A stretch of DNA of 45,506 nucleotides from Acidobacteriota bacterium. Its GTDB lineage: Bacteria > Acidobacteriota > Terriglobia > Bryobacterales > Bryobacteraceae. This document shows, in pieces, positions 1 through 45,506 of the stretch. The DNA is taken from NCBI GenBank assembly GCA_016215215.1, contig JACRKW010000112.1, positions 1 to 45,506 of the forward strand. Direction: 5' to 3'. Under the pieces are notes generated by a model. The model ran no database searches. It was not told the origin of the DNA and saw nothing but the letters and a program-made list of their open reading frames with translations. The position numbers were made by a program, and so were the translations under genes. Position 1 is the first letter of the stretch, and each line of letters starts with the position of its first letter.

Positions 1-2295
1 CTTTTCATTATCGCGCGGCATGATGGCCTCGAAAATGCCGTGGCGGTGGGCGGCCAGCAGTTTCTCTTTGACGCCCCCGATGGGGAGCACGCGGCCGCGC
101 AGTGTAATCTCACCCGTCATGGCCACGTCGCCGCGTACCGGCAACTTGGTCAGCGCCGAAGACAGTGTCGTGGCAATGGTAATTCCAGCCGATGGGCCAT
201 CCTTGGGGATGGCGCCCTCCGGCACGTGGATGTGGATGTCCAGATGGCGGTAGAAGTCGCGCGGCAGGCCCAGCATGGAGGCGCGTGAGCGAACAAAGCT
301 CATCGCCGCCTGCGCCGACTCCTGCATCACATCGCCCAGTTTTCCTGTGGTCATCAGGCGGCCCCGGCCTTCCATGACCGTGGCCTCGGTGGTAAGCACC
401 TGCCCGCCCACTTCGGTCCAGGCCAGGCCGGTGGCGATACCTACTTCTGGTAGCTTATCCTTGCTGAAATCGCGGAACCGGGCCGCGCCCAGTAGGTCGG
501 TCACCTTGGCCGCGTCCACCGTCACCTTGGGATAGACGCTCATCGGCGTCGTCACCGCCTCGTCGCTCGCCCGCTCGACGCCGGCTTCCGATTCGGCCTT
601 CGATTGGGCGATGACAATCTGGCGCGCGATCTTCCGGCATACGTTGCCGATCTCGCGCTCCATGTTCCGCACGCCGGCCTCACGCGTGTAGCCCTGCACC
701 AGCGCCAGCAAGCCCGCGTCCTGAAACTCGACGTTGTCCAGGTCGAGTCCTGTGGCTTTCATCTGTTTTGGCACCAGGAAACGCCGGGCGATCTCCATCT
801 TCTCCATCTCGGTGTAGCCCGAGAGCCGGATGACTTCCATGCGGTCCTGCAGCGCCGGCGGGATGGTGTGCATCACGTTCGCCGTGGCGATGAAGAACAC
901 TTCGCTCAGGTCGTATTCGACGTCGAGGTAGTGGTCCTGGAACATGAAGTTCTGCTCCGGGTCCAGCACTTCGAGCAACGCCGCGGAAGGATCGCCGCGG
1001 AAGTCGGTCGACATCTTGTCGACCTCGTCCAGCATGAACACCGGGTTCCGCGTTCCTGCCTTCTTCATCATCTGCAGAATCTGACCCGGCAGCGCGCCGA
1101 TATAGGTGCGGCGGTGCCCGCGGATCTCCGCCTCATCGCGCACTCCGCCCAGCGACAGGCGGACGAAGTTGCGGCCGGTAGCCTGCGCTATCGACATTCC
1201 CAGCGAAGTCTTGCCCACGCCGGGAGGCCCAACAAAGCACAGAATTGAGCCCTTCGGGTTCTTCACCAGGCGCCGCACAGCCAGGAACTCCAGGATGCGC
1301 TCCTTGATCTTCTCCAAACCGTAATGGTCGGAGTTGAGCACCTCCTCGGCGAAACGCAGGTCGCGAATCTCCTTGGACTTCTTCTTCCACGGTACGGCCA
1401 GCATCCAGTCCAGGTAGTTGCGCGACACAGTCGACTCGGCCGACATCGGCGGCATCTGCTCCAGTCGGCGCAATTCGGCCAGCGCCTTCTCCTTCGCGTC
1501 GCCCGTCATGCCGGACTGGTCGATCTTCTTCTTGATCTCGTCGAACTCCGACTTCTCGCCGCGGCCCAGTTCCTTCTGGATGGCCTTGATCTTCTCGTTG
1601 AGGTAGTACTCTTTTTGCGCCTTCTCCATCTGGCGCTTCACCCGGCCCTGGATTGTGCGGTCGACGTTGAGCTTCTCGATCTCGATGTCGAGCATGTCGG
1701 CCACGCGCGTCAGCCTGTCCATCGGGTCGAAGATCTCCAGCAGTTCCTGCTTCTCTTCGATCGTCAGTTGCAGATTGGCGCCCACCGTGTCGGCCAGCTT
1801 GCCTGGATCGTCCACCCGGATGGCGGCGATCATCGTCTCGTAATTGACGTTCTGGCTCAGCTTCACGTACTGCTCGAACAGCGAGGTCACCCTCGTCGTC
1901 AAGGCTTCTAGCGCCGGCCCCTGCTCCACCCTCGACGGGAAGGTCTTCACCGTTGCGCGGAAGAATCCATCCTCTTCGGCCACCGAGATGATCTTGGCGC
2001 GTTCCACGCCCTCCACCAGCACCTTGATGTTGCCGTCCGGCATCCGGACCGATTGCACGATATTGGCGACGGTCCCAACCTGGTAGATGTCTTCCGGACG
2101 CGGTTCGTCCACTCCAGCGTCGTGTTGCGTCGCCAGGAAGATCTTCTTCTCCCCCGAAAGGGCGTCTTCCAGCGCGCGTACGCTCGACTCCCGGCCCACG
2201 ACGAACGGTGTCATCATGTGCGGGAAGATCACGACGTCCCGAATGGGCATCATGGGATGGCGCCGGGTTTCGGACTTCTCTCTTGCTGTGCTCAT
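1..2295 (-). CDS. lon: ATP-dependent Lon protease (3' end outside window)
   Basis: Lon is a cytosolic AAA+ serine protease that degrades misfolded and regulatory proteins. The ATG at 2293-2295 opens a frame of exactly 765 codons to base 1, without a stop, so only a few dozen C-terminal residues are missing. The N-terminal substrate-binding domain begins [20 protein letters not shown]; Walker A GPPGVGKT lies near 1210-1233; the catalytic serine sits in PKDGPSAG (Ser702, bases 190-192); the lysine motif GVKEK lies near 61-72; the frame leaves the window in [13 protein letters not shown]. It follows clpX on the same strand after 133 bp, so the two may be co-transcribed or separately controlled stress genes. 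I see no frameshift or missing catalytic residue. Family assignment is certain; the start is supported by family length. Confidence 0.96.
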
Positions 2296-2405
2296 CGTGT
2301 TGTGTGGGAGATGTCTGGTTTGATGATAGCGGTTGGATACCTAATCGCGCCCCAACCCGCTTCCCTACGATAGTGGCTCCATCTGAACAGACGCGCTGAA
2401 CAGCC

Positions 2406-2426
2406 GCGGCCTCCAACTTAGGCCGC
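2406..2426 (-). terminator. Short hairpin just after clpX
   Basis: A perfect 7-bp stem (gcggcct / aggccgc) with a 7-nt loop lies 2 bp beyond the clpX stop codon. No T-run follows on the minus strand, so it may only stabilise or attenuate the transcript before lon. Confidence 0.4.
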
Positions 2427-2428
2427 GA

Positions 2429-3691
2429 TCAACCCGCTTTTTCCAGTAGCGCCCAGTTGATCCTCTGTGACAATACCATCTCCCGTGTCACCGCGAACTC
2501 GCGGACCTTCTTGTACGAGGGAAGGTAGTACATCAAATCGAGCATCAACTCCTCCAGTATCATACGGAGGCCGCGTGCCCCGACTTTGCGCTGGAGAGCC
2601 TGCTCGGCAATCGCCTCCATCGCATCGTCACTGAACCTCAGCTTAACATTTTCATACTCGAGCAGTTTCTGGTACTGCTTGAGAATCGCATTTTTTGGCT
2701 TGGTGAGAATCTGTACCAGCGCTGCGCGGTCCAAATCCTCCAACACCCCGGCTACCGGCAGCCGCCCAATGAACTCCGGTATGAAACCATACCGTATCAG
2801 GTCCTCAGGCTGCAACTGCTCCAGCAGCGTCATGTCCCGCTGTTGCACAGTGAGCGGGGTAAGTTTTTCCTCGTCGCCCTTGAAGCCCAACGTCTTCTTC
2901 CCGGTCCGGCGGGAGATGATCTTCTCCAGCCCGACGAACGCCCCGCCGCAAATGAACAGGATGTTGGACGTGTCCACCGGCGTGAACTCCTGGTGCGGGT
3001 GCTTCCGCCCGCCTTGCGGCGGCACGTTGGCGATCGTGCCTTCCAGGATCTTCAGCAGAGCCTGCTGCACACCTTCGCCACTCACATCGCGTGTGATGGA
3101 GGGGTTCTCATCTTTGCGCGAGATCTTGTCGATCTCATCGATGTAGATGATACCGGACTGGCAGCGCTGGACGTCCCAATCGGAATTCTGCAATAGCCGG
3201 AGAACGATGTTCTCCACATCTTCGCCTACATAGCCGGCTTCGGTCAGCGTCGTTGCATCCACAATCGCGAACGGAACGTCGAGGATTCGCGCCAGCGTCT
3301 GCGCCAGAAGCGTCTTGCCCGTCCCGGTCGGCCCAATCAGCAAGATGTTGGACTTGGCTAACTCCACCTCGCCGACTCTCGCCCGGTTCATCTGAATCCG
3401 CTTGTAGTGGTTGTACACCGCCACCGCCAGCTTCTTCTTCACCGAGTCCTGGCCTATCACATAGGCGTCCAGGCATTCCTTTAGTTCCAACGGCTTGGGC
3501 AGCTTGTTCGGGGCGCCGTAGGGCTTTTCCGGGCGATCGTCCTCCAGAATCGAGTTGCAGACGGCGATGCACTCATCGCAGATGTAGGCACGGGGGTAGT
3601 CGCTCGGTGAGGAGATTAGCTTTCCAACGACGTCCTGGGTCTTGTGGCAAAAAGAACAGCGTAGTGTTTCGTCGTTCGCGGAACGCTTCAA
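2429..3691 (-). CDS. clpX: ATP-dependent Clp protease ATP-binding subunit ClpX
   Basis: ClpX is the AAA+ unfoldase that feeds substrates to ClpP in the cytoplasm. The 420-residue product has the normal ClpX length. The N-terminal zinc-binding domain shows C12, C15, C38 and C41; then come Walker A GPTGTGKT, Walker [11 protein letters not shown], and the sensor and C-terminal small domain with KVGARGLR. The start is the rare codon TTG at 3689-3691, supported by a GAGGAG ribosome site about 8 nt upstream, and it gives the canonical N-terminus just before the zinc finger. clpP is often directly upstream of clpX, but here the upstream side is a 240-bp divergent promoter region followed by a peptidase gene, so clpP must be elsewhere. 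lon follows on the same strand. Confidence 0.96.
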
Positions 3692-3886
3692 TCTATAACT
3701 CCTCGCAGCCGGCCTCGGCTAGGGGACTGCTTCGACCCTGCTGAACCCGCACCTGTATTATCCTCCGAAAAGTGCGCGGGGAGCAATCGGAGAAAAAGCG
3801 GGTCTGGTCCCATCCGACCGGTAGACCCACAGAGGGGGCTGGTATTGTCGAGTAACAAACGGGAGTACCGGTTCGCCTTTGCAATA

Positions 3887-3892
3887 TATAAT
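3887..3892 (+). promoter_or_regulatory. -10 element upstream of the M28 peptidase
   Basis: A perfect TATAAT hexamer lies in the 240-bp divergent region between clpX and the peptidase gene and would place the transcript start about 33 nt before the peptidase ATG. I do not see a good -35 hexamer at normal spacing, so only the -10 is claimed. Confidence 0.45.
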
Positions 3893-3931
3893 GACGGGGT
3901 CTCTACTCCCTGTACGCCCGTAACCACCAAT

Positions 3932-5500
3932 ATGAAACAGCACTTGAAGCTCATCGCATGTACCGCTGCCCTGGCCGTGTTGGCCCTTGGGCAGGATAAG
4001 GTGGACCTGGAGTCCATCTACAAGATCAAGCAGGAGGCATTCCAGAACTCCAAGGTGATGGACTACCTCTGGAATCTCACCGACGTCCACGGCCCGCGTC
4101 TGGCCGGCAGTCCGCGCTACAAGGCCGGGGCCGATTGGGCCGTCAAGACCCTCAAGGAAATGGGGATTGATAACGCCACCTTGGAAACTTGGGGCACCTT
4201 CGGCAAAGGCTGGGAAAACAAGAAGTTCGTGGCAGCCATGACCGAACCGGCCCACATGCCGCTCATCGGCGCTCCTCAGGCGTGGACCTCCTCCACCGAG
4301 GGGCTGCTCTCCGGTGAGGCCATTCTCGCCCGGCTTCAGAACGACGAAGACCTCGCCAAGTGGAAGGGCAAACTCGCCGGCAAGATTGTCCTCACCTCTG
4401 ATCAAGTCCAGATTGCCCTGCATGATAGGCCCGAAGGCCGCCGCTACTCCGACGCCGAACTGGCCGAACTCGCCCAGGCCCAAATGATGGCCTTCGGCCC
4501 TCGAGCTCAGCAGGCAGGGCCGGGAGGTCCGCAGAACTTCTTGCAGATCATGGCTTTCCGGCGAAAGATGAACGACTTTCTGAGAGAAGAAAAGGTCGGT
4601 GCCATCATCAGCGGCAGCCGCGGTGATCTCGGCACCTACTTCGCCGGGGGAGGCGGCTCGCGCGATCCCAAGGAGCAACTCGCCCCGCCCATGGTCGTTC
4701 TCACGGCCGAACACTACAATCGCATCTACCGCCTGCTCGACAGGAAGGTCCCGGTCAAACTCGAACTCGACATCCAGAACCAGTGGACAGAGCCGGATCA
4801 GAACAATTTCAACATCGTCGGGGAGATCCCCGGCTCCGGCAAGCACAAGGATGAGGTCGTAATGATCGGCGGCCACTTCGACACCTGGCATGCCGGTACC
4901 GGAGCCACCGATAACGGCGCCGGCAGCGCCGTGATGATGGAGGTGATGCGCATCCTCAAGAAGCTCGACCTCAAGCTCGACCGCACCGTGCGCATCGGCC
5001 TGTGGGACGCCGAAGAGCAGGGCCTGCTCGGTTCACGCGGCTACGTCACCAAGCACTTCGCCAACCGGTCTGACATGAAAACGCTGCCGGAATGGGACAA
5101 GCTCTCGGCCTACTACAACGTCGACAACGGTGGGGGCAAGATTCGCGGCATCTACCTCCAGGGCAACGAAATGGTTCGCCCCATCTTCGAGACCTGGCTG
5201 GCGCCATTCAAGGACCTGGGCGTCTCCACCATCACCATCCGCAATACCAGCGGCACCGACCATCAGAGCTTCGACGCAGTCGGCCTGCCCGGATTCCAGT
5301 TCATCCAGGACTCGCTCGAGTACGACACCCGTACCCACCACACCAACATGGATGTCTACGATCGCATCCCCCGCCAGGACATGATGCAGATGTCAGCCGT
5401 CGTCGCCTCCCTGGTGGTCCACACGGCCAACAGGGAAGAGAAACTGCCCCGCAAGCCCAAACCCGCGCCCGGACAGGGCCGCGGCCCCATGGGCTTCTAG
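3932..5500 (+). CDS. Exported M28-family zinc metallopeptidase
   Basis: Probable secreted aminopeptidase or carboxypeptidase-Q-like enzyme that trims peptides outside the cytoplasm. The ATG at 3932 is chosen because it starts a signal peptide (MKQHLKLIACTAALAVLALG); the frame is open upstream to 3845 but that extension has no signal-like character. The 522-residue protein has a middle segment that probably contains a PA-type insert, then the M28 catalytic core: GGHFDTWHAG, TDNGAGSAVMME, WDAEEQGLLGSRGY and a late histidine in RTHHTNMDVYD, which together supply the expected two-zinc ligands and the catalytic glutamate. The C-terminus is a short Pro/Gly/Arg tail. No Shine-Dalgarno sequence is obvious before the ATG. 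It lies convergent with the ferredoxin gene. The exact substrate cannot be read from the sequence. Confidence 0.9.
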   Translation: MKQHLKLIACTAALAVLALGQDKVDLESIYKIKQEAFQNSKVMDYLWNLTDVHGPRLAGSPRYKAGADWAVKTLKEMGIDNATLETWGTFGKGWENKKFVAAMTEPAHMPLIGAPQAWTSSTEGLLSGEAILARLQNDEDLAKWKGKLAGKIVLTSDQVQIALHDRPEGRRYSDAELAELAQAQMMAFGPRAQQAGPGGPQNFLQIMAFRRKMNDFLREEKVGAIISGSRGDLGTYFAGGGGSRDPKEQLAPPMVVLTAEHYNRIYRLLDRKVPVKLELDIQNQWTEPDQNNFNIVGEIPGSGKHKDEVVMIGGHFDTWHAGTGATDNGAGSAVMMEVMRILKKLDLKLDRTVRIGLWDAEEQGLLGSRGYVTKHFANRSDMKTLPEWDKLSAYYNVDNGGGKIRGIYLQGNEMVRPIFETWLAPFKDLGVSTITIRNTSGTDHQSFDAVGLPGFQFIQDSLEYDTRTHHTNMDVYDRIPRQDMMQMSAVVASLVVHTANREEKLPRKPKPAPGQGRGPMGF

Positions 5501-5523
5501 GCCTGTCAGGCCCGGCACGGAAA

Positions 5524-5566
5524 GCCCGGCATGCGTCGCATGCCGGGCCCGGCCGCCTTCGGCGGC
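5524..5566. terminator. Two tandem hairpins between convergent genes
   Basis: The first hairpin has a perfect 11-bp stem (GCCCGGCATGC, 5524-5534; complement 5538-5548) with a 3-nt loop. The second has a 6-bp stem (GCCGCC / GGCGGC, 5552-5566) with loop TTC. They fill the 88 bp between the ends of the M28 peptidase and ferredoxin genes and probably act as a bidirectional terminator, although there is no long T-run. Confidence 0.6.
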
Positions 5567-5588
5567 ATTCCACACTCTCCAACCCGGT

Positions 5589-5888
5589 CTAGTTGAAGTA
5601 AGCTGCGTTGGTCTCGGCGAACGAAGCCTGGTCGGCGGGAAGTTCGTCCAGCACGTAGATCGAATTGGTCGGGCACACGGGCACGCACGCGCCGCAGTCG
5701 ATGCATTCGGTCGGGTGGATGTAGAGCTGCGGAACAGTGTCGTAGCCGCCCTCTTCTGGGGTCGGGTGAATGCAGTTCACCGGGCAGGCTTCGATGCAGT
5801 GGTTGTCTTTGGTGCAAGTGTCCGTGATCACGTATGCCAGACCATACAGTGCAAGCCGGGTGCCATAACCGGCCGGCGTGGAAACCAC
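5589..5888 (-). CDS. Ferredoxin with two Fe-S clusters
   Basis: Small soluble electron carrier of the bacterial-type two-cluster ferredoxin family. In the 99-residue product the cysteines form two groups: C25, C31, C35, C39 (CTKDNHCIEACPVNC) and C62, C65, C68, C72 (CIDCGACVPVCP). The second group is a classical [4Fe-4S] motif; the first has the wide spacing seen in 7Fe or 8Fe ferredoxins. The GTG at 5886-5888 is chosen because GAGG lies 5-6 nt upstream; this gives about 17 residues ahead of the AYVITD segment where most relatives begin. It is a single-gene unit, convergent with the M28 peptidase and divergent from the OPT transporter. The redox partner is unknown, but the radical SAM enzyme encoded at 8185-9336 would need a reductant of this kind. 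Confidence 0.88.
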   Translation of the reverse strand: MVSTPAGYGTRLALYGLAYVITDTCTKDNHCIEACPVNCIHPTPEEGGYDTVPQLYIHPTECIDCGACVPVCPTNSIYVLDELPADQASFAETNAAYFN

Positions 5889-6004
5889 ACAAACCTCACA
5901 ACTTAACTGGCTTCACCGGATTCTCGCCAGTGGGGCAAATCACTCACTAGCGGAAACTCCCCCTGAACAGGTATGATTTTCTCCGGCCCACGGAGTTCTA
6001 CCGA

Positions 6005-8035
6005 ATGTCCAAACCCAACACTGAATACAAACCGTTTGTCCCACCGGACATGAAGATGCCGGAGTTCACCCTCCGCGCGGTGCTGCTCGGCCTCATCATG
6101 ACTGTTATCCTCGGCGCCGCCAATGCCTACCTCGGCCTGCGCGCCGGCCAGACCATCGCTGCAACTTATCCCGCCGCCGTTATCGGCATGGCCGTCCTCA
6201 GGATCTTCAGGGGCTCGGTCCTGGAAGAGAACATAGCCAGAACGGTCGGCAGCATCGGCGAATCCGTCGCCGCGGGCGCCATTTTTACCATCCCCGCCTT
6301 TGTCATCGTCAAAGCGTGGCCGGCCTTCGATTCGTTCGAGGCCTATTGGCAATCGAGCGCGCTCATGCTGGTCGGCGGAACGCTCGGCATCCTCTTTGTC
6401 ACCCTGCTGCGCCGGGTCATGGTCGAGGATCCCGAACTGCCCTACCCGGAATCCTCCGCCGCCGCTGAGATCCACAAAGCCGGCCAGCGTGGCTCCGACG
6501 CGGCCTCGACGCTCTTTCAGGCCATGGGTATCGGCGGCTTCATCTACCTGCTTGGAGAACTGAAACTCTTCTCCGCCAGCAGGGACTTCCTCTTCAGGGT
6601 TGGCGAACTGGGCAAGAGCATGGTCAGGATCGGCGAGGCCGGTACGGTTTCGGTCGGCGGGATCACCAAGTTCTCCCTTCCCGCTGTCTCTCCGGCCTAT
6701 CTTGGTGTCGGCTACATCATCGGCCCGCGTCTTGGCGCGCTCAACTTCGCCGGCGGCCTGCTGGCCTGGGGTCTGATGGTTCCGCTCCTGGTCTACTTCC
6801 TAGGCCCCGAACTGTCGAAGAACCTTCCGGCCGGCGGCGGAGAGGCGGCCTGGGACGGGGTCACCAACCACGTCTGGCGCAACATCGTGCGGCCCATCGC
6901 CGTCGGCGGCATGTTGGTGGGCGCGTCCTACACCATGTTCAAAATGCGCAATGCGCTTGCCACCGGTATCAGGCGCGCCGTCGCCGACCTCAAAAAGGCA
7001 GGCGGGCACACTGAGGCCCACGACCGCACTCAGATCGACCTCAACTTCAAGGTTGTCTTCCTCGGCTTGGCAGTCACCTTCGCCGCCATGGTCCTGCTCT
7101 ACAACTTCTTCGCCCAGTCACTGCCCGGCGCCGTGGTCGCCGCGGCGGTGATGATCATCCTCGGCTTCTTCTTTGCCGCGGTCTCCGGCAATCTGGTGGG
7201 GATCATCGGCTCGTCCAACAACCCCATCTCCGGATTGACCCTCTCCACTCTCATCGTGGCCGCGCTGCTGATGGTAGCCATTGGCGTCAAGGGTCCGGCC
7301 GGCGTCGCCGCTGTCCTCGGAGTCGCCGCGGTCGTCTGCGTCTCCTCCGCGGTCGCCGGAGAAATGCTCCAGGACCTCAAGGTTGGCCATATCCTCGGCG
7401 GCACGCCGCGCTCCATGCAGATCGGCGACTTCATCGGCATCCTGGTCTCCGGCCTAGTGCTCTACTTCCCCCTGTGGATGCTCCACCAAGGCAACATCAA
7501 GGAGGGCGGCATCGGCTTCGGCGACCCCAAACTCTCCGCTCCCCAGGCGGGCCTGATGGCTATGCTCAGCCAAGGGATCGTCGGCGGCGACATGGCCTGG
7601 CCCCTTGTGGTCACCGGCATCGCCTTGGGCTTGGCCCTCATCCTGCTCCAGGTGAAGAGCCCCATGCTCTTTTCCGTCGGCATGTACCTGCCGCTGGAAA
7701 CCACCTTCGCCATCTTCACCGGTGGCGTCATCCGCTGGCTAATGGAGCGCGCACGCGACAAGCGCGGCTTCAACGACGCCCAGAAGGCGCGCGTTGAAAA
7801 CTCCGCCATCCTCATCGCCTCCGGCCTCATTGCCGGCGAAGCGCTGATGGGCCTGGTGAAGGCCGGCTTCAACATTGCCGACAAACCACTGGCCTCCATC
7901 TTCAGCTTCTTTGAGGCGCCCCCGGTCATTGCCGGGGTCGTTGTCTTCGCCTTCCTCGCCTACCTCATGATCCAGTGGCCCCAGGCCAAGGCCGGCGATC
8001 CCAACGAGCCCGCCCCGCCCGCCGCTATCATGTAA
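6005..8035 (+). CDS. OPT-family oligopeptide transporter
   Basis: Inner-membrane transporter of the OPT/YSL superfamily, which imports small peptides or peptide-like metal chelates by proton symport. The 676-residue product starts with a short hydrophilic tail and then shows many hydrophobic segments (about 14-16), beginning with FTLRAVLLGLIMTVILGAAN. The early motif AYLGLRAGQTIAATYPAAVIGM and the middle segment SGNLVGIIGSSNNPISGLTLST are characteristic of the prokaryotic OPT subfamily. ATG at 6005 has a GGAG-like site about 10 nt upstream. The gene is monocistronic and is followed by a strong hairpin at 8117-8154. With M28 and M20 peptidases nearby it fits a peptide-scavenging lifestyle, but the actual substrate is not determined by sequence. 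Confidence 0.93.
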   Translation: MSKPNTEYKPFVPPDMKMPEFTLRAVLLGLIMTVILGAANAYLGLRAGQTIAATYPAAVIGMAVLRIFRGSVLEENIARTVGSIGESVAAGAIFTIPAFVIVKAWPAFDSFEAYWQSSALMLVGGTLGILFVTLLRRVMVEDPELPYPESSAAAEIHKAGQRGSDAASTLFQAMGIGGFIYLLGELKLFSASRDFLFRVGELGKSMVRIGEAGTVSVGGITKFSLPAVSPAYLGVGYIIGPRLGALNFAGGLLAWGLMVPLLVYFLGPELSKNLPAGGGEAAWDGVTNHVWRNIVRPIAVGGMLVGASYTMFKMRNALATGIRRAVADLKKAGGHTEAHDRTQIDLNFKVVFLGLAVTFAAMVLLYNFFAQSLPGAVVAAAVMIILGFFFAAVSGNLVGIIGSSNNPISGLTLSTLIVAALLMVAIGVKGPAGVAAVLGVAAVVCVSSAVAGEMLQDLKVGHILGGTPRSMQIGDFIGILVSGLVLYFPLWMLHQGNIKEGGIGFGDPKLSAPQAGLMAMLSQGIVGGDMAWPLVVTGIALGLALILLQVKSPMLFSVGMYLPLETTFAIFTGGVIRWLMERARDKRGFNDAQKARVENSAILIASGLIAGEALMGLVKAGFNIADKPLASIFSFFEAPPVIAGVVVFAFLAYLMIQWPQAKAGDPNEPAPPAAIM

Positions 8036-8116
8036 GCCATCCACCTCTGTCGCGGCATCCGGGCCTTTCCCGCCAGGGAGGGCTCGGTCGCGCTGCGAGA
8101 TATCCCCCAATTCTCC

Positions 8117-8154
8117 GGGGCGCATTGAAAACCCCTTGGTTTTCAATGCGCCCC
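8117..8154. terminator. Perfect 17-bp hairpin after the OPT gene
   Basis: The left arm ggggcgcattgaaaacc (8117-8133) and right arm (8138-8154) are exact reverse complements, with loop CCTT. It lies 81 bp after the OPT stop and 30 bp before the radical SAM start. A T-run is absent, so it may be a terminator of unusual form, an mRNA-stabilising structure or a small mobile repeat. Confidence 0.55.
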
Positions 8155-8184
8155 TCATGGCCTCCCAATTGCATACCTCTTGGT

Positions 8185-9336
8185 ATGACCTCACTGGGCA
8201 CAGCGCCATCCTACCGGCCCCGGCTTGTTTTCTGGGAACTCACAACTGGTTGCAATCTCAGGTGTATCCACTGTCGCGCCAGCGCCACGGAGCTGATGAG
8301 TCCTGACGATCTTTCCACCCGCGAGTGCCTCGAAATCGTTGATCAGCTTGCGTCATATGCCCCATTCATTCTCGTTCTGAGTGGCGGTGAGCCGCTCTGG
8401 CGCCGCGACGTATTCGACATCGCCAAACACGCTGTTTCCCGCGGTATCCGCGTCGCTTTGGCCACCAACGGTACTCTCCTTGACGAGGCCATGGCCGAAC
8501 GGATCAAGGATGCCGGAATCGTCCGTGTTTCCATCAGCTTGGACGGCGCCGACCGCATCACCCACGACTCCTTCCGCGGCCACGACGGCGCCTTTGATGC
8601 CGCCATCCGCGGTTTGGGCCATCTCCAGGAACTCGGCATCTCCACCCAGATCAACACCACAGTCTCCAAGCACAACTCCCACCAGCTTCCCGAAATGGTG
8701 GAACTGGCCAAGCAACTGAAAGTGGACGCCTTCCACCTCTTCCTGCTCGTGCCCGTCGGATGCGGCCTCACCATCGCCGAAGATCAGTCGGTGGACGCTG
8801 CCGAAGCCGAGCGCATTCTCAACTGGTTCTACGACCGCAGCATCGACTCCGGCATGGAGCTCAAGGCCACCTGTGCCCCCCAGTATTACCGCATCGCCCG
8901 CCAGCGCCGCGCAGAAGACCGGAAGGCAGGGTTGCCCGTCGCAGCGCAGATGCCCCACCCACAGCACGCCTCAGCTTTGAAAGGCCACCCAGGCGGACAG
9001 CCCACTGACCTGAACCAAATGACCCGCGGCTGCCTGGCAGCCTCCGGCGTCTGCTTCATCTCCCACCGAGGATCGGTCCAGCCCTGCGGGTATCTTCCCT
9101 TGGAGGCAGGCAACCTGCGGCGGCAGACCTTCCAGGAGGTCTGGGAGAAGTCGCCACTATTCCATGACTTGCGCGATCTCAACAACCTGGACGGCAAGTG
9201 CGGATACTGCGAGTTCAAGCAGGTCTGTATGGGGTGCCGGGCCCGCGCTTTCGGCGTGACCGGGGATTTCCACGACGAAGAGCCATTCTGTGTCTACGAG
9301 CCGAATCCGTCCCGCCGCCCGGCCATGCAACCGTAG
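8185..9336 (+). CDS. AhbD/NirJ-like radical SAM enzyme (heme biosynthesis type)
   Basis: Radical SAM protein with a C-terminal Fe-S (SPASM/twitch-like) region, most like AhbD, which decarboxylates iron-coproporphyrin III to heme b in the siroheme pathway, and the related NirJ. In the 383-residue product the SAM cluster motif is C23-x3-C27-x2-C30 (TTGCNLRCIHCRA), followed by LSGGEPLWR and SISLDG. The segment LKATCAPQYYRIARQR and the C-terminal cysteines (RGCLAASGVCFISHRG, QPCGYL, KCGYCEFKQVCMGCRARAFG, FCVYE) match the AhbD layout as I know it. ATG at 8185 is chosen because homology begins at PRLVFWELT; the upstream open frame runs through a hairpin. No ahbA, ahbB or ahbC is present here. Radical SAM is certain; the AhbD role is inference, and a peptide-modifying SPASM enzyme is the main alternative. 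Confidence 0.8.
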   Translation: MTSLGTAPSYRPRLVFWELTTGCNLRCIHCRASATELMSPDDLSTRECLEIVDQLASYAPFILVLSGGEPLWRRDVFDIAKHAVSRGIRVALATNGTLLDEAMAERIKDAGIVRVSISLDGADRITHDSFRGHDGAFDAAIRGLGHLQELGISTQINTTVSKHNSHQLPEMVELAKQLKVDAFHLFLLVPVGCGLTIAEDQSVDAAEAERILNWFYDRSIDSGMELKATCAPQYYRIARQRRAEDRKAGLPVAAQMPHPQHASALKGHPGGQPTDLNQMTRGCLAASGVCFISHRGSVQPCGYLPLEAGNLRRQTFQEVWEKSPLFHDLRDLNNLDGKCGYCEFKQVCMGCRARAFGVTGDFHDEEPFCVYEPNPSRRPAMQP

Positions 9337-9353
9337 CAGGAGGCATTTCACCC

Positions 9354-9638
9354 ATGGCTACTCTTGCGTTAAAGAGCCTCTCTGAGCCCCTTGGGAGGGA
9401 ACACCACGTCTTCGTCGTTTGCACTGGTGAGTATTGCCGGGTCGCCGGTTCCGAAGCTGTTCTGCGGGAGTTGAAGCAGTGCCGCCATCGAGCCTCGGGA
9501 GATCTTCGCATTGGCGCGTCGGAGTGCATCGGCCACTGCCAGCTGGCTCCCGCCATGGTCGAGAACGGCAGGATACTCGGCGGCGTCAGCAAGCGCAGGG
9601 TCAAGGCGGAACTCGCCCGCCTCGGCATGCTCGGCTAA
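9354..9638 (+). CDS. Thioredoxin-like [2Fe-2S] protein
   Basis: Small ferredoxin of the thioredoxin-like [2Fe-2S] family, related to the NuoE C-terminal domain. Its 94 residues hold C23-x4-C28 (VVCTGEYC) and C58-x3-C62 (ASECIGHC), followed by APAMVENGRILGGV, exactly the NuoE-type cluster pattern. ATG at 9354 is preceded by AGGAGG (9338-9343) at a spacing of 10 nt. The gene begins 17 bp after the radical SAM stop, so the two are very likely one transcription unit, and this protein may pass electrons to that enzyme or use its product. That functional link is inference from position only. It converges with motB, 16 bp away. Confidence 0.85.
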   Translation: MATLALKSLSEPLGREHHVFVVCTGEYCRVAGSEAVLRELKQCRHRASGDLRIGASECIGHCQLAPAMVENGRILGGVSKRRVKAELARLGMLG

Positions 9639-9654
9639 CCGCCGAATCTTCCAG

Positions 9655-10428
9655 TCAGTGCCCCTTGGCCGCAGCGACTGGCCCCGGTTGGGCCGGCGCC
9701 GGCAAGTCCCGGTATTGCACTAGTACGGACACCCTCCTGTTGGAGGGGTCAAGTGGCTTGGCGGGGATCTTCAGCCGGTGGTCAGCGAAGCCTCGCACCT
9801 GCGCCACCTGCTCTCCCGCCACGCCGGCCTCCTGCAAGATGCGCCGAGCCCGGTTTGCCCGATCCGCCGAAAGCTCCCAGTTGGTGTAACCTGCATCCGA
9901 CGCGTACGGTTTGGCGTCCGTATAACCCTCCACCAGTAACTTGTTTGGCATCGCCCTCAGTTGCTCCCCCAGCATCCGGATCAGCTCCGTACCTTGCGTG
10001 GTCGGTTTGGCATTGCCGCTTTCGAAGAACATCCCTCCCTCGTTTTCCGACAACTCCACGCGCAGTCCTTCCGGCGTCACTGTCACCTGTACGTTCTTCT
10101 TGATCTGGTCGAACTTGGGAAGCTCCTTCATGGCCTGTTCCAGCTTTTCTTTGAGCTTGTCCATGTTGTCCCGGTCTATCGAAATGCCTTCGGATATGCC
10201 TGCCATCGTCGAGCCCGCCATCTTCCCAGATCCCGTTGGATCCTGAAAGTAGCCGCCGATCGCCTTCTTCACCTTCTCGTCGCTCGACAACAGCCACAAG
10301 ACGATGAATAGCGCCATCATCGCCGTCACGAAGTCGGCGTAGGCCACCTTCCAGGCGCCCCCGTGATGGCGCCCATGGCCTATCTGCCTTTTGATGATGA
10401 TCGGTGGTGTGCTGTCCGGGCCGCCCAT
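9655..10428 (-). CDS. motB: MotB-type stator / OmpA-domain protein
   Basis: Inner-membrane stator subunit that anchors the ion channel of the flagellar motor to peptidoglycan. The ATG at 10426-10428 is chosen because it has GAGGG just upstream and begins the typical short cytoplasmic tail; the frame is open further upstream only across motA. In the 257-residue product the N-terminal tail (KRQIGHGRHHGGAWKVAYAD) leads into one membrane segment (FVTAMMALFIVLWLLSS) whose first part holds the conserved Asp (YADFVTAMMA) that binds the driving ion. The C-terminal OmpA-like domain contains LLVEGYTDAKPY, NWELSADRANRARRIL and NRRVSVLVQY. It follows motA by 26 bp. The preserved Asp argues for a working stator rather than a passive OmpA protein. 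Confidence 0.92.
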   Translation of the reverse strand: MGGPDSTPPIIIKRQIGHGRHHGGAWKVAYADFVTAMMALFIVLWLLSSDEKVKKAIGGYFQDPTGSGKMAGSTMAGISEGISIDRDNMDKLKEKLEQAMKELPKFDQIKKNVQVTVTPEGLRVELSENEGGMFFESGNAKPTTQGTELIRMLGEQLRAMPNKLLVEGYTDAKPYASDAGYTNWELSADRANRARRILQEAGVAGEQVAQVRGFADHRLKIPAKPLDPSNRRVSVLVQYRDLPAPAQPGPVAAAKGH

Positions 10429-10454
10429 TCCATTACCCTCAGGCCGCCTCGGCC

Positions 10455-11297
10455 TCAGTGCCGGCAGCCGCTGTCGCTGCCGCTGCCGCCGCGCCGGCGC
10501 CCTTGATTGCCGCTTCGGTCTCGTACGGCAAGCGACGGCGCCAGCCCCTTCACAAACGCCAACACTGCCACGCGCAGGAACTGCATGTAGCAGCCATGCT
10601 CTTCGTTTTGCCGCGCCATGTTCGACGCCAGCGGGCCGAATAGGCCATAGCACAACAAGATACCCAGGAATGTTCCCACCAATGCCGCGGCCACCTTGTG
10701 CCCGATCTCCTCCGGCGGTCCGCCCAGCGCGCCCATCGTGATCACCACGCCAAGCACAGCCGCGACAATGCCCAGGCCCGGCAACGCGTCGGCCACCGTC
10801 GACAACGCCGACACCGGCTCGGCTGCTTCGCGATGCTGCACCTCGATGTCCAGTTCCATCAACTGGTCCAACTCAAACGTGCCAACTCCGCCGGAAATCG
10901 CCATCCGCACCGTGTCGGTGAAAAACGGCATGGCATGTTGGTCCTTCAGGAGTTCAGGGTACTTTGTAAAGAGCGGGCTCTTCTCTGGTTCATCAAGGTC
11001 GGCTTCCAGTTTAGCCATCCCGCTCCGCCTGGCATACACAAAAATGTCGCTCAGCATCTTGAGTTGATCCAGGTAGAAGACCTTGGAGTACTTCGAGCCC
11101 TTCAACGTGCCGAGCACCCCTTTTGCCACCCCGGCAAGAGTATGCAGCGGGTTGGCGATCACCAGCGTCCCCGCCGCCGCCCCGCCGATAATAACCAATT
11201 CTGCCGGCTGCACCAGCACCATCAAGTTGCCATGCTCCAGCAGGTATCCGCCGATGATCGCCCCGAAGACGACGACTATCCCGATTATGACAAGCAT
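10455..11297 (-). CDS. motA: MotA-type stator subunit
   Basis: Four-helix channel subunit partner of MotB (MotA/TolQ/ExbB superfamily). The 280-residue product begins MLVIIGIVVVFGAIIGGYLL; further segments include AELVIIGGAAAGTLVIA, ALPGLGIVAAVLGVVITMGAL and ALVGTFLGILLCYGLFGPLA, the last two being the characteristic MotA_ExbB region. After the normal end of the core (FVKGLAPSLAV) the frame runs into an unusual Arg/Gly/Ser tail. The next frame there gives an Ala-rich tail that starts LPYETEAAIKG and stops about 10 bp before motB, so a frameshift near 10520-10530 is possible. Neither tail is typical. ATG at 11295-11297 gives the standard start; no strong Shine-Dalgarno site is visible. No other flagellar gene occurs in the window. 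Confidence 0.88.
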   Translation of the reverse strand: MLVIIGIVVVFGAIIGGYLLEHGNLMVLVQPAELVIIGGAAAGTLVIANPLHTLAGVAKGVLGTLKGSKYSKVFYLDQLKMLSDIFVYARRSGMAKLEADLDEPEKSPLFTKYPELLKDQHAMPFFTDTVRMAISGGVGTFELDQLMELDIEVQHREAAEPVSALSTVADALPGLGIVAAVLGVVITMGALGGPPEEIGHKVAAALVGTFLGILLCYGLFGPLASNMARQNEEHGCYMQFLRVAVLAFVKGLAPSLAVRDRSGNQGRRRGGSGSDSGCRH

Positions 11298-11410
11298 AGG
11301 GTCATGGCCCCTGGGTCGGGGCTATGCTGACCCGTATCGACTGCCACGCCCGTTCCTTGAACACACCTTCCCCCCAAGCGGTCTTGACGGCTCGCCGCGG
11401 GACCACGCGC

Positions 11411-11416
11411 TACACT
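11411..11416 (+). promoter_or_regulatory. -10-like TACACT directly before the M20 gene
   Basis: TACACT ends 8 nt before the ATG at 11425 and 5 nt before an in-frame GTG at 11422. No Shine-Dalgarno sequence lies between, so a leaderless or near-leaderless message is suggested. A TTGACG occurs upstream at 11384-11389, but at 21-bp spacing. Confidence 0.35.
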
Positions 11417-11424
11417 GTGAAGTG

Positions 11425-12717
11425 ATGTTGGGCCCTCTCGACCTGGGGCGTAAACGCCCCGCCGGTTCGCCGGTCCAGGCACCCCCTTCCGTTGCCGGCG
11501 CGCTTGACGAACTGGCTTCCCGGCCGGGAGTTCGAGACATCCTGCGCTTCTTCTCCCGCGAGCGCCGCTGGGTCGACGAGCAACATCTCGCCGTCTGCCG
11601 CATTCCAGCGCCCACCTTCCTTGAACAGAAACGCGCCGAATGGATGGCCGGCCAGCTCAATGCGCTCGGGTGGACCGCCGCCATTGACCGCGCCGGCAAC
11701 GTCACCGCGCGGTTCGGCTCGACCCAGCCCGGCCTGCCCCTGGTCGCCCTCACCGCCCACCTGGATACCGTGCTCGCGCCGCGTTCCCCTGAAGAGATCC
11801 GCCTGGACGGCCGGGACCGTCTCCTTGGTCCCGGTGTGGCCGACAACGGCGCCGGCCTCGCCGCCCTCCTGGCCGTCGCCCGGGCACTCTCCACCGTCCA
11901 GCCTTCTGTTTCCAATCTGTCCCAACTGCTTCTGGTCGCCAACGTCGGTGAGGAAGGCGAGGGTAATCTCAGCGGCATGAAGTTCCTCTGCCGCCAGTCG
12001 CCCGCCGCCGCCAACCTCCACTCCGTCCTGGTCCTGGATGGGCCTGACACCGCCCATATCACCGCCGAAGCGCTCGCCTGCCGCCGCTTCGAAGTCGCCG
12101 TCACCGGTCCAGGAGGCCACTCCTGGTCCGATCATGGCGCAGCCAACCCCATCCACGCCCTCGCCCGCGCCATCTCCCTCTTTTCTGACCTTCGCCACGA
12201 AGAAGCCCCTCGCCGCTCGCCCTGTTCCTGGAACTTCGGCGTCATCGAGGGCGGTTCCACCGTCAATGCCATCCCCGCTTCAGCCCGGGTCAAAGTCGAT
12301 CTGCGTTCGGAATCGCTTGCGGACCTCGACGACCTCTCCACCTCCCTCGCCTCCGCTCTGGAACGCGCCATGTTGACCGAAAATGAACGCGCTCTCCGCG
12401 GCCGAGTCTCCGGACGTCTGCGCGAAACCGGTTCCCGCCCCGGTGGCCGCCTGCCGGAGGACTCCCCCCTCCTCCGCTACGCCCAGGCGGTAGACGCCCA
12501 TCTCGGCATCCATTCTCATCTCGACTGTGCCTCCACCGACGCCAACATCCCGCTCTCCATGGGAATTCCCGCTCTTTCCATCGGCGCCGGAGGATCCGGC
12601 GGCGGCGCTCACACTCCGAATGAGTGGTACTGCTCGGAGGGACGCGAACTCGGTCTCCGCCGCGTATTCCTGCTCACCTCACTCCTGCTGGCCGAGGCTG
12701 CTTCGCCCGAGCCATGA
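11425..12717 (+). CDS. M20-family metallopeptidase
   Basis: Cytosolic dizinc exopeptidase or amidohydrolase of the M20 (PepT/ArgE/DapE) family; no signal peptide is visible. In the 430-residue product the metal and catalytic motifs occur in order: TAHLDTVLAP (His and Asp), GPGVADNGAGLAALL (bridging Asp), NVGEEGEGNLSG (catalytic Glu and metal Glu), followed by the dimerisation domain (GGHSWSDHGAANPIHALA and NFGVIEGGSTVNAIP) and a late GGGAHTPNEW histidine. ATG at 11425 is taken, directly after an in-frame GTG; the frame is open further upstream but that stretch crosses motA. The stop overlaps the start of the EamA gene (ATGA), so the two are translationally coupled, which could pair peptide hydrolysis with amino-acid export. 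Confidence 0.88.
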   Translation: MLGPLDLGRKRPAGSPVQAPPSVAGALDELASRPGVRDILRFFSRERRWVDEQHLAVCRIPAPTFLEQKRAEWMAGQLNALGWTAAIDRAGNVTARFGSTQPGLPLVALTAHLDTVLAPRSPEEIRLDGRDRLLGPGVADNGAGLAALLAVARALSTVQPSVSNLSQLLLVANVGEEGEGNLSGMKFLCRQSPAAANLHSVLVLDGPDTAHITAEALACRRFEVAVTGPGGHSWSDHGAANPIHALARAISLFSDLRHEEAPRRSPCSWNFGVIEGGSTVNAIPASARVKVDLRSESLADLDDLSTSLASALERAMLTENERALRGRVSGRLRETGSRPGGRLPEDSPLLRYAQAVDAHLGIHSHLDCASTDANIPLSMGIPALSIGAGGSGGGAHTPNEWYCSEGRELGLRRVFLLTSLLLAEAASPEP

Positions 12718-13619
12718 CCCTCGCGCCCGTTCAGGACCCACGCCATCGCCGCGCTGAACTGGCCATCGTCGCCGTGGCCTTTGTCTGGGGCTCCAGCTTC
12801 GTCATTGTCAAGAGCGCCCTCAGCGATGTCTCCACCTTCCTCTTCCTCGGCCTGCGTTTCACGCTTGCCGCCATCCTGCTTGCCATCGCCCTCCGTCACC
12901 GCCTCTCGAACACTTCCGGCTCAGCAGTCGCCTGGCGTGGCGGCCTGATCTCCGGAGGTCTCCTCTTTGCAGGCTATGCATTCCAGACCAGCGGCCTCCG
13001 CTATACAACCGCCTCCAGATCCGCTTTCATCACCGGGCTCTTTGTCGTGCTGGTACCTTTGCTCTCCTCAGCCGTCAAACAGGTGAGGCCACACAAGGCG
13101 GAACTTCTGGGCGCTGTCTGCGCTCTCATTGGCACTTCTCTGATGACGTCCGGCGACCTCAACCTCAAGCCAAATAAGGGCGACCTGCTCACTCTGGGCT
13201 GCTCCTTCGCCTACTCGGGCCACATGCTGGCGGTAGCGCACTATTCGCGCCGCTCCGGCATTGAACGCCTCAGCGTCTTCCAGATTGCCTTCGTGGCCCT
13301 CTTCGCCTGGCTGGCAGTCGCGTGGGCTGAGACACCACACATCGTCTGGTCAGGCCGCCTCCTGTTCGCCTTGGCGTTCACCGCTACATTCGCAACAGCG
13401 CTTTGTTTTCTTATATATACCTGGGCCCAACGGCATACTTCGGCTTCCCGCGCCGCTCTGCTGTTCGCCCTGGAGCCCGTTTTCGCCGGGCTGCTTGCCT
13501 GGCTCTTCGCCGGAGACTCCTGGACCGGGCGCGCTCTGCTCGGAGCTGCGCTCATCCTCTCAGGTATCGTATTGGTAGAAGTGAAACCCTCCTGGGCTTC
13601 ACCGCATCAAGATGGGTAG
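12714..13619 (+). CDS. EamA/DMT-family transporter
   Basis: Inner-membrane exporter of the drug/metabolite transporter superfamily with two EamA repeats. The 301-residue product has about ten hydrophobic segments; the first repeat begins AELAIVAVAFVWGSSFVIVKSAL and contains the usual aromatic GSSF motif, and the second begins at KGDLLTLGCSFAYSGHMLAVAHYSRR and ends with ALLGAALILSGIVLVEVKPS. ATG at 12714 is chosen because it overlaps the M20 stop by 4 bp (ATGA) and starts just before helix 1. Members export amino acids or metabolites; the substrate is not predictable. HtrA follows 34 bp later on the same strand and may be co-transcribed. Confidence 0.9.
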   Translation: MTLAPVQDPRHRRAELAIVAVAFVWGSSFVIVKSALSDVSTFLFLGLRFTLAAILLAIALRHRLSNTSGSAVAWRGGLISGGLLFAGYAFQTSGLRYTTASRSAFITGLFVVLVPLLSSAVKQVRPHKAELLGAVCALIGTSLMTSGDLNLKPNKGDLLTLGCSFAYSGHMLAVAHYSRRSGIERLSVFQIAFVALFAWLAVAWAETPHIVWSGRLLFALAFTATFATALCFLIYTWAQRHTSASRAALLFALEPVFAGLLAWLFAGDSWTGRALLGAALILSGIVLVEVKPSWASPHQDG

Positions 13620-13653
13620 CCCCCATTTACTGGATAGAAGTGAGTATTAAGCT

Positions 13654-15255
13654 ATGAGCTGGTTTGATCGATTCCGGCAGCAGAAGCTGTTCTCAGCGAG
13701 CCTCGCCGTCTTCACGCTTGCCCTGGGTATCTTGCTGGCCACGGCCTTTTCCGTTGGCGTGAGCGCCGCCCGCGGGCAGGCCGCCGCCCCTGACGCCACC
13801 CCTCTCGCCATTCCGCCGGTGAAGAAACTCAACAACGAGTTCACCCGGCTTGCCCAGATGCTGGAGCCGTCCGTAGTCTTCATCTCCACCGACTACACAC
13901 CCAAGCAGAAACCAACCTCGGACAACAAACGCCGCAACCCGCACGTCCCCCAGGACGGCGATGAAGAGGGCATCCTCGATCCCTTCCGGATGTTCGGGGC
14001 TCCCTTCGGCGGGCAGGTTCCGCGCAAGCGGGAAGGCTCCGGTTCAGGATTCATCGTTGACAAGAACGGCTACATCATGACCAATCTTCATGTGGTCGAA
14101 CAAGCCGATCACATCAAGGTGAAGATCACTGGCGACACTAGCGAGTACAAGGCTAGGCTCATCGGTTCCGACGCTGAAACCGATATCGCCATCATCAAGA
14201 TCGACGCCGGCCGCCCCCTCTCCCCGGTCAAGGTTGCCAATTCCGACAGCGTTCAGGTCGGAGATTGGGCGGTCGCCATCGGCGCGCCCTTCGGACTGGA
14301 GACCTCCGTCACAGCCGGAATCGTCTCCGCTACCGGCCGCGACATCTCCACGGCCCAATTTCAACGCTTCATTCAGACCGACGCCGCCATCAACCCCGGC
14401 AACTCCGGCGGCCCGCTGGTCAACATCAACGGCGAGGTGATCGGCGTCAACACGATGATCGCCACCAACTCAGGCGGCTATCAGGGCATCGGCTTCGCCC
14501 TGCCCGTCAACGACGCCGCCAAGGTCTACAACCAGGTGGCCCAGTCGGGCCACGTCTCCCGTGGTTCCATCGGTATCCGCTTCCCGCGCGACGCCGCCGG
14601 GATGGAGAACACTCTCAAGGCGCTCGGCTTCAAGAACGGTGTCATTATCGAGCAGGTCGCGCCCGGCGGCCCCGCCGAGAAGGCCGGTCTCAAGGGCGAT
14701 GACGTCGTTCTGGCGCTAAACGGCAAAACCATCAAGGACGGCGACGACCTGGTCAGCCGCATCTCCGACATGCCCTCCGGCAGCGAAGTGACTATCACCT
14801 TCGATCGCGACGGCAAGAAACTCGAAAAGAAAGTAACCATCGAGGATCGCGATAAGGTCTTCAAGGACGATCCCGCCATTGCCCGCAATCGCCGCGAGAT
14901 GACCGACCCCGAAGACAAGGGCACCCAGACCACCGCTCGTTTTGGCATCGGCCTGCGCGCTCTCAAGGACGACGAGCGCAAGGAAAGGCAGTTCGATCAG
15001 CCCGGCGGAGTCATCGTCACCGTCGTCGAGAATGGCTCCTTCGCCGAGGAAATCGGTGTCCGCGAGCGGGACATCATCGTCTCCATCAATCGCCAACCCG
15101 TCGCCAGCTTTGAAGATGTCAAGCGGATCCAGGCTACACTCAAGCCCGGCGATTCCGTCGCCTTCAAGGTGATGCGCCCAGTGGCCGCCAATGCCCGCGG
15201 CGGCCAGATCCAGTGGAATGGAGCTTACCTCTCGGGCAAGCTGCCGCTGGACTGA
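13654..15255 (+). CDS. degP: HtrA/DegP-family periplasmic serine protease
   Basis: Envelope quality-control protease and chaperone. The 533-residue product has an N-terminal hydrophobic segment (FSASLAVFTLALGILLATAF) that serves as signal or anchor, then a trypsin-like domain with the complete triad His146 (TNLHVV), Asp177 (ETDIAIIKID) and Ser251 (NPGNSGGPL). Two PDZ domains follow: the first includes GVIIEQVAPGGPAEKAGLKGDDVVLALNGK, shown here in part as VAPGGPAEKAG, and the second includes GSFAEEIGVRERDIIVSINR in its core. ATG at 13654 follows a weak purine-rich site. A strong hairpin terminator lies beyond the stop. The gene is convergent with tdh. Confidence 0.95.
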   Translation: MSWFDRFRQQKLFSASLAVFTLALGILLATAFSVGVSAARGQAAAPDATPLAIPPVKKLNNEFTRLAQMLEPSVVFISTDYTPKQKPTSDNKRRNPHVPQDGDEEGILDPFRMFGAPFGGQVPRKREGSGSGFIVDKNGYIMTNLHVVEQADHIKVKITGDTSEYKARLIGSDAETDIAIIKIDAGRPLSPVKVANSDSVQVGDWAVAIGAPFGLETSVTAGIVSATGRDISTAQFQRFIQTDAAINPGNSGGPLVNINGEVIGVNTMIATNSGGYQGIGFALPVNDAAKVYNQVAQSGHVSRGSIGIRFPRDAAGMENTLKALGFKNGVIIEQVAPGGPAEKAGLKGDDVVLALNGKTIKDGDDLVSRISDMPSGSEVTITFDRDGKKLEKKVTIEDRDKVFKDDPAIARNRREMTDPEDKGTQTTARFGIGLRALKDDERKERQFDQPGGVIVTVVENGSFAEEIGVRERDIIVSINRQPVASFEDVKRIQATLKPGDSVAFKVMRPVAANARGGQIQWNGAYLSGKLPLD

Positions 15256-15276
15256 TTCGTCTCTCCCGCACGCAAC

Positions 15277-15312
15277 AAAGGCCGCCAGGGCGCGCTCGCT
15301 CCGGCGGCCTTT
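15277..15312. terminator. Bidirectional terminator between htrA and tdh
   Basis: A perfect 10-bp stem (aaaggccgcc, 15277-15286; complement 15303-15312) encloses a 16-nt loop. It ends in TTT and is followed by a pyrimidine-rich run on the plus strand and begins with AAA, giving T residues on the minus strand too. It lies between the convergent stops at 15255 and 15320. Confidence 0.75.
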
Positions 15313-15319
15313 CCCTTTC

Positions 15320-16345
15320 TCACTCCCAGCTCAGCACCACTTTCCCGCCGTTGCCCTCCTTCATCGCCGCGAACCCCTTCTCGTACTCCTCGTAGTGATA
15401 GCGGTGGGTGATGACCGGGTCGATCTTCAGCCCCGATTCCAGCATCACCGTCATCTTGTACCAGGTCTCATACATTTCCCGCCCGTAGATGCCCTTGATC
15501 GTCAGCATGTTGAAGATCACCGTGTTCCAGTCGATCGCGATCTGCTCCGACGGGATCCCTAGCATGGCGATGCGCCCGCCGTGCGCCATGTTGGCAAGCA
15601 TGCTCCGGAACGCCGCCGGATTGCCCGACATCTCCAGCCCGACGTCGAAGCCCTCCTTCATCCCAAGTTCCTTCTGCGCCTCTTCCAGCGGACGTTCCGC
15701 CACGTTCCAGGCCAGCGTCACCCCCACTTTCTTTGCCAGTTCCAGCCGCGCCGGATTCACGTCGGTGATCACGACGTACCGCGCCCCGGCATGCTTGGCC
15801 ACCGCCGCCGCCATCACACCGATGGGCCCCGCTCCCGTCACCAGTACGTCCTCGCCCAGCACCGGGAACGACAGCGCCGTGTGCACCGCGTTGCCGAACG
15901 GGTCGAAGATCGACGCCACGTCCAGGTCCATGCCCTCAGAGTGTCTCCAGATGTTCGACATCGGCAGCGCCACATACTCAGCGAACGCCCCCGGCCGGTT
16001 CACTCCCAGCCCCAGCGTGTGCGCGCACAGGTGCCGCCGGCCCGCCATGCAGTTCCGGCACCGCCCGCACACAACGTGCCCCTCGCCGCTCACCAGGTCG
16101 CCTGCCTTGAAATCCGTCACGTTCGATCCAACATCCACCACGCGGCCCACAAACTCGTGTCCAACCACCATCGGCACCGGGATCGTCTTCTTTGCCCAAT
16201 CGTCCCAGTTGTAAATGTGCAAGTCCGTGCCGCAGATCCCCGTCTTCAGCACCCTGATCAGCACGTCGTTAATCCCGATTTGCGGCTCGGGTACGTCCTC
16301 CAGCCATAGGCCGACATCCGCTTTGGATTTCACCAGGGCTTTCAT
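15320..16345 (-). CDS. tdh: L-threonine 3-dehydrogenase
   Basis: Zinc-dependent medium-chain dehydrogenase that oxidises L-threonine to 2-amino-3-ketobutyrate with NAD+, normally followed by Kbl to give glycine and acetyl-CoA. The 341-residue length equals that of the Escherichia coli enzyme. Catalytic zinc ligands C38, H63 and E64 are present ([14 protein letters not shown]), as are the structural zinc cysteines C93, C96, C99 and C107. The NAD-binding glycine motif is [23 protein letters not shown] at 16343-16345 has GAGG upstream (GACGAGGTG). kbl, usually adjacent, is absent. The start lies 33 bp from the start of a divergent XRE-cupin regulator, which is therefore the likely controller of threonine breakdown. 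This regulatory link is inference from position. Confidence 0.93.
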
Positions 16346-16378
16346 ATCGTGAACACCTCGTCCACTATACTAGAAACA
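16346..16378. promoter_or_regulatory. 33-bp divergent control region between tdh and the XRE-cupin gene
   Basis: The gap holds TATACT (16366-16371) reading toward the regulator, 7 nt before its GTG; on the other strand the same bases overlap a TATAGT for tdh. Both promoters must therefore overlap, so one regulator binding here would control both. The tdh Shine-Dalgarno sequence also lies in this gap, whereas the regulator has none. Confidence 0.45.
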
Positions 16379-16960
16379 GTGAAGACCTCCCCGCAACCCG
16401 CGCCCGACCCCGCTGCTCACCTCGCCGCCCGCCTGCGTGAGCTCCGCGCCGGCCGAAACTGGTCGCTCGAAGCTCTTTCCCGCGCCTCCGGCGTGTCGCG
16501 CTCCATGCTCTCGCAAATCGAGCGAAACCGCGTCAATCCAACCCTCGCCGTGACCCTCTCCATCGCCCGTGCCTTTGGCCTCTCCATCGGCGAGTTCCTC
16601 GAGATGCCCTCGGCCTCACCCACCCTCCACGTCATCCGCAAGAATGATCGTGAGTATCACTACCGCTCAGACAAAGACTGCAGCATCCGCACGCTCTCGC
16701 CGCTGAACCTCGAGAAGGACGTCGAGTTCTACGAGGTAACGCTCGAACCCAAGGGCGCGCTCCGTTCCGCACCTCACTACCCCGGCACACGCGAGTTCCT
16801 TACCGTCCAGAAGGGCCGCGTCCGCGTAGAGTCCGGACCCGACTCCGAAGTGCTATCCGCCGGCGACTCGGTCTCCTACCGCGCCGACCTTCCCCACCTC
16901 ATCGCCAACGCCGGCTCGCACCCCGCCGTTCTCTTCCTGGTCGACATCTACCTCGATTGA
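16379..16960 (+). CDS. XRE-family regulator with C-terminal cupin domain
   Basis: DNA-binding regulator with a sensory cupin. In the 193-residue product the helix-turn-helix spans about residues 18-75 (LRAGRNWSLEALSRASGVSR, SMLSQIERNRVNPTLAVTLS) and the cupin barrel covers about 115-190 (PHYPGTREFLTVQKGRVRVE, LSAGDSVSYRADLPHLIAN). I chose GTG at 16379 rather than the upstream in-frame GTG at 16349, because the latter would leave only 3 bp between two divergent start codons and because a -10-like TATACT ends 7 nt before 16379. No Shine-Dalgarno site precedes it, which fits a leaderless mRNA. Relatives regulate amino-acid or amine catabolism; the divergent tdh is the obvious target here. Confidence 0.85.
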   Translation: MKTSPQPAPDPAAHLAARLRELRAGRNWSLEALSRASGVSRSMLSQIERNRVNPTLAVTLSIARAFGLSIGEFLEMPSASPTLHVIRKNDREYHYRSDKDCSIRTLSPLNLEKDVEFYEVTLEPKGALRSAPHYPGTREFLTVQKGRVRVESGPDSEVLSAGDSVSYRADLPHLIANAGSHPAVLFLVDIYLD

Positions 16961-16988
16961 GTTGGCCGCCGCCCCGGCCTTCCAGTGC

Positions 16989-16994
16989 CATAAT
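16989..16994 (+). promoter_or_regulatory. Extended -10 directly before the GH172-like gene
   Basis: TGc followed by CATAAT (16986-16994) ends 6 nt before the ATG at 17001, with no Shine-Dalgarno sequence between. Transcription from here would start at about the A of the ATG, giving a leaderless message. Confidence 0.4.
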
Positions 16995-17000
16995 CGACCA

Positions 17001-18119
17001 ATGCCCCGTCACGCGCCTGTCCTCCTGCTCTTCGCTGCTCTCGCACTCCGTGCTCAGTCCCCCCTTGCTTCGTTGCCCACGTTGACGCCCAATGCCAACA
17101 ACCGCATGGTCTCTCCGGAGAACCCCACCGGCCGCAAAGGCCAGGGCGCCATGGCCGTGCCCAATCCCGCCGACCCCGACCTTGCCTTCTCCAACGCCGC
17201 CCTCGATCTCGGCCAGGGCTGGAAGGTCCGTCCCTTCATCAAGGTGAAGCCCCATGCCACCGTTACCCTCATGGACGTCACTGGTCCCGGCGTCATCCAG
17301 CACATCTGGATGGCTACCGCGCCCGATTTTCGCGGCAATGGCCGCGCCTCCGTCCTGCGCTTCTACTGGGACGGCGAACCCACCCCGTCCGTCGAGGTTC
17401 CGATGACCGACTTCTTCGCCGTCGGCCACGAACTCTTCGCTCGCGTCAACTCAGCCGCCGTCGTCGTTCTGCCCAAGTCCGCCCTCAACTGCTACTGGCC
17501 CATGCCCTTCCGCAAGTCCGCCCGCGCCACCTTCACCAACGACTCTGACAAGGAACTCGACCTCCTCACCTGGCAGATCGACTACTCCGAACAGCCCGTC
17601 CCCGCCGATGCCGGCTACTTTCACGCCCAGTGGCGCCGCGCCGTCACCGACCGCAAGAATCCCGATTACACCATCCTTGAAGCCAAGGGCGAGGGCCGCT
17701 ACGTCGGCACTTTCCTGGCCTGGACCCAGCTCTCCGACGGCTGGTTCGGCGAGGGAGAGGTCAAGTTCTACATCGATGGCGACACAAAGTTCCCCACCCT
17801 CGCCGGCACGGGTACCGAGGATTACTTCGGCGGCAGCTACGGTTTCCCCGAGGTCTTCTCCACTCCCTACGTCGGCAGCACCCTCGATCATAAGGGTAAG
17901 GACGGCCCGCCCAAGTGGAGCCTCTACCGCTGGCACATCCTCGATCCCGTCGCTTTCCACAAGGACCTCAAGCTCACCATCCAGGCCCTCGGCTGGTGGC
18001 CCACCCGCCGCTATCAGCCGCTCGCCGACGACATCGCTTCTGTCGCCTATTGGTACCAGGCCGAACCCCACATGGCCTTCCCGGCGTTCCCACCCCTGGC
18101 CCAGCGCTGGCCGCGGTAG
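17001..18119 (+). CDS. Exported DUF2961 (GH172-type) protein
   Basis: Exported protein of the DUF2961 family, whose characterised members (glycoside hydrolase family 172) act on fructofuranosides and arabinofuranosides. The 372-residue product starts with a signal peptide (MPRHAPVLLLFAALALRAQS). Family features include NPTGRKGQGAM, PGVIQHIWMAT, the DFFAVGHE segment, WQIDYSEQPVP, YIDGDTKFPTLAGTGTEDYF and the late RWHILDPVAFHKDLKLTIQA. The paired acidic residues of GTGTEDYF and of WDGEPTPSVEVP are candidate catalytic or calcium positions. ATG at 17001 is chosen for the signal peptide. It is slightly short for a family that is often 350-450 residues, but nothing appears missing. It stands alone, 40 bp after the regulator and 347 bp before the next gene. 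The substrate is unknown. Confidence 0.83.
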   Translation: MPRHAPVLLLFAALALRAQSPLASLPTLTPNANNRMVSPENPTGRKGQGAMAVPNPADPDLAFSNAALDLGQGWKVRPFIKVKPHATVTLMDVTGPGVIQHIWMATAPDFRGNGRASVLRFYWDGEPTPSVEVPMTDFFAVGHELFARVNSAAVVVLPKSALNCYWPMPFRKSARATFTNDSDKELDLLTWQIDYSEQPVPADAGYFHAQWRRAVTDRKNPDYTILEAKGEGRYVGTFLAWTQLSDGWFGEGEVKFYIDGDTKFPTLAGTGTEDYFGGSYGFPEVFSTPYVGSTLDHKGKDGPPKWSLYRWHILDPVAFHKDLKLTIQALGWWPTRRYQPLADDIASVAYWYQAEPHMAFPAFPPLAQRWPR

Positions 18120-18353
18120 CATTCTGACTGGTGCTCAGGCGCCTGCGCGCTGGGGAGGATTACTCCCAATTCATCAGCTCTCGGCTACGTTCTTTGTTCC
18201 CCCGGCCTCTTCGCCCCGCGCTTTGGCGCCGCCATCTAACTCTAAACCCTATGGATTCAGGCGGGTTGCGGCGGAAGTGCCGGGTTGGAAAAGAAATTTC
18301 CTCGACACCTTGCAATCTGAGCAACCTCCTGTTATATTTGAATCTCCACCACC

Positions 18354-18416
18354 CGCCAGGAGTGGGAGGGACTTTCCCCCATCCGCCCCCCTCCCACTCC
18401 CCCAAACCTCCTGGCG
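18354..18416. other. Compound hairpin in the 347-bp gap after the GH172-like gene
   Basis: GGAGTGGGAGGG (18359-18370) pairs perfectly with 18389-18400 over 12 bp with an 18-nt pyrimidine-rich loop, and an outer arm CGCCAGG (18354-18360) can instead pair with CCTGGCG (18410-18416). The two pairings compete for GG at 18359-18360. The rest of 18120-18353 shows no gene, RNA or repeat that I recognise. It may be a terminator or a leader structure. Confidence 0.4.
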
Positions 18417-18454
18417 CCCTCCAGAATGTAATTTTGCCCAACTGCCGGGTCTGC

Positions 18455-18460
18455 TATGCT
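18455..18460 (+). promoter_or_regulatory. Extended -10 directly before the PG-binding protein gene
   Basis: TGc followed by TATGCT (18452-18460) ends 6 nt before the GTG at 18467; TTTTGC lies 17 bp upstream of the hexamer as a weak -35. No Shine-Dalgarno sequence is present, so a leaderless GTG start is suggested. Confidence 0.45.
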
Positions 18461-18466
18461 TCTATC

Positions 18467-19024
18467 GTGAAGCCGCCCCGTCTGCCGTTGGTTCTCTTCG
18501 CGCTGCTTCCCGCACTCTTTCTTCCTTCCACCTCTGCCTTCCAACAGAAGTCCACCCCGGCAAAAGCGCCTCCAAAGGCTCCGGCGAAGGCCCCGGCCAA
18601 AGCCCCGGCCAAAGCCCCGACGGCATCCGCCGCCAGTAAGGCACCGGCCGCCGCAAAGGGCACCCAGCCCCAGGCTGGTCAGAAGAAAGCAGCATCGAAG
18701 CAAGGCGCGAAGAAATCCTCCCGGACCGTTCAGGCGCGCTCCAGGCGGCCTGCCACCCAGCAGCAACCCGAGGAGCAACGCGTTCGCGAGATCCAGCAGG
18801 CTCTTGCTGATAAGGGGTACCCCCTCGAAGTCAGCGGCGTCTGGGGTCCGCAGTCCGTCGAGGCGCTGAGGAAGTTCCAGGAAGACCAGAACATCAACAA
18901 TCTGACTGGGCGCGGCAAGCTCGATTCGCTCACTCTCATCGCCTTGGGGCTCGGGCCCCGGCGGGAACCCCCGTCTCAGCCCGCCGCTACTCAAAAGGCG
19001 ACCACGGAAGGAAAACAGCAATGA
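18467..19024 (+). CDS. Exported protein with Ala/Lys/Pro linker and PG-binding domain
   Basis: The 185-residue product has a signal peptide ([20 protein letters not shown], ending near SAFQQ), a low-complexity linker rich in Lys-Ala-Pro with repeated KAPAKAP units (about residues 30-70), then a basic segment, and a C-terminal peptidoglycan-binding_1-type domain ([40 protein letters not shown]). GTG at 18467 is chosen because it begins the signal peptide; the frame is open upstream but that part lacks protein character. The linker resembles histone-H1-like or wall-spanning tails, so the protein probably crosses the periplasm and binds murein. Its stop overlaps the ald start (ATGA). Why a wall protein is coupled to alanine dehydrogenase is not known; alanine is a murein component, but a link is speculative. 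Confidence 0.8.
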
Positions 19025-20133
19025 TTATCGGCGTTCCCCGCGAAGTCAAAGACCATGAATCCCGGGTCGGGCTCGTTCCTCACGGCGTTACCGCGCTGGT
19101 GGATGCGGGTCATCAAGTCGTCGTTCAAACCCGCGCAGGCAGTCTCTCCTCTATTACCGATGAGGAGTACCTCGAAGCCGGCGCCCGTGTCGTACCCACC
19201 GCCGCTGATGTCTGGGGCGCTGCCGACATCGTCGTCAAAGTGAAAGAGCCCCAGCCCTCCGAGTATGGCTGCTTCCGCAAGGGCTTGACCCTCTTCACCT
19301 ACCTCCATCTTGCCCCCTTGCCCGAACTGACCCAGAAGCTGATGGAGTCCGGGGTCACCGGTATCGCCTACGAGACCATTCAGGAAAAGGACGGCTCCCT
19401 CCCATTGCTCACTCCCATGAGCGAGGTCGCCGGCCGCATGTCCGTTCAGATCGGCGCCCAGTACCTGGAGGCGCCCAACGGCGGCCGGGGCGTCCTGCTC
19501 GGCGGCATCCCTGGCGTCTCCCCTGCCAACGTCGTTGTGCTCGGCGGCGGCATCGTCGGCCATAACGCCGCCAAGATGGCCCACGGCCTCGGCGCAAATG
19601 TCACCATCATTGACAAGAACCTCAACCGGCTTCGAGAACTCGACGACATCTACAACGGCGGCGTCATCACTCTCGCCTCCAACCTCTGGACGATTCGCGA
19701 GTCCCTGCGCCTCGCCGATCTCGTCATCGGAGCCGTACTCATCCCAGGCGCCTCCGCCCCCAAACTCGTCCGCCGCGACATGATCCCCCTCATGAAACGG
19801 GGCTCCGTCATCGTCGACGTCGCCATCGATCAGGGCGGCTGCTGCGAGACTTCGCACGCCACCACCCACACCGACCCCGTCTACTACGTCGACAACGTGC
19901 TCCACTACTGCGTTTCCAATATGCCCGCGGCCGTGCCGCACACCTCCACCTACGGCCTCAATAACGCCACCTTGCCATACCTGCTTCAGCTTGCCAACAA
20001 GGGACCCGAGAAAGCCATCGCCGCCAACGCCGCCCTTGCTCTCGGCGTCAACACCTTCAAGGGTCACTGCACTTACCCGGCGGTTGCCGAGTCCCAGAAC
20101 ATCCCATGTACTGATCTTCAGTCGCTTCTGTGA
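19021..20133 (+). CDS. ald: Alanine dehydrogenase
   Basis: NAD-dependent enzyme that interconverts L-alanine with pyruvate and ammonia. The 370-residue length is standard. The substrate residues Lys75 (VVKVKEPQ) and His96 (TYLHLAPL) are at the positions known for this family; the NAD-binding fold is [21 protein letters not shown], in its core [13 protein letters not shown], and the catalytic Asp lies in [14 protein letters not shown]. The N-terminus [18 protein letters not shown] is canonical, which fixes the ATG at 19021 within the ATGA overlap. The aldolase gene follows with a TGATG junction, so three genes are coupled. With gltBD and tdh in the window, it fits an active amino-acid nitrogen metabolism. 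Confidence 0.96.
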
Positions 20134-20930
20134 TGCCCGCTACCCCATTCCCAGTGCTGGCCCGCCTCCGCGCGGGCCAGCCTGTTTTCGCCGCCACCGT
20201 CACCACCCCGTCGGTCGAGTCCGCCGCTGTGCTCGCCAACCTGGGCTTCCATTTCCTCTGGGTCGAGATGGAGCACTCGCCCGTTACCCTCGAGTCCCTT
20301 CGCACCATCGTCCTTGCCACTCGCGGCCTTCCCGCCCAGGTCTTCGCCCGCGTGCCCGTGAACGAGTTGTGGACCGCCAAGCGCGTCCTCGATCAGGGTG
20401 TCTCCGGCGTCATCTTCCCCTTCACCACCACCCCTGAACTCGCAAAGCGTGCCGCCCAGGCCTGCCACTACCCGCCCGCCGGGCTCCGTGGTTGCGGCGC
20501 CAACGCCGCCGCGCGTACCTGGCCCGAGCCCGGCAACTACTACGACTCAGCCGACGCCAGCGTCACCACGATCTGCGTCGTCGAGGAAGCCGCCGCCGTC
20601 GAGCAAATCGACGACATTGCCGCCACGTCCGGAATCGACGTCATCTTCATCGGCGCCTGGGACCTCTCCTTCTCCATGGGACTGCGAGGCGAACAAGGCG
20701 CCCCTGCCCACCGCGCCGCCATCGAACGAATCGCCGCCGCCGCCAAACGCCACGGCAAGTTTCTCGGACGCCCCGCCTCTTCCCCCGAGCAGGTCCGTGA
20801 ATACATGGAACAGGGCTTCCTCCTCTTCCAATGTCCTACCGAGATCGACCTGATGACCCGGGGCGCCCGCGCCCTCCTCGATCCCCTCGACGCTCAGGAT
20901 GATTCTGCACACCTCAAGGCCCCTTACTGA
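20133..20930 (+). CDS. HpcH/HpaI-family aldolase (cytosolic paralogue)
   Basis: Class II, metal-dependent aldolase of the HpcH/HpaI family, which cleaves 2-keto-3-deoxy sugar acids or related 4-hydroxy-2-oxo acids to pyruvate plus an aldehyde. In the 265-residue product the hallmark segments are FLWVEMEHSPVTLE, ARVPVNELWTAKRVLDQGVS, the metal-ligand Glu of VVEEAAAVEQIDDIAA and the Asp of IDVIFIGAWDLSFSMG. No signal peptide is present. ATG at 20133 overlaps the ald stop by one base (TGATG), while GTG at 20130 is an alternative start. The usual small-residue substrate loop is changed (GLRGCGANAAARTWP instead of the common GxRGxG-G-RA pattern), so the substrate may differ from textbook members. 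A diverged exported paralogue is encoded at 36378-37235. Confidence 0.87.
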   Translation: MPATPFPVLARLRAGQPVFAATVTTPSVESAAVLANLGFHFLWVEMEHSPVTLESLRTIVLATRGLPAQVFARVPVNELWTAKRVLDQGVSGVIFPFTTTPELAKRAAQACHYPPAGLRGCGANAAARTWPEPGNYYDSADASVTTICVVEEAAAVEQIDDIAATSGIDVIFIGAWDLSFSMGLRGEQGAPAHRAAIERIAAAAKRHGKFLGRPASSPEQVREYMEQGFLLFQCPTEIDLMTRGARALLDPLDAQDDSAHLKAPY

Positions 20931-20993
20931 GCGGCTTCGTCAAGAATCGTGTAACTTCAGAGTCCTCTCCTGCCGTCTATTCATCCACCCACT

Positions 20994-21383
20994 ATGAGGA
21001 TGCAAACACTACTTCTATCACTGGCCTTCGCGGCTGTCCCCTGCCTGGTTGCTTCGGAGGACCCCTCTCCCCAGCACGTCCAGTGGATGAAGGAGACCGG
21101 CGCTCTGAACGGCAAGATCCGCAAGGGCGAAGATGTAGAGGCCAGCGCCAAACGCCTCGCCGCTCTCTACAAGGACGTTGCGGTCTTCTGGAGCCCCCGT
21201 TCTGAAACCGGGAAGAAGACCACCGCCGACATCCAGTCCGGCGCCGACGCTCTCGCCAAGGCCGCCGCGGCCGGTGATGCAGCCGGCGTTGCTGCCGCTT
21301 CCCGCACCATTGGCGGCTCCTGCCGTACCTGCCACGACACGCACCGCGAGAAGATCTCCGAAACCGAATACAAGATCAAGTAG
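20994..21383 (+). CDS. Cytochrome c'-like class II c-type cytochrome
   Basis: Periplasmic monoheme cytochrome. The 129-residue product has a signal peptide (MRMQTLLLSLAFAAVPCLVA) and a single heme site C110-R-T-C113-H114 close to the C-terminus, the layout of the four-helix cytochrome c' / c556 group; the helical, Lys/Ala-rich middle fits this too. ATG at 20994 is taken, with an in-frame ATG at 21000 as alternative. It is a single-gene unit in its surroundings. Such cytochromes bind NO or pass electrons; the function here is not determined. Confidence 0.85.
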   Translation: MRMQTLLLSLAFAAVPCLVASEDPSPQHVQWMKETGALNGKIRKGEDVEASAKRLAALYKDVAVFWSPRSETGKKTTADIQSGADALAKAAAAGDAAGVAAASRTIGGSCRTCHDTHREKISETEYKIK

Positions 21384-21403
21384 CCCGCAAGCCCAGTCGT
21401 GCC

Positions 21404-21457
21404 GGGCGGCGCATCGCGCCGCCCGCACGGTTTGGGCCGGCGCATCGCGCCGCCCGC
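21404..21457. repeat. Duplicated GC-rich hairpin
   Basis: A 20-bp unit (21407-21426) recurs exactly at 21438-21457, 31 bp apart. The first copy sits in a perfect 9-bp hairpin (gggcggcgc, loop atc, gcgccgccc; 21404-21424), the second in a shorter 6-bp version. They lie just after the cytochrome gene and may be its terminator or a small dispersed repeat. Confidence 0.6.
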
Positions 21458-21590
21458 TGGCCCTGCAAACGTGATACTCCTGTCAGGGAGCATGCCCTGC
21501 CCCCTGGCTCCCGCCTGCGTCTTCGCCGCCAACGTCCTCCCTGCCGGCGCATGTGCCGCCTCCCACGCCCCCTTGCGCGACTGAACATCC

Positions 21591-22844
21591 ATGTCCCAAA
21601 ATTCCACCTACCGCGCCGCGTTTTCCCTCGTCACCGCCCTCTTCTTCATGTGGGGCTTCCTCACCGTACTGAACGATATTCTCGTTCCCCATTTCAAGGC
21701 CATCTTCGATCTGAGCTATGCCCGCGTGATGCTCATCCAGTTCACCTTCTTCATGGCCTATACTCTCCTTTCCGTGCCCGTCGGCCGCATCGTGGGCCGC
21801 ATCGGCTACCAGTCCGCCATGGTGCTGGGCCTGTGCGTAGCCGGTTGCGGCGCACTGCTCTTCCTGCCGGCCGCCTCCGCCACCTCTTACTACCTCTTCC
21901 TCGCCGCCCTCTTCGTTCTCGCCGCCGGCATGACAGTCCTCCAAGTCTCCTGCAACCCCTACGTCACCGTACTCGGCCCTCCCGCCACCGCCTCCAGCCG
22001 CCTCAACCTCGCCCAGGCCTTCAACTCGCTCGGTACTGCCATCGCTCCCTGGCTCGGCGGACTGCTCATCCTCACCGACTCTCCCCCGACGCCCGGCGAT
22101 CTCCGCTCGCTCACTCCGGATGCCCTTGCAGCCTACCGCCTTGCGGAAGCCTCCACCGTCAAAGCGCCCTACCTCTTCTTTGCCGCTATCCTCTTCTCCT
22201 TGGCTGTCGTGATGTGGCGCGTGAAGCTCCCTGTCCTCACCAATATCGAGGGCGGCGGAGCCGACGCAGTCGAAAACGGCCAAGTCGTACGCAGCGCCTG
22301 GCGCGTACGGCATCTCATGCTCGGTGCAGCTGGCATATTCCTCTACTGCGGCGCCGAGGTCTCCATCGGCAGCTTCCTCGTCAACTTCTTCCACCAGCCC
22401 GAAATCGGCGGCCTCTCCGAACAGGCCGGCGCGCGCTATGTTACCTACTACTGGACCGGCGCCATGCTCGGCCGCTTCCTCGGAGCCTTCCTCCTCCGCC
22501 GTCTTCCAGCCGGCCGCCTGCTCGCCGTCTATGCCCTCATCGCCTCCGCCCTCGTCTGGCTCTGCATCCTCTCCACGGGCGCCGTGGCCATGTGGGCCAT
22601 CATCTCCGTCGGCTTCTTCAACTCCATCATGTTCCCCTGCATCTTCTCCCTAGCCATTGACGGCCTCGGCCGCCTCACCAGCCAGGGCGCCGGCATTCTC
22701 TTCACCGCCGCACTCGGCCCCGCCCTCATCCCTGTCGCCCAGGGCGCCCTGGCGGATCGCATTGGCATCCACTCCGCCTTTATCCTTCCCGCCCTCTGCT
22801 ACCTCTACGTCGTCTACTATGGACTCCGAGGATGCAGGCATTGA
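21591..22844 (+). CDS. FucP/GluP-like sugar MFS transporter
   Basis: Inner-membrane proton-coupled sugar importer of the fucose-galactose-glucose permease group. The 417-residue product has 12 predicted membrane segments and the group's features: ALFFMWGFLTVLNDILVPHF in helix 1, MLIQFTFFMAYTLLSVPVGR, then QVSCNPYVTVLGP and LNLAQAFNSLGTAIAPWLGG in helices 4-5. The C-terminal half includes FLYCGAEVSIGSFLVNFF and SIMFPCIFSLAIDGLGRLTS. No Shine-Dalgarno site precedes the ATG. The next gene overlaps its end by 13 bp, indicating an operon with the UroD-like and Gfo/Idh/MocA genes, hence a catabolic route for a sugar or sugar derivative of unknown identity. Confidence 0.93.
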   Translation: MSQNSTYRAAFSLVTALFFMWGFLTVLNDILVPHFKAIFDLSYARVMLIQFTFFMAYTLLSVPVGRIVGRIGYQSAMVLGLCVAGCGALLFLPAASATSYYLFLAALFVLAAGMTVLQVSCNPYVTVLGPPATASSRLNLAQAFNSLGTAIAPWLGGLLILTDSPPTPGDLRSLTPDALAAYRLAEASTVKAPYLFFAAILFSLAVVMWRVKLPVLTNIEGGGADAVENGQVVRSAWRVRHLMLGAAGIFLYCGAEVSIGSFLVNFFHQPEIGGLSEQAGARYVTYYWTGAMLGRFLGAFLLRRLPAGRLLAVYALIASALVWLCILSTGAVAMWAIISVGFFNSIMFPCIFSLAIDGLGRLTSQGAGILFTAALGPALIPVAQGALADRIGIHSAFILPALCYLYVVYYGLRGCRH

Positions 22845-23905
22845 CCCCCTCGTCTCCCATGCTGCCCCGGCAAAGAGTCTTCGCCGCGCTCGACTTCACC
22901 GCGCCCGACCGCGTCCCCCTCGAATACCACCCTTCCCCCGCCGGCGCCTACGAGCACGGCAACAAACTTCGCGCACTCGGACTTACCGTGGAAGACGACT
23001 TCTACGGACCCGCCCCTTTTCCTCCCGCTGCGCCCGATCCCCGCTGGATCGACGCAAACGGCACCTATCGCGAACTGCGTCGCGACGAGTGGGGCGTTCT
23101 CTGGCAGTACCTCATCTTCGGGGTCGCAGGCCACCCCCTCGAGCGTCCCCTCGACGACTGGTCGAACCTCCCCTCCTACCAGCCGCCGCCCCTCCTTCCC
23201 ACATCCGGCCCCGAATTCCTCGAATCCCAATCCAAAGCGAGTGCTCACCAGCAGCGCTACTTCCTCAAGAGCGGTTGGATCTCCATCTTCGAGGTCATGA
23301 TCGCCGTCCGTCTCTTCGAGGATGTCCTCATGGACCTTGCGACAGATCTCAATGATGACGCGCCCGAAATCAACGCCCTCGCCGACCTGATCACCGACTA
23401 TCGTCTCGCCGAAATCCATCACCTCCTCGCCCGCGGAGTCGATGCCATCCAGTTCGGCGACGACTTCGGCACGCAATCCGCCATGATGATCTCCCCCCGC
23501 ATCTGGCGGCGCTTCTTCCGCCCCCGCTATCAGCGCCTCGTCGCGCCCATCCTCGCTGCAGGCAAGAAGGTCTTCTTTCACACCTGCGGCTGCAATCTCG
23601 GCATCCTCGACGACATCGCCGCTCTCGGCGTTCACGCCATCTGGCCGCAGTTGAACTCCTACGACCTCTCGCACCTAGCTCAATGGTCCCGGCAGGCGCG
23701 AGTCGCGGTGGCGCTTCACCCTGAACGCGGCGGCCTCATGACCCGCGGCACGTCCGAAGACGTCCGTTGCGCCGTCAACCACCTCGCCGAGGCCTTCCGC
23801 GTCGCCGATGGAGGCGCCTGGTTCTACGTCGAAATCGACTCCGGCTTCCCCTTCTCAAACGTCGAGGCCCTCATCCAGTCCATCGCCCGCCTGCGCGGCG
23901 CATGA
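22832..23905 (+). CDS. Uroporphyrinogen decarboxylase-like (UroD/MtaA fold) protein
   Basis: A TIM-barrel protein of the UroD/MtaA superfamily, not a canonical HemE. In the 357-residue product the N-terminus PRQRVFAALDFTAPDRVPLE is the family opening (RvlaaLnhkxPDRVP). Later segments include GVDAIQFGDDFGTQSAMMIS, RFFRPRYQRLVAPILAAGKK, and FFHTCGCNLGILDDIAALGV; the His-x-Cys-Gly-Cys cluster is where MtaA-type members bind zinc. The porphyrin-binding Arg/Asp pattern of HemE is not evident. It overlaps the sugar permease gene by 13 bp and precedes an exported oxidoreductase, so a role in sugar metabolism or one-carbon transfer is more likely than heme synthesis. ATG at 22859 is an alternative start without overlap. 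The reaction is unknown. Confidence 0.82.
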   Translation: MQALTPSSPMLPRQRVFAALDFTAPDRVPLEYHPSPAGAYEHGNKLRALGLTVEDDFYGPAPFPPAAPDPRWIDANGTYRELRRDEWGVLWQYLIFGVAGHPLERPLDDWSNLPSYQPPPLLPTSGPEFLESQSKASAHQQRYFLKSGWISIFEVMIAVRLFEDVLMDLATDLNDDAPEINALADLITDYRLAEIHHLLARGVDAIQFGDDFGTQSAMMISPRIWRRFFRPRYQRLVAPILAAGKKVFFHTCGCNLGILDDIAALGVHAIWPQLNSYDLSHLAQWSRQARVAVALHPERGGLMTRGTSEDVRCAVNHLAEAFRVADGGAWFYVEIDSGFPFSNVEALIQSIARLRGA

Positions 23906-23956
23906 GCCGTTTGCGGGGCACGAAACCGAGTTTCCGGTACTATTCTGGAGATACCT

Positions 23957-25201
23957 ATGAATCGCCGCAGCTTCCTCATCACCTCAGCCGCCGCGTTCGG
24001 TCGCACCCGCACGCCCTCCGCCAACGACCGTGTGAACCTCGGCTTCATCGGTGTCGGTGGCCGTGGTGGCGACGGCCTCATCGTCGACTTCCTCCAACAC
24101 GCCGACTGCCAGTGCGTCGCCGTCTGCGATCCCTTCGAGGACCGCCGCCGCAAGCGCGCCGCCCAAATCGACGACTACTACGCCAAACGCAACGGCGCCG
24201 CCTACAAGAGCGCCGCCATGTTCGCCGATTTCCGCCAGCTTCTTCTGCGCAAGGATATCGACGCCGTCTGCATCGCCACCCCCGATCATTGGCACGTCCC
24301 CATCCTGATCGCCGCCGCGCGCGCCGGCAAGGACGTCTACGTCGAGAAGCCCCTCAGCCCGTCGCTCAAGTGGAACCTCAAGGCCCGCGAAGTCATCCGC
24401 AAGACCGGCCGCGCCTTCCAGTACGGCACCCAGCAGCGCGGCGCCGGCCACATCCGCGCCGCCTGCGAAATCGTGCGATCCGGTCGCCTCGGCAAGCTCA
24501 TGTCCATCGAAGTTGTCGCACCCTCTGGTGCGTCCGGCGGCGCTACCACCCCGATGCCCGTTCCTGCCGGCTTCGACTACGAGATGTGGCAGGTCCCATC
24601 TCCCGTGCGTCCTTACACCGACGGCCGCTGCCTCACCCCCGGCCACTATCACATCTACGACTACTCGGTCGGCTTCCTCGGCGGCTGGGGCGCGCATCCC
24701 CTCGATGTCCTCGACTTCGCCCTGCCCGCGCCCCAGGTTCCCGTCCAATTCGAAGGCACTGGTCTGGTCCCCAAGGAAGGGCTCTTCGATACCGTCATGG
24801 ATTGGAATGTCCGCTGTACCTACCCCGACGGCCTCGTCATGACCTTTACCGCCGGCGGCGACTCCACCAGGTTCACCGGCTCGGAAGGCTCCATCACCAT
24901 CCGCCGCGGCGGTGTTTCGTCCGATCCACCCTCACTCACTTCTGCCTTCGCCCCGCCCGACCGCTTCGGAGTCATGGGCCGCAATCACGCCCGCAACTTC
25001 ATCGACGCCATCCGCAAACAGGCCCCCCCGGAAAGCCCCATCGACTCCGCCGTCCGCACCGACCTCATCAGCCACCTCTCCGACATCGCCGTCCGCACCG
25101 GTCGCCGTATCACCTGGGACCCGGTCAAGGAATCCATCACCGGCGATCCCGCCGCCGCCCGCATGCTCGACCGCCCCCTCCGTAAACCCTGGAAGCTCTA
25201 A
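23957..25201 (+). CDS. Tat-exported Gfo/Idh/MocA-family oxidoreductase
   Basis: NAD(P)-dependent sugar-type oxidoreductase or glycosidase-like protein. The 414-residue product begins MNRRSFLITSAAAFGRTRTP, with the twin-arginine motif NRRSFL, so it is predicted to be folded with cofactor and exported. The Rossmann domain is VNLGFIGVGGRGGDGLIVDF; the conserved EKP of the family is in DVYVEKPLSPSLKWNLKAR, and the C-terminal domain carries GHYHIYDYSVGFLGGWGAHP, the HxxD-like catalytic region. ATG at 23957 follows GGAG by about 5 nt. It is 51 bp after the UroD-like gene and probably in the same operon. Exported family members are common in Acidobacteria and Planctomycetes; the substrate is unknown. 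Confidence 0.9.
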   Translation: MNRRSFLITSAAAFGRTRTPSANDRVNLGFIGVGGRGGDGLIVDFLQHADCQCVAVCDPFEDRRRKRAAQIDDYYAKRNGAAYKSAAMFADFRQLLLRKDIDAVCIATPDHWHVPILIAAARAGKDVYVEKPLSPSLKWNLKAREVIRKTGRAFQYGTQQRGAGHIRAACEIVRSGRLGKLMSIEVVAPSGASGGATTPMPVPAGFDYEMWQVPSPVRPYTDGRCLTPGHYHIYDYSVGFLGGWGAHPLDVLDFALPAPQVPVQFEGTGLVPKEGLFDTVMDWNVRCTYPDGLVMTFTAGGDSTRFTGSEGSITIRRGGVSSDPPSLTSAFAPPDRFGVMGRNHARNFIDAIRKQAPPESPIDSAVRTDLISHLSDIAVRTGRRITWDPVKESITGDPAAARMLDRPLRKPWKL

Positions 25202-25218
25202 GCGAGGTCTTCTGCATG

Positions 25219-25256
25219 TATCATGGGTGTAGATCAACAGTTGAACAGTTCAACTG
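25219..25256 (+). promoter_or_regulatory. Promoter and operator of the AbrB-RelE module
   Basis: TATCAT (25219-25224) is a good -10. A perfect palindrome, CAGTTGAA-CAG-TTCAACTG (25238-25256), lies just downstream and 9 bp before the antitoxin ATG. AACAGTT also repeats directly at 25236 and 25244. The position suits autorepression by the antitoxin. Confidence 0.65.
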
Positions 25257-25265
25257 CAACACCCC

Positions 25266-25556
25266 ATGCCTCTCGTTACCGTCAAGAACAAGTATCAGGT
25301 GGTTATTCCCCAGAGTCTCCGCAACCAACTTCACCTGAGCGTCGGGGATCTGCTGGAGGCGAAGGTTGAGCGTGGGAAGATCACCTTCACCCCGAAGTCC
25401 CTGGTTGACCGCCAGATTGCTGAGAGTCTTGCTGATTTCAAGTCCGGCCGGTCCTTTGGTCCGTTCTCTTCTCATCAGGAGCTGGTCTCCTCTCTCCATC
25501 AGGAGTCAGCAAAACTGCGTGCCAGGAAGGTGGTCCGTCGCTCCAAGAGCGTATGA
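25266..25556 (+). CDS. AbrB/MazE-type antitoxin
   Basis: DNA-binding antitoxin with a SpoVT/AbrB swapped-hairpin domain. The 96-residue product opens PLVTVKNKYQVVIPQSLRNQ, followed by LSVGDLLEAKVERGKITFTP, the typical AbrB fold; the second half (residues 45-96) is hydrophilic and basic, the likely toxin-binding part. The gene ends with an ATGA overlap into the toxin gene, and a palindromic operator lies just before its ATG. AbrB antitoxins usually pair with MazF, PemK or PIN toxins; here the partner is RelE-like, an unusual but not unheard-of pairing. ATG at 25266 gives the canonical N-terminus. Confidence 0.87.
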   Translation: MPLVTVKNKYQVVIPQSLRNQLHLSVGDLLEAKVERGKITFTPKSLVDRQIAESLADFKSGRSFGPFSSHQELVSSLHQESAKLRARKVVRRSKSV

Positions 25557-25798
25557 GGTTCCGCTACTCAAGGCGCTTCCTGACGCAGTACGCTGCGGCC
25601 CCTCCTGCCGTTCGCAGAGCCTTCGACAAACAGGGGGCCTTTCTCCTGCAGGACCTCCACCATCCTTCGCTCCGCGCCAAGAAGTACGACGAATCATCCG
25701 GCGTTTGGCAGGCCCGAGTCAATCGCGACTGGCGATTCTGGTTCACGATCGATCGCGGAGAATACCACCTGCACACACTCACACCGCACCCCAAGTGA
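25553..25798 (+). CDS. RelE/ParE-family toxin
   Basis: Small toxin of the RelE/ParE superfamily, which either cleaves mRNA at the ribosome or inhibits gyrase. The 81-residue product shows the expected pattern: an N-terminal helix (RYSRRFLTQYAAAPPAVRRA), a middle loop HPSLRAKKYDESSGVWQARV, and the terminal sheet NRDWRFWFTIDRGEYHLHTL ending in HPK. The basic and aromatic residues near the end favour an RNase-type RelE/YoeB member, but this is inference. It overlaps the antitoxin gene by 4 bp and converges with the LysR gene 18 bp away. Confidence 0.87.
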   Translation: MRFRYSRRFLTQYAAAPPAVRRAFDKQGAFLLQDLHHPSLRAKKYDESSGVWQARVNRDWRFWFTIDRGEYHLHTLTPHPK

Positions 25799-25816
25799 AA
25801 CCTGCCGTCTGCACTA

Positions 25817-26698
25817 CTACCCCGCCGGCTCCCGCAGCAGGTCCAGAAACACCTGCGCCGCCCGGGGGAACGCTTTCTTCCGCCTGTGGATGATCCCCAG
25901 CGGCCGGAACAGTTCGCAGTCCAGCGGAATCGTTCGCAACCTTCCCTCCGCTACCTCCTCGCGCAACATCGGCGCCGGCAAGATCGACACCGCGTGGCCC
26001 ACCCGCAGCGCCTCTTTCATGCTCTGGATGTTGTCAAACTGCAGCACCACGTGCACTCGCACACCCCGTTCCCGCAAGAACCGCTCGATGTCCTTGCTGA
26101 TCGGCAGCTCGTCGTCGAATCCGATGAACTCCACTCCATCCAGCTCATCCGGACTTACTCGCTTCTTTGCCCCCAGTGGATGGTCGGGCGAACAGGCCAC
26201 CACCATCAGTTCCTCGCGCCACGGCAGGGCCACCACCTCGCGCGTCGTCTCCGGATAGCTCAGCAGCCCCAGGTCCGCGCGGTCGTCCACTACCGCTTGG
26301 TACACCTTCTCCGGCCTCAGGTAGTTCACCTCCAGCCTCGCCGACGGCAGCCGCCGCTGAAACTCCCCTTCCAGGCGCGACATCTCGCCCATCCCCACCG
26401 AGTAGATCGCCGCTACCCGCACCCGGCCGCCTTCTCCGCCCTTGAGCTCAGCCAGGTTCGCCAGGAAATCGTGCTGCCTCCGAAGCGCATCCCGCGCAAA
26501 ATCGTACAGCAGTCGCCCGGCCGGCAGCACCTCCAAGGGCCTCCGCGACCGGTCCAGCAACTGCGCCCCCAGACTCCGCTCCAGCTCCTGCACCGTCTGG
26601 CTCGCGGCCGACTGTGTCACCCCATGCTGCGCAGCCCCCCGGCTGATGCTCCGGGCCTGCACGATGTCCTTGAAGAGCTGCAGTTGCGAAAGATCCAC
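25817..26698 (-). CDS. LysR-family regulator, probable regulator of gltBD
   Basis: LysR-type transcriptional regulator. In the 293-residue product the winged helix-turn-helix spans residues 1-60 (DLSQLQLFKDIVQARSISRG, HGVTQSAASQTVQELERSLG) and the effector-binding domain follows from residue 90 (VRVAAIYSVGMGEMSRLEGE). The start is GTG at 26696-26698. It is divergent from gltB, with 126 bp between, exactly the arrangement of gltC and gltAB in Bacillus subtilis, so it may sense 2-oxoglutarate or glutamate; the family resemblance is to CysB/CysL-type members. A perfect dyad (26706-26720) lies next to its start codon, suggesting autoregulation. The link to gltBD is inference from position and motifs. 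Confidence 0.9.
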   Translation of the reverse strand: MDLSQLQLFKDIVQARSISRGAAQHGVTQSAASQTVQELERSLGAQLLDRSRRPLEVLPAGRLLYDFARDALRRQHDFLANLAELKGGEGGRVRVAAIYSVGMGEMSRLEGEFQRRLPSARLEVNYLRPEKVYQAVVDDRADLGLLSYPETTREVVALPWREELMVVACSPDHPLGAKKRVSPDELDGVEFIGFDDELPISKDIERFLRERGVRVHVVLQFDNIQSMKEALRVGHAVSILPAPMLREEVAEGRLRTIPLDCELFRPLGIIHRRKKAFPRAAQVFLDLLREPAG

Positions 26699-26705
26699 TC
26701 GCGTC

Positions 26706-26720
26706 AGCTTATCATAAGCT
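26706..26720. promoter_or_regulatory. LysR-type operator dyad
   Basis: AGCTTAT-C-ATAAGCT is a perfect 15-bp palindrome, 7 bp from the LysR start and about 45 bp upstream of the gltB -35. A second partial dyad (ATCA...TGAT, 26711-26728) overlaps it. This is a good candidate binding site for the divergent regulator. Confidence 0.55.
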
Positions 26721-26751
26721 ATGCTGATGTCTCAAGCGCACTAATTTAATT

Positions 26752-26780
26752 TTGACTGATACATCGTGAGCCCTTATACT
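26752..26780 (+). promoter_or_regulatory. Sigma-70-type promoter of gltB
   Basis: TTGACT (26752-26757) and TATACT (26775-26780) are separated by exactly 17 bp, five of six consensus bases in each. It lies 45 bp before the gltB ATG and is the best promoter in the window. Confidence 0.75.
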
Positions 26781-26824
26781 AGATAAATCCCCCTGTCCAG
26801 GATGAGCCGCCGGAGAACTATATC

Positions 26825-31415
<4,591 letters not shown>

Positions 31416-31423
<8 letters not shown>

Positions 31424-32822
31424 GACCACCGGCTTCATGGAATTCCAGCGCGAGACCTTCGGCCGCCGTCCCGTCGCCGAACGCGTCAACGACTGGTTCG
31501 AGGTCTACCAGCCTCTCCCCGAGGAGCGCGTCCGCACCCAGGGCGCCCGCTGCATGGACTGCGGCGTCCCCTTCTGCCACACCGGTTGCCCACTCACCAA
31601 CCTCATCCCCGATTGGAACGACCTCGTCTACCGCAATCGCTGGCAGGCCGCTATCCGCGAACTCCACGCCACCAATAACTTCCCCGAGTTCACCTCTCGC
31701 GTCTGCCCCGCACCCTGCGAGTCGGCCTGCGTCCTCGGCATCAATGAGCCCCCCGTGGCGATCAAGACCATCGAACGCTCCATCATCGACCATGCCTGGA
31801 GCGAGGGGTGGATCCGCCCTGAGCCCCCTGCCGAAAGCACCGGTAAGCGCGTTGCTGTCATCGGCTCCGGACCCGCCGGTCTCGCCGCCGCCCAGCAGCT
31901 CGCCCGCGCCGGCCACCTCGTCACCGTCTTCGAGAAAGCGGATCGTGTCGGCGGACTCCTCCGTTACGGCATCCCCGATTTCAAGATGGAGAAACAGCAC
32001 ATCGACCGGCGCATGGAACAGTTGGCCGCCGAGGGCGTCACTTTCCGCACCTCCTGCCACGTCGGCGTCGATGTCTCCGCTGCTGACCTCCGCCGCGACT
32101 TCCACGCCGTTCTCCTCGCCGGCGGCGCCGAGCAGCCTCGTGACCTTCCCATCCCCGGCCGCCAACTGAAGGGCATCCACTTTGCCATGGAATTCCTGCC
32201 ACTCAACAACAGGCGCGCCGCGGGCGATTCCGTCCCCGAGTCCCAGTGGATCTCCGCCGCCGGCAGGAATGTCATCATCATCGGCGGCGGCGACACCGGG
32301 GCCGATTGCCTCGGTACCTCGCACCGCCACAAAGCCGCCTCCATCCGCCAGTTCGAAATCATGCCCCGCCCGCCTGAACAGCGCGCCGGTTCCACCCCCT
32401 GGCCGCTCTGGCCTCTCATGCTGCGCTCGGAATCTTCCCACGAAGAGGGCGGCGAGCGCTTTTGGAGCATCCTCACCACCGAGTTTCTCGGAGATTCCAA
32501 CGGTCACGTCCGCGCCCTCAAGACCGTCGACGTCGGCCCCGCGCCCACCTTCGAGCCGATCCCAGGTACGGAACGCGAGTTCCCAGCCGATCTCATCTTG
32601 CTCGCCATGGGCTTCACCGGGCCGGTCAAGAACGGCCTCCTGGAGCAACTCGCCGTCGAACTCGACCCGCGCGGCAACGTCAAGGCCGCTGATAACTACA
32701 TGACCTCGGTCGACGGCGTCTTCGCCGCCGGCGACATGCGCCGCGGCCAGTCCCTTGTCGTTTGGGCCATCGCCGAAGGCCGCAAAGCCGCCGGGAACAT
32801 CAATCTCTGGCTCAGCCGGTAG
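31416..32822 (+). CDS. gltD: Glutamate synthase (NADPH) small subunit
   Basis: Electron-input subunit that oxidises NADPH on FAD and passes electrons through two [4Fe-4S] clusters to GltB. The 468-residue product carries N-terminal cysteine groups [15 protein letters not shown] and [13 protein letters not shown], an FAD motif [20 protein letters not shown] and a NADPH motif [15 protein letters not shown] at 31416 is chosen because GAGGAGG (31403-31409) lies 6 nt upstream; the 8-bp overlap with gltB shows tight coupling. A strong hairpin ends the operon. Confidence 0.96.
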
Positions 32823-32836
32823 CACAACCCAAATGC

Positions 32837-32872
32837 AGCGAGCCCGCCCGGCTCTCGCCGGACGGGCTCGCT
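32837..32872. terminator. Bidirectional terminator after gltBD
   Basis: A perfect 10-bp outer stem (AGCGAGCCCG, 32837-32846; complement 32863-32872) encloses an inner 5-bp stem with loop TCTC. It lies in the 69 bp between the convergent ends of gltD and the FecR-like gene. Confidence 0.65.
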
Positions 32873-32891
32873 CGAACCTATGATAGTCGAA

Positions 32892-33785
32892 CTACCGGGA
32901 CATCTGCGTCAGTGCGATCGCAGCACCCGCGCCGCCACCAGCTATGACCAGCGCAATGGCGATCTTCGCGCCGCTGCTCATGCCGGCCGACGTCTTCGGA
33001 GCGCTGCCGCCACCCGAACTGCCGCCCGTCCCGCCGCTCGGCTTCTTCGAGTCGCCGCTCGTCGGCCTCGCACCGCCGCTCTGCGGGTCCGCTTCAACTC
33101 GCGTCAGCCGCGCAACCTCAATCACCTGTGACTCCCGGTCCGCGCTCGCGCTCGCCCGGCCCGACACTTCCAGCGCGCGTCCCACCTCGCTGCCGAGGCT
33201 CGCTCCACGCAACTCCACGTCCAGGTTCGTCAGCCCGTCCTTCATCATGAACTTGCCGCTCTCCTGCCGCAGTACGCCCCTCATCGTCGAGGTCGCGTCA
33301 CCCTTCGTCCCTGGCGTCAGGTCCAGCGCCGAGCCAGCGTTCACCTTCGCTACCATCATTCCCGCCCCGTCCCGAACCTTCACCGGCCCGTTCAACGCGG
33401 CTACCTGCACCACCCCGCCCTTCACCATCACCTGCGCCTGCGCGTCACTCGCCGCCGCCACCACCTCGAACCCGCCGGCCTGCAACTTGTACGCCGGCGT
33501 CGCCACCAGGCTCAGCCCGCTCTCCAGCACCAGCCGGTCCGCATAGACCTGCGCCGCACTGCCCGGCGCCAACATCGCGCGCCGCCCGTTCGTCAGTTGA
33601 ATCCGGCTCGGCTCCGAGCCCGTCTTCACACTCGAACCCTCACTCAGGTTCGCGTTGCCGGTGACCTGCGACCGGTCCACCTGCATCTGCCCATTGGAAA
33701 CCGCCATGCCAATGACGCTGCCTGCCTGTACAGTCATCACCGCCACCACGGCGAAAACGATCATTACGATTGCTTGCTTCTTCAT
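32892..33785 (-). CDS. FecR-domain exported protein with C-terminal membrane anchor
   Basis: The 297-residue product has a signal peptide ([20 protein letters not shown]), then a FecR-like beta-rich region (about residues 35-160: [60 protein letters not shown]), a Gly/Ser/Pro/Lys-rich low-complexity linker (about 235-270) and a final hydrophobic helix ([20 protein letters not shown]). FecR domains usually sit in iron-signalling anti-sigma factors, but stand-alone versions with a tail like this are thought to work in the envelope. No sigma factor or TonB receptor is adjacent. ATG at 33785 is taken; GTG at 33788 directly before it is better placed relative to AAGGA upstream. The role is unknown. 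Confidence 0.8.
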
Positions 33786-33976
33786 CACGTTACTTGTTCC
33801 TTACACCCTTCAGGAATGAGATCTGCTCGTCGAATTGATCCACCCACTCCAGCCTACTCAAACAACCTCTGATTTGCAAGATTTTTCTCCTCACAACCCT
33901 TTCTTCTTGAATAAGTTAGGGATACGAGTGATGATACAATCTTACTTCGTCTTCGTCGCTGGCTCCGGTCTTCACA

Positions 33977-34816
33977 ATGACTTTCTATCGAAGTGATCCT
34001 GCCTCTCCTCATCGGGCCATCGCCCTGGTTGCTTTAACCACTATTTGCGTTGCGCCGTGCCTCCTTTTCATCTCCCAGCGCCTGCGCGCCGAACTCCTCT
34101 CCCAACGCGCCCTTGCTCCTCAACAACTCACCACCGCCGCCAACCTCGATCCATCCAACGACCTCTACCTCATTCGCCTCGCTCAACGCAATGAGGAGTT
34201 GGCCCTACCATCCCTCCCAGTCTGGCGTCGTGCTATCTCCCTCAATCCGCGTCGCGACCTCTCACTCACCCAGGCCGCCATCGCTGCCGAACTCGAGGGC
34301 AACCTGCCCCTCGCCCGGCAACTTCTGACCCAGGCCGAAACTTACAACCAGCTCTGGCTTCCCCGCTGGTCTCTAGCCAACTTCCATGCCCGGCACAATC
34401 AACCAGACCAGGTCTTCCACTGGTCTCGGCTGGCCCTCCAACGCGCATACGGCGATCGCACACCGCTCTTCAACCTCTGCCGCCAGACCGGGGCTTCCGA
34501 TACCTTCCTTCTCGAATCTATAGTGTCTTTCGATAGGAATAATCTCGCCGCACTTCTCGATTTCTTCCGAGCCACCGCTTCCCTCGATGCCCTGGAACCC
34601 GCCTCCCGCCGCTATCTATCAGCCGCATCTCCTTCTCTTCAATCGGCTTACGCCCCAGTCGCAGCAGCCATCGACCCGCCCTCGCTCTCTGGAACACCTT
34701 GGCCGGCCGCCGGTTCATCCCTTACCCGGCGTGGTCCCCCACCTCCCCACTCGTCAACCCTAGTCTCGAACTGCCCCTCTCCCCCCCAGCCTTCGATTGG
34801 CATGTTCCCTCAGTAG
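33977..34816 (+). CDS. TPR-type exported/membrane protein, 5' part of a probably frameshifted gene
   Basis: The 279-residue frame has an N-terminal membrane helix (AIALVALTTICVAPCLLFIS) and then alpha-helical repeats of TPR character (LTTAANLDPSNDLYLIRLAQ, AISLNPRRDLSLTQAAIAAE, LEGNLPLARQLLTQAETYNQ). From about 34680 the frame becomes Pro/Ser-rich and loses protein character, while a frame one base back continues with sensible sequence to 35193. I read this as one gene interrupted near 34670-34690. Relatives of this layout (membrane helix, TPR, then a C-terminal beta domain) accompany O-antigen ligase-type polymerases, and such a polymerase gene follows directly. ATG at 33977 has no clear Shine-Dalgarno sequence. 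Confidence 0.62.
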   Translation: MTFYRSDPASPHRAIALVALTTICVAPCLLFISQRLRAELLSQRALAPQQLTTAANLDPSNDLYLIRLAQRNEELALPSLPVWRRAISLNPRRDLSLTQAAIAAELEGNLPLARQLLTQAETYNQLWLPRWSLANFHARHNQPDQVFHWSRLALQRAYGDRTPLFNLCRQTGASDTFLLESIVSFDRNNLAALLDFFRATASLDALEPASRRYLSAASPSLQSAYAPVAAAIDPPSLSGTPWPAAGSSLTRRGPPPPHSSTLVSNCPSPPQPSIGMFPQ

Positions 34817-35193
34817 AAGGAGTAGATTCCCTTCGCGGCGTTCCGCCCTCCGGCATCAAGTTCGCCTTCTCCGGCCATCAGCCTGAATCCGCAGAGCTTC
34901 TCTACCAAGCGCTCTTTCTCCTTGGTGGACGCGCCTGGACCCTCAGTTTCGAATACCAAACCCGCGGCATCGCACCGGCCCAGTCCGGCCTCTTCTGGAA
35001 CCTCTCCGCCGCCGGCGACTCTCCTCCTCTCCACCCCTCTGAGGAATGGTCCTCTTTCTCCGTCTCCTGGACCATGCCCCCCCAGGACTCACTCCGCCGC
35101 CTCGCTCTCATCTTTCGACGCCCGCCCGGCCAGGTCCGAACCGACGGCGAACTGTACATCCGCGGCCTTCGTCTGGAGGCCGCCCGCCGATGA
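34699..35193 (+). CDS. 3' part of the frameshifted TPR gene (C-terminal beta domain)
   Basis: Continues the protein at 33977 in the -1 frame. The sensible sequence starts a little upstream of the TTG at 34699 (RPALALWNTLAGRRFIPYPA) and includes LVNPSLELPLSPPAFDWHVP, a GxLTNGdF/FDWxL-like signature often seen at the start of a carbohydrate-binding-like C-terminal domain, then FAFSGHQPESAELLYQALFL and VRTDGELYIRGLRLEAARR. Codon use is as in neighbouring genes. It has no start codon of its own with a ribosome site. The last codons overlap the polymerase ATG (ATGA). Sequencing error, recent inactivation and programmed frameshifting are all possible. Confidence 0.6.
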   Translation: MAGRRFIPYPAWSPTSPLVNPSLELPLSPPAFDWHVPSVEGVDSLRGVPPSGIKFAFSGHQPESAELLYQALFLLGGRAWTLSFEYQTRGIAPAQSGLFWNLSAAGDSPPLHPSEEWSSFSVSWTMPPQDSLRRLALIFRRPPGQVRTDGELYIRGLRLEAARR

Positions 35194-36368
35194 CCCCCGC
35201 CTACACCCGCTTCGCCGCCTGGTCGCTCGCCGCCCTGTTTGCCTTCGGCATCCTCACTCTCTGGGTGCGTGACCGTTGGGCCCTCGCAATCTTCCACTCC
35301 GGCGTTCTGCTCACCACTCTGATCTGGTCCTGGCTCAATCTCTGGTTCCGCGGCTCGGTTCGCTTTCACCCCGTCCTCCTTCCACTGGCCGCCATCCCAC
35401 TCTGCGGTCTCCTCCAAATCCTCACCGGCCTCACCGTCTTCCCTTGGGCCACCTCCGAATCCGTCATCGAATGGACCGCCACTCTGGCCGCCGCATTCCT
35501 CTTCCTCCAGGCGCTTGCTTCCTTCTCTCTCCGCAGCCGGCTCGAAAACGCCCTACTCCTCTTCTCCACCGCCATCGCAGTATTGGCCATCTTCCATCTG
35601 TTCACCGCGCAGGGCCGCTTCCTCTGGATCTTCGATACCGGCTACGTGACCGAGGTGCTCGGCCCCTTCGTCTACCGCAACAAGTACGCGCAATTCGCTG
35701 AGATCGCCTTTCCCCTCGCCCTCTGGCGCGCCATCGCCGACCATCGCCGTGCGCCTCTCTTTCTCACTTCCGCGGCTCTCATCGCCGCCGGCGTCGTCGC
35801 CGGGGCGTCTCGTGCTGGAGCTGCCTTCCTCCTCGCCGAAATCGCGGCAGTTCTCCTTCTCGCCGCCCGCCGCCAGGCTCTTTCCCTGCGCGCGGCCGCC
35901 CTGTCCGGCCTCTCGGCCCTCGCCGCCGTCTCTCTCTGGGGCGCCGTCGTGGGCTGGGACTTCTTCTGGCAGCGCCTCACCGGAATCGACCCCCTCCAGG
36001 ACTATCGCTGGCCCATCATGGCCTCCACGTTCGAGATGATTCGCCAGCGTCCGCTTCTCGGCTACGGCCTGGGCACATGGCCTACCGTCTACCCGCAGTT
36101 TGCCACCTTCGATATCGGCGTCTTCGTCAACCAGGCCCATTGCGATTGGCTCCAGTGGACCGCCGAAGGCGGCCTCCCTCTGCTCGCCGCATTCATCGCC
36201 ATCCCCGCACTCCTTCTCAAACGTCTCCTCCACTCCGTCTGGGGCGTCGGCTTCCTCACCGTCCTCGCCCACGCCGCCCTGGACTACCCCTTCCACCAGC
36301 TCCCCGCCTTCACGACATTCCTCCTTTGCGCCGCTCTCCTCGCCGCCGAGGATCGCACCGGGATATAA
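35190..36368 (+). CDS. O-antigen ligase/polymerase-type (Wzy_C) membrane protein
   Basis: Polytopic inner-membrane enzyme that joins or ligates polysaccharide units. The 392-residue product has about 11-12 hydrophobic segments and a large loop near residues 255-325 with the family's features: RPLLGYGLGTWPTVYPQF and NQAHCDWLQWTAEGGLPLLA, the latter matching the HNDxLQxxxExG pattern of Wzy_C proteins. ATG at 35190 overlaps the preceding gene (ATGA). The exported aldolase gene follows by 9 bp, so they may share a transcript. The polymer is unknown; a Wza-like export gene lies nearby at 39736. Confidence 0.85.
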   Translation: MTPAYTRFAAWSLAALFAFGILTLWVRDRWALAIFHSGVLLTTLIWSWLNLWFRGSVRFHPVLLPLAAIPLCGLLQILTGLTVFPWATSESVIEWTATLAAAFLFLQALASFSLRSRLENALLLFSTAIAVLAIFHLFTAQGRFLWIFDTGYVTEVLGPFVYRNKYAQFAEIAFPLALWRAIADHRRAPLFLTSAALIAAGVVAGASRAGAAFLLAEIAAVLLLAARRQALSLRAAALSGLSALAAVSLWGAVVGWDFFWQRLTGIDPLQDYRWPIMASTFEMIRQRPLLGYGLGTWPTVYPQFATFDIGVFVNQAHCDWLQWTAEGGLPLLAAFIAIPALLLKRLLHSVWGVGFLTVLAHAALDYPFHQLPAFTTFLLCAALLAAEDRTGI

Positions 36369-36377
36369 TCCCCTGCC

Positions 36378-37235
36378 ATGCCCCGCATCCTGCCGCTTCT
36401 CGTTCTCCTCGCCGTGCTGCTCCCCGCCCAACAGCCCGCGCCCGGCTTCGTCAACCCCGTCAAGAAGACCCTCAAGGAAGGCGGCGTCGTCATCGGCGGT
36501 ACTATCCAGGCCGCCAATCCCGACACCGCCGCCATCATGGCCGGCGCTGGATTTGACTTTCTCTGGATCGAAGGCGAACACAGTCCTATCACCCTGGAAA
36601 CCACGCGCAACATCATCCTGCTTACACAGGGACGCAAAGCCGTGCCCTTCACCCGCGTCCCGGTCAACGAGCTCTGGACCGCCAAACGCATGCTCGATGT
36701 CGGCAGCCTGGGCGTCATCTTCCCCTTTACCGATACCGCCGACCTCGCCCGCCAGGCCGTCGCCGCCTGCAAGTACCCGCCCGCCGGCCGCCGCGGCTAC
36801 GGTCCGGGTCTGGCCTCCTTCCGCTGGCCCGTGCCCGAGGGCTATCCCAAGTGGGCCAATGACAACGTCATGGTCATCGTCATCGTCGAACGCCCCGTCG
36901 CCATCGATCACATTGAGGAGATCGCAGCCGTCCCAGGCCTCGACGTGATCTTCATCGGGCTGAATGACCTCTCCTATAACTACGGCGTCCCAGGCCAATT
37001 GACCGCGCCCGTCATGCGCGCCGCGGTGGAGCGCGTCATGTCCGCCGCGAAGAAGCACAACCTCCCCGTCGGCGGACCCGCCGGCGCCGCCGACGTCAAG
37101 CGCATGCTCGCCGAAGGCTACCGCTTCCTCCAGGGCCCCAGCGATCTCAGCCTCCTCCAATCCGCCGCCCGCGATTTCTTCTCATCCATCAAGGCCGCCG
37201 GCGTCGAGCGCAAAGACCCCACCCCCATTTACTGA
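36378..37235 (+). CDS. Exported HpcH/HpaI-family aldolase paralogue
   Basis: HpcH/HpaI aldolase with a predicted signal peptide (MPRILPLLVLLAVLLPAQQP), an unusual place for this normally cytosolic enzyme. The 285-residue product keeps the fold: FLWIEGEHSPITLETTRNII, TRVPVNELWTAKRMLDVGSL, KYPPAGRRGYGPGLASFRWP, the Glu of IVIVERPVAIDHIEEIAA and the Asp of LDVIFIGLNDLSYNYG. It resembles the cytosolic paralogue at 20133 over most of its length but keeps the standard GxRGxG loop. It begins 9 bp after the polymerase gene; a TATAAT (36364-36369) ends 8 nt before its ATG, so it may also be transcribed separately. A periplasmic lyase for sugar acids from polysaccharide is possible but unproven. Confidence 0.85.
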   Translation: MPRILPLLVLLAVLLPAQQPAPGFVNPVKKTLKEGGVVIGGTIQAANPDTAAIMAGAGFDFLWIEGEHSPITLETTRNIILLTQGRKAVPFTRVPVNELWTAKRMLDVGSLGVIFPFTDTADLARQAVAACKYPPAGRRGYGPGLASFRWPVPEGYPKWANDNVMVIVIVERPVAIDHIEEIAAVPGLDVIFIGLNDLSYNYGVPGQLTAPVMRAAVERVMSAAKKHNLPVGGPAGAADVKRMLAEGYRFLQGPSDLSLLQSAARDFFSSIKAAGVERKDPTPIY

Positions 37236-37353
37236 GCACGACGGTTCTATCCGGTCCCGTCGACAACTTCAGTAGTTGCCCTCCAACCTTGATCCGCGTT
37301 CATCTGCGTTCAGCAGCGCCCCATTCTCTCCAGTTCGTCGTGCTACCCTGGAG

Positions 37354-37471
37354 TCGCCGAATCTCTGGAGCTTGACTCCGGTGAGCGGGGGACCCAACTC
37401 CGGGGCGTATCGCGGCGCAAACCGCGTAGGGTACTTTTCAGCCCGAGCCCGTCAGCTAACCTCGCAGGCGA
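37354..37471 (+). ncRNA. ydaO-yuaA (cyclic di-AMP) riboswitch
   Basis: The leader of the permease gene carries the conserved ydaO core in order: GCCGAATC (37356-37363), the CTGGAG/CTCCGG stem, AGCGGGGGACCCA, GGGGCGTATC, a CGCGG/CCGCG stem (37411-37426), TAGGGTA, and CCCGAGCCCGTCAGCTAAC followed by CTCGCAGGCG (to 37470). TCGCC (37354-37358) pairs with GGCGA (37467-37471) as the closing stem. Known members bind c-di-AMP and usually shut off potassium transporter or cell-wall genes. A 7-bp hairpin (37484-37501) follows, then the ribosome site at 37506-37512, so control may be at translation or by termination; no U-run follows the hairpin. Motif recognition is strong; boundaries are approximate. 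Confidence 0.9.
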
Positions 37472-37483
37472 ATTGAAAGGCCG

Positions 37484-37501
37484 CCGGCCCCCTTGGGCCG
37501 G
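37484..37501 (+). promoter_or_regulatory. Hairpin between riboswitch and ribosome site
   Basis: CCGGCCC (37484-37490) and GGGCCGG (37495-37501) form a perfect 7-bp stem with loop CCTT, ending 4 nt before the AAAGGAG ribosome site. It is the probable expression platform of the riboswitch, although no U-run is present. Confidence 0.5.
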
Positions 37502-37518
37502 TGCGAAAGGAGCCCGCC

Positions 37519-39687
37519 GTGGCATCGTCCATGCCCGAGGCGCTGGCGCGCAATCGCGTCGTCATCGCCTCCACCATTGCCCTCTCGTTCATCTCCTTCT
37601 GGCGCGCCGCCGCCATCGTTCTCTCCGACCTTGCCTCTTCCGCCTACTACGTCGGCGGTATTGCTGAGCAGGCCATCGGCAAAGCGGCCCCCTGGTTCAT
37701 CCTGGCCATCATGCTCTTCTCCTACGCGGTTCGCGCCGTGTACATCGAAGGCTGCGCCATGTATGTCCGCGGCGGCGTCTACCGCGTCGTTCATGAGGCC
37801 CTCGGCTCCCGCATGGCCAAGTTGGCTGTATCCGCCCTCCTTTTCGACTACGTCCTCACGGGCCCCATCTCCGCCGTCTCCGCTGGACTCTACCTCGCCG
37901 GACTCGTGAACGAATCCGCCGAGCACTTCCTCCACCGCCCCAACCTGGTCAACACCGCCGCCTTCGCAGTTGTCTTCGCCCTTGCCGTCACCGTTTACTT
38001 CTGGCGCAAGAACACCATCGGCATCCACGAGTCCTCGCAGAAAGCTCTGCGCATCATGCAGATCACCACGTCCATGGTGGTGCTCCTTATTCTCTGGAGC
38101 CTTTACACCGTCTTTCGCGGCCACTACCAGGCCGTGCCGCTCCCCACGCTCGACAACATCCGCCTCAACTCCGAATCCCTCGGCTGGCTTCCGCTCTCCT
38201 GGGCCACCTCCGTCCCGGTCATCGCCGTTCTGGTGGGCCTGGGCCACTCCCTCCTCGCGATGTCCGGCGAGGAATCGCTCGCCCAAGTCAACCGCGAGAT
38301 CGCCCACCCCAAGCTCAAGAACCTGGAGCGCGCCGGTTTCGTCATCTTCATCTACTCGCTGCTGTTTACGTCCCTCGTCTCCTTCTTTGCCGTCATGATC
38401 ATCCCCGACGGCGACCGCAAGGCCTTTCTCGATAACCTCATCGGCGGCCTCGCCATGCACCTCGACGGGCCGCTCGGACTGCGCCTCGCCTTCCATGCCT
38501 TTGTCGTCTTCGTCGGCGCTCTCATACTCTCCGGCGCCGTCAACACCGCCATCATCGGCTCCAACGGCGTCCTGAATCGCGTCGCCGAAGACAACGTGCT
38601 GCCCGTGTGGTTCCGCAAGCCCCACAAGAGGTTCGGCACCACCTACCGCATCGTCAATATGGTGGTTGGCCTGCAGGTCCTCACCATCATCCTCTCCCGA
38701 GGCGACGTCTACCTTCTCGGTGAGGCCTACGCCTTCGGCGTCGTCTGGTCTTTCGCCTTCAACGCCACTTCCGTCCTCATCCTCCGCTTCAAGGACACCC
38801 GCCCCCGTGAGTGGAAAGTTCCAGGAAACCTCCGCATCGCCGGCCGCGAGTTTCCCATCGGGCTCGGTCTGATCGCGCTTTCGCTGTTCGTCCTCGCCAT
38901 TACCAACGTCCTCACCAAGAAGGTAGCCACCGTCTCCGGCGTCGCCTTCACTCTTGCCTTCTTCATCCTCTTCACAGTGACTGACCGGCTCAACCGCCGC
39001 CGCACCGGCGCTTCCACCGCCCACCACGAGCAGTTCCGGCTCGACGAGGCCGAGCAGGTCTCCCAACAAGCGGTCGACGCCCGGCCCGGCAACGTTCTGG
39101 TCGCAGTCCGCAATCCCAACCGCCTCAGCCATCTCCGCCGCGTAGTGGAAAAGACCGACGTGCGAAAAATCGATATCGTCGTTGTTTCTATCTCCGACGA
39201 GGATGCCCCCTTCACTGACCGCGAGGCCGAGCTCTTCACCCGAGTCGTCACCTTGGCGGAGAAGGCCGGCAAGCACGTCAAGCTCCTCACCGTTCCGGGT
39301 GACGACCCAAACACCACCCTCGTCCAGACCGCCGCACAACTCCAGTCTTCCCGCATCGTCATCGGCACATCGCCCAAACTCACCACCGCCGAGCAAGGCC
39401 GCGCCGTCGGTCTCCAGTGGGAGCGCCTGCCCGAACCCCGTCCTACCATGTCACTCGAGATCGTCCCCGACGACCCTGCCGCCAAGGCCTCGTTCGTCAA
39501 CCTCGGGCCCCACCCCCCCCGGCTCTGGCCCGAAGATATCGACCTGGTCCACCAGCTTTGGCTCGAGATGTCGGCTGCGCGCCCGGGCAAGACGCTCCAC
39601 CACCGCGATGTCGTCGGCCTCGCCCTCACCCGCCTGCGCGATGACTTCAAACGGGCTCCGGAGGCGATTCTCCCCCCGGAACATTAA
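37519..39687 (+). CDS. APC-superfamily permease with C-terminal Usp-like domain (KimA-like)
   Basis: Probable potassium or amino-acid importer of the APC superfamily. In the 722-residue product about 12 hydrophobic segments fill residues 15-500 (VVIASTIALSFISFWRAAAI, SALLFDYVLTGPISAVSAGL, GESLA-type loops such as MSGEESLAQVNREIAHPKLK). A soluble C-terminal domain starts near residue 525 (NVLVAVRNPNRLSHLRRVVE) with the Usp-like fold, as in KimA, which binds c-di-AMP there. A ydaO riboswitch lies directly upstream, which strongly supports a c-di-AMP-controlled transporter. GTG at 37519 is chosen because AAAGGAG (37506-37512) lies 6 nt upstream; GTG at 37501 and ATG at 37531 are alternatives. 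It is longer than Bacillus KimA by about 115 residues, mostly at the C-terminus. The substrate is inference. Confidence 0.85.
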   Translation: MASSMPEALARNRVVIASTIALSFISFWRAAAIVLSDLASSAYYVGGIAEQAIGKAAPWFILAIMLFSYAVRAVYIEGCAMYVRGGVYRVVHEALGSRMAKLAVSALLFDYVLTGPISAVSAGLYLAGLVNESAEHFLHRPNLVNTAAFAVVFALAVTVYFWRKNTIGIHESSQKALRIMQITTSMVVLLILWSLYTVFRGHYQAVPLPTLDNIRLNSESLGWLPLSWATSVPVIAVLVGLGHSLLAMSGEESLAQVNREIAHPKLKNLERAGFVIFIYSLLFTSLVSFFAVMIIPDGDRKAFLDNLIGGLAMHLDGPLGLRLAFHAFVVFVGALILSGAVNTAIIGSNGVLNRVAEDNVLPVWFRKPHKRFGTTYRIVNMVVGLQVLTIILSRGDVYLLGEAYAFGVVWSFAFNATSVLILRFKDTRPREWKVPGNLRIAGREFPIGLGLIALSLFVLAITNVLTKKVATVSGVAFTLAFFILFTVTDRLNRRRTGASTAHHEQFRLDEAEQVSQQAVDARPGNVLVAVRNPNRLSHLRRVVEKTDVRKIDIVVVSISDEDAPFTDREAELFTRVVTLAEKAGKHVKLLTVPGDDPNTTLVQTAAQLQSSRIVIGTSPKLTTAEQGRAVGLQWERLPEPRPTMSLEIVPDDPAAKASFVNLGPHPPRLWPEDIDLVHQLWLEMSAARPGKTLHHRDVVGLALTRLRDDFKRAPEAILPPEH

Positions 39688-39735
39688 AAATTCGATTCCT
39701 TGACGCAATTCCACCGTTTCCCCCACTCTATATGT

Positions 39736-40698
39736 ATGAAGCGGATCCCGCTCCTTATCTGCCTGCTCGCCTCCCTCGCCGCCGCACAGAACCCGCGGCA
39801 GGCCAACCCTCAAGGACCCATGTCCGACGCCGGGCCCGCCAACCTGCCCGGCCAGAAGATCGGGGCCAACGATCTGCTCGCCATCTCCGTCTACGATGCG
39901 CCTGAGCTGACCCGTACCGTGCGCGTTGCCGCCGAGGGATATATCCGCCTTCCCATGGTGGGCGAGAAGATCAAGGCCCAAGGTCTGCTCCCCTCTGAGT
40001 TGGAGTCGGCCATCTCGGAGATCCTCGTCAAAGAGGGCATCCTGGTCAAACCCGTGGTCATGGTGACGGTCGCGGAGTACTCTTCGCGCCCGGTCTCCGT
40101 AGTGGGCGCAGTCAAGCGGCCGCTCACCTTCCAGGCTGTCGGGCGCATCACGGTCCTTGACGCCCTGGCCCGCGCCGAAGGACTGTCTGATCTTGCCGGC
40201 CCGGAGATCCTGGTCACCTCTTACACCACCGAGGAGGGCGCCGAGAAGCGCCTCGTCCAGCGCTTCCTCGTCCGGGACCTGATCGACAATGCCAAGCCCG
40301 AGATGAACCTCCTGCTCCAGGGCGGGGAAGAGATTCGAGTGCCCGAGGCGCGCAAGATCTTCGTGGCCGGCAACGTCAAGAAGCCTGGCGCCTTCCCAGT
40401 CAAGGAAGACAGCCAGATGACCGTCCTCCGTGCGCTCGCATTGTCGGAAGGACTCTCGCCCTTCCCGCAGAAGTACGCCTACGTCTATCGCACGGCCGAC
40501 AAGCAGGGCGGCAAAGCTGAGATCCAGGTGGAGCTCGCCAAGATCATGAAGCGCGAGGCTGTCGACTTTCGGCTCGAGCCGGAAGACACCCTGTACATCC
40601 CGGAGGACAGCGGCCGCAAGACCCTTGTCACCACGGCTGAGAAGGTGGTCGCCTTCGGCCTCGCCACCGCCTCCGGCGTCCTCATCTGGAAGCGCTGA
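39736..40698 (+). CDS. Wza-like polysaccharide export protein
   Basis: Envelope protein of the polysaccharide biosynthesis/export family with SLBB domains. The 320-residue product has a signal peptide (MKRIPLLICLLASLAAAQNP), the Poly_export domain (IGANDLLAISVYDAPELTRT, VAAEGYIRLPMVGEKIKAQG), a first SLBB (PVSVVGAVKRPLTFQAVGRI) and a second (IFVAGNVKKPGAFPVKEDSQ), then a C-terminal hydrophobic end (VVAFGLATASGVLIWKR), probably a membrane anchor. No lipobox cysteine is present, unlike Wza. ATG at 39736 is chosen for the signal peptide. It lies 48 bp after the permease gene and may have its own promoter. It would work with the polymerase at 35190. Confidence 0.9.
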   Translation: MKRIPLLICLLASLAAAQNPRQANPQGPMSDAGPANLPGQKIGANDLLAISVYDAPELTRTVRVAAEGYIRLPMVGEKIKAQGLLPSELESAISEILVKEGILVKPVVMVTVAEYSSRPVSVVGAVKRPLTFQAVGRITVLDALARAEGLSDLAGPEILVTSYTTEEGAEKRLVQRFLVRDLIDNAKPEMNLLLQGGEEIRVPEARKIFVAGNVKKPGAFPVKEDSQMTVLRALALSEGLSPFPQKYAYVYRTADKQGGKAEIQVELAKIMKREAVDFRLEPEDTLYIPEDSGRKTLVTTAEKVVAFGLATASGVLIWKR

Positions 40699-40707
40699 CC
40701 CTCGGTA

Positions 40708-41115
40708 TTACCGCCGCGTCCAGGCCACCGCCAGCACCGCCGCCGCCGCCGCGCCCATCAACGCCAGTCCAACCGCCCCGACTGCCGCCGCCAGCGCGGC
40801 CTCAGAGCTCAACCAGGCCGCCCCCCACGCGCCAGCCAGTACCGCCGCCACTCCTGCCGCTTTCTCCGCTATCACCATGGGACGCTCGGCTCGCGCCACC
40901 GCTTCCCGTCTCATCCGCAACTGCGCCCTCCACCACACCAGCCCGGCTTCCGGCACCTGGACGTTGGACGGCCCGGCGGCAAGCTGCATGCACCCGGCCA
41001 CCAGCGCCGTCTCGGCGCAGCTTTCGCACCCGGCGAAGTGAGCCCGCAACTCGTCCGGCCACTCTCCGTTGCTCACCGCTCGGACAATCTCCTGCTCGCG
41101 CCCGCATGTGTTCAT
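40708..41115 (-). CDS. Zinc-type anti-sigma factor-like membrane protein
   Basis: Probable anti-sigma factor for the sigma factor encoded directly upstream. The 135-residue product has an N-terminal HCC zinc site (C4, then H26-x3-C30-x2-C33, in AHFAGCESC) and two C-terminal membrane helices (AEKAAGVAAVLAGAWGAAWL, LAAAVGAVGLALMGAAAAAV). Its start overlaps the sigma gene stop by 4 bp (ATGA), the usual sigma/anti-sigma arrangement. It converges with the export gene 9 bp away. Confidence 0.82.
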   Translation of the reverse strand: MNTCGREQEIVRAVSNGEWPDELRAHFAGCESCAETALVAGCMQLAAGPSNVQVPEAGLVWWRAQLRMRREAVARAERPMVIAEKAAGVAAVLAGAWGAAWLSSEAALAAAVGAVGLALMGAAAAAVLAVAWTRR

Positions 41116-41609
41116 CTCGTACTCCCCTCTCCGAAGCCCCGTTCCCGCAGCATCCCGGCCAGCTTCCGTCTTGCTCTATAGAGCAATGGGCGGATTGAGG
41201 CCTCCTTCCGGCCCGTCACCGCCGCAATCTCCCGGTGGCTCGCCCCTTCCACGTAGGCCAGCCACATCAGTTCCTGTTCGGCCGGCCGGATCTCACTCAG
41301 CACCTGCCGGACGTCCATCGCCAGATGGCCATCCGGGCGAGCGCTGGAGCGGGCGCTGTGCTCATCCAGCGCCGCCGGCTGCTGTTTCTGCGTCCGGAAG
41401 TGATCGCGAGCGAGGTTGGTCGCTGTCCGGTAGAGGTAGCTCTTCCTCTGTCCCTCCTCCATTGCCGGCAGAGCCGCCCGCAGCAGCCGGTAGTAAGACT
41501 CCTGCAGCAGGTCGTCCGCCAGCGACGGATTGCCTGTCAGCCGGGAGAGGTACGACTTCAGCGGCCGCGCCGTCGAATCATAGAACTCGCGAAACTCGGC
41601 TTCCGTCAT
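41112..41609 (-). CDS. ECF-family RNA polymerase sigma factor
   Basis: Alternative sigma factor of the extracytoplasmic-function group. In the 165-residue product region sigma-2 is about residues 10-75 (EFYDSTARPLKSYLSRLTGN, ADDLLQESYYRLLRA, KSYLYRTATNLARDHFR) and sigma-4 is about 105-155 (LMWLAYVEGASHREIAAVTG, RPLLYRARRKLAGML). The stimulus is unknown. It lies 10 bp after the small membrane protein gene and is coupled to its anti-sigma, so three genes form one operon. Confidence 0.92.
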   Translation of the reverse strand: MTEAEFREFYDSTARPLKSYLSRLTGNPSLADDLLQESYYRLLRAALPAMEEGQRKSYLYRTATNLARDHFRTQKQQPAALDEHSARSSARPDGHLAMDVRQVLSEIRPAEQELMWLAYVEGASHREIAAVTGRKEASIRPLLYRARRKLAGMLRERGFGEGSTR

Positions 41610-41619
41610 GCTCGCCGGC

Positions 41620-42087
41620 TCACTCGCCGGGCTGTGTTTTGCCGTTGATCAATCCCAGCTTCCTGGACAGCATCCAGCTCGCCGCCCCGGCCATCAGCAT
41701 GCCCAGGCCCAGCGACAGAACCAGCATGCCGATCACCATGGCCGGCAGCTTGCTTCGGTAATCGAGCTGGGTCCAGATGCCCAGGATGCCCAACCCGGCC
41801 ACGGTCGCCACCACGCCGAATTGCACGGCGTTCAGGATGCGCGAATACGGCGCCGGGCGTTCCGCCGGCGTCGCCTTGAACAGGTTCTGCACGGAGCCGG
41901 TCTGCAGCCAGCCCAACACCTCCGGCCCCGAGCCGAGTTTGTCGAGCATCTTATTGTACAGCTCGCTCTGCAGTTGCTCCGACTTGGTGCGCCGTATGTG
42001 GTCAAACAACGTTCTCATGATCGCGACCACCGCGACCGCGAAGGTCCCGGCCACCATGATGACGGCCGCTACGTCTCCACCGTTCAT
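41620..42087 (-). CDS. Small membrane protein of unknown function
   Basis: I do not recognise a named function. The 155-residue product has an N-terminal helix (VAAVIMVAGTFAVAVVAIMR), a charged middle with helical character (HIRRTKSEQLQSELYNKMLD), and two C-terminal helices (GVVATVAGLGILGIWTQLDY, PAMVIGMLVLSLGLGMLMAG). It resembles DUF6249-type membrane proteins found with ECF sigma factors. GGAG lies about 9 nt before the ATG. It is first in the operon with the sigma and anti-sigma genes and may be a sensor or an effector of that system. Confidence 0.75.
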   Translation of the reverse strand: MNGGDVAAVIMVAGTFAVAVVAIMRTLFDHIRRTKSEQLQSELYNKMLDKLGSGPEVLGWLQTGSVQNLFKATPAERPAPYSRILNAVQFGVVATVAGLGILGIWTQLDYRSKLPAMVIGMLVLSLGLGMLMAGAASWMLSRKLGLINGKTQPGE

Positions 42088-42165
42088 GCTCGGTATCTCC
42101 TTTCCCGATCCTCAGCCATTCCAACGGACCGGGGACGGAAGATGTGAACAAGCCCGGGTCAAATG

Positions 42166-43380
42166 TCAGGCCTGGGGCTTGCCTTTGCGGAAGATGCGCG
42201 CCAGGCCCTTCAAGGCCCGGTCGACTTCTTTCTCGGTGATGATGTAGGCCGGCAGCATCCGGACCACCGTGTCGTGGGTGACGTTGAACAACAGGCCGGC
42301 CTCCATGCCCTGCTGGACGAAGTGGCGGCACGGGAACTCGATCTCCACGCCGATCATCAGGCCGAAGCCGCGCACCTCTTTGATGATGGAGTGCTTCTTC
42401 TGCAAGTCCTTCAGCCCATCCAGGAAATAGGCCCCCACACGCCGCATCTGCGGCAGCAGTTCTTCGAGGATGTCGTAGAACTCCAGCGCCACCCGGCAGG
42501 CCAGCGCGCCGCCGCCAAAGGTGGTGCCATGCATGCCGGGCGCGATGGCGGCGGCTGCCCGTTCGTTCGAGATGATGGCTCCCAGGGGCAGGCCGCAGGC
42601 CACCGGCTTGGCCATGGTGACCACGTCCGGCATGACGGCCGGCTCGTGTAGCTGGTAGGCGAAGTGCGTCCCGGGCCGGCCGATGCCGCACTGGATCTCG
42701 TCAAACACCAGCAGCGCATTGTGCCGGTCAGCCAGTTCCCGCGCCTTCCTGAGCCAGGAGGCGGGCATAGGCCGGATGCCGCCCTCGCCCTGGATGGTCT
42801 CAACGAAGATGGCTGCGGTGCGTTCGCTCGCCGCCGCCTCAAACGCCGCCTCGTCGCCCGCTTCGACGAACTTCACGCCCGGCATCAGCGGTTCGAAGTC
42901 CGAGCGGTACTTCGGCTGGCCGGTGATGGACAGCGCGCCGATGGAACGGCCGTGGAAGCTGTTCTCCAGCGAGATGATCTCGTACTTGTCCGGGCTGATC
43001 CTGCGGCCGTGGGAGTGAGCCATCTTGATGGCCCCTTCGATGGCCTCCGTTCCGGAGTTGCAGAAGAACGCCCGCTGGAGACCGCTGGTCTCGCAGAGCT
43101 TCTTGGCCAGCGGCCCCTGGTACTCGTGATAGTACAGGTTGGAGCTGTGGATGAGCAGCCCTGCCTGATCCTTCATAACCCGGGTGATGCGCGGGTGCGC
43201 ATGGCCGAGCGAGTTCACCCCGATGCCCGTAATCAGGTCCAGGTAACGCCGGCCGTCGATGTCATACAGCCAGCAGCCCTTTCCCCGCTTCAGCACCAGC
43301 GGGTAACGCGCATAGTTCTGAAGGAGGTGCGCGCGCTCCAGATCCATCACCGCCTGTGCAGGCGAAACAGCAGTCTCCAT
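42166..43380 (-). CDS. Class III aminotransferase (acetylornithine/ornithine type)
   Basis: PLP-dependent aminotransferase of the acetylornithine, ornithine or 4-aminobutyrate group. The 404-residue product shows the fold in order: DIDGRRYLDLITGIGVNSLG, AFFCNSGTEAIEGAIKMAHS, SFHGRSIGALSITGQPKYRS, the cofactor Asp in LLVFDEIQCGIGRPG and the PLP lysine in VTMAKPVACGLPLGAI. ATG at 43378-43380 is taken (GGGAG is directly adjacent); ATG at 43347 is an alternative. Acetylornithine aminotransferase (ArgD) or a LysW-linked version is likely. No other arginine gene is adjacent. It ends 78 bp before the membrane protein gene on the same strand. Confidence 0.88.
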   Translation of the reverse strand: METAVSPAQAVMDLERAHLLQNYARYPLVLKRGKGCWLYDIDGRRYLDLITGIGVNSLGHAHPRITRVMKDQAGLLIHSSNLYYHEYQGPLAKKLCETSGLQRAFFCNSGTEAIEGAIKMAHSHGRRISPDKYEIISLENSFHGRSIGALSITGQPKYRSDFEPLMPGVKFVEAGDEAAFEAAASERTAAIFVETIQGEGGIRPMPASWLRKARELADRHNALLVFDEIQCGIGRPGTHFAYQLHEPAVMPDVVTMAKPVACGLPLGAIISNERAAAAIAPGMHGTTFGGGALACRVALEFYDILEELLPQMRRVGAYFLDGLKDLQKKHSIIKEVRGFGLMIGVEIEFPCRHFVQQGMEAGLLFNVTHDTVVRMLPAYIITEKEVDRALKGLARIFRKGKPQA

Positions 43381-43405
43381 CTCCCTATGGTAACTTCCCC
43401 CGGCG

Positions 43406-45506
43406 TTACTCGACGACGAATCCGTCCAGATCGATGTAGCAGCTCGAAATGGCCGTCTTGCTCCGGTCCTGGGGGAAGCGGAGTTGCAGCAGGTGCTCGC
43501 CGGGCGCGGCGGCGGCGAACCGGGGCGACAGAGCCTGCCAGCGCGTCTCCTGGGAGAACTGGCTGAACGGGAACTCCTCGCCTTCATCGATGGAGATCAG
43601 CGCCGTGCAGCGGTTGGCCGCGGCGGTGTACTTCAGCCGCACCGCCGTCCCATTGAAGCGGATCAGCAACCGGGAGCGGGAATCGTTGCCGTAGACCAGG
43701 GTGCCGCGATAGGCCTGATGGAATTGCAGATCTCGCGCCCAGTGGCCGGTGAAGTGAGTATAGGCGCTGATTTCGTCGTACTCGCCGGGGGGGGCGTGGG
43801 GTGGGGGGGGGCCGGTGATGCCGGGGTCGGGGGGGGACCAGCGGCGCAGTTCGAGGTCGGAGGAGGCGATGACGGGGCGGGTGAAGCGGTCGAGGAACTC
43901 GCGGGTGTAGACGTTGGTGAGGGCGCGCCAGCTCCCGGGGGCGGGGGCGATGAAGTAGCCGATCTTCAGGTCCTGGGCGAGCCAGCCGTGGCCTTCGGGG
44001 GCGGTGGACTCGCGGAGGCGGCGGTAGAACTGGTCGCTGTGCCAGGAGTTGGTGAAGGCGCGGCCATGGAAATCGGCGATGGCGTTGCCCTCCATCCAGG
44101 CGACGCGGGCGGCGGGGTCGTTGACGTTGAGCCAGTCCACCAGCTTACGCTCGGGGGCCGAGGCCGTCAGGTAATTGGCGACGGCCTTGGGGTTGAAGGC
44201 GCGGTTGAAGGTGAAGTTCTTGTGGTACCAGCCGGCGGCGGGGAGGAAGACGAGGTTCAGCAGGAAGGCCAGCGCGGCGGTCCCGGCCAAGGCCTGGCCC
44301 AGGCGCGGGCTGCGGAGGCGGAAGGAGGCGATGGTGACGCCGATCAACAGGGTGAAGAGGGGCAGCGCGGAGTAGAGGTAGCGCAGGTTGGACTGGCCCA
44401 TGAAGCTGATGACGGATCCGGCCAGGCCGACCCAAAGGAGGACAAAACCGGTGCGGGGCCAGCGCCGGCGGAGGCCCACGAGGCAGATGGGGATCAGGAT
44501 GAAGAAGAGGAAACCGAGGCTGCCGTCCTGGCCCTCGATGAAGCGGCTGGAGTGGAAGGTGATGTCGTACCAGGTGGTCCAGGCGATAGGGGTTTCAAAG
44601 CGGACGTCGCGGAAGTTAGTGAGCTTGTCGTAGAAGGGCGAGTTGAAATAGGAGTTGAAGAAGGGGAAGAGCGGATTGGCCGTGCGGAGAACGGCCTCAA
44701 CGTACGGGATGGAGCCGACGGCGGCGGCCAGCGGGACGGCGATGGCGAGGTGGCGGATCTTGGCCTGCACGCAGGCGGCGAGCAGCAGCGGGACGACGAA
44801 GGCCAGCGCGCCGAACTTGGATGCGGCCGCCATGCCGCAAAAGAAGGCGAAGGCGTAGAGGAAGACGGCGCGGCGCTCCTTGACGTAGACGCGCAGGATG
44901 AGAGCAGCGCCGAGTATCCACAGCGCGACGACGTTCTCGACGAAGAGCGAGCCGGTGACGTGCTGGGTGAGCGGAGTGGAGAGGAAGGCGCCGGTCAGCG
45001 CGGCGGTCATCCAGTTGGGGACGCGGGCGTGGAGGCGTTCGAAGATGATCCAGGCGATGAGGCAGAGGACGGCGAAGTTGAGCAGACGGGCGGCGGCCTC
45101 GCCGCCCATGAGCCAGGCGATGGAGAAGGCCCAGTCGCCGCCCATGGGCATGACGGCCCAGGTGAACTCCTGGACGTCGAAGTTCCAGGCGTGGGCCCAG
45201 GCCATGCGGGCGGGGATGACCATGTGCATGGCGAGGCCGTCGGAGCTGACTTCGGGCTTGAGCGCGATGAGCCAGAGGCAGACGAGCGGGAAGAGGGCGA
45301 CGGAGAGGGGGGCGAGATCGCCGGGCGTGCGGGGATAGTCGAACTTGAAGTCGGGAAGGTATTGGTGGCGCAGGGCGTAGACGATTGGGAAGGCGGGCAG
45401 CAACCAGTAGAGAGCGGCGTAGTGGATGGGCCAGCGCGCGGTGGCCAGGACGAAGAAGACGAAGGTCGCGAGGCCGGTGAGGATGGTGAGGTGCGGGGAG
45501 CGGCGG
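43406..45506 (-). CDS. Large membrane glycosyltransferase-like protein (5' end outside window)
   Basis: A polytopic protein resembling GT39/ArnT-type (GT-C) glycosyltransferases. The frame runs without a stop from the right edge, through a hydrophobic stretch (LTILTGLATFVFFVLATARW) and about 10-12 segments, to 43406, so the true start is upstream. The first loop has a candidate acidic motif (KPEVSSDGLAMHM). The last 200 residues are soluble and include SDLELRRWSPPDPGITGPPP, a Pro-rich stretch encoded by long G-tracts, and then a beta-rich end (RSRLLIRFNGTAVRLKYTAA, EHLLQLRFPQDRSKTAISSC). The acceptor is unknown. It lies 25 bp upstream of the aminotransferase gene, on the same strand. Confidence 0.78.
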   Translation of the reverse strand, partial: RRSPHLTILTGLATFVFFVLATARWPIHYAALYWLLPAFPIVYALRHQYLPDFKFDYPRTPGDLAPLSVALFPLVCLWLIALKPEVSSDGLAMHMVIPARMAWAHAWNFDVQEFTWAVMPMGGDWAFSIAWLMGGEAAARLLNFAVLCLIAWIIFERLHARVPNWMTAALTGAFLSTPLTQHVTGSLFVENVVALWILGAALILRVYVKERRAVFLYAFAFFCGMAAASKFGALAFVVPLLLAACVQAKIRHLAIAVPLAAAVGSIPYVEAVLRTANPLFPFFNSYFNSPFYDKLTNFRDVRFETPIAWTTWYDITFHSSRFIEGQDGSLGFLFFILIPICLVGLRRRWPRTGFVLLWVGLAGSVISFMGQSNLRYLYSALPLFTLLIGVTIASFRLRSPRLGQALAGTAALAFLLNLVFLPAAGWYHKNFTFNRAFNPKAVANYLTASAPERKLVDWLNVNDPAARVAWMEGNAIADFHGRAFTNSWHSDQFYRRLRESTAPEGHGWLAQDLKIGYFIAPAPGSWRALTNVYTREFLDRFTRPVIASSDLELRRWSPPDPGITGPPPPHAPPGEYDEISAYTHFTGHWARDLQFHQAYRGTLVYGNDSRSRLLIRFNGTAVRLKYTAAANRCTALISIDEGEEFPFSQFSQETRWQALSPRFAAAAPGEHLLQLRFPQDRSKTAISSCYIDLDGFVVE
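43787..43836. repeat. Cluster of G-tracts inside the glycosyltransferase gene
   Basis: On the plus strand G-runs of 8 (43787-43794), 4 (43798-43801), 9 (43803-43811), 4 and 8 (43829-43836) lie within 50 bp. The gene reads the opposite strand, giving C-runs that encode proline. Such tracts can slip and can form G-quadruplexes. Confidence 0.75.

Follow-up and report, generated by a model that had tools for sequence, protein, structure and literature searches.

A c-di-AMP riboswitch upstream of a KUP/KimA-like permease with a predicted USP-like domain in Acidobacteriota

In Bacillus subtilis c-di-AMP governs both the expression of KimA, via the ydaO riboswitch, and the activity of the protein (PMC10284832; this and the other articles given by PMC number are cited from excerpts), and the central idea of such dual control is therefore already established in that organism. 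The cytosolic domain of KimA is described as PPAT-like in the same article. For the c-di-AMP riboswitch of Corynebacterium glutamicum nlpC, control at translation has been proposed from reporter data (PMC9960051), and in KdpD a c-di-AMP motif, (A/G/C)XSXSX2N(Y/F), has been described (PMC8214093).

The leader analyzed here shares with B. subtilis ydaO/kimA the aptamer class and a loop-tail pseudoknot, and a protein with a predicted KimA-type fold and a putative KimA-type ion site is likewise encoded downstream. It differs in having no terminator and in carrying a spacer hairpin set against the ribosome site; the permease differs from KimA in forming a separate clade, in its greater length, in its USP-like domain and in the lack of Arg337. 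As in the nlpC leader, for which the excerpt of PMC9960051 reports no canonical terminator, such an element is missing; yet nlpC encodes a cell-wall peptidase, whereas a permease follows here, and for nlpC pairing of a CTCC sequence with the ribosome site has been proposed, general pairing of the site analyzed here having shown no dependence on the state of the RNA. The USP domain of Staphylococcus aureus KdpD (7ji4) matches the C-terminal domain of the permease in fold, and the first glycine of its ribose loop is kept in the family, but the C-terminal domain lacks the KdpD binding motif, is fused to a transporter, and carries a conserved two-helix extension. NCC, NKCC1 and KCC, the next best full-length folds, also join an APC-fold membrane domain to a C-terminal domain, although identity in the fold alignments is 10-13%. 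The arrangement follows the textbook, the lineage being new; what is fresh is that the transporter and the output end of the RNA come in unusual versions. Titles and abstract beginnings in the open-licence literature yielded no report on dual control by a c-di-AMP riboswitch and permease in Acidobacteria; as far as that literature goes, the lineage, the USP-type permease variant and the conserved spacer hairpin are new. With this locus, control of K+ uptake by c-di-AMP would reach a phylum abundant in soil. The locus also gives a starting point for assigning a function to a large group of permeases named amino-acid permease by Pfam, and supplies a comparative case of a c-di-AMP riboswitch that has no terminator and seems to work at translation.

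The window, as the whole analyzed stretch of 45,506 nucleotides is called here, belongs to an Acidobacteriota assembly of 4.7 Mb, 84.9% complete; its features are listed in Table 1. The ydaO-yuaA riboswitch of the original prediction was recovered by the RF00379 covariance model, which matches the leader over its full length (model positions 1-134) with 83.3 bits (E 4.8e-18), against a gathering score of 38. The motifs named in that prediction and the closing stem had been placed correctly, as seen from the sequence and the Rfam alignment, P1 being lengthened by a T-A pair (37354/37471). No second match was found genome-wide (E up to 0.001) in the incomplete assembly. By homology the leader is a c-di-AMP riboswitch, with c-di-AMP as its presumable ligand. 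Alignment of 35 leaders gave a consensus in which a -10-like element, TGnTAnnnT, directly abuts the 5' edge of the aptamer, and transcription therefore probably starts at this edge; scanned with the sigma-70 consensus, the leader of the window returned no promoter.

Table 1. Location of RNA and protein features in the window
Feature	Position	Strand	Basis
Extended -10-like element TGCTACCCT	37341..37349	+	consensus of 35 aligned leaders
c-di-AMP riboswitch aptamer	37345..37484	+	RF00379 covariance model
P1 closing stem, 5' strand CGCC	37355..37358	+	Rfam alignment
Pseudoknot loop strand CTTTTCA	37434..37440	+	comparative pairing, 35 leaders
P1 closing stem, 3' strand GGCG	37467..37470	+	Rfam alignment
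Pseudoknot tail strand TGAAAGG	37474..37480	+	comparative pairing, 35 leaders
Spacer hairpin 37482-37490/37495-37503, no U-run	37482..37503	+	fold; arm-swap test; no terminator
Shine-Dalgarno AAGGAG	37507..37512	+	read from sequence; purine-rich sites 5' of start in relatives
Permease gene, GTG start, 722 aa, PF13520 1.6e-54	37519..39687	+	ORF, Pfam
Predicted APC-fold transmembrane domain, aa 1-497	37519..39009	+	AlphaFold model, fold match 8b70, residue table
Predicted C-terminal cytosolic domain, aa 498-722	39010..39684	+	model, fold matches, conservation in 117 rows
Predicted USP-like core, about aa 522-649, and conserved two-helix extension, about aa 658-712, LGPHPPRLW...LHHRD		+	model

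The pseudoknot rests on comparison of the same leaders. A loop reading CUUUCAA or CUUUUCA and a purine-rich tail located 3' of P1 form an uninterrupted helix of 7-9 pairs in 32 of the 35 leaders, that of the window included, and the mean pairing of loops with their own tails exceeded all 20000 re-pairings (z 5.8). Two of the misses (L037, L069) are true, the third (L059) resulting from a wrongly chosen loop. The aligned set corresponds to 35 of the 39 riboswitch loci read at length; L060, L065, L066 and L068 were dropped, as either the anchor was unmatched by the pattern or the start was too distant, and L071 and five short loci were also not used. The sequence and the pseudoknot of the crystallised ydaO RNA are given in PMC5393176 and the loop-tail pairing can be read there, hence the pseudoknot found here is already known. 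Both the pseudoknot and the -10-like element are features absent from the original prediction.

Among 200 genomes sampled from the order, 45 contain the riboswitch, each in a single copy, and it stands before the same permease family in all 45 loci. These comprise 40 loci (38 fetched stretches, L071 and the window) and five others. The leaders of L066 and L068 were missed by the text pattern, and on the same contigs the Rfam model locates the riboswitch ahead of the permease (L076, L086); one look-up of the riboswitch relied on the text pattern only, and missed L076 and L086. Most permease ORFs in the riboswitch loci of the order span 718-761 aa, those of L043 and L061 ending early at 667 and 566 aa, respectively. 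The permease ORFs of a few relatives run off the contig. At least 565 relatives of the permease reside in named genomes; 76 of the 79 loci kept are titled as Acidobacteria or their subgroups, L092, L096 and L099 being titled otherwise, and the nearest relatives in named genomes are Bryobacterales and other Acidobacteria. The reading that we favor, and hold to be fairly probable, is that translation of a K+ importer is repressed by a c-di-AMP riboswitch, the importer belonging to a divergent KUP/KimA-like branch that occurs mainly in Acidobacteriota.

The GTG start of the permease gene sits 6 bases behind the Shine-Dalgarno sequence, and the encoded protein exceeds KimA (607 aa) by 115 residues, much as had been estimated. 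Pfam labels it AA_permease_2, and no NCBIfam name was obtained at E 0.001; sequence searches of the PDB by phmmer and hmmsearch found neither KimA nor any related solved structure, and tblastn of plasmids gave no match. The failure of sequence routes to KimA first suggested an unrelated permease, an assignment overturned by the fold search, by bridging KimA-type sequences and by the residue table described below. Compared with the PDB by fold, the AlphaFold model of the full-length protein (pLDDT 75.6) best matches KimA in complex with c-di-AMP (8b70, E 3.7e-15), 8b71 ranking second and 6s3k fourth. Human cation-chloride cotransporters are interleaved with, and follow, the KimA entries, and the folds of amino-acid transporters match over about the length of the membrane domain only. 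By model and sequence the permease resembles a K+ transporter.

The C-terminal domain, modeled from 117 rows with a pLDDT of 93.9, is by its predicted fold USP-like, and nearer to nucleotide-binding USPs, that of KdpD included, than to the domain of KimA. USPs or KdpD-USP occupy the top nine ranks among PDB folds (E 1.7e-5 to 4.3e-4), at modest TM-scores of 0.35-0.42 by query length, and several of the USPs matched contain dAMP or cAMP. The KdpD-USP of S. aureus with c-di-AMP ranks fourth (E 4.0e-5, TM 0.35/0.55), cation-chloride cotransporters appear from rank 14, and KimA is absent among the best 50 matches listed. No Pfam Usp match (PF00582) was found in the window protein, while 29 of the 117 relatives have one at E up to 0.1 (best 5.3e-6). 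In the extension that follows the USP core, residues G166, H168, P170, H181, W184 and H198, numbered within the domain, do not vary in any of the 117 rows. A Usp-like C-terminal domain as in KimA had been predicted; the first half of this statement agrees with the model, but the nearest folds are USPs and the KimA domain is PPAT-like in the excerpt of PMC10284832, so that the comparison with KimA is loose.

The claim that the protein has a c-di-AMP-type domain of its own fared less well. The KdpD motif is absent, the corresponding positions in the 117 rows reading mostly A-V-R-(N/D)-(P/Y): the first serine of AXSXSX2N is replaced by Arg in 112 of 117, the second by Pro in 70 and by Tyr in 33. 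KimA Arg337 is not conserved either, being Val in the window protein and Asp in 24 of 41 family members; in the excerpt of PMC10284832 this residue is not essential for inhibition, and KupB, which lacks it, is still inhibited. Since neither Arg337 nor the serines of the KdpD motif are conserved, the permease protein may bind c-di-AMP, as a possibility only. Inhibition of the protein by c-di-AMP through the USP-like domain, in addition to the riboswitch, would amount to two-level control and is compatible with the favored reading; it is suggested by the full-length fold, for which c-di-AMP-bound KimA is the closest match, and by the first glycine of the ribose loop, conserved in 113 of 117 rows. 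Against it speak, besides the substitutions just described, the hhalign comparison with KimA, which left the cytosolic domains unaligned, including the KimA pocket (P479, V506, H579-S582), and a second permease of the family in the same genome (contig C158), which has no riboswitch and yet carries the same C-terminal domain. Such additional inhibition is conceivable, and we regard it as rather unlikely.

At the output end of the RNA the 7-bp hairpin predicted before the ribosome site is present (37484-37490/37495-37501), and extends to 9 bp with the flanking pairs. Its position in the leaders of relatives is nearly fixed, between the pseudoknot tail and the Shine-Dalgarno sequence. In an arm-swap test on 33 of the 35 leaders (L051 and L059, with no recognized ribosome site, were left out) own arms paired with a mean of -8.6 kcal/mol, swapped arms with -6.0 (z -8.6; 0 of 20000 permutations); relative to shuffled sequences hairpin stability is weak (mean z -0.44, 10 of 35 leaders below -1). 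By the arm-swap test, compensatory changes have preserved the hairpin that separates pseudoknot and ribosome site. A platform devoid of U-run and terminator had also been predicted, in agreement with a scan of 37230-37620, in which no terminator-like site and no stem followed by a U-run was detected. Because the hairpin is kept by compensation and no terminator is found, and in view of the layout of the leader, control is likely exerted at translation.

Alternatively, c-di-AMP could halt transcription within the leader, through Rho or a U-less hairpin, the hairpin before the ribosome site being the stop signal. Its conservation by compensation and its place after the pseudoknot would fit such a role, and the c-di-AMP riboswitches of Bacillus act by termination according to the excerpt of PMC6488665; yet the U-run is missing, and the hairpin lies directly before the Shine-Dalgarno sequence, with little room between platform and gene. 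We consider a transcriptional stop unlikely.

For control at translation, the preferred reading, pairing of the ribosome site does not account for the switching step, as exposure of the site differs in no consistent way between the two states imitated. In thermodynamic folding of 33 leaders the mean unpaired probability of the site was 0.52 with the tail docked, a state imitated by restricting the folding to the sequence after the tail, and 0.50 with the tail free; the site is more open in 7 of the 33 leaders and less open in 6. Pairing of the 5' arm of the hairpin with P1, inspected by eye, was not consistent. At high cellular K+ and c-di-AMP the aptamer would close P1 and the tail UGAAAGG would dock into the loop CUUUUCA; the docked tail would run straight into the hairpin that ends just before the Shine-Dalgarno sequence, and the resulting packed block of RNA beside the ribosome site would hinder the 30S subunit, steric hindrance being our best guess. 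At low c-di-AMP the tail would be free and the gene translated. A bolder version would see in the family an Acidobacteriota K+ importer lineage of its own, in which the fused USP-like domain senses c-di-AMP via a pocket unlike those of KimA and KdpD. Two-level control of the transporter by one signal would then have arisen here with another protein sensor, and with a translational riboswitch that obstructs the ribosome by means of pseudoknot and spacer hairpin, the ribosome site itself staying unpaired by them; taken as a whole this is improbable.

Residues of the putative ion site tie the membrane domain to K+ transporters. The K+/H+ residues D36, Y43, D117, S125, T230, E233 and Y377 of KimA (excerpts of PMC10284832 and PMC6994465) correspond to D37, Y44, D110, S118, S249, E252 and Y404 of the permease, and Y118 to Y111, in an alignment bridged by KimA and KimA-like proteins of Acidobacteriota. 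The set is identical to that of KimA except for the change of T230 to Ser, and is invariant in 41/41 family members; E. coli Kup shares it apart from E in place of D117. It is wanting in the APC controls L182, L184, L192 and L194, and partly kept in L189, L181 and L185. Profile comparison by hhalign aligned the family with KimA (92%, E 5.6e-7) over the membrane domain only, and gave no score with E. coli Kup. In the same run KimA was beaten by the APC controls L189 (1.5e-12), L182 (6.5e-11) and L184 (9.9e-9), and the KimA-sized L181 and L185 were better still (6.9e-16 and 1.5e-14); profile similarity alone therefore does not single out KimA. APC controls from the same genome were represented in hhalign by L192 and L194, with L190, L191, L196 and L197 left out.

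In a tree of 28 rows the family of the window forms its own clade (100/100), and KimA and KimA-like rows group apart from it (98/95). KimA, Kup, L181-type, L200 and window-type rows are jointly split from five APC rows (99/97); by branch order (94/89) the APC rows are closer neighbors of the family than KimA is, the deep order being unsure because of long branches. A tree constrained to unite the family with KimA withstands the AU test (p-AU 0.135), and the grouping of the permease with KimA is neither established nor rejected by these data. Of the KimA-like permease originally predicted, the KimA-related fold and the K+/H+ residues hold, while membership in the KimA clade does not. Since the ion-site residues are kept in a clade of its own, the permease is filed as KUP/KimA-like in working rather than as a KimA, K+ being its presumable substrate.

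The company of the riboswitch in the phylum points the same way. The riboswitch was found in 53 of 297 genomes drawn from the phylum, and 29 loci, part of the matched places, were read; as L217 has no downstream ORF, 28 ORFs were compared, several of which were chosen far downstream and may not be the riboswitch target. Three encode KimA (46-48% identical to the B. subtilis protein), four KimA-like proteins (30-35%), two Kup, one another APC permease, and two members of the family of the window (64-65% identical to the window protein). The remaining 16 are not plain K+ or APC transporters, which counts against the favored reading, two of them being read as D-Ala-D-Ala ligase; names beyond BLAST matches are our own reading. 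As KimA, KimA-like proteins and Kup stand behind the same riboswitch, the family fills a slot of known K+ importers. That the permease instead carries amino acids or another solute, c-di-AMP regulating it as one of several osmolyte systems, is favored by the Pfam label, by the branch order and by the three APC controls outscoring KimA, but is quite unlikely in view of the invariant ion-site set wanting in four APC controls, of the joint split from the APC rows and of the presence of KimA and Kup behind the same riboswitch.

In the host genome neither Kup nor TrkH was matched at E 0.001, absences that are weak because the assembly is incomplete. KdpA is found in two ORFs, and two further ORFs carry KdpD domains; a search for KdpD-like neighbors returned scattered, mostly weak cases. 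A diadenylate cyclase gene was expected elsewhere in the genome, and one of the CdaA type (TIGR00159, above cut-off) is present there, clustered with glmM, one ORF lying between the two.

Four residues of the C-terminal extension of the permease cytosolic domain (H168, H181, W184 and H198, domain numbering) are invariant in all 117 aligned rows, and to our knowledge no function has been assigned to these histidines and tryptophan.

The genome from which the window derives encodes a second member of the permease family (L186, contig G000:C158), for which no c-di-AMP riboswitch was found in a search of that genome. A second family permease, or its start, lies downstream on the same strand at riboswitch loci L037, L049, L055, L057, L058, L061, L063 and L066. 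Only one riboswitch per genome was found, the genomes of these loci included. Proteins of KimA size carrying the D/Y ion-site pair reside in the same phylum at L181 and L185. They differ from KimA by a serine in place of D117 and in the C-terminal region, and are a further lineage retaining most of the ion site.

A DUF4118-GAF-HisKA kinase, resembling the C-terminal half of KdpD, directly follows a relative of the window permease at L188, and similar matches, mostly weaker, were detected near family members L094, L048, L042, L139 and L134. In the window's own genome KdpA is split, either as a broken gene or by an assembly error; the same contig carries two KdpD-domain ORFs.

Coordinates of features in the window, its genome and a relative
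Feature	Locus	Position	Profile positions
Invariant residues of the extension	window	39502-39603	
Permease relative followed by KdpD-like kinase	L188 (G003:C6)	1833-5000	
KdpA, two adjacent ORFs	L230/L231	G000:C362:7002-8676	2-400 and 433-548

In Acidobacteriota, c-di-AMP riboswitches were also observed at L211 and L224, 265-281 bases 5' of ORFs which, on our own reading, we take to encode D-Ala-D-Ala ligase, the product of a cell-wall gene.
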